Shown in pieces: positions 1-64,000 of a DNA stretch of 64,000 nucleotides. The stretch lies in contig NW_026570283.1 in assembly GCF_019649055.1 (NCBI RefSeq), positions 186,001 to 250,000 of the forward strand. Reading direction: 5' to 3'. The DNA comes from Paramacrobiotus metropolitanus. Taxonomy: Eukaryota > Tardigrada > Eutardigrada > Parachela > Macrobiotidae. How positions within the stretch are numbered: position 1 is the stretch's first letter; each line of letters starts with the position of its first letter. A program made the translations under genes and the position numbers. Under the pieces are notes generated by a model, which worked only from the letters and a program-made list of their open reading frames with translations, did not search any database and was not told where the DNA came from.

Positions 1-74
1 ATGGTTGGTTGACTCTTTGTGGCTTTTAGCTATCGTTTACTGTTTTTTTCATATCGTGTTACACGGTTGCACAG

Positions 75-344
75 ACGTTACGGCTGCTGGTGATTGTCGT
101 GGTATTCTTTGCGGGGGCGTGGCTGCCGTTTCGGCTCATTCCGGTGTACAAGTCGTATTACCGAACCGGCACCTCAGCGGACGATTGGTACTTGTTCTGC
201 GCTCATACATTGGTGTATTTGAACTGTGCGTCCAATCCCATTCTGTATAATGTGATGAGTCCGCGATTTCGTGCAGCGTTGCGCCAGTGCGGATTTCGAT
301 GCATTTTCCGGCGATGGAAGCAGTCAAGTTCCCATGGATATTAA
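75..344 (+). CDS. Rhodopsin-family peptide GPCR, last exon (3' fragment)
   Basis: The last exon of a class A G-protein-coupled receptor. A plausible acceptor (ending cacag at 74) opens a frame that gives TM6 with the motif AGAWLPFRL (family CWxP/WLPF), an extracellular loop, TM7 ending NPILYNVMS (the NPxxY activation motif), then a short basic tail with three cysteines (possible palmitoylation) ending SSHGY before the stop at 342-344. An AATAAA polyadenylation signal follows at about 347. The NPILYN(V/I)MSxxFR pattern is typical of invertebrate neuropeptide receptors (pyrokinin/capa/TRH-like); the exact ligand class cannot be assigned from this fragment. TM1-TM5 lie left of the window. Confident of family, not of subfamily. 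Confidence 0.75.
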   Translation, partial: TLRLLVIVVVFFAGAWLPFRLIPVYKSYYRTGTSADDWYLFCAHTLVYLNCASNPILYNVMSPRFRAALRQCGFRCIFRRWKQSSSHGY

Positions 345-1214
345 AGAATAAAATAAGCGCAATTTCTTGTTAATTAACCTTTCTTTATCTCTGTTTCTGT
401 ATGTATAGTGCTGCCACAAAAGCGCGTCAACGTTCGACGCACCTCCGACCAGACGCACATTATTTTTCACCAATTTCGATGCTTCTTTAAAGTTCTTTCC
501 AGTACTAGTATTAAAGTTTAAGTACTTGAGTTGCACCTTCGTATAAATTACACTTAAACCTCGACAAATGGGAAAGCTTCAGCACAAGTTGAGTTGAATA
601 GAACTACAAGTGGTTTTTTTCGTACACGATCTGCTGTGGTACAAATCAGTGAAATTGAAGTCCCAACTAGAAGACACATCGTTTGTCATTAGAGTATCCA
701 TGCAGGCTTTCGATTCTAGAGCAGACCGATGAGAGCGAACAGTATGGATTCTATCATTTCCATGGAATATGGAATTTTGGATTTGACTGTTGCCCTTTTG
801 GATGCGCGTAGTACCGAAACTCACTAAGCCAAAGCCAATTTACTGCACTAGTAGATTGCTGATACTTTGTATTTCCATGTTGAAAGCAAGCTGACAAGCA
901 TCTGTTCAACAACGGTCAAAATGGCAGTGCCCGAAATAGGAGACAACTTCATGGGCAGTGCCAGTGGTATAGGAATGCCAGCTGCTGTGTCAACCGCAGA
1001 CATCTGACTAACTAACAACAGTTCAACGCCGATTCTGTTGCAGTTTGCTTTATAATGCTTGCGCCAGCCAGCGGATGAGAAGTATGACATTACGACTGAG
1101 TTATCTATCGTTTTTGCTAACACAAGAACCTTCGGTCCCGAAGTTAAAAAAAAATTCGTATGTGTTCTTTAAAACAAAAACTCTCCAAAAGGGTGGGTAA
1201 ACCTAACGTCTTAA
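345..1214. other. Intergenic, GPCR to first GR gene
   Basis: Holds the GPCR polyadenylation signal near 347 and otherwise nothing recognisable. Minus-strand open frames at 579-824 and 848-1123 show no family motif, no signal peptide and no convincing splice partners. Confidence 0.5.
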
Positions 1215-2787
1215 ATGCGGTGTCTCATCAAAAACGTTTCCTTTATTTGGTTAGTGATTCTGCAGATTTTCAGTATTTTCGTGTATCCTATAAGCAGACG
1301 CCACAAGAAAACATATGCCCTATGTAAAACGGTGGCTTTTCTGTCGTCCACCATTCAAATCTTGGCATTGTCCTACTCATTCTACAATGGGTTTCGTGAT
1401 GATCTCCTGGACTCGAGACGATCGTTTACGGCAGTTACACTGTCACTGGTTTCCTATTTATGCGAGGCTGTCTCAGCTGTCTACTTGTTTTACGTTGGCC
1501 AAAAATCCAGTGCGGCTATTCTTTGTTGCGTAAAAGCAATGACATCCGAAGCCGACATGACAAAAATTTCTGTTAAACTCGGATTCTGCGCATTTATGGC
1601 AGTAAATGGTGTGGTGATTGTAGCCTTCTGTGCCAGTCGAATAGCCTACGACATCGCCTCCTTTGGCTCGGACGGTACCATTCATACTGATTATGCGCCC
1701 GTGCAAAACTATTTATCGTACTCTGTATTTTGCGTCGTCTACACTTTTTACTGTGTCTTCTACCGTATGCTGAACACTGGTCAAGTGCTTTTTCAGACTT
1801 TTACCGCTTGTTTTGCGTTGATACTAGGACGACGGTTATGTGAAGTCGTTCAGACTCTTCACGAAAGACTGAAATCGAAGGAGACAGCAGACCTTTCTTC
1901 CTTTTTGGACAAGCACCGATATCTTGTGGATTTGGTGAAACAGTTTAATTCCTTGATTACAAAGGCACTTCTTCTGCTATACTTTCAAAATTTGACATCC
2001 ATCACCTTTGCAGTCTACATAACCGCGAAAAAATATAAAGTATCACGCAGCTTTGATGGTGATGATCTGTCTTTACTTTTTGCACCTCTGTATTTCGTTA
2101 CGCTGCACTGCTCCACCTTTGTCTACCTTACAGAACAAGTAAGAGTGCAAGTACTGAGGCGTAGCTAATTTTGTTATGGAATGTGCAATGTTAACTAAAT
2201 GCCATGACTCGCATGTAGGCATCTGGCATTGAAAAACTACCTTACAAAAACTACGAAATACTGAAACGCTACGTGAAAGAGTATCACCGAAATCCAGCAG
2301 GGTTTACCATGGCCGGCATGCTTATGACAAGGGAAGCCGCTATCAAGGTAAAACATTACTGTACACTATATAATACGAGCGTACCTTATGGTACCACTAT
2401 TCTTTCGGGTTTAATTACGGTACCGGTTGGTAAACACGTTTTTGCAACTGATACTAGCTTAGTCTTAAAAGTAAGCGAGATTGTACAGGTTATATTGCTT
2501 TAGCACACAAGGGTACGAATTATTTGCCCAATGCCTCTATTCTGCTAGTTGTAGCCCATAAAACACCTACAGAAAACCGAAAAACTGCAAAAGTAAGTTA
2601 GGTATCTTCTTTATGTTGTTTTTTTTTTCAGGCTGTGGGAGCCGTTTCCAGTTATGTGCTGCTGTTTTCGGAGTTAGCCGATAATGATTATTCTCTGAAT
2701 AGTGCCGACCTCGTCACGCGACAACAACTGGAGCAGATGCTAATCAATATCTCCAAAGGCACAAAATGCCGCTTACAAGGTAGTTAG
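1215..2787 (+). CDS. Gustatory-receptor-like 7TM protein (copy 1)
   Basis: Predicted seven-helix chemoreceptor of the insect gustatory-receptor type (7tm_7), acting in the plasma membrane, ligand unknown. Exons 1215-2138, 2219-2347 and 2632-2787, all joined in phase 0, give 402 aa. The first exon holds about six hydrophobic segments. The short second exon carries the intracellular segment and the start of TM7, and the last carries the TM7 sequence AVGAVSSYVLLFSELAD, in the place where insect GRs have their TYhhhhhQF signature. The intron layout (one large exon, then short 3' exons in phase 0 near TM7) is also typical of GRs. It is a clear paralogue of the minus-strand gene at 5246-6791: the second exons are both exactly 129 nt. 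Start chosen at the first ATG of the long frame. Confidence 0.75.
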
Positions 2788-3537
2788 TTTGTCAACCTGT
2801 CTCCCTTGGACGTTATTGGCACAGGCGTTTTGCACGCTATTTTTGACAGTGCTTGTTGAATTATCTTGCTTCAATTTACTACCGTAAGCTTACTCACTAA
2901 TTTATGCGATCAGCTTTCAGCTGCTTTCTTGAAGTGATCTGCAGCTTATCTGATAAGCGTATAGAGGTGCATCGTGTGGTTTGGTAAAAGCAGTTGATGT
3001 TGATGGTTCATCTGCTTAATCAACAATACGGCCCAAAAATGACAATTACAACACTGGCAGATGGCAGTCATAATTTAAAAGCGTCATTCCACGGAAGTCC
3101 GGCCGGTCTAAAAAATTCGCACAAGCAGTAGTTTAAATATGCGGGCAAGCAAAACTGGCGTTAAAAAACAAAATAAACGTTTTTCGGTTAGTCTGATTTA
3201 TGGATGCACTCCACAAGGAAGCAAAGGCTGTCATAAACCTTTTAACTCTTTTGGGGAAATATGGCGGGAGGTTGCAAATGGCACTCAGTCTACCCTTGCG
3301 CATATCTTCGGGCATGTTGAGATTGAACGGCACTGTGGCCGATGGGGCGAATCAACGGTAACCGGGACGGTCCATGTGGGGTGCGCATATTCGGCGTACT
3401 CTGTACGAAAAGCAGCCGGTGCTGGTGACCAACGGTCCGAGACCATATTTTCCATTACCGCCAAACAGCGATGATCTTTGATACCTTTGGTTCGATCATT
3501 TTGTAACAAACAGGACGACTGTCATTAAAAATGCGAT
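2788..3537. other. Intergenic between convergent GR genes
   Basis: No gene supported. Overlapping open frames at 3139-3474 (+) and 3285-3509 (-) have no signal peptide, membrane segments or recognisable domain and look like chance frames. Confidence 0.5.
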
Positions 3538-4328
3538 TTAAGAAACATTTCCCAAAACGTCCGCCAGTTGTCGCCGTACAGCAGCACAGTCGTCAGGCTT
3601 TTCGCTGTCGGCCAATTCCGAAAACAGTAAAATGTACCTGACAATCGTTCCGGCTGCCTGCAAAATTTTGTAAGCATTTGCTGCTGAATTATCAACGGAG
3701 AAATTACAGCACATTGTTTAAAGGTCATTTTATGCAAACTTTACTCACTGCAGCAACTGATTCCCTGGTTACCCAAATATCCCCCGTCGAGTGTGATCCC
3801 CGATAGTAACTGAAGCGGGATTTTGTTGATGTTTGCGTATGCATTCAATGCTCCATTGAATCCATAGAAATGCCGTACGAGCCGTGACGCCTACAAATTT
3901 GCGAGAACCATGCGATTTTAATAATTATAGTACTGTAAATTATTGTTGTCGTTATTTTAGCAGTTTAACCCTGTAGCGCAATGCTGTCTATTTCTGGTCA
4001 CTGATACTACAAAATTGTTATGTTCTCGTAGTCAGGTAAAAAACCGCTCACTTACAGTCTGTACTTGCTCATTAACGTACACCAGCGCACAACCGCTGAC
4101 TGTTAAGAAATAAATGTTTTCCGCCACTAGTAACAGATATTCCGTCTTGACGGCATGGTTCGTCTTATATTCAGTTGCCGCTTCATGAACATAATAGGCA
4201 GTCATCGTCAAATACTGCAGGCACAACATGGCGTTCAGTCCGCTCACCAATGAGATGACAGAATCAAACGTCCTCACCAAATCCGCTGCCTCCCAATGTT
4301 CCTGCAGCAGCGCATGTACTGTTTTAAC
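3538..4328 (-). pseudogene. Gustatory-receptor-like gene, 5'-truncated (copy 3)
   Basis: The 3' part of a third GR-like gene. Exons 4328-4056, 3890-3749 and 3653-3538 join in frame (phases 0 and 1). The first corresponds to TM5-TM6 of the two complete neighbours (ADLVRTFDSVI against their VDLVKQFNSLI) and ends NEQ like theirs. The last gives the TM7 motif RYILLFSELADSE, nearly identical to the neighbours. No frame for TM1-TM4 is found in the 0.9 kb up to the next gene, so the copy is probably a truncated pseudogene. An unseen upstream exon cannot be fully excluded, since the first exon begins right after a plausible acceptor. Confidence 0.55.
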
Positions 4329-4523
4329 CTACAGTACTAAATGACTCTGGAGGGAAGGGTTAGAATTGTCGAAAGATGTATAAGTAAAACGCGAGTTTGG
4401 GTCAGCATACCATTTTGTTTGCGCCACACACATAAAACGATACTCTTCATCCTCAGTCCTTAAGGAATGCGACAAACAACCTGGGAAATATTGCTGAAAC
4501 AATCAAGGGGTGTACACCTGAAC

Positions 4524-4592
4524 CGGTGTGCGCTATAACGTGCGTTATAACGTGTGCGCTATAACGTCCACGTTATAAGTCATAACGTGGAC
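4524..4592. repeat. CGYTATAACGTG tandem repeat
   Basis: About five imperfect copies of a 10-14 nt unit around CGYTATAACGTG. The unit is close to self-complementary, so the block can fold into several alternative hairpins. No gene association seen. Confidence 0.7.
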
Positions 4593-4989
4593 GATCGGTT
4601 GCTCCGAACTTCCAGTTATGCAGTGAGAGCGATCACTGCTGAGAAATGCCTATGTGGCAATAAAAAATGGCTGCATCTTCCAGCTTTTATTCCGGACTAC
4701 TGGGCCTTGCCTGCAGTCACCTTTTACTTGCGTTTTCTACTTTTGCATGAGATCTTTGTACGGTATATAACATCACACTGTTTGCTACGCTTTCCCGTGT
4801 CAAATTGCTGCGAGATGTACAATAAATATTGCTTGTCTTTTATCGTGCATAACACTATAGTAATATATATTCTGGTTTATTTGCTCATTTCCACTTAATT
4901 TTTGACGTATGCACCTCCAAACCGTGATCTGTAGCACTGACGGTGGCACCATTAATATTAGCACAGTCTGTGATAATTTTTACTACTTT

Positions 4990-5060
4990 TAGTATGATTA
5001 ATAATGGGGATTGATAATGGGGATAATTGCATTAGTATGATTGATAATGGGGATTGAATG
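4990..5060. repeat. AGTATGATTRATAATGGGGA tandem repeat
   Basis: A unit of about 20 nt (AGTATGATTRATAATGGGGA) occurs twice, with a shorter internal GATAATGGGGAT copy between, over about 70 nt. Low-complexity intergenic repeat. Confidence 0.7.
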
Positions 5061-5245
5061 CACCAAATCGCCACATATTACCGGGATGGTTTTGCATATA
5101 GGCCATGTGGCCAGTAACATTACCTACAGTAACTAGAATTACCCAAGAAACATTCACCTGGTGGTGAATTTCAGCAAACTGATTCGTGTGGTATCGATCT
5201 AACAAAACGATCAAACTCGATCAAACAATCAGGCTTTTACAGATT

Positions 5246-6791
5246 TCAGTTTGCACAAAACAAGGCAGAAACATTTAACAATAGCTGTTCCAAATCCTTC
5301 TGTGTAATCAAGTCTTGTTTATTGGTAGATTTCTCGTTGTCCGCTAATTCCGAAAAAAGCAAGATGTAGCTGGAAATGGCTCCAGCTGCCTAAAATGTAA
5401 TAAACGAATCTAAAATTTAATGATTCGAACTCCATACTCCACGTTCACGAAGTGAAAATAATGAAAATAAGTTCATAATTATCCTCCAGTAGCAGTTACA
5501 AAACGCCTCCAAATTTCGCAAAATAAAAAAAAACATGAAAGGATAAAAATTAATGACGAACAATACAAGTCCTTAAAGCAGCGGACTTGCAGCCAGATAC
5601 CAAACTGATTTGTAAAACGTGTGATACTAACCATAAGGGCCGTTTCTCTTGTTACCATAATACCAGCCACACTGAATCCAACTGGGTCCAGTCGGTACTC
5701 AATCCCGTATTGCTTAACACTGGCGGAGCCGGCACTAGAGAATCTCGTGACCCCTGAAGCCTGCACATTAAATATTAATAATGAGCTAATTATATGATGC
5801 TTTTCTCAGGAAATGAAATCTTTATTACACATATCATAGGTTAACATTACATGTTAGAACCCACCTGTTCGGCGAGGTAGACGAAAGTAAACGCATACAA
5901 AACTAGGAAATACAAAGGATCAATGATTAAGGAGATATAGCGCCCATCCAGATAAAAGTTCGTTTTAAATATTTTGGCTGTTACGTAGGTCGCGAACGTG
6001 ATAGTGGCCAAATGCTGCATGTACAGCAGAACATTAACGGTCGACATAACCGAGTTGAAGCGCTGCGTTATATACACCAGATGTCGATGTTCTTTTAGTG
6101 ATGACAACATCCCTTTAGCATCTCCCGTCTGCACCGCTCCCTGAATCTTGCCGGTGGCCTTGCGGAACAAGTTCGCCAAAAGAATAACGAAGTACACGGT
6201 AAAATTCTGTAAGATTAGTTGGCCGACCGAAGCTACGCGATAGAAAAAACAATAAATGACATAAACGACCCTGTATGGTTCGAAAGCAAAGTAATTGTGG
6301 ACGAGCGCATAGTCCTGATGGATATCTCCGTCGAAGAAAGCACCAATATCGTCAATCATGATTCTGTGTGTGGATACTGCAATAATGACGACAAAGTTGA
6401 GCGCCACAACGGCACAGGCTATTAGTTCGTCCGTTGTTGTTAAAGAACGTTTGACCTCCACAGCCAGCGAATCTATACATTCAGTGATAGTTTCACTTGC
6501 ATGATAATTAATACAAAAATACGATGTTGCTGCTACGATTTCCAGTGTGTAAGAGATCAAAAACAGTGTCAGAGCGGTGAAAGAATACTCCTGCTGGCAG
6601 GCTTTAGAGAATTCGTTGAAACACGAATAACACAACACCGCTACTTGCACAGTAGCAGAGGAAATAATCAGAGTTTTACCGATAGCGTATGTGTTGCTTT
6701 TACATTTTGATGCGGGGTAAGTAAACAGGCTGAACAGCTGCAGTACAATCTTCCAGAAGAAGCACATCTTTTCGGTTATTAAAAACGTCAT
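5246..6791 (-). CDS. Gustatory-receptor-like 7TM protein (copy 2)
   Basis: Complete paralogue of the plus-strand gene at 1215. Exons 6791-5865, 5760-5632 and 5389-5246 join in phase 0 to give 399 aa. The N-terminus (FSLFTYPASK, against FSIFVYPISR in copy 1), the exon 1 end (YLAEQ/YLTEQ), the 129-nt second exon and the TM7 block AAGAISSYILLFSELAD all match copy 1. Predicted plasma-membrane chemoreceptor of the insect GR superfamily; ligand unknown. Copies 1 and 2 are on opposite strands, so an inversion accompanied or followed the duplication. Confidence 0.75.
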
Positions 6792-7977
6792 GACTGAATT
6801 TAACTGTCAAAGGACGTAACCTTAAGCCTGTTAAGACAATGCTTCATCAGCTGCTTGTAAAAGTTTGCCTCGAGTTATATACAGGGTAACTTTGAAATTC
6901 GAATAATTGAATACATGCATTTTAAAAACATTTTCGCCCTTTGTGGACAGAAAAATCCGAGTTATTAGATTGGGAATTGCAATTCGAGCGAGGGATCTCC
7001 GGTGTCACTGATGCGGCGCTCAGCGACTTTACCTAAGTGCTCGATGTTGAAATAAGCTGAGTTCCAGACAACCGCTTAAACTAGAGTTTGAAGCTGTATG
7101 CGCTTATCTCGTTAACTAAAAAAATCGAACAGCTGCGTACTTTGCATGGTCTTTCCCTCGAGTGAATTTATGAGACTTGCCTGATATCTCCCAAGAATTT
7201 GCTAACCTTTAAGCCGGCTTACGGCTAAAGATGCACTGTATCTTTACATATATGATTTTTATCATACATATTGCGTTGCGCGACTCAGTTATAACTCTGA
7301 TAAAATGGAAACGGCGATGTACAAACGCAACAGTATGGATCCGGTACATATACAGTAAAATTGTAGCTTTTAAGTATAGAAGTACGGATTCAATGATATA
7401 CTGACAGCCAAAGTTTCGGACTTTCGGCATCGGTTGTTTTTATCATTTTTAGCTTTCAAACTCGAATTTTAGTTATCCAACATAAGCTCGATGGGAAAGA
7501 CTAGTCGTTTCAGTGGAAATAGAGAGCGACTTTGCCCCTTTAATAACCACTGAAGACAATAGCACTGTATCGTCGCAAAATTAGCGAGCAGTTTCTAAAC
7601 TCACTCTGCGAATCGGCGCCACTGATGTCAGAGGTATGGTAAAGGGATGTCAGAGGGATGGTAAAAACACGCCCACAAATCTGCGCTGAATGCATGGGTA
7701 TAAACAGTGTTCGTTAATTTCACAATCGCGATGGTACATACATGTAAGTACTTGTACATTATAACGCACTGATATGGTATGCAAAGCTACTTCTACTTTA
7801 TTCCCTCATCAGAACTGCTACCAAAATCAGAACTGCTATTGTCCCAACACAATTTGTAGTAGGTCTTAACAAAAGGCCGCTTAACAACAAGCTCGAAATC
7901 CTTGTTTCAACATTTAACAAGCTCAAATCTTGCAGGTCTTATTTCCGTCTCAATTTGGAACATTGGATTCGTTCGGT
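6792..7977. other. Intergenic, GR copy 2 to CBM14 gene
   Basis: AT-rich, no supported gene. A short imperfect tandem duplication (unit about 21 nt, GGATGTCAGAGGKATGGTAAA) lies at about 7625-7666. Promoter of the minus-strand GR gene presumably starts just right of 6791, but no clear TATA was seen. Confidence 0.45.
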
Positions 7978-8639
7978 TTAAGCTGTAAAACCCTTCTTGC
8001 CTGCAGCTTTCGGCTTAGGAGCAGCTGCAGCTTTCTTTTGGACAGGTTGGGCAGCGACGATCTGTTGTGCACCGACTCCAGGAGGAACGTAATCAGCCGG
8101 CGGAGTGTCGAAGAGGGGCTTGTCGGTGTACAGACGCGAGTTGGCAAAATCCTCCACTTGCGGTGACCTACACGTTGTCACTGGTGTTAACAATAACTTC
8201 AAATTACTGCGCTAGTTTGCATCGTTTCCTATCCCTACTCTAGCCGCACTGCGCTGTAATGTCTATAAGCGCTGTAACAGTAATCTCGGGCTTACTTGTC
8301 GCAGTCGACGTTGAAGAAGTAGTCGCAGATGAGTGTGATCTGGTTGAAGACAGTCATGTTGGTGCACAAGTAAGCAGTGTGGTTTCCGTTGACGTCGCAG
8401 CGGTGGAAAACTTGGCATTGGCTGGGAACATCAGCGTAAAAGCCGGGTTGTTTCTTGGAGGAGCAGTCAAAGTTCTGGGCGGAGTCAGGGATGGCGGCCA
8501 GAGTGGGATACTGGTTCTGGTCCTTGTTGGCCAGAATGGCCTGAACTTCCGCTGCATTCAGCGCCGGCTTCAACAGATCCCACACGTACTGCTGGCTGGC
8601 CACGAAACCAATCAGGCTGATCAACAAGATGACCTTCAT
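7978..8639 (-). CDS. Secreted CBM14 (peritrophin-A) chitin-binding protein
   Basis: Two exons (8639-8296 and 8167-7978, intron phase 2) encode 177 aa. The N-terminus MKVILLISLIGFVASQQ is a signal peptide; the inner ATG at 8639 was preferred over an in-frame ATG 33 nt upstream because it starts directly at the hydrophobic core. Residues about 50-115 carry a chitin-binding type 2 domain: the six cysteines fit the C-x-GFYAD-C-xxFxxC-x-C-TxFN-C-DxxxNxDC pattern of arthropod obstructor/Gasp proteins. The second exon is a low-complexity tail of basic, Ala/Pro-rich sequence ending GKKGFTA. Expected role: an extracellular cuticle or peritrophic matrix protein. A TATA box lies about 100 nt upstream. 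Confidence 0.85.
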
Positions 8640-8741
8640 TTTACTTTTCAACGAAGTCAACAGCAGTTGCAAGATCAGATTACTGGTGGAGAGTGCAAAA
8701 CGTTGGTAAAAGTTGACTTGCTCGATTACAAGGCTGGTTTG

Positions 8742-8750
8742 CTTTATATA
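8742..8750 (-). promoter_or_regulatory. TATA box of the CBM14 gene
   Basis: On the minus strand the sequence reads TATATAAAG, about 105 nt before the ATG at 8639, a good TATA-box match at a sensible distance for a short 5' UTR. Confidence 0.5.
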
Positions 8751-9395
8751 TTATGTGTACAGTACGTTTGTTTTGATACAGACAGATCGAACAGACAGTC
8801 ATCCGAAGGAAATCAGCGACACAATTAAATTCTGCCAGCAGTTATCCCTGGGCTTTGGCAATGAATAACAGACGATTAATATATATCCATGTATCTGTAA
8901 AGCAAATTGCTTGCTATGCTGGACTAATAAATATACAATAGTGAATCAATCATCTACGAGGAAGAGCATAAATAATCTGGCTTTCTACCGTTCCGTTAAT
9001 TACTTATTTCATAACAGTATAATTAAAACCTACCCTTGGGTCTGCAAGTGCAACTCCCAAATGTACAATTCAAGGTGTGCTTAACGGATGATTACATAAT
9101 GAAATGTTCCTTATGCCACACCAATGCACCCGCGGAAATAGAACTCCAACGAGTTTCTTAAGTAGCTTGACTTCGAGTGAGTAGCAGATACAGCAGAACT
9201 GCAGCGACAGACAGACATGCACATTATTACAGTACTTTATTTATGGTAATATAATTGGTTTTGTTCAAGGTTATTATAGTGGCCTGATGGTTATTATCAG
9301 CTGCTTAATATTTTATTGCAGTCAGTTTACACTTATAGGTGCAGTACTTTTCTGCAAAATTTACGAACAACAGGATTATTATTAAGTTGCATTTC

Positions 9396-10336
9396 TACAG
9401 AGGGTTATTCAGCCAAGTGTGGTCAGCGCATTAAAAAAATTCCTATAATTCAGCCGTAGCGCAGAGTCAGATTCTAATAATTGTTTTATTATAACAAATT
9501 AGTTTTGATGCTTTTTGCAAATTTTTGTGACAATCGAGCTTAAACAGCCCGCAATATTGGCTACTGACCTAAAGACTCCGACTCTAAACCTTTGACCAGG
9601 CAAAATTTGGCTTTCGATGATCTGGCCTTAAAAGGATCGTCTGCTTTTCAAATCTGGATGGTTTTAATTGTAAAAAACGACGATCCGAATATTTTTCATA
9701 GCAAAAACGATTCCATATTCTTGCGCGTTCTTGCGGTAGGACGGTTGGAAAAAAACGCGAAAACAGGAAGACACTCGCAGGAGCCATGCTCATTGTGCGA
9801 ATTCTTACTCACGGAGCTATAGCTATCCTTTTCGTTCCTCCACAAACTAAAGTTGTAACGCAGGTCTTTCTTCACAATTTACAATGTTCATTGATCGAAA
9901 AGGACGCTCCGCGGATTAAGCCTGGCAGAGAGGAAGAAGTCATCCAGAACCAGAGATGTGCTCCCGGGAGCACTGCTGAGAAAACAAGGATGTTGCTTCC
10001 TGATCGAAAAAACTAGTAATTCCTTCTGAAAAAGGATTGTTAGAAACCCCTGACAGGTTTTCAATGGATTATGGCGAAAACCCAAATTTTAAATTAATTT
10101 TGAGTAAAGGGAATCCATTTCCTATAGCTGAACTGGTCAACTGTTGCCAACATGGGGGGGATAAACTTAATTTTTTCATGGGCTACAGGATAGCGAAATC
10201 TTGGCTCGGTTGAATTCAGAATATGATTAAATGTTCTGGTTATCTGATAAAATTTTTAAAAAAGTAAAATAAGCCTGCAACGGCTAAGCAGAAATTTTCC
10301 AAAAAGTGACCACACTTGGCTGAATAACCCTCTGTA
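9396..10336. mobile_element. Mariner-like TIR element, non-autonomous
   Basis: A 937-nt element whose ends are 28-nt inverted repeats, perfect by eye, starting CAGAGGGTTATTCAGCC and ending in its reverse complement, flanked on both sides by TA (9396-9397 and 10335-10336). TA target duplication and a CAGRGG start fit the Tc1/mariner superfamily. Internal open frames are under 80 codons and show no DDE/D transposase motif, so it is a non-autonomous or decayed copy. Confidence 0.75.
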
Positions 10337-10581
10337 CACAAATTAGACCGTATATAAAGCTAAACAGAAATCGATAGAGAATTCATTTTTTCGTCTACGG
10401 ATATGATTGCGTCTTATGTTCAGTAAAAACATCGGACACAATCAGATATCTTAAACTTTGACCGACCAAAAATTTTTGACACGGTTTTCATTACGCGCGC
10501 ATTTTGGCTTCGTCAGTTCTGTACGACTTCCAAAATAAACGAATTTTAAAATGTGGGCGACTTTATTTTTCCCCATAAATT

Positions 10582-10627
10582 CAGCTGATCAGAATTTCCA
10601 AAATCAGCTGATCAGAATTTCCAAAAT
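10582..10627. repeat. 23-nt exact tandem duplication
   Basis: Two back-to-back identical 23-nt units containing CAGCTGATCAGAATTTCC, directly right of the mariner-like element. No coding role seen. Confidence 0.7.
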
Positions 10628-11493
10628 CAAAACAAGGTTGGGCGAAGTCTATCAAATTTCGTGGGAGTTCAATCATACAAGTGGAGGTTCTGCTAAGCAT
10701 CGCTAAAATGTACGTAAGCGATAAAACGACCGTATGCTAGCGCATACCCCGGGGGCCGGAAGTAACACACTATCGCTAATACCATAGTTCTCGTATCGCG
10801 CTTCCTCGTATCAGTAGGATAGGGACGCGCCGCGCGGTATAGTGTAATGTCCGCGCGCGGTCATTTCGGAGCGCCAACGAAAACACGAACGATTTTGTAT
10901 CCATACTTCTATAAATACGAGTACAAAATCGACCGTATACTATAATAATATTTTGGCATTTATCTTGCGGTTTTCTTATTTGCATAATTTCTAGTTTCCT
11001 GCTGCTATATAATAAAAACTTGCAATAAGTACCGACTTATTAGGGTAGGAATCGTGCACATGTAATGTACTAGCACAGCAGTACGGCACACAAGCACCAT
11101 AGCTTAAAACTTATGATAGCAATTTAATCTAGTTCCGCTTTTGGTTGTTACAGCTATCGTAACGTGTAGATGATAACGCTCTAGTATTATTCAAACTCTT
11201 CAGTGAAATTTTAATGTACATGGGGTACGTGATACCGCTTTCGATCTCGTCAGATAAAGTATCATTCCCCGAATCAATGCGCTCTATGTCAACCAAGCGG
11301 TGTGATCCATTGTCTTCACTAAGATTTCATTATGGTAAATTATCGCCATTGGCTTCGTGCGATAGCAGGGCACTGTGTCCACCTCTTTCCATACTTTCGA
11401 ATTTCTTACTTCGTGCACCAGAATTACAACATTTTGCTAAAGCGGGGGAAGTAACACCAGTGACCTGACAGAAATTGGCTGCAACAAAGCACG

Positions 11494-12100
11494 ATGGCAT
11501 CCCAGATCGTCTTTATTGGGTTGATCCTTGCCGCTGTTGGCATTGCTGCTGCCATGCCAGGTATTAACGATGCACGGTCATGCACCATGCCATGCTGAAC
11601 TACATTTTCAGACTTTGAATCTGGTTGAATTTAATTTTAATTTTGAGCCCTCTTTTCAGCCAGCAAACAACTATTGCCGCCACCGAAACCAGTGCTTTGC
11701 GGGGTAAAAGACGAAGATGCAAACGGTGGAAGAAATTAGGACCATGACGTACATAGGTTTTGTTTTTAGGAAACATACTGCCGTCTGACGGAGGTTTGTG
11801 CCACTAACCCGATCCTCTGCATGAAGGAACCATGCGAGCCTCGCCAGAAATGCGTTCGTAAGTTGACATGGGTTCGGTTTATGCTCGTACAGTAGCTAAC
11901 AGCACTATCATTTTATTACCTACACGGTATTTTCGTTAACGTTAGCGTATGACGTCGCCCACCGTCCCGGCAAGTGCCCCACTCCCCACGGACCTGGCTT
12001 CTGCCTGTTCGGATGCGATACCGACACCTACTGTCAAGAAGGTCACAAGTGCTGCTCCAATGGATGCGGACAAGTGTGCATGCCCCGTGTGTTTGCTTAA
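11494..12100 (+). CDS. Small secreted WAP (four-disulfide core) protein
   Basis: Four short exons (11494-11560, 11660-11703, 11770-11857, 11946-12100; phases 1, 0, 1) join to 117 aa. Residues 1-21 form a signal peptide (MASQIVFIGLILAAVGIAAA). The middle exon has six cysteines in a compact pattern (CRLTEVCATNPILCMKEPC) that I do not recognise. The last exon is a whey-acidic-protein domain with its eight cysteines in order, including the diagnostic CC pair (GHKCCSNGCGQVC). WAP domains inhibit serine proteases or act as antimicrobial peptides outside the cell. The target is unknown. Confidence 0.8.
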
Positions 12101-12671
12101 GCGACAACAGTCGTTAGAGCTGTACGATTTATCTGCTCGCACTATCTGCACTACCTCGTAGTTCTGCACCAAGCAGTACAAGTAGAATTCTGGCTCAGAC
12201 CCTCTGTCGCAGTCAATACTGTCAACGTTATTCTATACCCTGAGACGTTGCTAAAACCGCTTTAGACCTTGGCTCGGATACGATAGTGAAAACCAATATA
12301 AAATTATCTTGTCTAATAGAAAATTCAGAAATGCGCAAATGACATTTTTATTGGCTAGATGAAAGCGGTTCTTCCAGTTACTTATACAGATCCAGCGCTC
12401 TATGAAGGAAACAGCTATAAAAACATCAAGATAATTCACCAACTGCAAGAAGGCAATCTAAAAAGACCCAACCGAGCACTATAGTCAAGCCAATAAGCGC
12501 GCTAAACAAAATCAATTGTCAGTTCGGTATATAATATGTTGTACATGAAAACGCCCGCATAAATAAGGTTTAAAACAATGCCTGTGTAATGCCGAATGAA
12601 CAGTTACAGTCGATCGGGAAAGTTACAGAAATATACTACTGTAAGTATCATGGTACGTAGATATGGCAGTT
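12101..12671. other. Intergenic between convergent genes
   Basis: 3' flanks of the WAP gene and of the MH2 gene. No further gene seen; the short minus frame at 12251-12448 has no support. Confidence 0.5.
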
Positions 12672-15600
12672 TTATTCCCAGTTGGAGGGGCCCTGACCGG
12701 GAATGGCCTGGAGATTTGCGAAGGATGACCAGCGCTTGTAGTCTCCATCTGCAAAAGCATAATTAGGACGCCTGCTAATAGTACTGACCAAAGGAGTTTC
12801 CATTCTACAGATTTGTCTTGCTTTGCTATATATCTGCGCAGTCGCAACTAATGGTAAGTATAAAGTGGTGCTGCGCCTACTGAATTACCGTGATATTCTT
12901 TAAAGTTTTCGTATAACTAGTTTGACAAATACCTGCGGGAAACTGCTTCCGAAAGTGCGGAAGATGAGAATAGTTTTGTAGTGGCTGGCGTTGTACAAAT
13001 TGAGCATATTCAGTGGGCAGTTGCAAGTGAGGGTAATGGGCGTGGTATGCCCCGGCGTAGTTCTTGGGCAGTGCCATGTTCTGCCCAGATTTTACTGATT
13101 TGGCGTACCCAGTCGTCCCGTAATCTTGCACCTGTATTACACATCAAATTGTCCCATAAAATTTACAGTGAATTCATTGCAAAAACAAGCTGGAAACGCT
13201 TTCTTTAATGACAAGCCAAATTCTAAAAAACCAGAAAAACTAATGGTAAGCTTGATTCATAATGTGCGAGTACGAATACTCGCAGTGTATGAATGCCGGA
13301 GTACCTTATCTCGCATATGGTAATGATATCATCAAGCGAAACCCTCTTCTTTAATTAGAATTATTACTGAAATAATTTTAATGTTGAACTTGAGAAATGT
13401 TAGAACAATGCGAGAGTGCACATGTATGATTGGAATTTGGGGCAATTACATACCGATCCCAGCGACAAATCCATGGTGCTGGCGGTGACATTGTTGTTCC
13501 GTTGTCCGCGTGCGAGACGCGGATAATGTTCGTCGCGTGGTGTGGAAATATAGCGCGTCGCACTGACATTCTCCATTGTGACCGGCGTTCTTACGTGCAC
13601 TTGCGCTGAATGGGTCTCAGCATAAACTGAAAATTAAACAACATCAGCTATTATTGTTATAATGCAGATTAACCGCTATTTCACTACGCTCGTAACCTTC
13701 AGCCAAACTTATGGTTGAATAAGCTGACAATTTTCGTCAACGACATAATTGCAATTGAAGGTTAATGAGCTTAGGAAATATGCCCGAAAGTACTTGTTCG
13801 CGTCTGAGGTGGGGTAACTGTAGTGTAATAGACGGCAAATATGTCGCAATAACTCAAAATCTGATGCAGACTACGAGCTAATATTAATTAAGCCAAAGCA
13901 ACCGCTTTACAAATTTGCACGAAATTTAACTAATCTACAGTGTCAGCACATAACCGGTGCAGTTTCTGGCGGTTAGTAATAAAATGTAGACAGGTACAAT
14001 TATACAAAAATAACATAATTTATTAGCTAGATTCAAAATTCTATGATTTTTAACGTACGTTCCGGCATCTGACTGCGAAGCATGTCCATGGCGACAATGT
14101 TCAATAGCAAAATCCAGCAGGGCGATTCCAGGTGAGACTTCTGGACATCACCGAAATGAATATTAACAACACACTGCATTTCCAACTTCTTCCGGTCGAT
14201 AAAGGGCTTCTTCATGGCATTAGAAATATTGGTTGTAAAGCGCTTCATGTCGAAAATCTGTCAAAAAAAAGTGTCTCGTTACAGCCGAAATTGCTGAATG
14301 TACGTGTAATTATGCCGGCAAAACAATCTGCTACTTGTTCATAATTAAACGCTTTAGCACAATGCTGCTTACAATTGTTAGACTTCTGTATTCAGCGTTT
14401 TCTCGTCAGCACAAGCATTCTCAACAATATATCATTTTAGTTTTCATTTCTTATCCTAATGAAGTCGGTAATGAATAAATAATCCGGTAATTTTTGTGCG
14501 ATTTATACCAACAACTTATTTTATTCTATTTCGTCAGCCTTATTATTATTTTACTGCTTGAACATAAACGGTAACTCTTTAATAGTACTGTGATCTACTG
14601 AGTAGCTTCTGATGGAATTACCACTGTTATGTGGGCAGCTGCATATTTAAATTTGATAAACTTTAGAAACCTAAGGGGGCCTATACTTATTGTGCCTCTA
14701 ATTTCTATTCATCTGCTGATTTTTTGCAAGCATTAACTAACAAGGATAACAACTAACGTTTTAAACTACTGGAATGCGACAAGTTATTTGCCGGTAAATT
14801 ATTGGAAGTCGCTTCGAACGTTCGTACAGTGGTTTTTCTGTTTGCATGGGAAATCCCGGAAAACAGTTCTTAAGTGAGGAAGTGCGCGCTGCTAGATGTA
14901 TTACTACCGCTCATATTACTCTGAACATGTACATGCATGTCTGTGGATGCTCTTGTCACGGCTCGTTTATCCTGTCAGCGAACACACTGATTTCCGGATG
15001 GTAAGTATGGTTTTTAACCAATTCTGTCAACGATATTGAATGTTACGCAAAACCGCTATATTAAGCGCTGAAAACAATGATTGCTCAGTTAGAAAAACGT
15101 CCATTTTTACGCACCAAACAATGATCGATGTAGCCGTCATACGTGCGAAAGTGTTTTAAAATGGTTTATATGTACGCTAAAAGCAACCTTATATAGCCGA
15201 AATTAAGTAGCCAAAATTTTCAAAACTTTTTTTGCATTTTTTTCCGTTTTTTATACCGTTTTTCAGTTATACATATGAGAAAATACTCGTAATATTCGTC
15301 TTCTTCAATTGTCTTGACTAAGCGCAGAGTTGTTTCGAACAAGAAATCTGGGACAAAGGATGGATATAAGTGGTAAAAGTGATTACCATTACGCTCGGCA
15401 GACGAGTCAACAGGTTACGGCATTCCGATGTTACTGACAACAGCTTCTTTACCGAACGTTGGCTTAGTTGTTTGTTGAGACTCAAAGAGTTCTTTACATC
15501 CATCGTTGTATTATAAAATAAAGTATTGATAAATTTTCTGATAAGTAACTTTTAAAGCGAAAATTTTTAAAACCAGAATAAGATAATGTATGAGTATAAA

Positions 15601-18600
15601 TTTATCACAATAGCATTCATAATAAGTGAATTAATTACTAGTAAATGAGAATTTACGAATAGTAAAGGAAGTATGGGTACCTGCATATTATACAAATTTG
15701 CTGCGGTTGTTATTTCAGTGGAACGTAGATGAACGTTTCTTATATATTTTGTTAAATGAAAATCTATAGAATTATAAACTTTCCACAATATTAATCGTTG
15801 ATTCTGTGGGAAGCGAAGACGAAGGTAAAAACCGTCTCGATATTACAAAATTATATCTTATTACGTTATAAAACACGACAGTATTGTTATTGTATTGCAT
15901 TGTTTGGTATTATTTAATATACATTGTTCGGCATCGCGAAATTATCGTTTCATAAAGTTATTGGTTACGCTAAGCGAACACTATAAAACATAATCCGATT
16001 ACTGAATGAGAGAAAAAACGTAATAGCAATGAGTAGATTTCTCAGCTGGCATGTAATTAATATTACTTCGCATCGGCATATAGGCATGCGCACGTCGGAA
16101 CTGCATGCCGTAGCTCTATTGTTCGACCATAATTCCCGGCGGGCAGTCTTTCCGGTTCGATATCAAGTGCTTGACGCTGAGTGGCCTGATATATGTGCGC
16201 TGTCATGTACTTGAAAGAAAGAACAATTTTTTATATTCTATTCCGCCAGAGCCAGGCCGCGTGCGCGTTTATTCCGCGGAATTTAAAATCGCTCAAAGGG
16301 ATAATTGTCTGGCTGATTTTTCTTTTCTGTTGAAACGATGAAGGAGTGGGCCTGATAATGCCGATTTACGGGCAATTTTTAGAGCATATTCTGGCGCCGA
16401 TCAGATGCGTTCACATACGATGCGAATGTACGACTTAAAAAGGCTCAACTAAAATTCCGCAAAAAATAGAAGTCATTTTGAACTGTGTCACGTTTTGGCA
16501 CCGACAAAATTCGATCAGCGTACGTATGTAGAACCCACCGTCTACTACATATTTTTGAAGAAGACAACTGAAATCCCGAGCCAATTTCTAGGCCTGTTTA
16601 TTCAATGCAGATTTTTGCCTAAAAGCTGTGAGGAATTAACGATTTACAATCTTAAAGCACATATTAACATTGTAATATGTTATATCGCTAGATTTAACAA
16701 AAGCGTTTAACAACATTGTTTTATTTTGAAAGCGTAAAATTTTTGTGTAAAGTTCTTACTCCGCAGCTGGCCGGTCTATTAATGCCACGGTTTCAGAACG
16801 TTACATAACCATTTCCGCTATGCTTGTCGTCAGTACGCCGCCGGTAACAGTAAACACAATTCCGTTGAGAGATTTTCATCAAATATATTAGCCAAGATCA
16901 TACAACGCATTAGAAGGGGACGGCAGTTGATAAATCGTCAAGTGATTCATAATTAAGCACCAGCTGTCTGGGGATATCCTACCTTGGCAGCTTTGTTGGG
17001 CTCCAGCTGACCGTGATGTTTCAGCAGATCCACGGACAAACAACAATCAGCTGTCAGCGTGTTCCCTGTGCCCCGAACGTACATGGGAGTATCTGTGACC
17101 TTTTTTATATGAATATTTCCTTCTTCGTCCATCTTCAGTTTGATACCCTATAAATGCGTAAAAGATGAATTAGGCAAATTACAATGACAAATTGTTTTAA
17201 ATTGCAGTTAAAATTGGAAATTGTGATTTGCACATAACCCAATACCGTATGCACAGACAGCACACTGCACACCAAGTAGCCAATGTCCAATACTGATTAC
17301 AATTTTTTTGTTTATTACACTTTACTAATTTAAAATTTTTGCTTCCATTGTTCGTCTTGAGCAAATATCATCCGAAATCGAAACACTATCAAAACATTCT
17401 CATGTTACAGATATACAGACTGTAAAGCTAAGAAGTTTCAACAAAGATTGTTTGGTTTATTTCGCAAACGGGTAATATGCGGAATGCACCGGTGACGTCT
17501 GCGTTAATTTACGAATGAGTGACTTTTTCCACGTTACGATCCGCATTTTTTCGTAGTGTAGAGTAGCCAAGTTTCACGTGAGCAGATGGTAGGAATCGAA
17601 AAAAATTATGAATGGTACCTTTGTTAATTCTGTAATAAAAGCCACATTGGCAAAAATTAAAATTAAATGGGCGGAACTGGTGGAACAGGACACAGCCGGC
17701 AATTATGTATATGCAAACAACGGCGTTCAATAAATTCTTTCATATTACTTGTACCAAGGGTTCAACACTGAATCTTGTAGGACACTTTTTCATCATATGG
17801 TTAGTCATAAGCCAACATTATTTCAGTCGAACATTCCATAAAATTTCAAGGAATGTTGCCATGATGTAGCCAACGGCCACATCTTGGAGACGACAAATTT
17901 GTCAAGAATGGGGATTTTCGACAGTTTTTTTTAAATTATCGCTGTTTCGTATTACGAGAGAAAACTTGTAATTAACAGGTCGTAAATTGGGCAATTATGG
18001 CAGTGTATCAATACAAAAGATGGCTGTATTTGCTTTATTGGCAAAAATACTTGGATACTATATGGGTGGCTTTTCTCCACTTCTGTCATGTGTTTTCCAT
18101 TCGGAACCGCATAAAACTAGCACTAACCACAATTTAATCCTGATGCCATAATCAATCTGAAACTGTGCGTATGAAAGTGAAGTGAGTTTTCGCTCAAAAA
18201 CGCCGGTGGCTGGATTAACGATTACGTAAACACGAACAGCGTATCTATCAATTAAATCATCATTTAAATTAAGCCTATGCAAAAAGTGTAAAAATGTCCA
18301 GGAATAATAGACAAAAAACTGCAGTGAGACTTGCCGGGTCATGCTAATGGAAGCTGAGTAATAACTCCTGTTAACTGAAGATAACAGTTACTTCTTTCAA
18401 GCGATATGTGTTTTACAGCTACCTTTTCCTAGCTACGTTTGCAGTACAGATAGTTTCTTACAGCGTTGGTAATTTACACCTACATACCGTTATTAAATTT
18501 TTGAAACTTTCAAGCGTTTCTGTAAGCCTCATTACAAATTCACTCAATAACTATTAAATAAAACTGAATTTTTTATGGTGCTCAGTACAATTAATAAACT

Positions 18601-21600
18601 ATACAGTTCTCTTTAAAAATGATTCAAATTGTTATTATTTAAATATAAAAATAACAATTTGAAAGTTTTGGGCTGCCAGTTGATCAGTAGTAATTAAAAA
18701 ATGCTATACCTCTCCAATTTTCTTCTGAATTTCCAGCGTCTCTTTATGGCGCTTAGCATTATCGAATCCGTTGAGTCCGATGCGATACCCGTCGAAGCCT
18801 TTCGCTGACCCATTAACCGTGAGAATGGGCACTCTGGAATACGCTTTACCAACACGCCGGTTCCGCTCCATACAGATGACCTTGCCCCAGATCTCATCGT
18901 CAATGTTATCCCATTTATCCAACACTTCGTTCAGATGATCCTGCAAAATAACTCCTTCTTGTAAAGAAGCATACGTAAGGACAAGCTGGAATATCTTTTC
19001 GCACAAAAAATCGAACTTTGAAATTGGAAAGAGTATACATATAGCTTTTTCGCTTGGTTACTGAACATTTTTCGAACATCACGGTCAATGTCAGGAGTTA
19101 CCCAGATGATGGGTCAAATCTGATTCCGCTTCAGCATTAAAATTTAAAATTCGTTATTCTTTATTCGCGAGCGGCATAAGATTAAACATTAAAAAAGGGC
19201 ACGCCAAGTTAGATAGAAGTATGGAAAGTGTTAAATTATGCATTCTGGTTTGCAGTGACGTTTGTACTGGAATAATTCTGTGTAACAAGTAGTTCGCGCA
19301 AATGACATATTCGTCCGTCTCCGTTGGAGACATCAGACAATAGCTGTTTGACGGTTGTCTTTAAAAAAATCAAAAGATGATGGACCATCAGTTGTGGTCG
19401 CCCAGGCCATTTAACCGAGTTCCGCCCGCTAACAACCACAGAACATCTTCTATTCTTCTCGCTGACTTTAGCTTGCATACCGAGTATTACTAACACCCGT
19501 ATTAATTCTTTTTAAAAACCATCCTTTGCCCGCCGCAAGGGTTTCTTTGCGACCGCGCAAATACCTTTGCTCATCTAATCCGTTTTACTGACACTTTATA
19601 CGCTAAACCATTTCACAAACGCCAAAACGCCAAAAACCTGTAGTACTTAATGTTTCGTAATAAATTTCATGAATAAATTCAATAAAAAAAATTAGTGAAA
19701 ATTTCTAATTTTTAGGGTAAAAATTCTATTAATAAGTGTAATAGGGCAGTAAGATTCCATAGAATTTTAATTAAACTGGAAGAATATCTCCGAGAAATAG
19801 AATGCATAAGAGCTTGTCTATATGATACGTACAACAAGGAAGACTCTGGTATATATAGGCAAATCGGACAATTGGCCAATAAAAATTGCGCACGATTTTG
19901 TCGGCTGGCCCTACCAACCATTTCGATTATTATTGTTCTGTATATAGAGACAATCAACAAGTAGTCTTTCCACTTAATAAATTTTATATGGCCCGTCTGG
20001 AAGTGAGGTTGCTTATCTGATTTGGACAGCAATTACGCAATTAATTCCAGTTTCCTGCCAAAATATCGCCTTCCTTCGTATACTGTATAACTGCTCTTAG
20101 TATGCACTATAACAGTAAATACAAGATTTCACAGTGAGAAACACAGTCCAAAACCTGTTTGCCTCTGCAAAACATAATTCTGGTACGGATAAATCTAAGC
20201 AGGTGCTTTTTTCACACACGGTAATGCGAAGTCAGATCAGTATAAACAAATTGAGTAACACACCGTATTTGTGATCAAAAGAATGAATTAAAAAACATAA
20301 TCCAGATTAATGGCACAATTGACGCCGGGTTCGGAGCGCTAGTCTGAGCATGGCGGAAATTAAACGGACTGTGCAGATTTAAATAAGTACATATTTCACG
20401 CGTGATCAAGCCGGCTACTGGTTCATTAGACCAGCGGTGGAGAATGAGGAAAAACGGGAGATAATAAAGTAACCTTGGAAAAAGTGCAACTGGCTTTTGA
20501 AGATGGAGCCTTGTTTGGCGAATGATGAACCACTGCCGATGCGCATCATTGCGCTTTAAGAATAGACAAGGGTGCTGGCTTCTTTTCGCGCAGTTTAAAT
20601 TGAGTTTCTTACTGGTGCGAAGGGAATGACCGTGGTGCCAGCTTATTATGTATCAAATGACCGGCTAAAACAATTTCGGTTCCCATGGAAAAAAACCCTC
20701 TAAGTTTTGCGAACAACGACGTTATCGAAAGAATTAGTCTGTAAAAAATGTACTAGCTAAATTTTACTTTTACATAAATAAATCTTTTGACTACCTAAAA
20801 TCTAAAATAGTACTAAAATACATATTACAAGCATATTAAAACAGCAAAATACTAAAATTAACCTAGATCTAAAACTGCAGAAGCAGATTTATTCTGTTCC
20901 ATTTTATTGTTAGCTGGATTGATTCGCAGCATGGATTAATGTGTGTACTGGCTGTTACCGAATAACAAAATTTTGCGAAACGTCAGCTGCAACATTTTAT
21001 TATAGTACGTTAAAGTCATGAATTTATCTACATACAGAATTATATCATGATTCTTGAATGTGTTACACTTGTTATTAGTAACTACAGAGTACTTCGCAAA
21101 AATATATGAAGTGGGCGGAAATTTGGTACTATTCTAGCACTTGTATAACGCTGTTTGTTGTGATAACAATTAACATCACTGACTGATTTATTTTACAGTA
21201 TTTTGCAGTCTACAGGATACTTTCATCGTGGTCAGTATTTCAGAAGTGTCAACTGTAATTATAAAGTGCACAATTCTTGTCAATTTTTCGTTTAAGTAGC
21301 CATTAACCATAATGGGAGTATGGCCGAGTGGAGAAATCGAAAGCGACATTCTAACAACAAACGCGCCCTATTTACCAACAAATAATTACCGGCCAGCACG
21401 CGCATCTTGTTACCACAAACTGACAGATTCATCTGACGCTTAAGAGAACACATTTGTAAAATCTTGTACGGGAAAATTCAGAACAACGGCCGCCAGATTG
21501 ACGATACTGTAGTTGGTGAAGACGTGAGAGAAACGGTTTTTGCTGAAAATCTTCGACAATAAAACCAACTAATGCCGTGATTTAATCAAGCCATAAAATC

Positions 21601-23044
21601 TCAAGTGCCGTTCGAAGATACATAAAAACGACGCAAAAACAAAATAAAATTATGCAATGCGCATTGTGCAGTCATCCAACCAAGGAATTAATTTGCAAAA
21701 AATTACATCTTCGACATTTATATGCATAAGTTGTTAAAAATCAAGTGCATTAATCAGGTAACTTTTACTTATCAAAGCATCTTTGCCCAATGCGAGTAAG
21801 ATCCAAATTTTACAACGTAATTTCATTTACTGGCTTCCAACAGTTCAAATTGGTTGGCAAAAAATAGAAATTACGGATGACGAGGAAAATCATTCATCGC
21901 ATGAGAAAATTGTAAAACAATTCATTTTTTACGTATTTTCGGTGGCAATAAGGCATTAATCAAAAATGCATGATTTCCGGCTAGTTTGGGCTCAGCAGGA
22001 GCTTCATTTAAAAAGGTTCAACATGCCAGGTGAAACCATTGCCGACAATCCCTACCGTACCAGACTAACCAGAGGGCGCGGCAATTTTTTATAGTCCGAG
22101 TGCCAGAAATTAAAAATTCAGTTTTCCGTTCAAATGAAGAAAACGTCCATTTCCTCACACTGGATTATTGTCATGCGGACATTTTAGTCTCATTTTACAC
22201 TGTAAACCGGTTGCGTAACTTTAGCCGGGTTTTATTTAATTAAATTTTTTCGGCTGATCACCGGTGATATGAAGCCGTCTGACGACTGTAGGCAAAATTT
22301 ACCTATTCAAAATGTACACAAAAGAATAAAAATTAGTTCATCCCGCTGGTGGGGCTAGTTCAAACAAAGTCTATAACATAAAATGCGTTTTCCACACAAA
22401 ACAACGGTTTAAAATCAAAGAGCAGAGCTAAGCTGCCAGTGCTAAATCTAAACAAAAGTTTAATTATAAGTAGCAATAGATCGCATATATGTTAGTAATT
22501 CTGAAAATGCCCAATAAAGTGGAAGTAAATAAATTCCGCAGCAGCTCACACTTTATACATAGCGAAAAATCATTTTAATCCCCCAAGGTCGATTTTAATT
22601 TATATGGATTGGTGTGCAGTCGCTGTACACTGTGCATTTTGTAAGTACTTTGGTAAATTACTGATCAATCAAAATTTAGCATACGTCCGAATTCACAATC
22701 ATGTGCCGGCTTGCTATAATATAGGGTTTTCCATCCACACGTTTATAAAAAATAACGAATATTGAGAAAAGACCACACTGTATTCTTCCTATATACCGTA
22801 CACAGGCTGCGTATTAAGTGCACAATGCGTATCCTAACGGACTTACGGTAAAGAGCGTATCCGTATCGTGCCAGACTTCAGTATCATCGACATCGATATC
22901 TTCCGTGGCAGTGAGCTTATTGAGAGCATTCTGGCTCTGGCTCATAACAATCCTCCGCCGGGACACCACACCGGTTCCACTGCTACCGGCACTACCGGCG
23001 CTACCGCTACCGCTACTCCCGCTACTTCCACTCTGTTGGCTCAT
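12672..23044 (-). CDS. exp: Expansion-like MH2-domain protein
   Basis: Seven exons (23044-22847, 18940-18710, 17147-16983, 14257-14059, 13626-13454, 13131-12933, 12748-12672) join without a phase conflict to 413 aa. After a Ser/Gly-rich start (residues about 1-35), residues about 85-265 form a lone MH2 domain without MH1. Blocks line up with SMAD MH2: KKIGEGIKLKMD with IGRGVRLYYI, AAKIFDMKRF with LKIFNNQEF, and ESPCWILLLN with STPCWIELHL. Together with VFERNRR-like and DMLRSQ blocks this resembles arthropod expansion, an apical epithelial protein needed in Drosophila tracheal tube growth, not a receptor-regulated SMAD. The SSxS phosphorylation tail of R-SMADs is absent; the tail (about 266-413) is Tyr/His/Gln/Asn-rich. 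Reading on past the exon 4 donor gives a stop 24 nt later, so an intron-retained short form (ends KIIEF) is possible. Introns of 3.9, 1.6 and 2.7 kb hold no other gene. Confidence 0.75.
14258..16982 (-). other. Long intron 3 of the MH2 gene
   Basis: 2.7 kb of AT-rich intron. Open frames here (for example 15567-15788 and 16495-16710) lack domains or splice partners. No embedded gene or repeat family recognised. Confidence 0.5.
17148..22846 (-). other. Long introns 1 and 2 of the MH2 gene
   Basis: Introns 17148-18709 and 18941-22846, separated by the 231-nt exon at 18710-18940. Nothing recognisable inside; a partial tRNA-like match near 21319 was rejected. Confidence 0.5.
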
Positions 23045-26000
23045 GGCGGCGCTAGACGAAACAGCAAACAAATGAGCCGATACTTGACAGTGCAGATAGG
23101 ACGCATGGCCCATCCACAGCTATCACGGTGAATCAACAACAACACCAAGCCAACAGAATCGGATGCGGTAATCCGGACCACTTACCGTTAATCAGGTAGC
23201 GGTTAACACAGCCGCACGCCGGGGCTGTGCTGCGCCGAATTGGATCCCCGTCAGAAAAAACGGGAAGCGAAGAAAAAGCAGCAACAAGCTCGTTGCAGTC
23301 ACCGCGTGACAATTAGCGAGCTGCTATGGTGTTTTGTGTGGCTGTATGTTCACCAATGATGAATTATGATTATGAGAAACGAGCAGGCGTTGAAAAGGTC
23401 AACAAGCGCGGCGCTTTCGATTGTGCAGCTATTGGCTATGGTGGTATAGGGATCTTCGGCACGGTGTATGCGTTCGTTATTAGTCGGGTGTTTAACGCTG
23501 TACAGATAGTACACAGCAGCACCTGCAGCCGAGGCCAAAGCACAAAACGAAGTGCGCGAGCGCTTCTAATCAGAAGTCGCTCACTGCCGATATCCGTGGC
23601 AGTGTAGCGAATGGAGAACTGTGGGTGCCCCCGGCGACTGTCGTGATGTAATGTGTTCGCACAGAGTGCTTCAAAAATTCTACTTCGATGAGTCAACAAT
23701 GTAGCCGAACATGTGGTGATCATGAAAAGTGAAAGTAAGTGTTTCTTATGTAAAATCCATACGATGTGTGCGCATGGAGTGATGAGTGGTCAAGTTCACT
23801 CAACTTGACTGATTGTCATCGAAAGAGGATGTTGGATAATTATAGGGTAGAATTTTCCGATTTTAAAACGATTTTGGATGCGTTGTGTTAAAAGAATGCA
23901 TAAATGATTCAATCTGATCCGAAGGCACACATTTTATCATAGTATGGGACAGAAAAGGAAAGACCGTTTGAGTAGCTAAAGAAAATTGTCCTCGAAAAAT
24001 CGGATCGCCACTTACCGTGTGAACAATGAGCAAGGTTGCATGGCAAAGGCTTTTCCCGACAAAAACGTACACGGCACGTTGGCCACAGAATACTTCAAGG
24101 TAGATTTCAGAATTAATAAGATTTGGTCTGCGGAGACAGCAATCTTCAGTAGCTATAAATGCAAACGCATTACTGACCAGGGCCACCAGGCAAAATGAAA
24201 TCTAAAGAAGGCGAAATGCACGAAAAGATCTCGGTTCTCCTCTATGGGAACGATAATGAAGAAAGCGGGCACTGGCGCATCACGAACAAATTATTGTAGC
24301 GAAACCCTTTCGCGTACGTTACAGTGTAATAAAAGCGGTTTACTAAGGATGCATTCTTGACCTATTGTCTTCTTTGTTGTCGGGGGGCTCTCTGTATAGA
24401 AATACTCGTACAGCTAATGTATCAGCCACGACCAGGCTGAAGAGCGATGAGGCTCATCCGACTTATCATCGTCTTCGTAAGAGCGCAAAGGAGATGGAAA
24501 ATATATAGGTAGGTGGACGGCAACAGCATGAACGCGTACAAAATTTACTGTACTCACACAAACATGGTACCGGGTAGTTATGGTTTACACAACAGATTTT
24601 CTGCTGCTAACCGGTAAAGTTCAATCCAACCCAAGGGTTTGTTATTAATTTGGTAAGTAACTACAGAAACATAGGGAACAGGGATATTACGTTTTTTGCA
24701 ATAAAACAGTTCCAATGGCTGGCGATCATGATTGCTCCTTGCGATTGAAGAACGTGTACTGGAACTTTTTGGCGGCGCCCAAGCTAGGACATTGTAGCCT
24801 TCTGTACTCTTCGAAAATACTCCAGCTTATAGCGGGAATACAGCTCCAGCCGATGGTGCAGTCACTACAGTGACCCTGCTCGGCGAATTCCCACTGAGCG
24901 AGGCCATTAATTACTTTGTAGTCGATGACTCGATGCCATACATTTTTAAACCAACGCGAAATTAAAGCGATGAATTTTGTCGAACTTATCCCGCGCGAAG
25001 GTAGTTTACAATATATTATGAGCTTCTTTAGTCTTTACGTTCCGACATCTGGTGTTTACAACCCTAGCTCCTAGTACTGGAAACCTATTAGAAGCAATAC
25101 TATTAGAAGACATTTGTTATCTGATGTGGAAGAACTGCAGAAAGCCGCGCCACGTAATTCTAGTTTAATGTCAAGCCTGGTTACTGGTGCCTCATTACAG
25201 TCATTAGTCACTGCGCGATTACGTGGCCCGACAAGGTCTATACTCTAGGGTTTTCGAGTGCCTGCTAAACCACAGTACAGTCTTGTAATAATAAGATATC
25301 ACAGCATCGTCATTAGGTGTAACTTATTAATTATTTAATATAAGTAAACTTGTTTTGGTCTATAACTGTAAAATAATGTACAGTATAATAGATGGTAATT
25401 GACGTACCTGATGCCTGACTCGCTTGCTTGCTGCTGTCTCAATTGCAGCAAACTCCAAACGTTCCCAGAAAAAAAGCTTGTCGTACAAGCGTCGTCCTCT
25501 GAAATTGCAAACAAGTTTGAATGAATACGTTGATATATCGCTCGCACATTGTACCGTATTGCATGGTTGCAGAATAATCCATGATGCAACCGCTGCAACG
25601 TGACCTTATGTCAGTGGGATGTTCTGCATAGCTTTCTTTCAAACGTAGCCTCGATAGCATTTTCCAGATGCACCGTAGTGAAGTAAGACACCACGGTTTC
25701 TAGATGGTCTTCCATGCTCTGTAAATGGCAATCGAAATGCAGACAGGCTCACTAACACAAGACTGTTTGAAAGCGGAAAGTGCTGTTTCAGCAGTTCAAA
25801 AGCTTATGTCATTTCTGGTGCGTTCGTATCTATATTATTTTATTTCAAAAAATGTGTGAACATGAATGCGGTACTGTACTGTACTTAAGTATGCGGTTAA
25901 GTGTGTGATATTGTACTTTGTTGTGTGGCATACTTCGAGAAATTACATAATTATTATAGATATTTGGGCTCTACGTTGTATTACACTCGAAGTATACTTG

Positions 26001-26355
26001 GAACACATCTAGATATTAATATTATGTTCTGTACTTCTACTTGTTCTTATTATCTCATGCTTCCAGCATCATCTAAAACCATCTGCTGCTATTGGACCTG
26101 TACAATATATGCACATTTTGCAGAATCTCTGACAGGTAACTAATAAAATTAAAACTGCGACAAAAAGACCAGCTCGGTAAATTTATTTATGAAACAAAAT
26201 TCTGAACTTTGGAAGGATGCTTCTTTGATTGCAGAGATGTTTGATCAACCACCGAGACAGCCAGCGATTAATGTATAATTAGGCGTTTGCATTTATACGA
26301 GTAAGTTACAATAACTGTTTGACGGTTTAGTTTATATCACGAAATTCAAATATGA

Positions 26356-26590
26356 TACGAGGATGCGCGCAGTCGAACCGACAGTAAATTTTTTCAGCGA
26401 GACCAACCGACAAGCAGATTATTGTTTCACAAAACAGCCACCCGTGGAAGGGAGGTACCGTTTGCACTGTTTGCGTTGTACAGGTGACAATCATCCGTAG
26501 ATGGCTGGCAGTCGCATGCACTATATACACGGTTGTCGGTTGGTCTCGCTGAAAAAATTTCCTGTCGGTTTGAGTACGTGCATCCTCGTA
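26356..26590 (+). mobile_element. MITE copy 1 (TA-flanked, long TIRs)
   Basis: About 231 nt between TA dinucleotides, with inverted ends of about 50 nt that start CGAGGATGCGCGCAGTC and end GCATCCTCG. Interior about 130 nt. The TA flanks fit a Tc1/mariner-type MITE. No coding capacity. Confidence 0.75.
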
Positions 26591-26629
26591 CCGATTTTGT
26601 GTGTCATATATGTTGCCATGTTTTTACTA

Positions 26630-26875
26630 TACGAGGATGCACGCAGTCAAACCGACAGTAAACTTTTTCAGCGAGACCAACCGATAACCGCGCGCATAGT
26701 GCAAGCGACTGCCAGCCATCCACGGATGGCTGTCACCTGTACTACGCATACAGTGCAAACGATACCTTTCTTTCACGGGTGGTTGTTATGTGAAAAAATA
26801 ATCTGCTTGTGTGCATGGTTGTCGGTTGTCTCGCTGAAAAAATTTGCTGTCGGTTCGACTGCGTGCATCCTCGTA
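26630..26875 (-). mobile_element. MITE copy 2, inverted relative to copy 1
   Basis: About 242 nt between TA dinucleotides, same ends (CGAGGATGCACGCAGTC ... GCATCCTCG). Its reverse complement aligns along its whole length with copy 1 (for example GATGGCTGGCAGTCGC is shared), so the two copies lie head-to-head 39 nt apart. Confidence 0.75.
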
Positions 26876-26959
26876 GTCTAGCGTCTTTTATTTTCTACTG
26901 CTTTTTTCCCCTTAAATAGCGCTTTTGTCAGGCGATTGTACCATTTTTTAATATTATTG

Positions 26960-27062
26960 TGATCTCTGGTTTGATATGTGGTAAACCAACAACAACAACA
27001 ACAACAACATATGTGGTATATCTCTGGTTTAATATGTGGTAATATCCCAACAACAACAACGA
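26960..27062. repeat. CAA microsatellite in a duplicated unit
   Basis: Two tandem copies of a unit of about 45-50 nt, ATCTCTGGTTTRATATGTGG followed by a (CAA)n run: seven to eight CAA units in the first, about four in the second. The minus strand therefore shows a cysteine/valine-rich chance frame. Confidence 0.7.
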
Positions 27063-27993
27063 CTACAATAAATATGTAACTGGAAAGTGACTGGCAAATT
27101 ATATTAATTTTCAAGTACTATACTGCAAGATCCAAACCGCAGCAACAATTATAGAAGAATGGTTGAAATTTAAACAATTGATTTGTTAGAACTCAGCACA
27201 CAGCAACGTTACGCAAGGTCACTGCGAGAGTTTATTCACAAAGTAATATTCAGGGACCAAAGCAGGCAAATGATAAAGAAGCGCATGAGCGTGGGGCAAC
27301 AGGAGGCGTGGTAGGCGCGGAGCAAGATAACCGGTCAAAAATTAATTAGGAAGGTTCGGAGCAAACTGCATCAAGACTTAATTCGAGATGATTCTGCTCG
27401 TGAGATGGGGTCGGCAAAATGTAGAGAAAAAAGGATTCTAAACCGTCATTAGCACAATAACTAATAAACAGTAGAGAAAGGCAATTAACACTCTTACTGG
27501 CGTTCCATTCTAAATTTTATCTTTACAGAGAGCTCGTACAAGATAATAATATCAAATTCGTTATCATGCGACAGAAGTAATGTGTCTTTTAAAATGACTG
27601 AAAGCCTCGGTCTGGTGGTGAGGTGAACTGGTGAAGCCCGTTCCGAAGTAACAGCGCCTGTACCACATTGAAACAGGGTGCACTCGATCGGCGACTGGTC
27701 GATCGATTCGTCGTGTTTTAGACCACGCCTGAACTCTCGCTCTCGTCGAAGCCGGTTCAGTAAGTGTCCGCTTCGCAGTCGCACACACACTCCTTTTAAC
27801 GCTTCATATTTCTACTATTCCGTTCCCTATAAGCGTGTAACATTTCGCAGATTAACGATACAGTGAGATGTTATTAAACAATACCTAAACTAATTAAAAA
27901 TCCTTTCGGCAGTCGCCCAGCACTGCACCATATCACAATAGCGTCCATCCAAATATTTGACATATTTAGCCGTGTGACAAATTAGCTATCTCC

Positions 27994-30379
27994 ATGGAAA
28001 ATCTGACTGCCACCCTTCCGCCAAATCCTTCACTGCATGCGCCAAACAAGCGTCCTATTCAGTTGGCACATCTGCGCACTCTCACCGGCGAAATGACCGT
28101 GGAACGCGGTGATCCGGAGGATGCGAGACTCACGGTCACGGCTAGTAGTGAAAATGAGCGACCCATGGCTGATACCATGGGGCATCCGCTGCGCAGTGCT
28201 ACGGATTCGTTGCTGCCGAAATTCCGCAGTCAGGAGTATACCATTGATCAGATTGGTTGCATCATGGATGTGCAGTTGCAGCGCGGGAATATGAAGATGT
28301 TGTCATCCATGCTGGATATGTTTGCGGCACGCAGTGACATTGTTCAGATGGACATGTACAAGCGAGGTAATTATGGTTGTATGCAATCAAATCATTCTAG
28401 TTAACGATTAATTGCAGGCTATTTGCAGCTTAGAGAAAGCAATTACACATCAACGCATTCAACTCTCAAGGGATTCAATTGCATATATTGACAACTACCC
28501 AACGTTAAACTGAACCCTATATACGTAATACGGCGGCATTACTATATATTTTTCGTATATTGAAAAGCAGATTTCTGTATATTGTAGTTGAATTATCATT
28601 CTATTTCTGAAAACGTATAATTAAGCTTGACAGAGTAATTAACATCTTATGATTCTTATCTATAGTAATTAATAGGCCTCTAACGTAAGTAAACAACACT
28701 ATTTGCAATACGCACAGACTCTTTTTTTTTTAGCTACTGCATGGCTGGCATTCAATCACGGGCGCTTTAGCGAAGTGTACAATATACTAGAATCGCATGC
28801 GTTCGGCAGTAGTTATCACGGAGAACTGCAGGATCTGTGGTATCAGGCTCGCTACAGCGAAGCCGAAAAGGCGCGATGTCGCGCTTTAGGCGCCGTAGAT
28901 AAATATCGTTTACGACGAAAATTTCCACTCCCAAAAACCATCTGGGATGGAGAGGAGACTATTTATTGTTTCAAGGAAAAAAGTCGAGTTGCGCTGAAGG
29001 TATGCATGGAAATTGTTGCCCTAATAAGAAATTCTTGTTAAAACATTACAACTTTTTTAATTACAGGATTGTTACAAACTGAATCGCTATCCATCGCCGG
29101 AAGAAAAGCGCTATTTATCCCAGAAAACCGGCCTTACTATCACACAAGTTTCCAATTGGTTTAAAAATCGACGGCAGCGAGATCGTGCACCACATTACCA
29201 TCCCGGGTAAGCCACCAACCTGCCGTGCTCAACTGCACCCTTTCGAAGATGTCTGTTAAAAAAAAACTTTATTTTGAGTTTTAAGTTTTTTTTACACAGA
29301 AATAAAGGTTGTTTGTACTTTGTACCGTAATATGGTGTAATGCCAATGTGCCAACACAATTACAATTCTAACTCATGCCACTGGCATGACTTAGAATTGT
29401 ATCCGTACGAGTATCGTTTGATGTGTATTGTGTAGAGTGTTTCTAGCTGGCCCAGTATCGTGCCCTAGTAGGATTACGAAAACAGCTATGGCGTTTGGTC
29501 TCTGAATATTTTTATTGTGTACTTCTATACATGAAAACAAAAATAATGAATTAATGATTAACTATTACTTTTTGGCTTCTCAGTGAATGGGCACAAGACA
29601 CCATAGGCACCGTTTTCACCCCCGTTTACTATACTCCTTTACTATGTACCTCTTTTGCACGCAGTTTTACTACAGGTACCCCTTTTTAGTGGCCTATTGC
29701 CTGAACCCTGTTTTTCCACGGGCACTAGGCAGCTCGTTTTGATGTTATATTTTGCCTATAGTAGGCTGGGGTAGAAGAGGGTGTCTATGTGATTTCCAGT
29801 CAAAAATCAAAGTAGCCTTTGAAGCAAACGCAAAAAGGACAAATAAATTATCTGTTTCACAATTCCACAACAAAAACTGCAACATTCAAAATTTTGGTTT
29901 GCAAAACAGCTATAAAATCGATTGCTTCTTTTGAAAATCAGAATTATGTATATTTTGCAGTGACGAGTGCATGTCGCCTCCGTACATGCTATACGGCGCG
30001 GCCGCTTATAACATGCCTCATCCGGCAGCCAATGTGCACGCGCTGTCCGTGTCCCCCAACAGCAATTTAAATGCACGTCAGTTCCCCATCGCTCTACACC
30101 AGCTACAGCCCAGTAACACCCAACACTCCATGGAGTCCAGTTACCATCATAATGCAAACTCATAGTCCAGGAGTAAACAGCAGCTTGGCTCTACACGAAG
30201 ATGTGGGACATTTCGAGGGGTCGCGGGAGCGTCAAATCACTGGACATCACGCCCAGGGTCACATGCGCTCAACCGACTCACCGAGTAATCATGGGCGGAC
30301 ATCACCCATGCACCGACACAGTCAAATGCAAATGGGCCAAACGGCGATTCCTCATCTTTATCCGGCTGGATTTCGCTAA
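27994..30379 (+). CDS. Six4: Six4/5-type homeodomain transcription factor
   Basis: Nuclear DNA-binding regulator of the SIX family, in animals a muscle/mesoderm and sensory-placode regulator acting with Eya. Exons 27994-28366, 28734-28999, 29067-29206 and 29961-30165 (phases 1, 0, 2) give 327 aa. The SIX domain (residues about 78-195) runs from [10 protein letters not shown] to the block [19 protein letters not shown]. The homeodomain follows, with recognition helix [35 protein letters not shown] is of Six4/5 type; Six1/2 has LREWY-NPYPSP and Six3/6 has LREWY-DPYP. The end beyond 30165 depends on splicing: removing a possible intron 29982-30081 switches the frame and extends the protein to the stop at 30377-30379 (365 aa). 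The span given covers both forms. The long form continues [17 protein letters not shown], the short form ends HHNANS. Confidence 0.85.
29361..29401. repeat. Near-perfect 20-bp hairpin in Six4 intron 3
   Basis: Arms 29361-29380 and 29382-29401 (TACAATTCTAACTCATGCCA and its complement) pair with one mismatch around a single-base centre. Could extrude as a cruciform or mark an excised or decayed element. Confidence 0.75.
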
Positions 30380-32525
30380 TGATTGATAATAAGTATACTC
30401 ACAGTTGCAGTCGTAGGATTCTATAACTTCTCTCAAATGATCTCAAATATTCAAAGTCAAAAAAGGGATGTTGTTTAAAGCAAATGTATTTTATTATAAG
30501 CGCTGTTACTCCTGAATTTTTAAGTGAAAAGGCAGTTAGTAAACACCTAAAGGTCACGGTTGATAAGTAACTGAGCTAGTTTTTCTACACTTCCAAATAT
30601 GGATTTGCACCTATGAGAAAATCTAAACAATCTGGTAATCTACGAGTAGTATGATGAAAAGTCGCTTCATCTTTGATTACAATAATTACGAGCATCTTCT
30701 TAATCTATAGTTTTGTATAAACGGGACCTCTGATCCTGTATAGCCAAGGATAGTATATAACAGAACAGGACAGTACCCATTATATACTTCCCTTGGTATA
30801 GCTCGAGATAAATAACTACCAAACAAATTACAAGAATTTTACTGGGTCCAACTACCATCACAACTACCGGTAGGTGCTGTACGAAAGTTTTTCTAGAAAT
30901 GCGGCACGGAAATTTGCATTGTGTGTTCACTCGTCGTGCCTTTACGGCTTACTGAAAGCCTTTTTTATTGTATATTGGCATTAAATTTGCCAGATTGACG
31001 GGAAAATCTGCGTAAACTGTTTTGAACCCAGCAGGAACGCTGCCAGTCCGCAATGGGCAAAGAACAACAACCGGCAGTAATTTGTTATGCCCGTAAATGG
31101 CACTAATAGCTGCGTTGTGCGTCTCTAGTTTCCCTGTGACAGCGCTCATTTTCTTGGTGCGAATAATGAAGATAATAAGGCTTGTAAGCAGGATGAGCCG
31201 TAGCTTGATTACACGTTAGACACAATGTGCCTGTCGGCCACTTGCGCCTCGGCTTCCTTCCTGTGCCGCTGCTGCAGTTGATCCCTTAATGGTAATCTGC
31301 GCCGACAATCAATGCTAACTGTGACATTTCCTGCTGACATGCGCCATTCACTCCAGCAGCGTGTCCCATTGTATCTCCACCTCTCCCGGCTTCGTTTATC
31401 TTGTCTAATTGAGCCCAGCCATAATTGTTCCATATGTAGTTAAAAATATCTCGGATTACAGTCAATGAGCATTCTGGCGTGGCATGCATGATTCCTGTAG
31501 TGTTTCAATATGCTCTACTTGTAATCCGATCATGACAGTGGGTTTTTTAACAAGAATTACGATGCATAATTTTTTTGTATATACATTCGATTCTTGTGTA
31601 TTTTTGTCTCCAATATTAACTAATTGGCACATGAGTTTCACTTGTACGGTACTCATCATACAATACATCAAAATGGTGTTTTATCCACCCTTATACATAG
31701 AAGTACTTCGACAGATTCGTTATATAGGTTTCCTATAAAATACGAGCCCATATCTGGGCTCCCGGTTAGTTAAGAAAACCCATCCAATTAAATATACTGG
31801 AGTTTTAGCAGAGACGTGTTTTTTACTTATACCGTAAAACAAACTGAAAAATTCCAACATTCGCGCTTCGTTTGACAAAGTTACCAGCATAACTTTAGAA
31901 AGATTTTGAATCTGCCGTTGATGCAACTTTCTGAGCTTTGATACAAAACTGGATGCTGAAGAAGTACTGTCAAAATAACTATGTACAAATCAAAATTTTC
32001 AACTGCAGCCGTAACGGCTGTGAAAGTGTAAGTAATAACGTAACGCGCATAAAGACGGCTTCCCATACTGCCCGGGAGCCCAGGCAAGGGAAGCTAAGGC
32101 GAGCCCATATAAGAAATTTGTCGAAGTAACGCTATCAGCTGTGAATGTTACCACCTTTATGAAATCCACTGTATGTATAAAGGTAACATTTTGATTGCAA
32201 TATGGTACTCGTACGCATTTGCATATCGAGCTTAAGTAGAGGTTTGCAATTTCTTCCTGTTTTTCCGGTCTTATGTGTATTTGAACTGCATAATTTAATT
32301 ATGCTTTTGCTTTTGGGTTACAGGATTTAAAGTATGCGTGCCGTGCTGAAAGTTTATGAAAGTTTTAAACAAGCAATTAAACCTAGGTTTTGCTAGCATA
32401 GATTTTTTAACCGATTTGTTCAGCTTTGTACAACAATGCCGGCACAAGCCAAACCGCATCGTAGCAGCTCTTCATATTATACTCGAGGCAGAGATGTGTC
32501 AGGTAGGACTCTCCAGCAGTCTACT
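30380..32525. other. Intergenic, Six4 to six-cysteine gene
   Basis: No gene could be supported. Minus-strand frames at 30949-31149 and 31209-31489 have somewhat protein-like composition but no signal peptide, domain or consistent splice chain. A small interrupted inverted repeat (TGTTACC..CTTTAT / ATAAAGGTAACA) lies at about 32137-32190. Confidence 0.45.
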
Positions 32526-34057
32526 TTAAAAATGGTTCATAACTGAGGTTGGAATTCGGCGGCGGTTCATCGCATTCTGTACATTGTTGATCTTCTGCAG
32601 CTGTAGTCTTTGGCGGGTGAGAGCGGGATGGGGATTGATGGGTCCGGCTACCGACAGTTTAATCTTTTCCTCCTTAGGTGCAGATGCTGCTACTGTCTGC
32701 TTAGTTGCACTGCCGGCCTTCATTGGTACTGTAGACGGACAAATGAAGCGTTACTGGACAACACCCATTAATGCCTATATGGCTACACGTACAGTCTGTA
32801 TACTCCAATTAATCACATTTAGCCGGCGTAATCCGAACAATCGGCTTGTTGACTTGTAGCGGCCATCAGTGGCATAACGTACGAACACAGACAGTCATCT
32901 AACGTCCGTAGTGTCGGTAATAGAATTACGGAAAAGAACAACGGACAAGCGACCTTTTGTAATCGTTCTGCTCTAATTTATGCAATGCATGTCGAACGGT
33001 TTTTCGTAAGGAAAAATTAGTTAATTACAATTTTAATTAGACTGTAATTAAAGAGAACGTAGGCCCATCAAGCTAAACAAAATTGCAAGACAATGCGCAC
33101 TTTTGAATGATACAAAACTTTATAAATGATTACCGGTAAATTAACTTCTACAAATTAAAATTCAAGATTTTTTAATTGGGTATTTGAAAAAAGTTTCTTA
33201 ACGTGTTCAAATCACATACCGTAACAGCACCAGTTGCCATCAAATCCACTGCAGTCCTTAGAGCTACTGATTTCTAGATCGCCTGAGCATTTTGTATCAA
33301 GTTGGTCGGTCGTGGCACAGATGCCCTTTCCCCCACTGGTCTTCCAGTTGTCTGGTAAACAAGAGATTTCCGCGGACTGGGCTTGCTTTACTTCTGGTAC
33401 CTGGGCTGGCTGGGCGAACTTGTGCATAATATGTCTCATCAACCCTAGATCGAAAAGGTTGCTGAACGTGGACACCTGCCTTTTTGAGCAGTCATTTTCA
33501 ATAGCTTTAGAAAGGCGACTGGAAATTCGCGACTGGAAATTCGCTTCGAAATTTATGTAATATTTAGCGCAAACATTGCCTTAATTTAAGTATTATATAC
33601 AAAATGTAGCGGCAATACTGAATCGGAATTAACATTACAATTAACTCCTATAAGGGATGCAATCAATAATCGTTAACTTGCAAAAATTGTAATGCAAATA
33701 ATGGCTGATGAAATTAAACAAAAAAATTTTCCTGCAGATGTCCAACCGAGTAAATTTAGAGATTGGTAACACATAAGAGAAAGGCACTAAAGAGACTCCA
33801 GTAAACTGATCCAACTAGCATAATTAACGTAACTGTACGAAAATATAAAGGCAGTGCAATGAGCGCATGCAAATATCGATACCTGAATACGTCTTCAGGT
33901 GACCGCATTGAATAACCTTCGATAAAATTAATTTCTGTATTAAACTATACGGTTCACCGGTTGCCTTACTTAAGGAATGTGAATCGGGAAGAGTGAAAGT
34001 ATTGGCCGTGGCCGCGGCTATGCAGGAGAACAACAGCACAATTCTAAAAGATTCCAT
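32526..34057 (-). CDS. Secreted six-cysteine protein, family not recognised
   Basis: Exons 34057-33970, 33444-33220 and 32728-32526 (both introns phase 1, donors GTAAGG and GTATGT) give 171 aa. Residues 1-20 are a clear signal peptide (MESFRIVLLFSCIAAATANT). The middle exon carries one compact block of six cysteines ending in a CC pair (pattern C-x13-C-x9-C-x11-C-x7-CC), starting CLPDNWKTSGGKGIC and ending GNWCC. The last exon is a cysteine-free, basic, Ala/Lys/Gln-rich tail ending SVMNHF. If the second intron is retained the protein stops right after CCYGM. Likely an extracellular peptide or small matrix protein; the cysteine pattern matches no family I can name with confidence. Confidence 0.65.
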
Positions 34058-35219
34058 GGTACGATCTAATAAAATGATTTACTTTAAAACGAATGATATT
34101 ATACGGAATAATAATGCACCGGAAACTTAAAACAAGACTGCTCGTCTGTGTATAATCGACTTCTAATTATTATCAGATGAAAAAGATGGTTTCTTTATAT
34201 TGACTTAAGCGAAATATGGGATCCGAACGCCAAAATAGTCTAATTACTTCAGTGTTTCATCGATCGATCGAACTGCTAATCACGTCAACTAGCATATATA
34301 CGGTATGGCCATGATGTAACGTTGCCTCTTGGTTATGAATGATCGGCTAATAATAATTACTCGAATAGTGTGTTAGAGCGACCAATTACACAGTCGTATG
34401 CGGAGCTTGCTACTATTCCGGCATAGTCCATGTTGCCGCTCAATATAAAACCGTCTGGTGTTGTTTATGTTACAGTGCATTGTGTTCGATCGTAAGTCAG
34501 CTTGATGAATAAGGACAACGGAACACAGAGAATCATGTTCTTTGTAGGCAATACATACGAGTATGGAAAATTAAACACAGCACACAATAGTACAGAGTAC
34601 CAGCGTACGTTTGGCTGGATACTTTTACGACCTATTTTACTGAATAAGATTGTCTGCTGTGATGTTATGTATCGTGCTCGCATTTTACAACTGTATGGTA
34701 TTCCACAATGTCGTGAGATGCAGGACAGTTTTACCAAACAGACATAACAAGTGGTTTCGGTATTATGCGACCTGTCACCGAATATCATGACATCACATTA
34801 ATGTGACAAATGTTACATTACACAAATTTTCTGTTCGGAAGGTGTATCAACTATCAGCTCACTAAAATACAATGAAAATTTTAGTAAAAAAGAAATGAAC
34901 ACAATAGCACTCGTAATACAGTAGTAATCACCAATAACGAACACGAAGAAAACAGCGGTTTCACCGGAAACGAAACAGCACTGAGGTGTTTAATGCATAA
35001 TATCATGTAAGCGACGCATCTACGGTAAACTTTAATCATGTTTTTGACGTTTTGAACGTCACGTGTATGTGTCTATGATTTTGTCGGCAGCATGCTGTCA
35101 AATCAGTTGATCGTACTTGCAAATGTTTGTCGATGCATGTATTTACTGCAACTTGCAATGCCTGTCAAACAATCAAAAGAATTTTTTTATATTATTGCTT
35201 CTGACAAACAGCAAAATTA
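34058..35219. other. Intergenic, six-cysteine gene to lipoxygenase
   Basis: 5' flank of the six-cysteine gene and 3' flank of the lipoxygenase. Overlapping frames at 34465-34788 (-) and 34502-34747 (+) have no recognisable content. Confidence 0.5.
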
Positions 35220-38200
35220 CTAAATACTAATTGAATTAGGCACAATTTCTGGGTCTAGCCAAGGATAGGGAAACTTGGTGGTAGACTGCGCATTCCTTTC
35301 TCGAATACTTTTGGAAATCACTATTAGTCTCTGACGTAGCTTTTTGGCGGCCTCAACGCTGATTGGGTCATACAAGTATTGCACTTCGAAATCTGTGAAC
35401 ACACAGATAATAACATCACCTCGTGCAGTCTGTACGAGTACACAGCGTCCATGTTCAGTGGACTTTTTACCGGCACAAACAAATAAGAAGTTGGAAAGCA
35501 GTACGTAGTACGTACCACCCAAAGAATTTGTTCCTTTGGAGCTCAACAGTCTAGTGACAACCATTGTATCCAGTGTAACGCTTTTAGGGGGTAGCTGTAG
35601 CAGTACATCGCGGTCCGTGTATCCTTCCTGTTAGTCCACCGGTATCTTGATTATGCGTCTTAGGCTCAATCAAAAACTGAGAAAATCTGACCTTTTGTGT
35701 AGGTATTTCTCCTGATAAAAATGCAGGATAGTTGGGTGGGAATGCATACCTGCAGTTCAAAAAGTAATGATCGAGCCTATCTTTAGCTCAAAGTTTATAC
35801 TACACACCAAAGCAAAAATTGTCAGATCCGTATAGCACTTTCGCAAATGCCGTAGGTTAGGGTTCGATTCCGAGCAACACTTCATTTTTGGTTAGAGTGA
35901 AAACAAAGCAACCTTACTCATCATATTGGTTAAAATTGGCTGCGGCGTGAGCCACACTACAGCTGCTGATAATGGCCGCTAAAGTGGTAATGATCTGCTC
36001 TGGTGAGGTGAAATTGCCATTTCCTGGGATACCCTATTTAACAAAACTGGAAAGTCATCTAACGCGTCCTCTATTAGTAGCACCTGTTTGATTTACCACA
36101 ATGCCCACTCCACCGACATCCTTGTCTTTTGCCAGTTCCGCTACCCACTGCTGCAGTTCCCAGTCATTAGCAATCTTCTCTGTAGTATCTGAAAATAAAA
36201 GCGTTGCATGCTCAGAGTCAAAGCTAAGTAACTCGTAACTCCAAGGTTTGTACGACCTGCACTTTTGACACTGTAATTACTGACCGTATACATCTTTGAC
36301 AATCACGGTAACATAATCCTGGATTGCCTCAAAAATGGCAATGGCATCATCGCGATACGGATAGTACGGCAATACTGTTTTGTCTATTACGCCACGGTGA
36401 GCGCAGTCCTTGGCGGGGATGGCATCCCGATCCAGGCGCCATTGTAAAACTCTAATAGTAAAAAATGTGCGGTGCAGTTGCACCATCCAACTATTTGCAG
36501 AATATTGGAGTACAATCAGATTAAAAGATCCCAGTCTATACCCGCGAGCAATAAGCTGAAACATGCCGGAACAACCGACAGTTGTGGTTTTGTCCACCCA
36601 TCCACCGGGATTGATTAATTTCTGCAGTCCGCGACTGTGATGATAATCGATTACGTTAAGATTAACTTATCACATGTTCACATGTACAGATATGAAAATA
36701 TTATAAGTGCATCAACAAAACTATCGGAAAAGATACGGCTTTTAACAAGGCACCGTACGTGTTAATGGCGAGAAGAAACAGAAAATGGGGAGCAAGTAGC
36801 TTGAAGATAGGATGTGATGGTGATAAATTGCGGTGGGAACACACAGCCACGCCCTCCATCATCAAATGCGTGAATCCTGATAAAACAACGTACATGCAGG
36901 CAGCAAGATCCAAATGTACCGTACAGATGTATGGTAAAAATAATAAATATGGAGAACTTGGTCTAGAGGCACACACGTAGTTGTGTTCTTCATTAGTACG
37001 TCCTAGAGTAGTGTTAACTCTCAGCCCCTTACCAAGATGTGTGCATGACTGGTGGAAGGTAGCGTCGGCATTGTTGTACCACATTTTGGCCAGAAGCCAT
37101 CTACTCAATAGAAAGCGAAGACGTGAGCACCTTGTTATTGAGCTCATCGAAGATTTGTCTGAATTTCTTACGCATAAGGATTATCCGTAGGATAAAATAC
37201 TGGATTTGTGGGAGACGGGTGCTGCTTCAATTGGATGGCCAAGGGGAGAAAGTTGCCCTTTCTATCCAAGTGAAACAACGCGATGGGTGCACATAACTGT
37301 AAATTAAAATGGAATTTCACAGTGAAGAGCGTAATATTATCCAAAAGTAATTCTAACCGGTCGATTATCTTTGCATGCGAGGTTATCAAGGATTTTCAGA
37401 TCCACAATAAAGATCCGGCTCTGTGCTACAGCTTCCGACACCGGCGTGCCATCCAGGATGGCCTCCGCTCGTTTCAAGTCCAGTGTCAGACTGTATAAAT
37501 TGACGTAAGCGCGGTTATCAACAGAAATTCGTGAGATCATAAAGAATTATGAAGATCTGTACTTGTTAGGAATCTGCTTGCACAAGCGAATCAGCACTGG
37601 ATTGCATCCTTGCAATCTTTGGGTACCAAACCATAGATCATTGTTCCAGTGCTTAGCTCCCAGTGGCATATCCATGCTGTATTTATACAGTCGGCGGAGA
37701 TCTTCCCATGATTCCCATTGTGCTAGTACACCACTGCTAACGGATATTAGTTTGCGGTCTTTGATAAACTTTATCTTGTTCGAGACGATGTCCCACTACA
37801 AAATTAATTTGTGGACATAAAATTCCGGAAACGACATACAGAGTACTCCAGCCAACAGACAATACATGAAAGAAAATAAATATTAAATTATGAGGTACAA
37901 CAAACAAATTAGCGAATACAAACAGTAATTGCTGAAAATATACAAACAGCTTCTAGCAATGAAATCAGTGCACCTTATAGGAGTCCGAGAAGGTCTCATC
38001 TTCTGGAAGACGCTCAACTTGTGCCGGCATACCGGGCGAGTTTATAGCATACCGGTACACAGATTTCTTGTGCTCCAGCTCCAAGCGGCGATTGCGAGGT
38101 TCTTCGTCGAACTGCGGGAGACAGGTATCGTAATGCTTCATTACATACCGGGTGTTGGCTTTGATCCATCTGTCACAAAATCAGTGGAGCGTTAACTGCG

Positions 38201-38926
38201 AAGAGTTATTATTATAGTGTCGTATTAATCGCACAGTACCTTTGTGCGGGAAAATAGTATTTTTTTCCAGTATTCGTGTCCTCTACGTAAATCAGATCCA
38301 GGTACCTGTGGAAGCAAAATACTGCAGTAATACCAAATTATTCCAATAAAAACGTACTAACAAAATGCAAAAAAGAAGGCATTTCCTTTAATCGTACAAG
38401 TGTTGTATTGCTTACCAGCTGTCACCAAATCCGAAGGCATCGCGCCATAACTCTAGTTTGGCCACTTCACCAAATCCGACGGGTACAAACGATCCCGGCA
38501 CGGCAAATTCCATCACTTGGCCTCTTTCGTGGTCGTTGTGCCAAAAGCGGGCCAGTTTCAGTTCGTCGGTAAAAACGCCGGCGGTGTCGTATAACTTGCA
38601 CTTAATTCTGCAATTCAGATACTGGACTGCGAGACATGTATTAATATTGCAACATATATCCCGGGGGTACTCCCGTTCCAGCTTGTAGCTACGTAAATGA
38701 TATTCTGCACTGCTAAAAATCGCCCAATGATATTAGAAACTGTTCAAACGTGTCCCAAAAAATACTGATGTTGAACACAGCGCCTTGTGGATTTACAGCG
38801 GCTTGATATGCGAAGCCGGCCAAATTAACCCGGCACTCACGTTGCATCGGTTCCAGCGCCTTTCCGGTCGCCTGTCTTCACATGAATAACCAAATGGCTA
38901 TTTGGTAAGCTGCCGATATTTCCCAT
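35220..38926 (-). CDS. Animal-type lipoxygenase (PLAT + LOX), complete
   Basis: Non-heme iron dioxygenase that inserts O2 into polyunsaturated fatty acids. Sixteen exons (38926-38841, 38607-38416, 38305-38240, 38169-37974, 37795-37563, 37490-37358, 37296-37172, 37103-37033, 36876-36737, 36621-36542, 36451-36285, 36188-36097, 36033-35918, 35749-35692, 35627-35519, 35392-35220) join without a phase conflict to 678 aa, the usual animal LOX length. Residues about 8-115 are the membrane-binding PLAT domain (VKTGDRKGAGTDA; FGFGDSW). The catalytic domain follows: RWLLAKMWYNNAD, HPIFKLLAPH, LPYYPYRDDAI. All iron ligands are present: His361 and His366 (HQSCTH), His556 and Asn560 (HAAAN), and the C-terminal Ile678 (VPNSISI). 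Gly409 in INTYGALL sits at the stereocontrol (Coffa) position. No signal peptide, so cytosolic. Intron 10 (90 nt) is stop-free and in frame, so its retention would insert 30 residues. Confidence 0.9.
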
Positions 38927-40245
38927 TTTCTGGTTGTCGGTTAACAAGGATACTCTTCCAGTTCAAGTACTGATTTTCCAGTCAAGTAATGCTGCCTGCC
39001 ATACAAGCTTGATACAAATGCAAAATTGGGAACGCGCTGTCGTTATTTCACAGTGTGTTAATTCAGCCGGGTCTGTCATAGTGTGCTGAATGGTTTAGTT
39101 TTTTATTGCCGGCGCGCACGGCCATTTTCGCTGATTCAAGAGTTGGTTGTATTTACTTTAGCATCTTTGCTCTGCCGTGTTGGTAACAAGCGTCTGTACT
39201 CCCTCCCTCCGTTTTACCGCGACAAGTTGGCTTTCAGGCAGCAATAACACGCTATGACAATGGCAATAGTGTACTGTTTAGCTTTGGAGCGTAGCAGTGC
39301 GGCTGTAAAAGAGTGCCTAAGCATTGTAAAGTTGTTTACGTATTGACACGGTAGTTACACGTCGTCTAATGGTTATATTACTTTACTGTAACTACCGCTT
39401 ACTCACAACGTTAAAGGCAACACATACCACGTATAGAACTACCGTATTACCAGCGACGTTGTGCCCTCTTTACTTCCGGGCGGCATAGACGTTTCAAATA
39501 AAAACCAACTTTAAAGCGGTTGCGACTGCCTCATATGCGGATGTTGTCAAAGATGCACTAGATTTTCGTCACCTGGTGCAGCAATCTTATTAATATCGTT
39601 TGAGTAACGATGTTTAATCATACAGATACGAAATGTAGCTTATTGTTGCGTGCATAGGTATTCGTATCGCTATGCTCGCGTGTTATCTACTGTATACGCG
39701 TATTATAATATTAGTAGTTTCCACATTTTTGGTGAGCGAAGTGTTATGACATCAATAGTAGACTTAGTAGTGCGGTCTTATAATTATTCATGTTAGTGCA
39801 GTCAATCAGTTGATCTACCCTGGTGGTCCCCACTCCCCAGTAGCAGTAGCTAATTTTATAAAATTAATAATAACAATTTAGATGTGCGAACTGCGACATG
39901 ATAGCATAAATAGACTGCTGCAGTAACCGCGTTGCGCATCGAGTGTTCTTAGCTGTGAAAATGTCCACCCTGATTTTACTTATTATCGTTATTGCTTAGC
40001 TGGATAATGGATAATGATCACCACAATTCAGGCAAGTTTACCTGCACAGAAAGACGCTTCAAACGGGTTTTAGGGGAAACAATGTTGTGTTGTGGGTACT
40101 TTGTGAAGTGACGCCGCGACGGCATCTGACCAGCACGTACAACCGCTTGCAGGTTTCAAAGTTGCAGTCAACTCACTGCCAACAACGAAGCAGCTGCAGA
40201 AACATAAAGGATTCAGACAGTTCTAAGTCAAGCTAGCTAAACCAT
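38927..40245. other. Intergenic, lipoxygenase to astacin array
   Basis: 5' flank of the lipoxygenase and 3' flank of the first astacin gene. No further gene or repeat recognised. Confidence 0.5.
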
Positions 40246-42707
40246 TCAGATGTTTGACATCTGACGACGTTTCAAGCTGCATGTATCCAGAAAACCACTG
40301 GACTGCCAGTAGCAGCCATTATAATCACACAAATACAGAAATCCATTATCGTACAACCGCAGTTCCGGATCGATGTAGTTGCCTCGCCAGGTCCTGGAGC
40401 TCCACATGGATTTTTTGTCCTGGTCATAAATGACTAAATTACCGTCGCTCTGCATGGCGACCCGTGCGATATTCCTTGCAGTTGACGCTTTAAAACTTTG
40501 CCGATAGTCACATTCGCGCCACACGACTAACTGTTTCGCTTTGTATACTTCTAAACGAAATCTGCCGTTCGGAGAGTAGCTTTCAGAATCTAAGTCCAAG
40601 TCTTCTCCCGCTTTAAGAACAACTGTAAGGGAAACGTAAATAATTTCAACCATAAGTTGGAAAGGTCAAAACGCGCGTAATAACCTTGGTACGGATATAT
40701 CTCAGCTGGGTGATAATCCGAAGTTTCGTTGCAGTTTGGATTGTGAAAACTAACGGACCGCCAATAACATCCTACGGCTTGATTGCACAAGTAAAAGTAT
40801 CCCGAATCCGACAAGAGCAGCTGTGAATCTCCGTATCCCCAGGTTTCCGTCGACCATAGTGAATCGCCTTTGGCGTTCTTGACTACGAAATGTCCGTCAT
40901 CGTACAGAATCGCGGTAACATTGGGCACGGTATAAGTATCCGTTGCGAATGCTACCGCTTCATCGCATTGGCGGTACAGTACCAGATTGCGGTCGGACTG
41001 AAAACTCAATCGGAATGATGATGATGGAGAATAAAAGTTGCCGCCGGGGTTCATCTGATATCCGCTCTTTAGGACGGCTGTATGGAGACAATCACATAAT
41101 AATCAACAGCAATATTGTGACTACAAATACGCAAAAGCAGATACTCGCGTACTACAGATACTACCGAGCACCTCCACAGCATTGCTTGAATAAGAGGATC
41201 TGGGAACTGCGCTATCTTTGAATTCGTTGACTCAGCATTTACCCACCTTGTGAACACATTGGATTATCTTGCATATGCTGCAGCCAATTGGTTGCGTCAA
41301 ATTCGGATTGCTTCATGCAGCCGTAGGCGATTTTGATTTTGATGGCATCCAGTGGGCTGAGATTCTTTCTTTGAGCGATGCACTGTGCGCTGCACTGTTT
41401 ACCCCGGCATTTCTTCTTGGGTATTATGGTAGGGATGCTGGTGTTTTTCGCAAAAGCAGTTATCGGGTAGTGCATGACTGACGAATAATCGTAAGGTAGC
41501 TTGAAGGTGTTGCCGGACTTAAACTCAAAATTGCTCTTGGAATCTGTTAAAGTACTGCGAATGAGACTACATACATGCCTATTAGTGATGCGGCATTGTA
41601 TCAATTTAGTAAAAGGGGTATTCATTTACAATGCATTTTCTGCTCGGAATGAATACTAGCGGGGATGTTAATGCTTCTAACAAATTTGAAGCTCACTTTC
41701 TTGCACGTTCTGAAAGTTGATGGTAACGTAATCATCGCGGTCCGATCGACTCATTTCGTGGAAGAAACCCAAAGCGTGCATGACCTCGTGTTGCACGTCG
41801 CCTATTTCGACGACACATGCCGGCGCCAGTTCGATCGGTTGCGGTTGCGGCCCGTAAGCATCTCGCCCAATGAATGACTGACAACTAAACGACAGAAAAA
41901 TGAGTTACGAAATGGAGATGCTTGGACTGGCGCTGCTAGCTGCATTGCACTCACGGTCAAATATGGAAGGACAGCACTTACGCGAAACGACGAACAAATC
42001 TGAGATAAACGCCTTCGTTAGTGCGTGCGTTCAGTGAATTTTACGCAGTTGGACGTTAGTCGCGACATCTCTTGTAAGGCTTTCCAAATAACTCCGATCT
42101 CTCGTGGAGCTAATAAAAGACAAAGATCAGTTTTGATGTCTGTTTAGTAGCTTACGGAGTGGTTAATGGTTAGCATGTTATACCAGGCACAAGTAAGTAA
42201 TAGCAACTGAGAGCGTACTGAATGTATCGCTAATAGCAAACGGAACAACTCCGTCGGGCCACCGCGATGATGCCGTGTCCATAAAATTAGCCGCTGCTTT
42301 ATCGGACTACGGTAAAGCAACATTTCCTTGGAATATTAGTTAAGTTTAACGTTTTGGGTATTGTGTCAGCAAATTACATCAGACAATCCACCATCCTTAT
42401 CAATCCCCGCTATGTCTCCTTCAAATAGTTTGTCACTAAAGCCCAATGAATTGGAATCCCTTCCTATGTATTTGTCCAGAATTTCTGGTGAGATGTACGA
42501 CTTCCAGTCTACGACGAAGCACCAGCATTATTGTATCTGTACAGCAACAGTGCAACGTGACCAGTATTGATCATTCCAACATCGTTCAAATTACTAATTT
42601 CTTTTGCTATCATAATTACCAGCTGGCAGTTGTGATGAACCTTCCGGTAGATATAACAAAAAAATTACAATCGTTATGCTCCATATTTGCATCCATCTCC
42701 CGTTCAT
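40246..42707 (-). pseudogene. Astacin/B-lectin gene A, frame-shifted copy
   Basis: First copy of a four-gene array. Exons 42707-42641, 42508-42378, 42306-42219, 42109-41982, 41884-41697, 41543-41247, 41077-40685 and 40622-40246, introns in phases 1,0,1,2,1,1,1 as in all copies. Domains: signal peptide (MNGRWMQIWSITIVIFLL), propeptide (DWKSYISPEILDKYIG), astacin catalytic domain with zinc site HEVMHALGFFHEMSR and Met-turn SVMHY, then two bulb-type lectin domains with motifs QSDRNLVLY and QSDGNLVIY. Exon 4 is 128 nt where the other three copies have exactly 124: the run CGCACGCAC near 42023-42031 holds a 4-bp tandem duplication that shifts the frame and gives a TAA at once, before the zinc site. 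Everything else is open, so the lesion is recent, polymorphic or a sequence error. Confidence 0.7.
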
Positions 42708-43305
42708 GGCAGTTACGCGCTCCATTTGTTAACACTAACCCGATCTAACTGAGATGTGGAAATCGTACAACAAGGTGTCACTGAAAAGCAGCTTCCCTTA
42801 AAGTTTGGAACTACGTCTGCATTTCATTGCCTTATCAGAATGCTTAGCGTCGTTTGTAGTACTATTGAAGCTGCGCGATAATAATTTACACGCTAGCGGC
42901 CCGAAGGAAAAACTAGGAACAATGGAAACTGGTTCACTGTGGAAGCTAGTGCATGTGATTCTTGCTAATGTTTGCTTCTGGCGTATTACGTAACCGTTAG
43001 CTGCTAGCGGAGGTGCTTGATGGCGTACAGAAGCTGCTACTCGGGCCACGAAGCAGTTACAGATTTATCCCACTGCGTCAAACCTGTACTCTGTATCAAA
43101 CGGGAATGGTTGACATGAGACGGTTTCACAACCCGTCATTCACGAAATTAGGAAATTCATCGTTTTACAACAAAAAGCAGTGATCTCACAAGTCAGTTGC
43201 CACCAGAGAAGGGCACACCGCTGACCATCAAATGACCAGTGACTATGCGGCGACGTACTTCAAGTACCAGTACAAAAAAGTACAAACTGCAGAGGATGCG
43301 ACCGG
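42708..43305. other. Intergenic, astacin A to B
   Basis: About 600 nt between tandem copies, presumably the promoter of gene A and the 3' flank of gene B. No TATA or other site can be named. Confidence 0.5.
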
Positions 43306-45947
43306 TTAGCAGTTATCAAGGAATCCACTAGACTGCCAGTAACATCCAGCATCGGAGCATAAATACAGAAAGCCATCATCATACAACCGCAACTGGGCAT
43401 TTCGGTACTGGTCGCCTGCTGCCGTTGTGCTCCATACCGGATCACCATCTTCATCGTACATGGCCAGTTTTCCATCGTATCCTAAGGTCAGTCGAAGAAT
43501 CGGGCCAGCTACCGGCCCGCTCTCATTCGGCTCCGTAAGTGTCGGAACCTGGAAGCCAAGACGGTGATCGCATTTCCTCCGAAGAAAGAACTTGGAAGCG
43601 GCGAAGCGCACGTAGAATCGTCTGTCCGGCGAATAGTAAGCCCGATTCTCCTTTACGTTCTGCCCAGCAGAAACAATGACTAAAAAACAGATATTCTTTA
43701 GTTTTTGGTTTTTCCAACGGTAGGAAATTGTCACAAAACTATACAGCGAACTGAACAACAAACCTTTGTGTTGATACGATTCAGAAGGAAAGAAATCCGG
43801 ATTCCCATTGCAGCTTCTAACATGGTACCCAATGGAGCGCCAATAGCAACCCGCTTTGTTACTGCACAGGTACAGATAACCTGAATCTGACAGGTACAAT
43901 TTGGATGCTGGGTACGCTTTGTCCTTGCCTTTCCCTCCCGACCATGCTGTCCATAAGTTTCTACCAGACTCGGCGTCGCGCACCTTTAGCTGACCTTCTT
44001 TGTCTAAGATCACTTGCACGGGGAAGCTTGCTAGTCCAAAAGTATCGGTAGCAAAGATGACCGCATTGTCGCATTTGCGATAAAGAACCACGTTGTTATC
44101 GGGCTGAAAAACGAGTATGTACTCGCCGGAAGGAGAGACTACGCTTGTGTTAAACTCCAGTTCCTCGTTCTGTTTTAAGACAGCTGCAGCGAGAAAATTT
44201 GCAACTTGATGAGTTTATAAAGCACATGTTAGTTGCTCACGTACTCACGTGTTGCGCAAACCGGGTGCGTTTCCATATATTTCTTCCAGTCCATTGTCGC
44301 CACATCCGCCTGGTCCATACACTTGTAAGCTATCTTTATTTTGATGATGTCCAATGCGCTTAAACCATGGCGTTGGCCCATACACTGCGGTTGTCCACCG
44401 CTAGCTTTGGGAATAATTGTCGGAAGGTTTGGATTCTTTGCAAAGGCGTTGAAGGGATAATGCATTATCGATGTGTAATCGTAGGGGAGACCGAAAGTGT
44501 TACCTTCGGAATTATTGAAGTTTGCGGTGTCTCCTAAAGAAGCCCTATTATGGAATAATCAAAAATGCTTAAGCAGATAGCATTCTGGCCAGTGGCGAAC
44601 TTGGTCCAGGGACCTCGCACCGAAGATATGTGCTCAAATGTTTGATGACCTCACGCCAAACACTGCGCAGTGTACAGAATCCCTTCTTTTAAAGGCTTCG
44701 CATCAAAGGGTGCCATGGCTCCTCGAGCGCACCCTGTAATTCACCACTGGCCGCGTCTTACCGACGGCTACATTGTCGTAGTTGATGGTGATGTAGGCAT
44801 CGCGGTCACTGCGACTCATCTCGTGATAGAAACCCAGGGCATGCATGACCTCGTGCTGGATGTCTCCGTATTCCCGGACGCATTCCGGCAGATACTGAAT
44901 AATTTGTTCTTTTCCCTGTTTTCCAATATACGATATACACCTGCGGCATTAGTTAGCAGGGTAAGTAGTTAAAGACAGCGTCGTGTAAGCGTGCAAGTAA
45001 GCGGCGAAATCTCCGGATGCAGTGTTACGTATTAATTCGCCCGCAAAGAAGGGCCTTGTACAATACATAGCACATGCCAATGTGTCGTAACTCGTAAATC
45101 TCCTTACTTAGCTTGCATCTGTTCGAGTTACGAAATCCAAACTACGCTACTCATGATCCGACCGACACTCCTGATCAGCATGCTAGCTATCCAATGCGAG
45201 ATCGCTTACTTCATGCCGCGCACGAATTTAATGTAGTCCTCTTGGTCGGTACGCTCCACGAATGTCACGCATTGTGATGTGGAATCCGACATCATCCGCA
45301 GAGCTCTGCGAATCCTAACTCGCTCTTTGGAATCTAGAAGCAATCTGGTTCACAGCGTGCAATGGTTTAATAGCGTAATTAACAGGTACGCTGGAGTGCG
45401 AATTCTTACTAAAAATGGGACTGACGAAGTAAGGAACGATACCGTCTGGCCAGACGTTTTCGTCTTTGTTGATGAAGTTAGCGAAGGTTTTCTCCTTCAA
45501 GACCAGAACGAAGTGGTCAATTTGTAGTTTCCAGACAACTTATGTAATAATTGACCGCAACTCAGCTGCTAATTCACCGATTTACTGCTAAGCAGATTTA
45601 CGACAGCAGACAAATTCAGCAGACTTCAGCACGGTTCAGCGACTTTTTACCGCAAAATTACCCTCGAATTCGTTGCTTCTGGATCAATCCCATCAATGTC
45701 ACCTTCGTAGTGCTGACTGCTGTATCCGACCGTTGTATTCTGACCTAAATACTTTTCCAGAATTTCCGGTGAGATGCGTGATTTCCAGTCTGAAAGGATA
45801 GCTTTTCTCTTCCATTGCATCAGTACACACGTTTAGTTACACGAGGTACTGACAATTTGCATGCGAACCTTCCGGAAGCTGCTGGATTGTCAGATCCAAA
45901 TACAACCACAAAAGTGCAGTTGCACGCAAGACCCCAGGATAACCCAT
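43306..45947 (-). CDS. Astacin metalloprotease with two B-lectin domains (gene B)
   Basis: Exons 45947-45869, 45789-45662, 45494-45410, 45333-45210, 44940-44762, 44533-44249, 44183-43764 and 43679-43306 join in frame to 557 aa. Signal peptide (MGYPGVLRATALLWLYL), propeptide (DWKSRISPEILEKYLG), then the catalytic domain from VWPDGIVPY. The zinc site is HEVMHALGFYHEMSR (three His, catalytic Glu) and the Met-turn SIMHY. Two C-terminal bulb-type lectin domains follow: the first has the mannose motif QxDxNxVxY (QPDNNVVLY); in the second it is degenerate (GYDGKLAMY). Predicted secreted zinc endopeptidase tethered to mannose-type glycans. The last intron (84 nt, weak GTTTGT donor) is stop-free and in frame; the sister genes support removing it. 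Confidence 0.85.
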
Positions 45948-46577
45948 GATGATGATGTACGCGTACGTACCAATGCGAGATGCTTCGGTTCCTGTCGAAA
46001 GCACATCCAGCAAACCACAAAGGATGCGAACCAATGCATACACTACATGCAGCATGTAGTGATCAGAATTTAACAGGCAGTTCCGCTTGTGGCGGAATAA
46101 TTTAAAAAGCAGCCGGTTATACTATCTTAGTTGTGCATGCCTCACAGTATCCTACTGTAGCATACGCTAGGAAACTCGTTTTATTATGACAATTTTTTAC
46201 AGCACTGACAAAACAAGAGACTTGTATATTTGTGTATTACCCAAACACGCACTTCTTTGTTTCACCGGTGTGACTTCGAAACAACGTTCAATGCATGCGA
46301 TATTGCAGATTACCCTATTCACATCAAACTTGCCCCCGGCTAACTAACACCGAAACACGAATAAATTGCAGATCTTCTGTATTGCGCCAGTACTAACAAT
46401 TTCTTCATGTCATACTGACGTGATGATACTGTATTATGTATTATTTGACTTGGCATGGTCTTTATTGGATTTTCTGAATTTGTTTTAGAAACCCGCTCGG
46501 AAAAAGGTTATAAAAACCACCGTTTACCTTAATTTGTGAATTAGAACTTAAGGTTGAACAGAAGAAGCTTTGTTCCG
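45948..46577. other. Intergenic, astacin B to C
   Basis: Spacer between tandem copies; no gene, repeat or named regulatory site. Confidence 0.5.
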
Positions 46578-49226
46578 CTATTTTGAGCAGCTGGTTAAGA
46601 ATCCACTGGACTGCCAGTAGCATCCCTGCGCATTACACAAGTAAAGGAATCCGTCATCGTATAATCGCAACTCTGGTTCAGCGTATTGTGGACCAAACGT
46701 TCCGGTGCTCCAAAAATCTGTGTCGGTATCATCGTACATCACTAAATTTCCGTCACGCTGCAACGTCAGCCGCGCAGCTTTTAAGGTGTTGGCACCGACC
46801 GCTGCGCTGAACCCAATGCCGTCATCGCAAGTTCGCTTAACAAAGAACTGGTTTGGTAACTGAAATCGGGCAAAAAACTGCCGATTTGGCGAGTACACTT
46901 TGTTGAAAGATAAATTCACATCGGCGGACGAAACAACTGTAAAAATTATGATAATCTCAGACAAGTTGGAGGCGTATCAAAGGGCAAGTTAATACTTGTA
47001 CAAAGCGTACAAAGTGTTAGTCGCACTACAGTAGCAATATCTTGTAAAATGAATTTTACATTTGCTTTATCATTCTTTAAAAATCACAGGCGCTCATAGA
47101 TACGAGTAACTTTAAATTTATTAACAGCCAGACAGTTCACTGCCGATAGAAATTATGATACGGTGATTTGGTTACCTGCATAAATATTAGCTGGAATATA
47201 ATCCGGCGCACCGTTGCAGTCGCCACTATGAAAACTGATCGATCTCCAATAGCATCCTGTTGCATTATTGCACAAAGTGAAGTAGCCAGAGTCCGATAAA
47301 TACAGCTTCGCATTGGGATACGTGGCAGTCTTCGACGTCCATGCCGACCACAACTCTTCATTTGAAAGCCCATCGATGACTTTCAGATTTCCGTTGTCAT
47401 CTAAATATGCTTGACCGCGACTGCCAGGAGCCGAAAAATAAGTGTCGGTCGCGGCAGCAAAAATGTCTATGCCATCACATTGCCGATACAGAACAAGATT
47501 GTTATCGCTCTGAAACACCAGTCTGAAGCTTTTTTGGGGAGAATAGAAGTTTTTGTCCACCGGCAACTGCTGCTTATTCAACTCCACTACAAAAAACTAC
47601 CGTGAATCAACATAATTTCAGGAATTACTACACACTTTAAAGAATTCTTACAAGGCGTGGAGCACACGGGGTTCGTAGCGAAGAACTGCTCCCAGTTCAT
47701 GTTGCTCAGTTTAGATTTGTTCATGCATCCATAGGCAATCCGGATTTTAATGGCATCCAGTGGGCTCAGGATTTTGCGCTGACCGATGCACACCTTTGAG
47801 CCCTTTTTCGGAATGATCGTCGGGAGTGATTTATTGATAGCAAAGGCGTTAATTTCGTAATGCATGATGGAGGCGTAATCGTAAGGGAGATCAAAGGTCT
47901 GTCCATGCGTTGTGACGAAATTACTCATTTGATCTAGCCATTAGAAAGTTAAAAAATTAGAAACAGGCAATCGCATAATGAGGATCTTTGCATAGTTGGC
48001 GAACTTATAAAGCGTTATGAAACAAAATTACACCTCTGGAGCTATAAACTTATAGTGGGTGCTCCAATTAATAGACATTTTTCGCAACTGCTCCACTTAA
48101 TGCTCCACTTTATGCTGATAGCCGAGAACATCTACCTGGTCGGATGTTTTTCACATTAATCGTTACGTATTGATCCCGATCGTCGCGGCTCATCTCGTGG
48201 TAGAATCCCAGAGAATGCATAATTTCATGTTGTATATCGCCCATTGAACGGACACAGCTTCCGAAAGACAAGCCAACTTGCTGACTGCCGCCCCGGTAAC
48301 CGACGAACGATTCACACCTAAAAATGAACTGTCGTCAGTCCGTGTTTTTGTTACCTGAATTTTCAGCTTTTGTTACGGTTTTTATTCTACACTTGCATAA
48401 AATGGGGGTTGAAATGCATGTAACTCTCTTCGTCACTGCGTCGCACGAATGTAATACAGTTCTGCGTGGCATTGGACATATACTGCAGAGCATTTCGGAT
48501 GAGGGTAGCTTGCTTGTCGCCTGCGTTGCAGTGCATAACGTCAACTGGTTTCATGTTGAAAAACTACAGATACGTGTGTTGTGAGTCGTGCTTACTGAAA
48601 TCTCGCGATATATAATAGGGGATCTTCCGAGGCCACACGGGAGCATCGAAGCCAATAAAGTTGGCTTCCGTATTTGTTGGCTGCAATACAACTGCATACA
48701 AATTCGCTTTTCGGTAAAATTCTTTATTCTGAATCATAATTATGTATACGTACGGCTATCGAACGATACTCGATGGCTACAAAACAATTTTTGTGCAGCT
48801 GCTTTAATATTTAAATGCAGTACGCCGGGTTACCGTACTACTTAATACTAGTGTAATAGTGCGATATGACTGTGTGATATGTGCGGAACAATTGTCTGTG
48901 ATTCTTACATCAAGGACCACGGTTCGGTCGAACCCATCGATATCGCCCTCTATGCAGGTTTCGCAGGTTTCGTTAATATTTTGATCCTTTGGTCCTACGG
49001 AGGCTATTTCATCCAAGATTTCCGGCGCGATAAGGGATCTCCAGTCTAGAATGTACTGATCTAAACCTAAACTCCTCGACTTCGTGTGATGCATTCGCCT
49101 TAATCGAAATTTGCACCATATTAATACTTGACATGTGATACCTTCTGGTAATTGCGATCTGACACACAGCAGTCTGGTACTAGTTATCACAACAAAACCA
49201 GCAAATGTCCAAACCGGCGTATGCAT
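46578..49226 (-). CDS. Astacin metalloprotease with two B-lectin domains (gene C)
   Basis: Exons 49226-49142, 49045-48909, 48680-48596, 48520-48397, 48317-48136, 47933-47652, 47586-47176 and 46936-46578 give 554 aa with the array's shared intron phases. Signal peptide (MHTPVWTFAGFVVITST), propeptide (DWRSLIAPEILDEI ... CIEGDIDGFD), catalytic domain from VWPRKIPYY. Zinc ligands are His174, His178 and His184 in HEIMHSLGFYHEMSR; the Met-turn is SIMHY. Both lectin domains keep QxDxNxVxY (QSDNNLVLY, QRDGNLVMY) and end in cysteine-bracketed GCYWRS/GCYWQS blocks. Exon 4 ends at a GC donor (GCAAGT), the only choice that keeps phase. Predicted secreted metalloprotease with two mannose-binding sites; substrate unknown. 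This is one of two intact copies. Confidence 0.85.
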
Positions 49227-49722
49227 ATCGTTGGTTCAAAGATTTTTCATACGATATTGTGGCAGAAATCAGTCCAGATGACGAACCCAGTAGCATAAAG
49301 CGAATTTGCTGGCAACACGCTTACAATTAGGCTAATCTCGTCAAAATTTTTACGTTATTTATGAAGCATGGCAGTTGCCGTAAGGTATCACAAATGGCAA
49401 TAACAAGGCCGCAATCATGGATACATACCTACATGTATATATCTGTATTGATTGACAGGGCTTTGGGGAATTTAAGATCCAAGCTCAAGAAATGGTCTTT
49501 GTCGATTTAACATTAAGTTTTTGCAAGACAAATATAAATGTGGCAGTTGCATAGAATTAATTTTGTTCTTTGCGTGTTCTGCGTTTGACATAGCTATAGA
49601 AGTACCGAAGAAATAACACGGAGCTGCAGGAAATATACACTGTTTGTTTTGCCTATATAGAAGTATACAAGCTTTATTTTGCTTTTTGGTTCGCAAGTCA
49701 AGTTGCTTCTATATATATACTG
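49227..49722. other. Intergenic, astacin C to D
   Basis: Spacer between tandem copies. The minus-strand frame at 49472-49696 has no support. Confidence 0.5.
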
Positions 49723-52700
49723 TTATTTTTGACAGTCGGTAAGGAACCCACTGGACTGCCAGTAGCACGCGTTTGTACTGCATAAATACAAAAATCCGTC
49801 ATCGTACAACCGGAGCTCGGGCTCATTAAACTGCGCTCCGTATGTTCCGGTACTCCACAAATCCAGGTCGTTCCTGTCGTACATTACCAAATTCCCGTCA
49901 CGCTGTAAGGACAAGCGTGCTGCTTGGTTGAACTGGCTGGCTCGTGTTTCCATTCGTGCTCTAAATCCAACACCACGATCACAAGTGCGCTGGACGTAGA
50001 ATGCATTGGGCAGGCGGAACCGGGCGTAAAATTGCCGACTGGGTGAGAAGATCTTCTTGGAGGTTACATCATCCCCAGCCCGCGCGACAACTGTAAGGTA
50101 TACCCACGTTTATTACGAACGGCTGCTTCAACACTTGCTTATAAATCATTGTTTTTTGACGACAAAAGTTAATTGTAAAATAGGTGACAGTTAATAATTT
50201 TTACATATAACGCGTTAGCCAGTAAGATGTACGGTACGTTAATGTTGAACAGTACAGTTTGAAAGAGTTCTAGTTCTGCATCTGTTTGTTTGGACTACTA
50301 ACTTACCTCGGTAATTACTTGATGGAAGATAATCCGACCTACCGTTGCATTCTGTGTTATGATAGCTGGCTGATCGCCAGTAGCAGCCAACATCTCTACT
50401 GCACAAATAAAAGTACCCGGAATCGGACAAGTACAGCTTGGCATCATGATATTTGACGGTCTGTGAACTCCATGCTGACCACAGTATTTCCCCGGAATAG
50501 CTATCAACTGTTCTCAAGTTCCCGTCACTGTCTATAAGAACATCAACACCGGCCGCATAAGAAGTGTCCGTCGCAAAGATATCTTTTCCGTCACACTCTC
50601 GATACAGGACAATGTTGTTATCGGACTGCAAGACCAATCGGAAAGATTTTTGTGGCGAATAGAAGCTTTTCCCGGTCGGTATCTGTTGCCCCTCAAAGTT
50701 CACTGCAAAAGGTCACGGCAGTTGGTTATTGCGCCGATTCGTTTGTTACAACTAGAAACCTCTCACGGGGCACTGCGCACACTGGATTTGCCGCCAAAAA
50801 CTGCTCCCAGTTTGTATTGCGGACATGCGACACATTCAGACATTTGTAGGCAATGCGGATCTTAATGGCATCCAACGGACTCATGACCTTCCGTTGTCCC
50901 ATACACACTTGAGCGCCCTTCTTAGGAATAATGGTTGGAATGGATTTGTTGAGCGCAAAAGCATTGATCTCATAATGCATGATAGAGGAATAGTCGTAGG
51001 GCAAGGAGAATGTCTGACCATGCCGCGTCAGGAAATTGAATTTTTGGTCTAAGAAAGTCACAATTAAGGGTTATCTTTCTCTGCTGATCTGTATAACTTC
51101 AGACAACTTTACAACAACACCAGCTTAAAGCACCTGGAACGACATTATCCATGTTGATGGTGACATAATTTTCGCGATCTTCGCGGCTCATCTCGTGGAA
51201 GAATCCCAGCGCGTGCATGACCTCGTGCTGTACATCGCCGATATGCCGCACACAGTTTGAAAAACTCAACCGTATCTCCTGTTTGTCATCACCTTGACGT
51301 CCGATGAAAGAGCCGCAGCTGCCATCGAAATGTATGGTTGTAACTAAAGTTACTCATAATCATTAAGATAGATGAATGAATATTACTTAATTACCCGTAG
51401 GCGCTGACAAATTTCACGTAGCTCGTCTCCTGCTTCCGTGGGATAAATGTTATGCAGTTGAGCGTTGCGTTGGACATAGCTTCTAAGGCTCTTTCTATCA
51501 TCCGTCTATTCTTTTGTTCTACGTCACACACACAGAGCGAACCGTTTGAATCATTTGTTCCAATAATACGTAGGGTAATTCACTTTGGAGTGTTTCAGGT
51601 TGCTTTCTAATTTCTTACCAAACTCTTTACTAATGGAAAAGGGAACTATTCCGTGAGGCCAGAGAGCGGTTTCATTGCCGATGAAACTTGCTCCCTTGTC
51701 TTCTGTCGGTAGCTAGAACACTCAACACGTAATAACATTTGCTTCAGTTCTTTAATTTGAGTTCACTATATCCAACAGTTTCACTAATGCTTCAAAAGGA
51801 GCGGATTCCAAAGTTGGCAGTAAAAAAGTAGTTCCCTTTAAATTTCGATTTCATAGTTACGGATTTTTCGTCCGCCTCGATTGTTGGAAGTTGGATTCAA
51901 GATCGAAAAACAAGCTTTCACATAGAAAATTCAATCAGGTAATATGAACAGAACAATCAGCGTACGAGGCGTGTGTCCCTTACTTAGATAGAGCACATTT
52001 ACCTTACCATACTTAGATAACTGTGCCCGTGTTGTGCACTCAATGTGCACATCTGTCAACCACCCATAGATGGCAACGCTAGGGCAAATTTGAAAAATGT
52101 GTTGATTCAGCCGTTGATAATTTCAGGTGCTCACATCTCGTGAATGAGGGAACAAAACTGTTCAAGCAATATCTCAAAGATGCAGAAAAATTCACAGATT
52201 TTTGATACCAAGTAATATGGGATTTAGAGCAACTGAAACAAGTTGTAGCCTTTTGAGTTTCTCGTAGACACACTATAGGACCTCTTCGTGGACCCCTTCA
52301 ACGTAATACTCACTATGCTAAGTCTATGGGAAACAGAAATGGCTCTAATTTATTTCATCCGCTCTAAATCCTGACTTACTTGGTATCAGAAAACTTATGA
52401 ATTTTTCCACATCTTTTGAGATATTGCATGAACAGTTTTGTTCCCACATTCACGAGATGTGAGCAATTGAAGTTATCAACGGCTGATTCAACAGATTTTT
52501 CAAATTCTCCCTGACGTTGCCATCTCTGGGTGGTTGACAGCGCTGCACAACACGGGCACAGTTATCTTAGTATGGTAAGGTAAATGTGCTCTATCTAAGC
52601 AAGGGACACACGCCTCGTACAGTAATCAGCGTACAATCAACAGCACAAAGGAGCTTACAATAAATGTACGGAAAACTAGCCGCACAGGACACGAACGACT

Positions 52701-53099
52701 TGGGTAGACGTACAGACTGTACGTACAATGTTACGATAATTAGTACGCTTAATTAGCGTATTGTGCGCCAAAGTGCAAAGTATACGTATTGTATATAAAT
52801 TATGATGCGTTAGCATGCCGTTTGTTGCAGACTCACGTCTTCCAAAACTGCCCGATCAAAGCCGTCCATATCGCCTTCTATGCAACCCGCATAGTTCTCG
52901 CTGGTGTTGTGAATGCTGGGAGCTGCCGCCGTCAACACGTCCATAATCTCAGGCGCAATCAAGGACTTCCATCCTGGAATTCTCACACCAGCATTGCATT
53001 GGCTTTGCACTTTCCAAAAGCTAACATACCTTCTGGAAGCTGAGCTTTGATGCCGAGGAAGAGGGCGTTGGCCAGAATGATCTGTATTATTGGGCGCAT
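49723..53099 (-). pseudogene. Astacin/B-lectin gene D, likely frame-shifted copy
   Basis: Exons 53099-53030, 52973-52837, 51710-51619, 51518-51395, 51318-51134, 51048-50767, 50702-50307 and 50090-49723. Signal peptide (MRPIIQIILANALFLGIKA), propeptide (GWKSLIAPEIMDVL), zinc site HEVMHALGFFHEMSR, Met-turn SIMHY, lectin motifs QSDNNIVLY and QRDGNLVMY. Exon 3 is broken: its start reads ASFIGNETA and its end LWPHGIVPF, both homologous to the sister genes, but in different frames, as after loss of 2 bp from a CT repeat at about 51649-51656. An acceptor 8-10 nt further upstream would give an open frame with an unrelated stretch before LWP, so a functional product is not excluded. Intron 2 is 1.1 kb (under 0.25 kb in genes B and C) because of a 657-bp palindromic element. 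Confidence 0.7.
51963..52619. mobile_element. 657-bp palindromic foldback element in astacin D intron
   Basis: Two arms of roughly 280 nt are inverted copies of each other (for example GTGTGTCCCTTRCTTAGATAG at the left and its complement at the right) around a short centre near 52290. Ends are TA-CGAGGCGTGTGTCC ... GGACACACGCCTCG-TA. The TA flanks and the CGAGG start are shared with the MITE pair at 26.4-26.9 kb, suggesting mobilisation by the same kind of transposase. A 10-11 nt direct repeat (AATCAGCGTAC) lies just outside both ends. Interior has no transposase. Confidence 0.75.
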
Positions 53100-54567
53100 A
53101 TCTCCGAAATAAGCACGTATCACGTTGGAGAAAGGCTCCCAACATAAGGTGCACTAGTGTGTTTTTGGTAAAATGTCGCAACAAACGGCAGCTAAAAACC
53201 ATGTACGTAATAACTCATGTCCAACAGGGTTCCTTGCTTCTTTTCCGAAAGAATAGTTGCAGCACGATCATGCGACTGCAAGGAAACGCACCCCGGACCT
53301 GTTTTCATACGCGAAACTCCCGCTATGCGCCGTGAACAAAGCAAATTCTAATTTTTGCATAAATTATTAATCACGGCAAACTATTTAGTACTATTTGGCA
53401 TTGGATATAAAAGCTTAAACATGTCTCCATACAACTAACCATAAGTCTTGTATGTCACTGTTCGTGGTCAGAACTAATTAAAATCATACCTTAATCATAA
53501 CATAATGCGACAGCATCCTGCAGCGCAGCAATAAACAGCCGCTAATACTTAGGTACGCTGATTATACAGAAATTTACCGACTGATAGTTTTTGATCGGAG
53601 ATAAAACTGTAACGCCATTTACCTATGCCAAATTTTTAAGACTAATCCATTTTTTATGGTTGACTGTGTGCTTAATCGATTACGTAAATCAGTTCTGCAA
53701 TTCGGCTGATTTTTGTTAGCAAGCAAATGTGTATCTAAAAAACTAAAGCGTAGTAGGCACGTAATAGCACGACCAAGTGCCAAATTGATCCAAATCGAAA
53801 AGGCTTTACTTTATCTCCTGTTTACTGCAATTAAAAAAGCTGTAGGCATTGATTTGAAAATGTTGCCAAAATAAAATTAAAGATAACGTTTTAACTTGAG
53901 TTAATGTTTCTGAATCACACAATTCTTTTTTGAAAACTGCTGTGGCAGTTCAGTGGGGATTGTAGAAACCGCTAGCTGTATGCCTATTGCCTATCCTAGC
54001 TAAGCGTGCATATTCTTCCCCAATATTATTGCAGATTGCAGATAAAGTAAACCGACGTTTGCATAAAAAATTATTGGTTTATCGCAATAAACTGACTTTT
54101 GGGAAACGTATGACAGATGTAAAATTCTATTCATTATTCAATCTTTTGTAGCTTTCGTTGTCCTTACTGCTCCAAATCCGGTTCCGGCTGCACACTACTT
54201 TAGGCTCACCAGCGCCTTCAGTTGATTCGACTTCGACCCGCGACAGACAGCCAATGAGGAACTGACCCAGTTATCAATCCCAAAGAAATCAGAATGGCCA
54301 GTTCCGCGTTGAGACCGACCGATACAGACAATGCTCTCCTACACACAACTCCCGCAGTACGTTTTCTACTGCATTCAGCCTCTGATTAGTGACCTCTTCG
54401 GCTTAACGCGTTGACCATCCAACGATCCTACATATTGTATAAAAGTCCATGTAAACCAGCCACAGAATCCATTCCGCTGTTCAGTTTTCTTAACATTTGT
54501 GCCGAGTTGACGGATTACCGTTTCGCTGTTACCATCAGCCGAAGTCGATTCCTTTCCTACCACCACC
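53100..54567. other. Intergenic, astacin D to glycine-rich gene
   Basis: Divergent promoters expected: the astacin D start at 53099 and the TATA box at 54438. No gene recognised in between. Confidence 0.5.
54438..54445 (+). promoter_or_regulatory. TATA box of the glycine-rich gene
   Basis: TATAAAAG on the plus strand, 123 nt before the ATG at 54568, consistent with a core promoter and a short 5' UTR. Confidence 0.55.
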
Positions 54568-55224
54568 ATGTTGCGCCGTGTGTTTAGCCTTCTTGTTATT
54601 TTTGTACTGACCTTTCTCGGTACGCAATATAACGAATGGTTACTGTTATTACGGATGCTTTTCTAACAGCTGAGTTTACGTCGTAAAACGCTGGTCCATT
54701 TGAAATTTATTTAATTAAAATTATGCGACATTAAATAGTTTTGTTTCGCAGCCCACAATGAAGCCGACGCCAGTCCATCACATTTACGACACCGCCGGCA
54801 AGTTGGATTTGGAGGCGGTATTGGGTTGGGTCAACGAGCAGCGGGCTTAGGCAGCCAGTTGCAAGGAATATGTAAGTAATTAAAGAATTTTTTAATAATG
54901 TTTTGTTCTATGTTACCTTGAATTATTACTAACTTGCTAACTAACTAATTGGATTTACTAAAAACTGGGTAATTTTTGAAAATAATTAATTCTTAAACAG
55001 GCCTGTATTAATTTTTTACCTGATCCATTGGATAGCAAATTTAAATTGAGCCGCTGAATGAGATAGTTTTCCATTAGCAAATATGCATTTGGTAAATTTA
55101 TCATGTTTGTTAATTAGCGTCCGGCTACGGCTATGGTTATAACAACGCTGTCGGCTTGGGTGGAATAGGCCAGAACAATATGTACGGACTCGCCTTGCCG
55201 TTTGGAGTTGGTCTAGGACGATAA
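54568..55224 (+). CDS. Glycine-rich secreted prepropeptide
   Basis: Exons 54568-54619, 54752-54871 and 55118-55224 (both introns phase 1) give 92 aa. Residues 1-17 or so are a signal peptide (MLRRVFSLLVIFVLTFL), followed by a short propart ending in the basic run RHRR, a furin-like cleavage site. The mature part begins QVGFGGGIGLGQ and continues as a Gly/Leu/Asn/Tyr-rich, cysteine-free sequence (SSGYGYGYNNAVGLGG) ending FGVGLGR. A starting Gln could become pyroglutamate. The layout fits glycine-rich antimicrobial or cuticle peptides of ecdysozoans, but no family can be fixed. A strong TATA box lies upstream and an AATAAA at about 55385. Confidence 0.75.
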
Positions 55225-56146
55225 CGTGGATCATTAGCTTAATATGTGCCTTGATGTGTTTTGTATTCGGTTCCGGTCACCTTGATTATTTTTAAAACGG
55301 CTGGTCCGTGTCGTGAATTTGTGGTTGTTGATCAAACTTCGGCTGGTATATTACGAAAAAAGAGCCTTGTCGCTTGTATTGTTTAATAAAAACGAATATC
55401 TCATATTATATTATGCCGTATGATACAATTAGCAAGTCATAAATACGAAATTTGCGAGAAAAGCATCTTAATGAGTTACCGAACAACTTGCTTCTTATGT
55501 ATGATCGAATTACAGTCATGCTTTTGAACGCTACACATGACACTATAATACTAATTTATGAGTCATGATCAGAAGACACCGCGCGCAATATTTAAACGAA
55601 GACGACACCTTAAGAATATTTTATCATTAATTTATTGCTTTCACATCCGGTCACATGAAGTACACGCTGAAGGCCGACAAACTGTTGTGTAAATCACTAT
55701 GAACAATTTGCGAAAACTTGTTGTGCCGGTTTGTGGTACTACATAGACAGATATGTAGATGCAGAAATTAATCGTAAGAACAAGGTGTATGAAACTCGTG
55801 TTAAGAGTTTTTTCCAATGATTTCTTGACGCACAAATACTGTAAATCTTCGACTAGGCTACGAATTATTAAGTCAAGCTATATATGGTTGATTGAGTACG
55901 TACTACTACGAACCAACTTTCCCCCGAACATAATCATTTAATAATAATAATTTCAATAAATCAGTCCATACTGCGTAGTACGACAGTTTAATTTTCCATT
56001 GCAACAAGTCTCGCGTTAGAAAAATATGCTACCGCCTCCCCAGTAGGCAACGTACTCACCGCTACGATTATTTCTTAGCCAGACAGCCACTTTAATTTAC
56101 ACAGAACATTTTAATCTTTGGCAAATTAACAACGCTCCCGTCCCCA
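55225..56146. other. Intergenic between convergent genes
   Basis: Contains the AATAAA of the glycine-rich gene near 55385. Short frames at 55641-55941 on both strands have no support. Confidence 0.5.
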
Positions 56147-57309
56147 TTACCAGTCATCCGACCAATCCCCATTCAGTCCCTCCTCCATCTCCGGCGAGAA
56201 GGTCCATGCTGGCGGATTACCGGCTCCTGAGGAAACCCGGTGTTCCGTCACTCTGTGGGAGCTGCCGCGCTGGGCGTTGCCCCGCACTCCAAAGTTTTGT
56301 CCCGTGCCCGAGACGGAGCCACTAGCACCACCCCCACTGGACTGCCGGGCGGAGGGGTTGGCACTGCCACTGGAGCCGCTGTTGGAACGGCCACGAGGTC
56401 GCGGCGTGGTGTCCGCGTCGGAGTCGTCACGTGACGCCCAGACGGCACGCTTGGCACGCGGCGCGGCTTCGTTGTCGTTCATACTGTCGTCCGGGGAAGC
56501 GACGAAATTAGTGGGAAGGGCTTGAGCCACTTGACTATTGGCAATGGAGGCCAGCTGCGATGACCTGTAGGAAATGACAGCTCTGGTTAAAAATCAGTAC
56601 GTATAACTGTAGTCAGTCATAAATAATGGAATAGTCGCCATACAGTAGAATAAATATCTGCGGCATATTTCCGATTTTATGTAAATTTATGTACTATCGG
56701 CACCCCTTAGCTTCTTTATGTTCAGACCGCGAATTCACACTCACCAACCACAGGACACCGCGGGAGGAGTATCACATTTGAGTGTCATCTGATTGAACAA
56801 CGTTGTGGTGGGACACTCAAAATTCGTTCGCTTGTTATCCAAGTCACACCTTTAATAAATTACATTAATTTATGCACTCGTACTCTGTAGGCTACTAAAC
56901 TTCAGTACGAGTACAGCTGTTAAATTGACGCAAGAGGTATTGATGTTCTGTAGTGGCTTATTTACGGGCATGCTATTGTACCGTACATAAATTGACACTA
57001 ACATATTAAAGTTTGTACAGTTAGCCATTTAGAAAAGAAACTACATTGTTGATGAGATCAAAGGATACCTTACCTGTAATAATTGCGGCAACCGGACGCT
57101 ATGTTGGCATACAACCCAGGCTGCGTGCCCGGCAAGCAGTCCGCATTTTGATTAATGTTGTTCCCCAAATTCCTCATAAACTCATTCAACGCTTCCACCA
57201 CCTCGTTATTTCCCGGACCTTGTTGAACTCCAACGATTTCCGGTTCGGCCACCGTCCACGATATCAGACCAACAAAACACACAATACTCCACATTTTGAT
57301 GGGTCCCAT
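56147..57309 (-). CDS. Secreted CBM14 protein with Ser/Gly-rich tail
   Basis: Exons 57309-57074, 56849-56745 and 56564-56147 (both introns phase 2) give 252 aa. A second in-frame ATG at residue 6 would also start the signal peptide (MWSIVCFVGLISWTVA). Residues about 57-113 form a chitin-binding type 2 (peritrophin-A) domain split over two exons: CLPGTQPGLYANIASGC, YYRCD, FECPTTTLFNQ, and terminal cysteines. The tail (residues about 115-252) is disordered: acidic and basic stretches, then a Ser/Gly/Arg-rich region ending NGDWSDDW. A KR site in AAPRAKRAVW could be a proprotein cleavage site. Likely cuticular or peritrophic extracellular matrix. Shares the phase-2 intron after the domain with the CBM14 gene at 8 kb. 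Confidence 0.8.
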
Positions 57310-58299
57310 AAATTCAACTTTAAAATTTCAGCAAGCGCAATGTAAAAAATGCTAACTGCAATAAGAATTCATCAGCCGATTTCTGGGTTTTTTAAGCAGG
57401 TTGCAGTAGTGCAAATATTGCCCAGTCATCAGCTGATCAACGACTTGTCTTACAGCAATCCAACAGCAGCTGGAAATGCCGTTAAATTTCTCCGTGAGTA
57501 TGTGAACCCAAACCGGGCCTGCTTTACGGCGCGAACACTGCTTGCCGTAACCGGAAACGACGAAAAACAACTGTTTATAAACGTTTCACCGTGCTAATTA
57601 TGCCATAGGCCATTAGGCGCATTTGGTCGCAATGAGCCACGTTGTTGTCGTGTGCTTTCCGGTTCGCGAAAGTGTGATAATGTGCATAACCGGTATAAAT
57701 AGCATTGTAACGCAATAGTGAAAATGGCGCACTTCGAAATATTATTAATTTTATTATCCGAAATTCTGTGAAAAGGTTGCTTTCATTCCTTTAACTGTGA
57801 ATGTTTCGACGACAATCGTGGTGTAATAACATCGTAGATTAGCTATGTTACGCGAGATGTGAAAAATATGACGCAGAATTTTATCCGACTGCTGCAATCG
57901 CCAGTAATTTATCGCATTGCATTACAGCGCATAAGCTTACTTGATAAAATTTTGCACCAAACTTATCGCACTTGACCTTTATTAATGCATATTGTACGGC
58001 GTAGGTAACTGTTTTCCTTGATTGCATTGATTAACGATTAATTATATTAAAATTACTCTGGTGCTTTAAAATTATTGAGCATTTCTTATTGCAAAGGCCG
58101 CGAAAAATAATCAAAATGGTAGTCCAAATATTTGCTGTATACAATTAAAAGTATAAGAACAGCCAACAAAAATAACACTGACCGACCGTCGCAGTTTCGA
58201 CTGCTACAAACAGCTCAGACTGCCTCAACGTTAACAACTCAGACTGTCAACTGCATAGTGTTACTAATAGTTGCAAATATTCATATTTGCAGTTTCCAT
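57310..58299. other. Intergenic, CBM14 gene to Slo-like gene
   Basis: 5' flank of the CBM14 gene and 3' flank of the channel gene. The frame pair at 57349-57597 is a chance overlap. Nothing else recognised. Confidence 0.5.
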
Positions 58300-61200
58300 C
58301 TAAATAACAACAGAAGGCGCCAGAACGTAGATAAAATCGGAGCCATTCATCCGGATGTGACCGGGTGGATTGGACGCCACATAGCGTTTCCCGCGGTGGG
58401 ACTTTTTCACCTTCTTGGTTTCGGTGTCTCGCTCTAACAGGTACAATCCTATGCAGATCATGTCGTAATGGACCAGAGCATAGGACCAGAGATCCGCGTA
58501 TGTGAGACCCTTAAGAAAACAGCAGTTATGCAATCTTTGTTACACATCAGGGTAAATACTGTTTATGAGTCGAAAGCGATTAAAACTTCTATGTTAAAAT
58601 TGTGGAATGCAAATGCTACGGACGCAGAAATGGTATATGACCAAGTACAGAGTACATAGATTCGAATTCCAAGTACATTAAAATGATATAACATGGAGTT
58701 CCCAGACTAATTACCTGAAAAAACAACATATTTGTATGACTTACCTCGAGCTTAACAAACTGTTCGGACTGCATGCTCATCAGTTTAAGCTGCACTTTTA
58801 ACCGTCGGGAACTGCGCGGCGGTGCCACTAGCATGGGTGCTTCGTTGAGGTCATCATCCTCAAGAACGGAGCTTCCCACGAGACCCACGCCCTCGGCAAA
58901 GGCCCGTTCAAATTCGCTTGACTCTCCGCCGTAGATAAGTTGTGTAAATGACATTGCTAGAGCCGGATTGTAAAACATCTACGAACAAAACTGTTGGTTA
59001 GTTGATCGTAAAACAATAGCCCCAAAACAAAAGACAAAACGACTGCCTGTACACACCGACGTCATCATCGAATCCAGCGCTGTCGACACCACCACCGAAC
59101 CGGACATGTGGGCAAAAGTGTAGCGAAAGTCCAGATAGTTGCGGTCTTGTGACAGAAATCGTACACTTTTTTCATGCTCTGCAATACATTCCAAAATCCT
59201 TGCGTACATAAGTAATGAAAATGAGCATATTTGTACAACTGCTACAACGGATTTTATCGCTGCTGTAAGGCGAGCTACCGTACCTAACGAAGAAATTATG
59301 GGAACCTGCAGACCGGTTTCATAAGGAAACACCTGACCGTTTCGGTCTATTTCACCACCGGTGTGTACGCGGTCACGGAATTCCATGGATTTTACGTTGA
59401 GCGTGGTGACAATAACATCCCGATCGGCCAAGACGCGGTCTTCCAGGGCGTCACTAGTAACACGCTGTCCCGCGCCCGACACCATGACACACATGGCGCA
59501 GTAGTCGATGTAGCAGGCACGCAGGGCGGCAGTTACAGCGGGATTGCCCTAATTGCAAAATCAATTGTCTTATTGACGTACTGGCATCAATCGACTGACA
59601 CCTACATTAACAAGGCACAGTTTGGGCGTGGTGCAAATAAAATTCCATTCAGGACGGATAATTTCCGGATCGCAGAGGATAACGATTTCTTTTAGTTCCT
59701 CGTAGGGAAGTACGCTGGAGCGCAGTGGTAATATGATATCGTGAATGCCGGCCACGTTGGATGGACCCGACGCCAGGATGCAGATGAGAATGTGATCGGA
59801 AAATTCCCGGCAAGCCGCTTGTTCCAGATTCTGTAAGGATTTCACCCAACAGCTAAGTTATGCGCACCACCTGTACGCGTTCTACACTCAACTGTCGCAA
59901 CTTACTATGAGGACGTCGCTGATGAGCTGCGGATGGCACCACCAGAACATGCCGGTAGAGTCGAACTGCGGCCGATTCAAGCGCTGAATGGCATGCTCCG
60001 CGGTGCCTGGCAGCTCCATCTTGGACACATCTAACGACATACTGCGCTTGACGTGCTGCAGCACTTGTTCACTCAGTGACTTGAGAGGCACGTTTGGAAG
60101 GCTGGGCTGTTGGGTCTGTTCCAGGCTCTTGTAGCTATCGCGCCGGTCGGCGAAGAAGCGTTTGTTCTGCGACAACGAGATGGCGCTGCGCGTCAGTTCC
60201 GGTGTGCCCAGCACGGATCGCTGCACCATGGGTTGTTCGGAGTAGGAAGAGTTACGGTGGTCAGGGTCCGAGGGGCCTTTAATGGATAGCCGCGGTACTA
60301 CTTCCACTGCTTGAGAAATGCTCACCGGCTCTGTGTTACAAGAAACAGAAAAATAATACCCCGATATGCCGAGCAGCAGAACTAAGCTAGGTATTTGAGC
60401 TGGCTAAACTGAACCCAGTTGTATTATGGCAAAAACAAAAGAGAGTGCAGATTGGTATCATCAGCAGTCTTAAGCGCTTTTATTACAGTGTCATATGCGG
60501 AGCAAGTAGTGACCTTTCCAGCGTTTCGGAAGATGCAAGTCGAAATGTACTTATTTTTTACTATGCGTCAACGATCAAAGCCGGAAGCGTTAGTCAAACA
60601 TTACAAGATGACGTAACACTGACGCCCAACTGGCATTTGCTATGACCGACTTACGTTTACGTTTCCAGCGTTTGCAGTGACATTTGCGTATCCGCTCCGG
60701 ATTGACATCCGCATGACACTTGTCACAATAAATCGAAACGCTACAAAATCAAAATATGTATCAACAATCTTACGGCCGCAGCACGGGAAGACCTGTCAAT
60801 TAGATTTGTTGAAAACGCCTCTCGTGTATAATCACCGTGCAGCCTCCCGTGACGTGCGGCAGATCACTTGGCCCCAGCAGCGTTCGTTAATTATGAATGA
60901 CGGACCGGGATTGAAGAGGAAGCTTGTCTGCTCACCGGATTCCTCGAATGTCTCGTACACGCCGACAAGGAGGACTTTTAGCTTCCGATAACATGTTCTA
61001 GATTCGAAAAACCTTAAGCTTTTGAAAACGTCCACCGTGTTAGTGCAAAAAGATACTGCACATACGCTGCGCCTTCTTTGAAGCTCATTCCCCAAAACGA
61101 AGAACTGAACGGTATGCTAAAGGGCTTCATTTTCCGCCCATAGGCATACAAATCCGGGACACATTCAGATAAAGTTTCTTGCGGTGTGCGTGCCGCAATC

Positions 61201-63415
61201 AGATCGGCTAAGATGGTCGCAGAACCCGGCACGCGGCAGTTGATCCCGATGAGGCCGTTCTTTAAGTTCTTGAAGCAGAAGATGACGTCGCCTTTTTTGA
61301 GGTTAATAGCAGGGTAGCGGCGCAGAAAGTTCTAGAAAATGCCTTCGGTTTAAATAATTGGAATGACGGTGAAAGGTCACCTTACCAATGTGGCGGTTTT
61401 AATCACGGACACCTGGACTTTAATGAACGGGCAGAAGTTTTTAATAGAGAGCACCCTGAGGACCGTGGCGGCATCGTCATCTTCTGGATTGGAGGAGCGG
61501 AGATTGGCAAAGACTAGACAAGCGCAAGCGTTAATGGCACGAGCGCGCTCCAGGTCCGCATCGTTCAGTGGCGAGCCTTTAATGTATTCCACGCTCTCTT
61601 GGTAAGAATTCAGAAGCACCACAAACGCTTCGTTTGGCTCCTCTCTATCAGCATTATGAAAAATTACGAAGGAAATTGGCAGGCTATCGAACGATAACTA
61701 ACGTAACAGCATCCCCCTAGCAGAAATGACAACCCTTATTGAACTAAGGCGTTGGTAATAGATAAAACGTACGGATGCAGAAAAACAACTTGAATTTTGG
61801 CTGTTCCTTTGGTCTTTGCATCGTCGTAGAAGTCATTGAGGAAATGCATGGCCATCTGGTAGTTAACGTGTCCGCAAACGATTACGTGACTGCAGAAGTG
61901 GAGAATGTTTTCTACTTGGAGCGTGTGTAGTCAAGTATGCTACGACTATAAAGTGGTAAAAAATAATTCCTTACTTGTAGTTTAAATTTCGATCAGCTAC
62001 GGGATAGCGCTGCGGAGCGGGAATCAAATGAGCCACCGACGACATCAGAGTGGCCAAGTAAACCTAGTGGCATGGTTAGCGGGTGACGATGGGCATCAAT
62101 AACAACAGCGACTGATTTATCCATCCGACAACTTACCACGCAAACAAAAATGTAGAACGTGCTGAAAATCCGCCCCAGTACTGTCTTCGTCACTAGGTCA
62201 CCATATCCGACTGTGGAGATGGTCACCACGGAGAAGTAGCAGTAGTCCCAGATTGTCTGGTTGACGCCTTCGCTTTCCGGCATCCAAGGATCGCCGCCAC
62301 ATTCCAGCTACAACATTCACAAAACCATCGGTATATCTGTCAGATGTACTTTTTTTAATTTCGACAGTAGCCAGTTTCCGTAACAATAAAGCTGCGGTGG
62401 CGCAAACTGAAAACTAAAAATAGGATTCGAAATTAAACACTGTAACCTTTGAAAAAATATTTAAACATTTCGCTCAATTATTATTTCATTTTGCATTGGG
62501 TAGCTGAAAATCACTGACACCTGAAGTTATTTTTTCTTTCAAAATGGTGCAGTATATTTCGATCTTTTATAAATGTATTACATAATTAGCGTTTGTATGC
62601 ACATGCACTTGATTGAGGTACATCTTCGCCTGCATTAAAAAGTAGTTGCCATAAGCATTTACGCTGTGCTTTTTTACCATGGGAGTAAACCATAAAATCT
62701 CTGTCGCTCTCGATCCACACATTTTACCAAGCACCGGAAATATTATGTAAGGTTATGCTTTTCTATAAAGAGCCAGTGCATAGTAATAAAAGTTGCCATT
62801 CCCACCATTAAAACGGCATTAACGGCGTTCTTTACCATCAGAAATGAGCCACCACCGGAAATGATGAAGACAAAAATAACCGCGCCCAATCGGGCCAGTT
62901 GAACTTGCGCGATATTCTTAAGTATCCTCTTTCGATGCGCCAGGTCAATCGCCCAGCCTAGGTTAACCACACGCAAAAAACGCAGCCCTGCAACACATAT
63001 GCTTTTGCAATAATTTCCGTCAAGTACCCACATATTGCGCGTATATGTCTAAGTATCACTGCATTGTACAGCGTTTTTCATGTGCATGTACCGGGTCTAA
63101 AAATAAATTCACTTTCAGCGTGTCAATCATACTTAATCCTATGTCCAAAAACGTCCCTCCTGTTGATTAGTGTGAACTGATTACCCGGGAAAATTAACGA
63201 AAGATGACGCCCGGGCAGAACTAGCAAACTGGGTCAAATTTCTCTAGCCGATTTGGCGTTGGTAAATTTTGAAATGTGATGCGGCTATCTTCGCACTTAC
63301 CGAACCAATTTCGCTTCAGATACATGGCTAAAATTGAGTGGGGTATGGTGAAATAATCTGCATACGTTGTCGTTGTCAAGAACAGGAAGCGGGCTTTCTT
63401 GCTCGTTGCCAAGAA
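58300..63415 (-). CDS. Slo1/BK-like potassium channel, 5' incomplete
   Basis: Large-conductance K+ channel of the Slowpoke family. Fifteen exons (63415-63301, 62987-62836, 62307-62137, 62063-61975, 61889-61773, 61644-61386, 61331-61066, 60997-60836, 60740-60655, 60330-59906, 59830-59606, 59548-59284, 59178-59057, 58978-58745, 58509-58300) join in frame to 965 aa. S0, S1 and part of S2 lie upstream, probably beyond the window. Visible: S3 (YADYFTIPHSILAMYLKRNW), S4 (GLRFLRVVNLG), pore with filter TVGYGD, RCK1 (HVIVCGHVNYQM; YIKGSPLNDADLERA; VLRVLSIKNF), a cysteine cluster YCDKCHADVNPERIRKCHC, FDSTGMFWWCHP, RCK2 and the end of the cytoplasmic gating ring. Sequence blocks match Slo1 rather than Slo2. 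The calcium-bowl position reads FLSQDRNYLDFRY and lacks the acidic run; S4 has Asn where Slo1 has its third Arg. Both suggest altered gating. Confidence 0.85.
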
Positions 63416-64000
63416 CTATCAAAAAGGACCGGCATTGTAACACTGTTTATGTGGACGAACTGAATGAGAATTATAATTCTGTAAATACATTTCCTAAATC
63501 ACTGTTTAATTTCTCGCAATTTTCACGTATTATTATGAGTTATTTATGCGTGCACCAGTTTTGTCGGTTTCTGGGAACAGATAATTTATCTTAACGCACA
63601 TTAAATAATGTACTGAAGAAAATGTGTATTCAGTCGAAGTTGCGAACTATTAAATTCAGGAAATACGACAAAAAATTTAAGCTGCAACGTATACGGTATA
63701 CGTACTCGTAAAAGGAAGTAAAATAAAAGATAAGTATTAAAATTCAGATCCACAAGCCACCAAACGTTCCATTTATGATGATTTGGATCAGCGCATAACT
63801 CAGTGTCCTCACATTTCCTATAAAGTTCAAATTCGCTGTTATTTTCGGCATTCTTGCTTTGATCTTATAAATATTATTTTAAAACCGCTGGTAATGCTTA
63901 TATCCATTATCTAGCATAAAAAACGGGCTATTGAGCACCTTTCAAATATGAACGTAAATAATAATAGTTACTCCGTACTCAGTCCGTAGTATTCAGTAAT
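63416..64000. other. Upstream intron of the Slo-like gene
   Basis: Begins at the acceptor of the first visible exon (63416) and continues to the window edge. No S0-S2 coding exon could be recognised, so the 5' exons are presumably to the right. Confidence 0.5.

Follow-up and report, generated by a model that had tools for sequence, protein, structure and literature searches.

The tardigrade Paramacrobiotus metropolitanus possesses a multicopy family of genes that appear to join an astacin protease to two tandem bulb-type lectin domains, four of them arrayed within the window (the whole 64,000-nucleotide stretch of contig NW_026570283.1 that was analysed). The products are probably secreted astacin zymogens whose lectin tail tethers the active enzyme to mannose-type glycans, where it would cut the glycoproteins of the coated surface. 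Sequence shows the architecture, the zinc motifs and, in each of the 12 domain 1 copies compared, a canonical sugar motif; sugar binding and targeting by the tail are predicted from them. The preliminary description knew of no standard astacin subfamily of this kind, and no description of an astacin with bulb-type lectins was found in the literature searched: the paper pairing "astacin" with "B-lectin domain" refers, in its available part, to a sperm serine protease with ricin-B-lectin domains, and those pairing "astacin" with "Galanthus nivalis" are, in the parts available, nematode ShK work and a review of insecticidal proteases. The proposed multicopy fusion is upheld by Pfam profiles, exon models and eight loci; new relative to that description are the family beyond the array, lectin pairs lacking a protease, and a frameshift in one array gene.

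Gene models of the tandem array

Four minus-strand genes lie head to tail in the order A, B, C, D, each with eight exons, as had been proposed, and with GT..AG introns; exons were rebuilt manually and then script-checked.

Gene A, 49723..53099, minus strand: 551 aa; signal peptide, propeptide, astacin, two B-lectin domains; exons 53099-53030, 52973-52837, 51712-51619, 51518-51395, 51318-51134, 51048-50767, 50702-50307, 50090-49723
Gene B, 46578..49226, minus strand: 556 aa; architecture as gene A; exons 49226-49142, 49045-48909, 48680-48596, 48520-48391, 48317-48136, 47933-47652, 47586-47176, 46936-46578
Gene C, 43306..45947, minus strand: 557 aa; architecture as gene A; exons 45947-45869, 45789-45662, 45494-45410, 45333-45210, 44940-44762, 44533-44249, 44183-43764, 43679-43306
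Gene D, 40246..42725, minus strand: eight-exon layout as A-C, exon 4 frameshifted; exons 42725-42620, 42508-42378, 42306-42219, 42109-41982, 41884-41697, 41543-41247, 41077-40685, 40622-40246

The intron phases 1,0,1,2,1,1,1 attributed to all four genes hold for A, B and C, which encode a signal peptide, a propeptide, an astacin domain and two B-lectin domains in that order; in D the splice positions correspond but the frame is shifted in exon 4. The cause is the tandem duplication of four bases within 42032-42018 (D has an exon 4 of 128 nt, versus 124 in A and C and 130 in B), and plain translation reaches a TAA stop within that exon. Exons 5-8 of D still form an open frame of 417 codons, which points to a recent shift, an allelic variant or an error of assembly. 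An intact protein is thus encoded by three of the four genes (A, B and C), not by all four as first described. Pairwise identity among the A-D proteins is 47-59%.

Protease exons and lectin exons appear to belong to a single gene. They are separated by an intron of 64, 65, 65 and 169 nt in A, B, C and D, and of 69, 269 and 215 nt in three paralogues located on further contigs; its phase is 1 in all seven modelled genes (in D, relative to the downstream frame); intron length, phase and an identical joint on three contigs (C63, C16 and C85) disfavour separate genes. An artefact, either adjacent protease and lectin genes joined in error or DNA from a food rotifer or alga, is strongly disfavoured and would be very surprising. 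Lectin-only genes do occur elsewhere in the genome, the joint is known from gene models rather than transcripts, and rotifers and algae are fed to P. metropolitanus, according to the available part of PMC8277472; set against this are the 64-65 nt phase-1 introns, the recurrence of the joint in seven of seven models, and a foldback element inside gene A's intron 2, of which contig C25 has a copy matching at 99% identity along some 608 bases. Contig C25 also carries a CAHS match, which marks it as tardigrade, so that the shared element places both contigs in one genome and argues against contamination.

The protease and its lectin tail

Pfam profiles were run on A, B, C and two dispersed fused proteins (C16 and C85a), with D, C85b and C85c outside the scan. 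The Astacin profile (PF01400) exceeds its curated cut-off of 22.5 bits in all five, and its match is near full-length in A (E 2.9e-52), B (3.4e-49) and C (1e-51), at 167-178 bits; in these three B_lectin also passes within the same spliced frame, confirming the domains proposed earlier. The landmarks of the catalytic domain are placed as follows in gene A.

Gene A exon 5, 51134..51318, minus strand: zinc-binding motif HEVMHALGFFHEMSR
Gene A exon 6, 50767..51048, minus strand: Met-turn SIMHY, end of the astacin domain, linker to NPVC

The zinc motif and Met-turn claimed for the array were both found in all four genes (HExxHxxGFxHEMSR and SxMHY, read downstream of the frameshift in D). Across the eight astacin-lectin loci, HExxHxxGxxHExxR is universal (in D, after the frameshift) and SxMHY is present in seven, the exception being SVLHY in C16, where Leu replaces Met. 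The inhibitory propeptide aspartate of astacins is known as the "aspartate switch"; this residue, within a motif centred on E-[G/E/D]-D, is retained at eight of eight loci, and GD at six. A signal peptide was recognised by eye, and the proteins are predicted to be secreted and to be self-inhibited by the propeptide. Comparison with solved structures brings up hatching enzymes, tolloid-like 1, BMP1, meprin and astacin as the closest proteases, the nearest chains being 3lqb, which we take to be a hatching enzyme, and 3vtg, a hatching enzyme going by its title.

The signal peptide, propeptide, HExxHxxGxxHExxR and Met-turn SxMHY are shared with the astacin family (MEROPS M12A: hatching enzymes, meprins, BMP1/tolloid, crayfish astacin). 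The C-terminal partners that can be named for known astacins are EGF, CUB, MAM and ShK domains, whereas here the partner is a tandem B-lectin. TSP1 is a further known partner, according to the available part of PMC9265791, which also describes Tast, tunicate astacins with thrombospondin repeats; like the array they are contiguous genes combining an astacin with an extra domain, but the Tast products are type II membrane proteins and bear TSP1 repeats in place of lectins.

The Pfam B_lectin profile (PF01453, cut-off 32.4 bits) is exceeded in three of the five fused proteins scanned, A (E 9.7e-11, 42.5 bits), B (2.1e-10, 41.5 bits) and C (1.8e-8, 35.2 bits; a single stretch passes by itself), and in both stand-alone lectin pairs scanned, with fused C16 (25.0 bits) and C85a (20.8 bits) under the cut-off. 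Bulb-type lectin domains are familiar chiefly from plants, bacteria and fungi, and those of classical bulb lectins have three QxDxNxVxY motifs each. The corresponding segments of the array are these.

Gene A exon 7, 50307..50702, minus strand: B-lectin domain 1, QSDNNIVLY, phase 1 at both ends
Gene A exon 8, 49723..50090, minus strand: B-lectin domain 2, QRDGNLVMY
Gene B exon 7, 47176..47586, minus strand: B-lectin domain 1, QSDNNLVLY
Gene B exon 8, 46578..46936, minus strand: B-lectin domain 2, QRDGNLVMY, model mean pLDDT 89.9
Gene C exon 7, 43764..44183, minus strand: B-lectin domain 1, QPDNNVVLY
Gene C exon 8, 43306..43679, minus strand: B-lectin domain 2, GYDGKLAMY, canonical motif lost
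Gene D exon 7, 40685..41077, minus strand: B-lectin domain 1, QSDRNLVLY
Gene D exon 8, 40246..40622, minus strand: B-lectin domain 2, QSDGNLVIY

The motif had been called mostly intact, which is accurate in that seven of the eight array domains have one strict copy, but none has three and domain 2 of gene C has none. Among 12 lectin pairs (seven fused, five stand-alone) a strict motif is found in every domain 1 and in six of the second domains; 18 of the 24 domains have one and none has more, leaving at most two canonical sites per protein, so that affinity or specificity may have been lost or changed.

Domain 2, modelled from gene B, matches the mannose-binding mushroom lectin 4tkc (TM 0.78) and gastrodianins (TM 0.68-0.74), with only two Foldseek rows below E 0.001. 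The domain 1 model, from gene A, is of moderate quality (pLDDT 69.9), and its best Foldseek rows have TM of only 0.42-0.50; Z reaches 10.1 across 73 residues, and the lectin match lies mainly in residues 1-78. Both domains are thus modelled as beta-prism II folds, domain 1 mainly over those residues. Fold and QxDxNxVxY motif are common to the tail, the monocot bulb-type GNA-like (PF01453) mannose lectins and fungal MOL, from which the tail differs in its conserved cysteines (YLC..GCYW) and attached protease, and from bulb-type lectins also in having at most one canonical repeat per domain instead of three. SCAfet and the LlpA/pyocin L-type bacteriocins, among the top PDB sequence matches of the tail, likewise have two tandem B-lectin domains, but lack a protease and belong to plant or bacterial contexts; the likeness is one of fold, not of membership.

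Scarcity of strict motifs, with none in domain 2 of six of the 12 pairs, would also suit lectin domains that no longer bind sugar and act structurally, as modules that bind proteins, oligomerise or restrain the protease, and the structural matches include the sweet protein neoculin and plant receptors of the same fold. We think this rather unlikely, given the strict motif kept in domain 1 of pairs that are otherwise widely divergent, and three of five protease-less pairs free of stops, which suggests that the lectin pair is useful by itself.

The family across the genome

The survey covered this single animal genome, and the family may be lineage-specific, as first proposed. The eight astacin-lectin loci occupy three contigs; as modelled, six are unbroken, one is frameshifted (D) and one is split and damaged (C85c). 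Models of the three dispersed fused genes start after exon 1, and exon 2 of C85b is partial. The linker up to NPVC marks lectin-tailed genes, with eight strong matches, and is also reached by two weaker ones elsewhere. Three candidate copies were not counted: C11:694k (L039), where the astacin match reaches the linker but no lectin was seen; C444:6380, which reaches the linker but has an internal stop and no lectin match on its contig; and C53:418-423k (L037), a lectin-free-type astacin with a stop in the Met-turn region and no linker, with broken lectin pieces about 1 kb beyond it.

At least five further loci hold the lectin pair without a protease, two of them with in-frame stops. Phase-1 introns precede the lectin exons of both kinds, in those examined, an entry that fits exon shuffling, and comparison of gene models shows a splice structure common across loci. 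The single measurable pair, C85a and C85b, shows purifying selection as estimated from 492 codons (dN 0.128, dS 1.01); dS was saturated, hence not computable, in five of six pairs.

In the best domain trees the fused copies form no clade for domain 1 or domain 2 and stand-alone copies are interspersed; the AU test does not reject one clade of all fused copies (p-AU 0.169 and 0.157, respectively), and a tandem tree rooted on C43 and C49 gave no order of events. Partial or broken copies were left out of the lectin trees (second copies at C213:3.3 kb and C53:418-421 kb, C85:321 kb, C109:284 kb, C85c). The astacin comparison took in 18 lectin-free astacins out of well over 100 astacin matches. Fused astacins fall on one side of a branch supported at just 64/71, and only if split copy C85c is counted as fused; in the first tree, built without L013 and with C85c exons 3-5 not labelled fused, the fusion label needs two changes. 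From the second tree L009 was dropped for its long branch and L025 for its poor model, and L030 was combined with L013. A search of prokaryote genomes with two peptide patterns, a weak test of a bacterial source for the lectin pair, gave 58 hits and no relative. Speculatively, and with little confidence, an exon-shuffled lectin pair may have joined an astacin and spread to eight loci, some copies then shedding the protease to become secreted lectins that have the same glycan address and could compete with or guide the lectin-tailed proteases.

Possible roles

As a docked protease, the product would be an M12A zinc endoprotease secreted as a zymogen and held inactive by its propeptide; after activation, the C-terminal beta-prism II pair would anchor it to mannose-type glycans, and it would cut glycoproteins on the coated surface, be it prey, the wall of an alga or microbe, or a matrix made by the animal itself. 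Food digestion is the most likely setting, a preference weakly held; the diet in culture is Chlorella and rotifers (PMC8277472, available part).

The lectins might instead recognise microbial mannans while the protease damages or processes surface proteins, as immune effectors. A multicopy family as divergent as A-D, accompanied by stand-alone lectins, would suit such a role, and fish lily-type lectins are reported as immune in the available part of PMC9549603, but digestion fits the same pattern, and we regard an immune role as doubtful.

Remodelling of the animal's own matrix by hatching, moulting or fertilisation enzymes is unlikely. Egg coats are astacin targets in other animals (PMC9265791, in the part available), and tardigrade anhydrobiosis shifts the expression of metalloproteinase families, their genes unnamed in the available part of PMC5531438; the main text of a sex-transcriptome paper on P. 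metropolitanus, however, names no astacin, lectin or protease (PMC11191345). The best solved relatives being hatching enzymes also favours this role, but such closeness lies in the catalytic domain and does not predict function.

Returning to the docked protease, the targeting of astacins is owed largely to domains fused behind the catalytic domain, and a bulb-type lectin tail would directly aim an animal protease at mannose-type glycans. The lectin pair occurs with and without the protease in one genome, with matching intron phases where examined, so that gain or loss of the protease from a lectin module can be traced within one lineage. If binding holds, a testable class of enzymes would be added to tardigrade feeding or defence.

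The astacin-lectin array and its setting

Four head-to-tail genes on the minus strand were reassembled from their individual exons, and their translations were checked:

Gene A: 53099-49723, minus strand, astacin with two B-lectin domains
Gene B: 49226-46578, minus strand, astacin with two B-lectin domains
Gene C: 45947-43306, minus strand, astacin with two B-lectin domains
Gene D: 42725-40246, minus strand, same layout, frameshifted in exon 4

The preliminary description of four eight-exon genes with intron phases 1,0,1,2,1,1,1 holds for A, B and C, which read without interruption from ATG to stop and have GT..AG introns, but not fully for D, which shares the layout but has a four-base tandem duplication (window 42018-42032) that puts exon 4 out of frame, so that plain translation stops there prematurely; beyond it, exons 5-8 are open for 417 codons. 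Because the likely source assembly combines nanopore and Illumina reads (PMC8277472), the frameshift is possibly an assembly error, an allele or a young pseudogene. The proteins of A-D are 47-59% identical, and the array is therefore not recent.

The proposed union of astacin and B-lectin domains was borne out by Pfam in A, B and C (Astacin, E 3e-49 to 3e-52; B_lectin, E 2e-8 to 1e-10). Against solved structures, the protease part is closest to the hatching enzymes 3lqb and 3vtg, followed by tolloid-like 1, BMP1, meprin and astacin; the best matches of the lectin tail are two-domain bacterial lectins, SCAfet, gastrodianin and snowdrop-type agglutinins. The model of the second lectin domain of gene B (exon 8; pLDDT 89.9) resembles the mannose-binding mushroom lectin 4tkc (TM 0.78), to which belong the only two Foldseek rows passing E 0.001, the next rows down being mostly other bulb-type lectins. 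The first domain of gene A (exon 7) gave a weaker model (pLDDT 69.9), with a mycobacterial B-lectin as best Foldseek match (E 7.3e-7, TM 0.42-0.50); a second alignment also placed bulb-type lectin folds on top (Z up to 10.1 over 73 residues), and since this alignment covers mostly model residues 1-78, structural support stops short of the last third.

A foldback element about 660 bases long (window 51962-52620) sits in the 1124-nt intron 2 of gene A; its inverted arms measure 77 nt (97% complementarity) and 146 nt (86%), with others nested. Near-full-length copies on other contigs are 86-99% identical, which makes it a mobile, MITE-like family and the insertion here a young one. The 99% identical copy lies on contig C25, which also has one of the 15 places in the genome matching a CAHS consensus (identity up to 71%); CAHS proteins are not known outside tardigrades, and by this shared copy the window belongs with the tardigrade contigs. 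The window has a GC content of 41.7%, and the first 36 loci taken from the genome one of 42.8%. Elsewhere in the window, a set of four open frames (8295-8750, 36704-37180, 1215-2165 and 58982-59548) gave CBM_14 chitin binding and Lipoxygenase domains above the cut-off; matches to 7tm_6 and to a Slo-like RCK domain narrowly missed it.

Astacin-lectin genes and stand-alone lectin pairs in the genome

The genome has at least 164 exon-level matches to PF01400, making astacins a large family of proteases for an animal genome of 170 Mb. A query of 86 residues that ends in the linker behind the astacin domain sets the lectin-tailed genes apart from other astacins: eight of its 150 matches extend to residue 84-86 with E values of 1e-22 or lower, and the next, on C215, has E 1.3e-18 and ends at residue 66. 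Weaker matches on C444 (with an internal stop) and C11 enter the linker, and no lectin was found with either. The eight loci are A-D, C16:1.37 Mb, C85:290 kb (C85a), C85:300 kb (C85b) and C85:389 kb (C85c). In spliced alignments C16, C85a and C85b have no stops, and the phases of introns 2-7 (0,1,2,1,1,1) are those of the array; exon 2 of C85b lies only partly inside the aligned stretch, and exon 1 was modelled for the window genes only. The C16 gene, otherwise unbroken as modelled, has the Met-turn SVLHY, with Leu replacing the family Met. C85c (C85:388300-398200) has a damaged first lectin domain and a 7.5-kb intron 5, and no second lectin domain was found at the locus; the intron contains a peptide that looks retroelement-like by eye. 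Thus the architecture is real and multicopy, with six of eight loci unbroken as modelled. Between C85a and C85b, dN is 0.128 against a dS of 1.01 (492 codons), so the protein evolves under constraint; five further pairs were compared, and in each of them dS had reached saturation.

The lectin tail as genome query gave 46 matches (E up to 1), including the two-exon lectin pair at five further loci (C299, C77, C213, C53 and C109), where no astacin exon was found in the 2.1-5.4 kb upstream of each. A signal-peptide-like exon was seen by eye upstream at all four of the loci inspected for one (C299, C213, C53 and C109); at C213 it lies between the pair and a same-strand astacin of the lectin-free type, which is located about 5 kb upstream. 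Three of the five pairs are free of stops, C53 and C109 having one in frame. Partial or broken lectin pieces occur at C85:321 kb, C109:284 kb, C213:3.3 kb and C53:418-421 kb; upstream of the last (within C53:417800-425500) is an astacin of the lectin-free type whose Met-turn region contains a stop. More distant tandem lectins are present on C43 and C49, and lectins with several canonical motifs on C18 and possibly C82. The C18 exons (C18:822500-829000), with several DGNLVLY-type mannose motif repeats, resemble classical bulb lectins more closely than the tails of the proteases do.

Origin of the fusion

In the fused genes, the first lectin exon is flanked on both sides by phase-1 introns, a symmetry compatible with exon shuffling; in the stand-alone pairs of C299, C53 and C109, read by eye, it is also entered via a phase-1 intron. 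A tree of 12 lectin pairs has one branch (100/100) splitting every first domain from every second domain, so among these 12 the pair predates the parting of fused and stand-alone genes. In the best domain tree, with each domain as root of the other, stand-alone copies fall among the fused ones, which suggests that they lost their protease; a single fused clade was, however, not rejected against that tree (p-AU 0.169 and 0.157), and rooting on C43 and C49 left the order of fused and stand-alone undecided. A single, weakly supported branch (64/71) separates the astacin domains of the fused genes from those of 18 lectin-free astacins. The simplest reading, held tentatively, is one fusion event.

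Standing in the literature and proposed role

A literature search found no paper joining "astacin" with "bulb-type lectin", and none of the 25 papers it listed on bulb-type lectins mentions tardigrades. The only paper found with both "astacin" and "B-lectin domain" uses the latter term for ricin-B. Tardigrades and astacin occur together in five papers. The main texts of the tardigrade papers PMC11191345, PMC5531438, PMC6652013 and PMC8277472 contain no word starting with "lectin". According to PMC5531438, the tardigrade-only families whose domain architecture is congruent include 53 peptidase clusters; the fusion could be inside its supplement, and may already be listed in automatic domain databases. 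Within the literature searched, this architecture is undescribed among astacins.

The lectin-tailed genes have the zinc motif and a likely inhibitory propeptide Asp, and those of the window also a signal peptide (by eye), so that secreted zymogens are the natural reading of the sequences. The strict mannose motif, one per domain, is present in the first domain of all 12 pairs and the second domain of six. We infer glycan targeting by the lectin tail, which would keep the protease on mannose-type glycans; the surface in question may belong to food, to microbes or to the matrix of the animal itself. Because P. metropolitanus, the likely species, is fed on algae and rotifers (PMC8277472), digestion is weakly favoured as the role.
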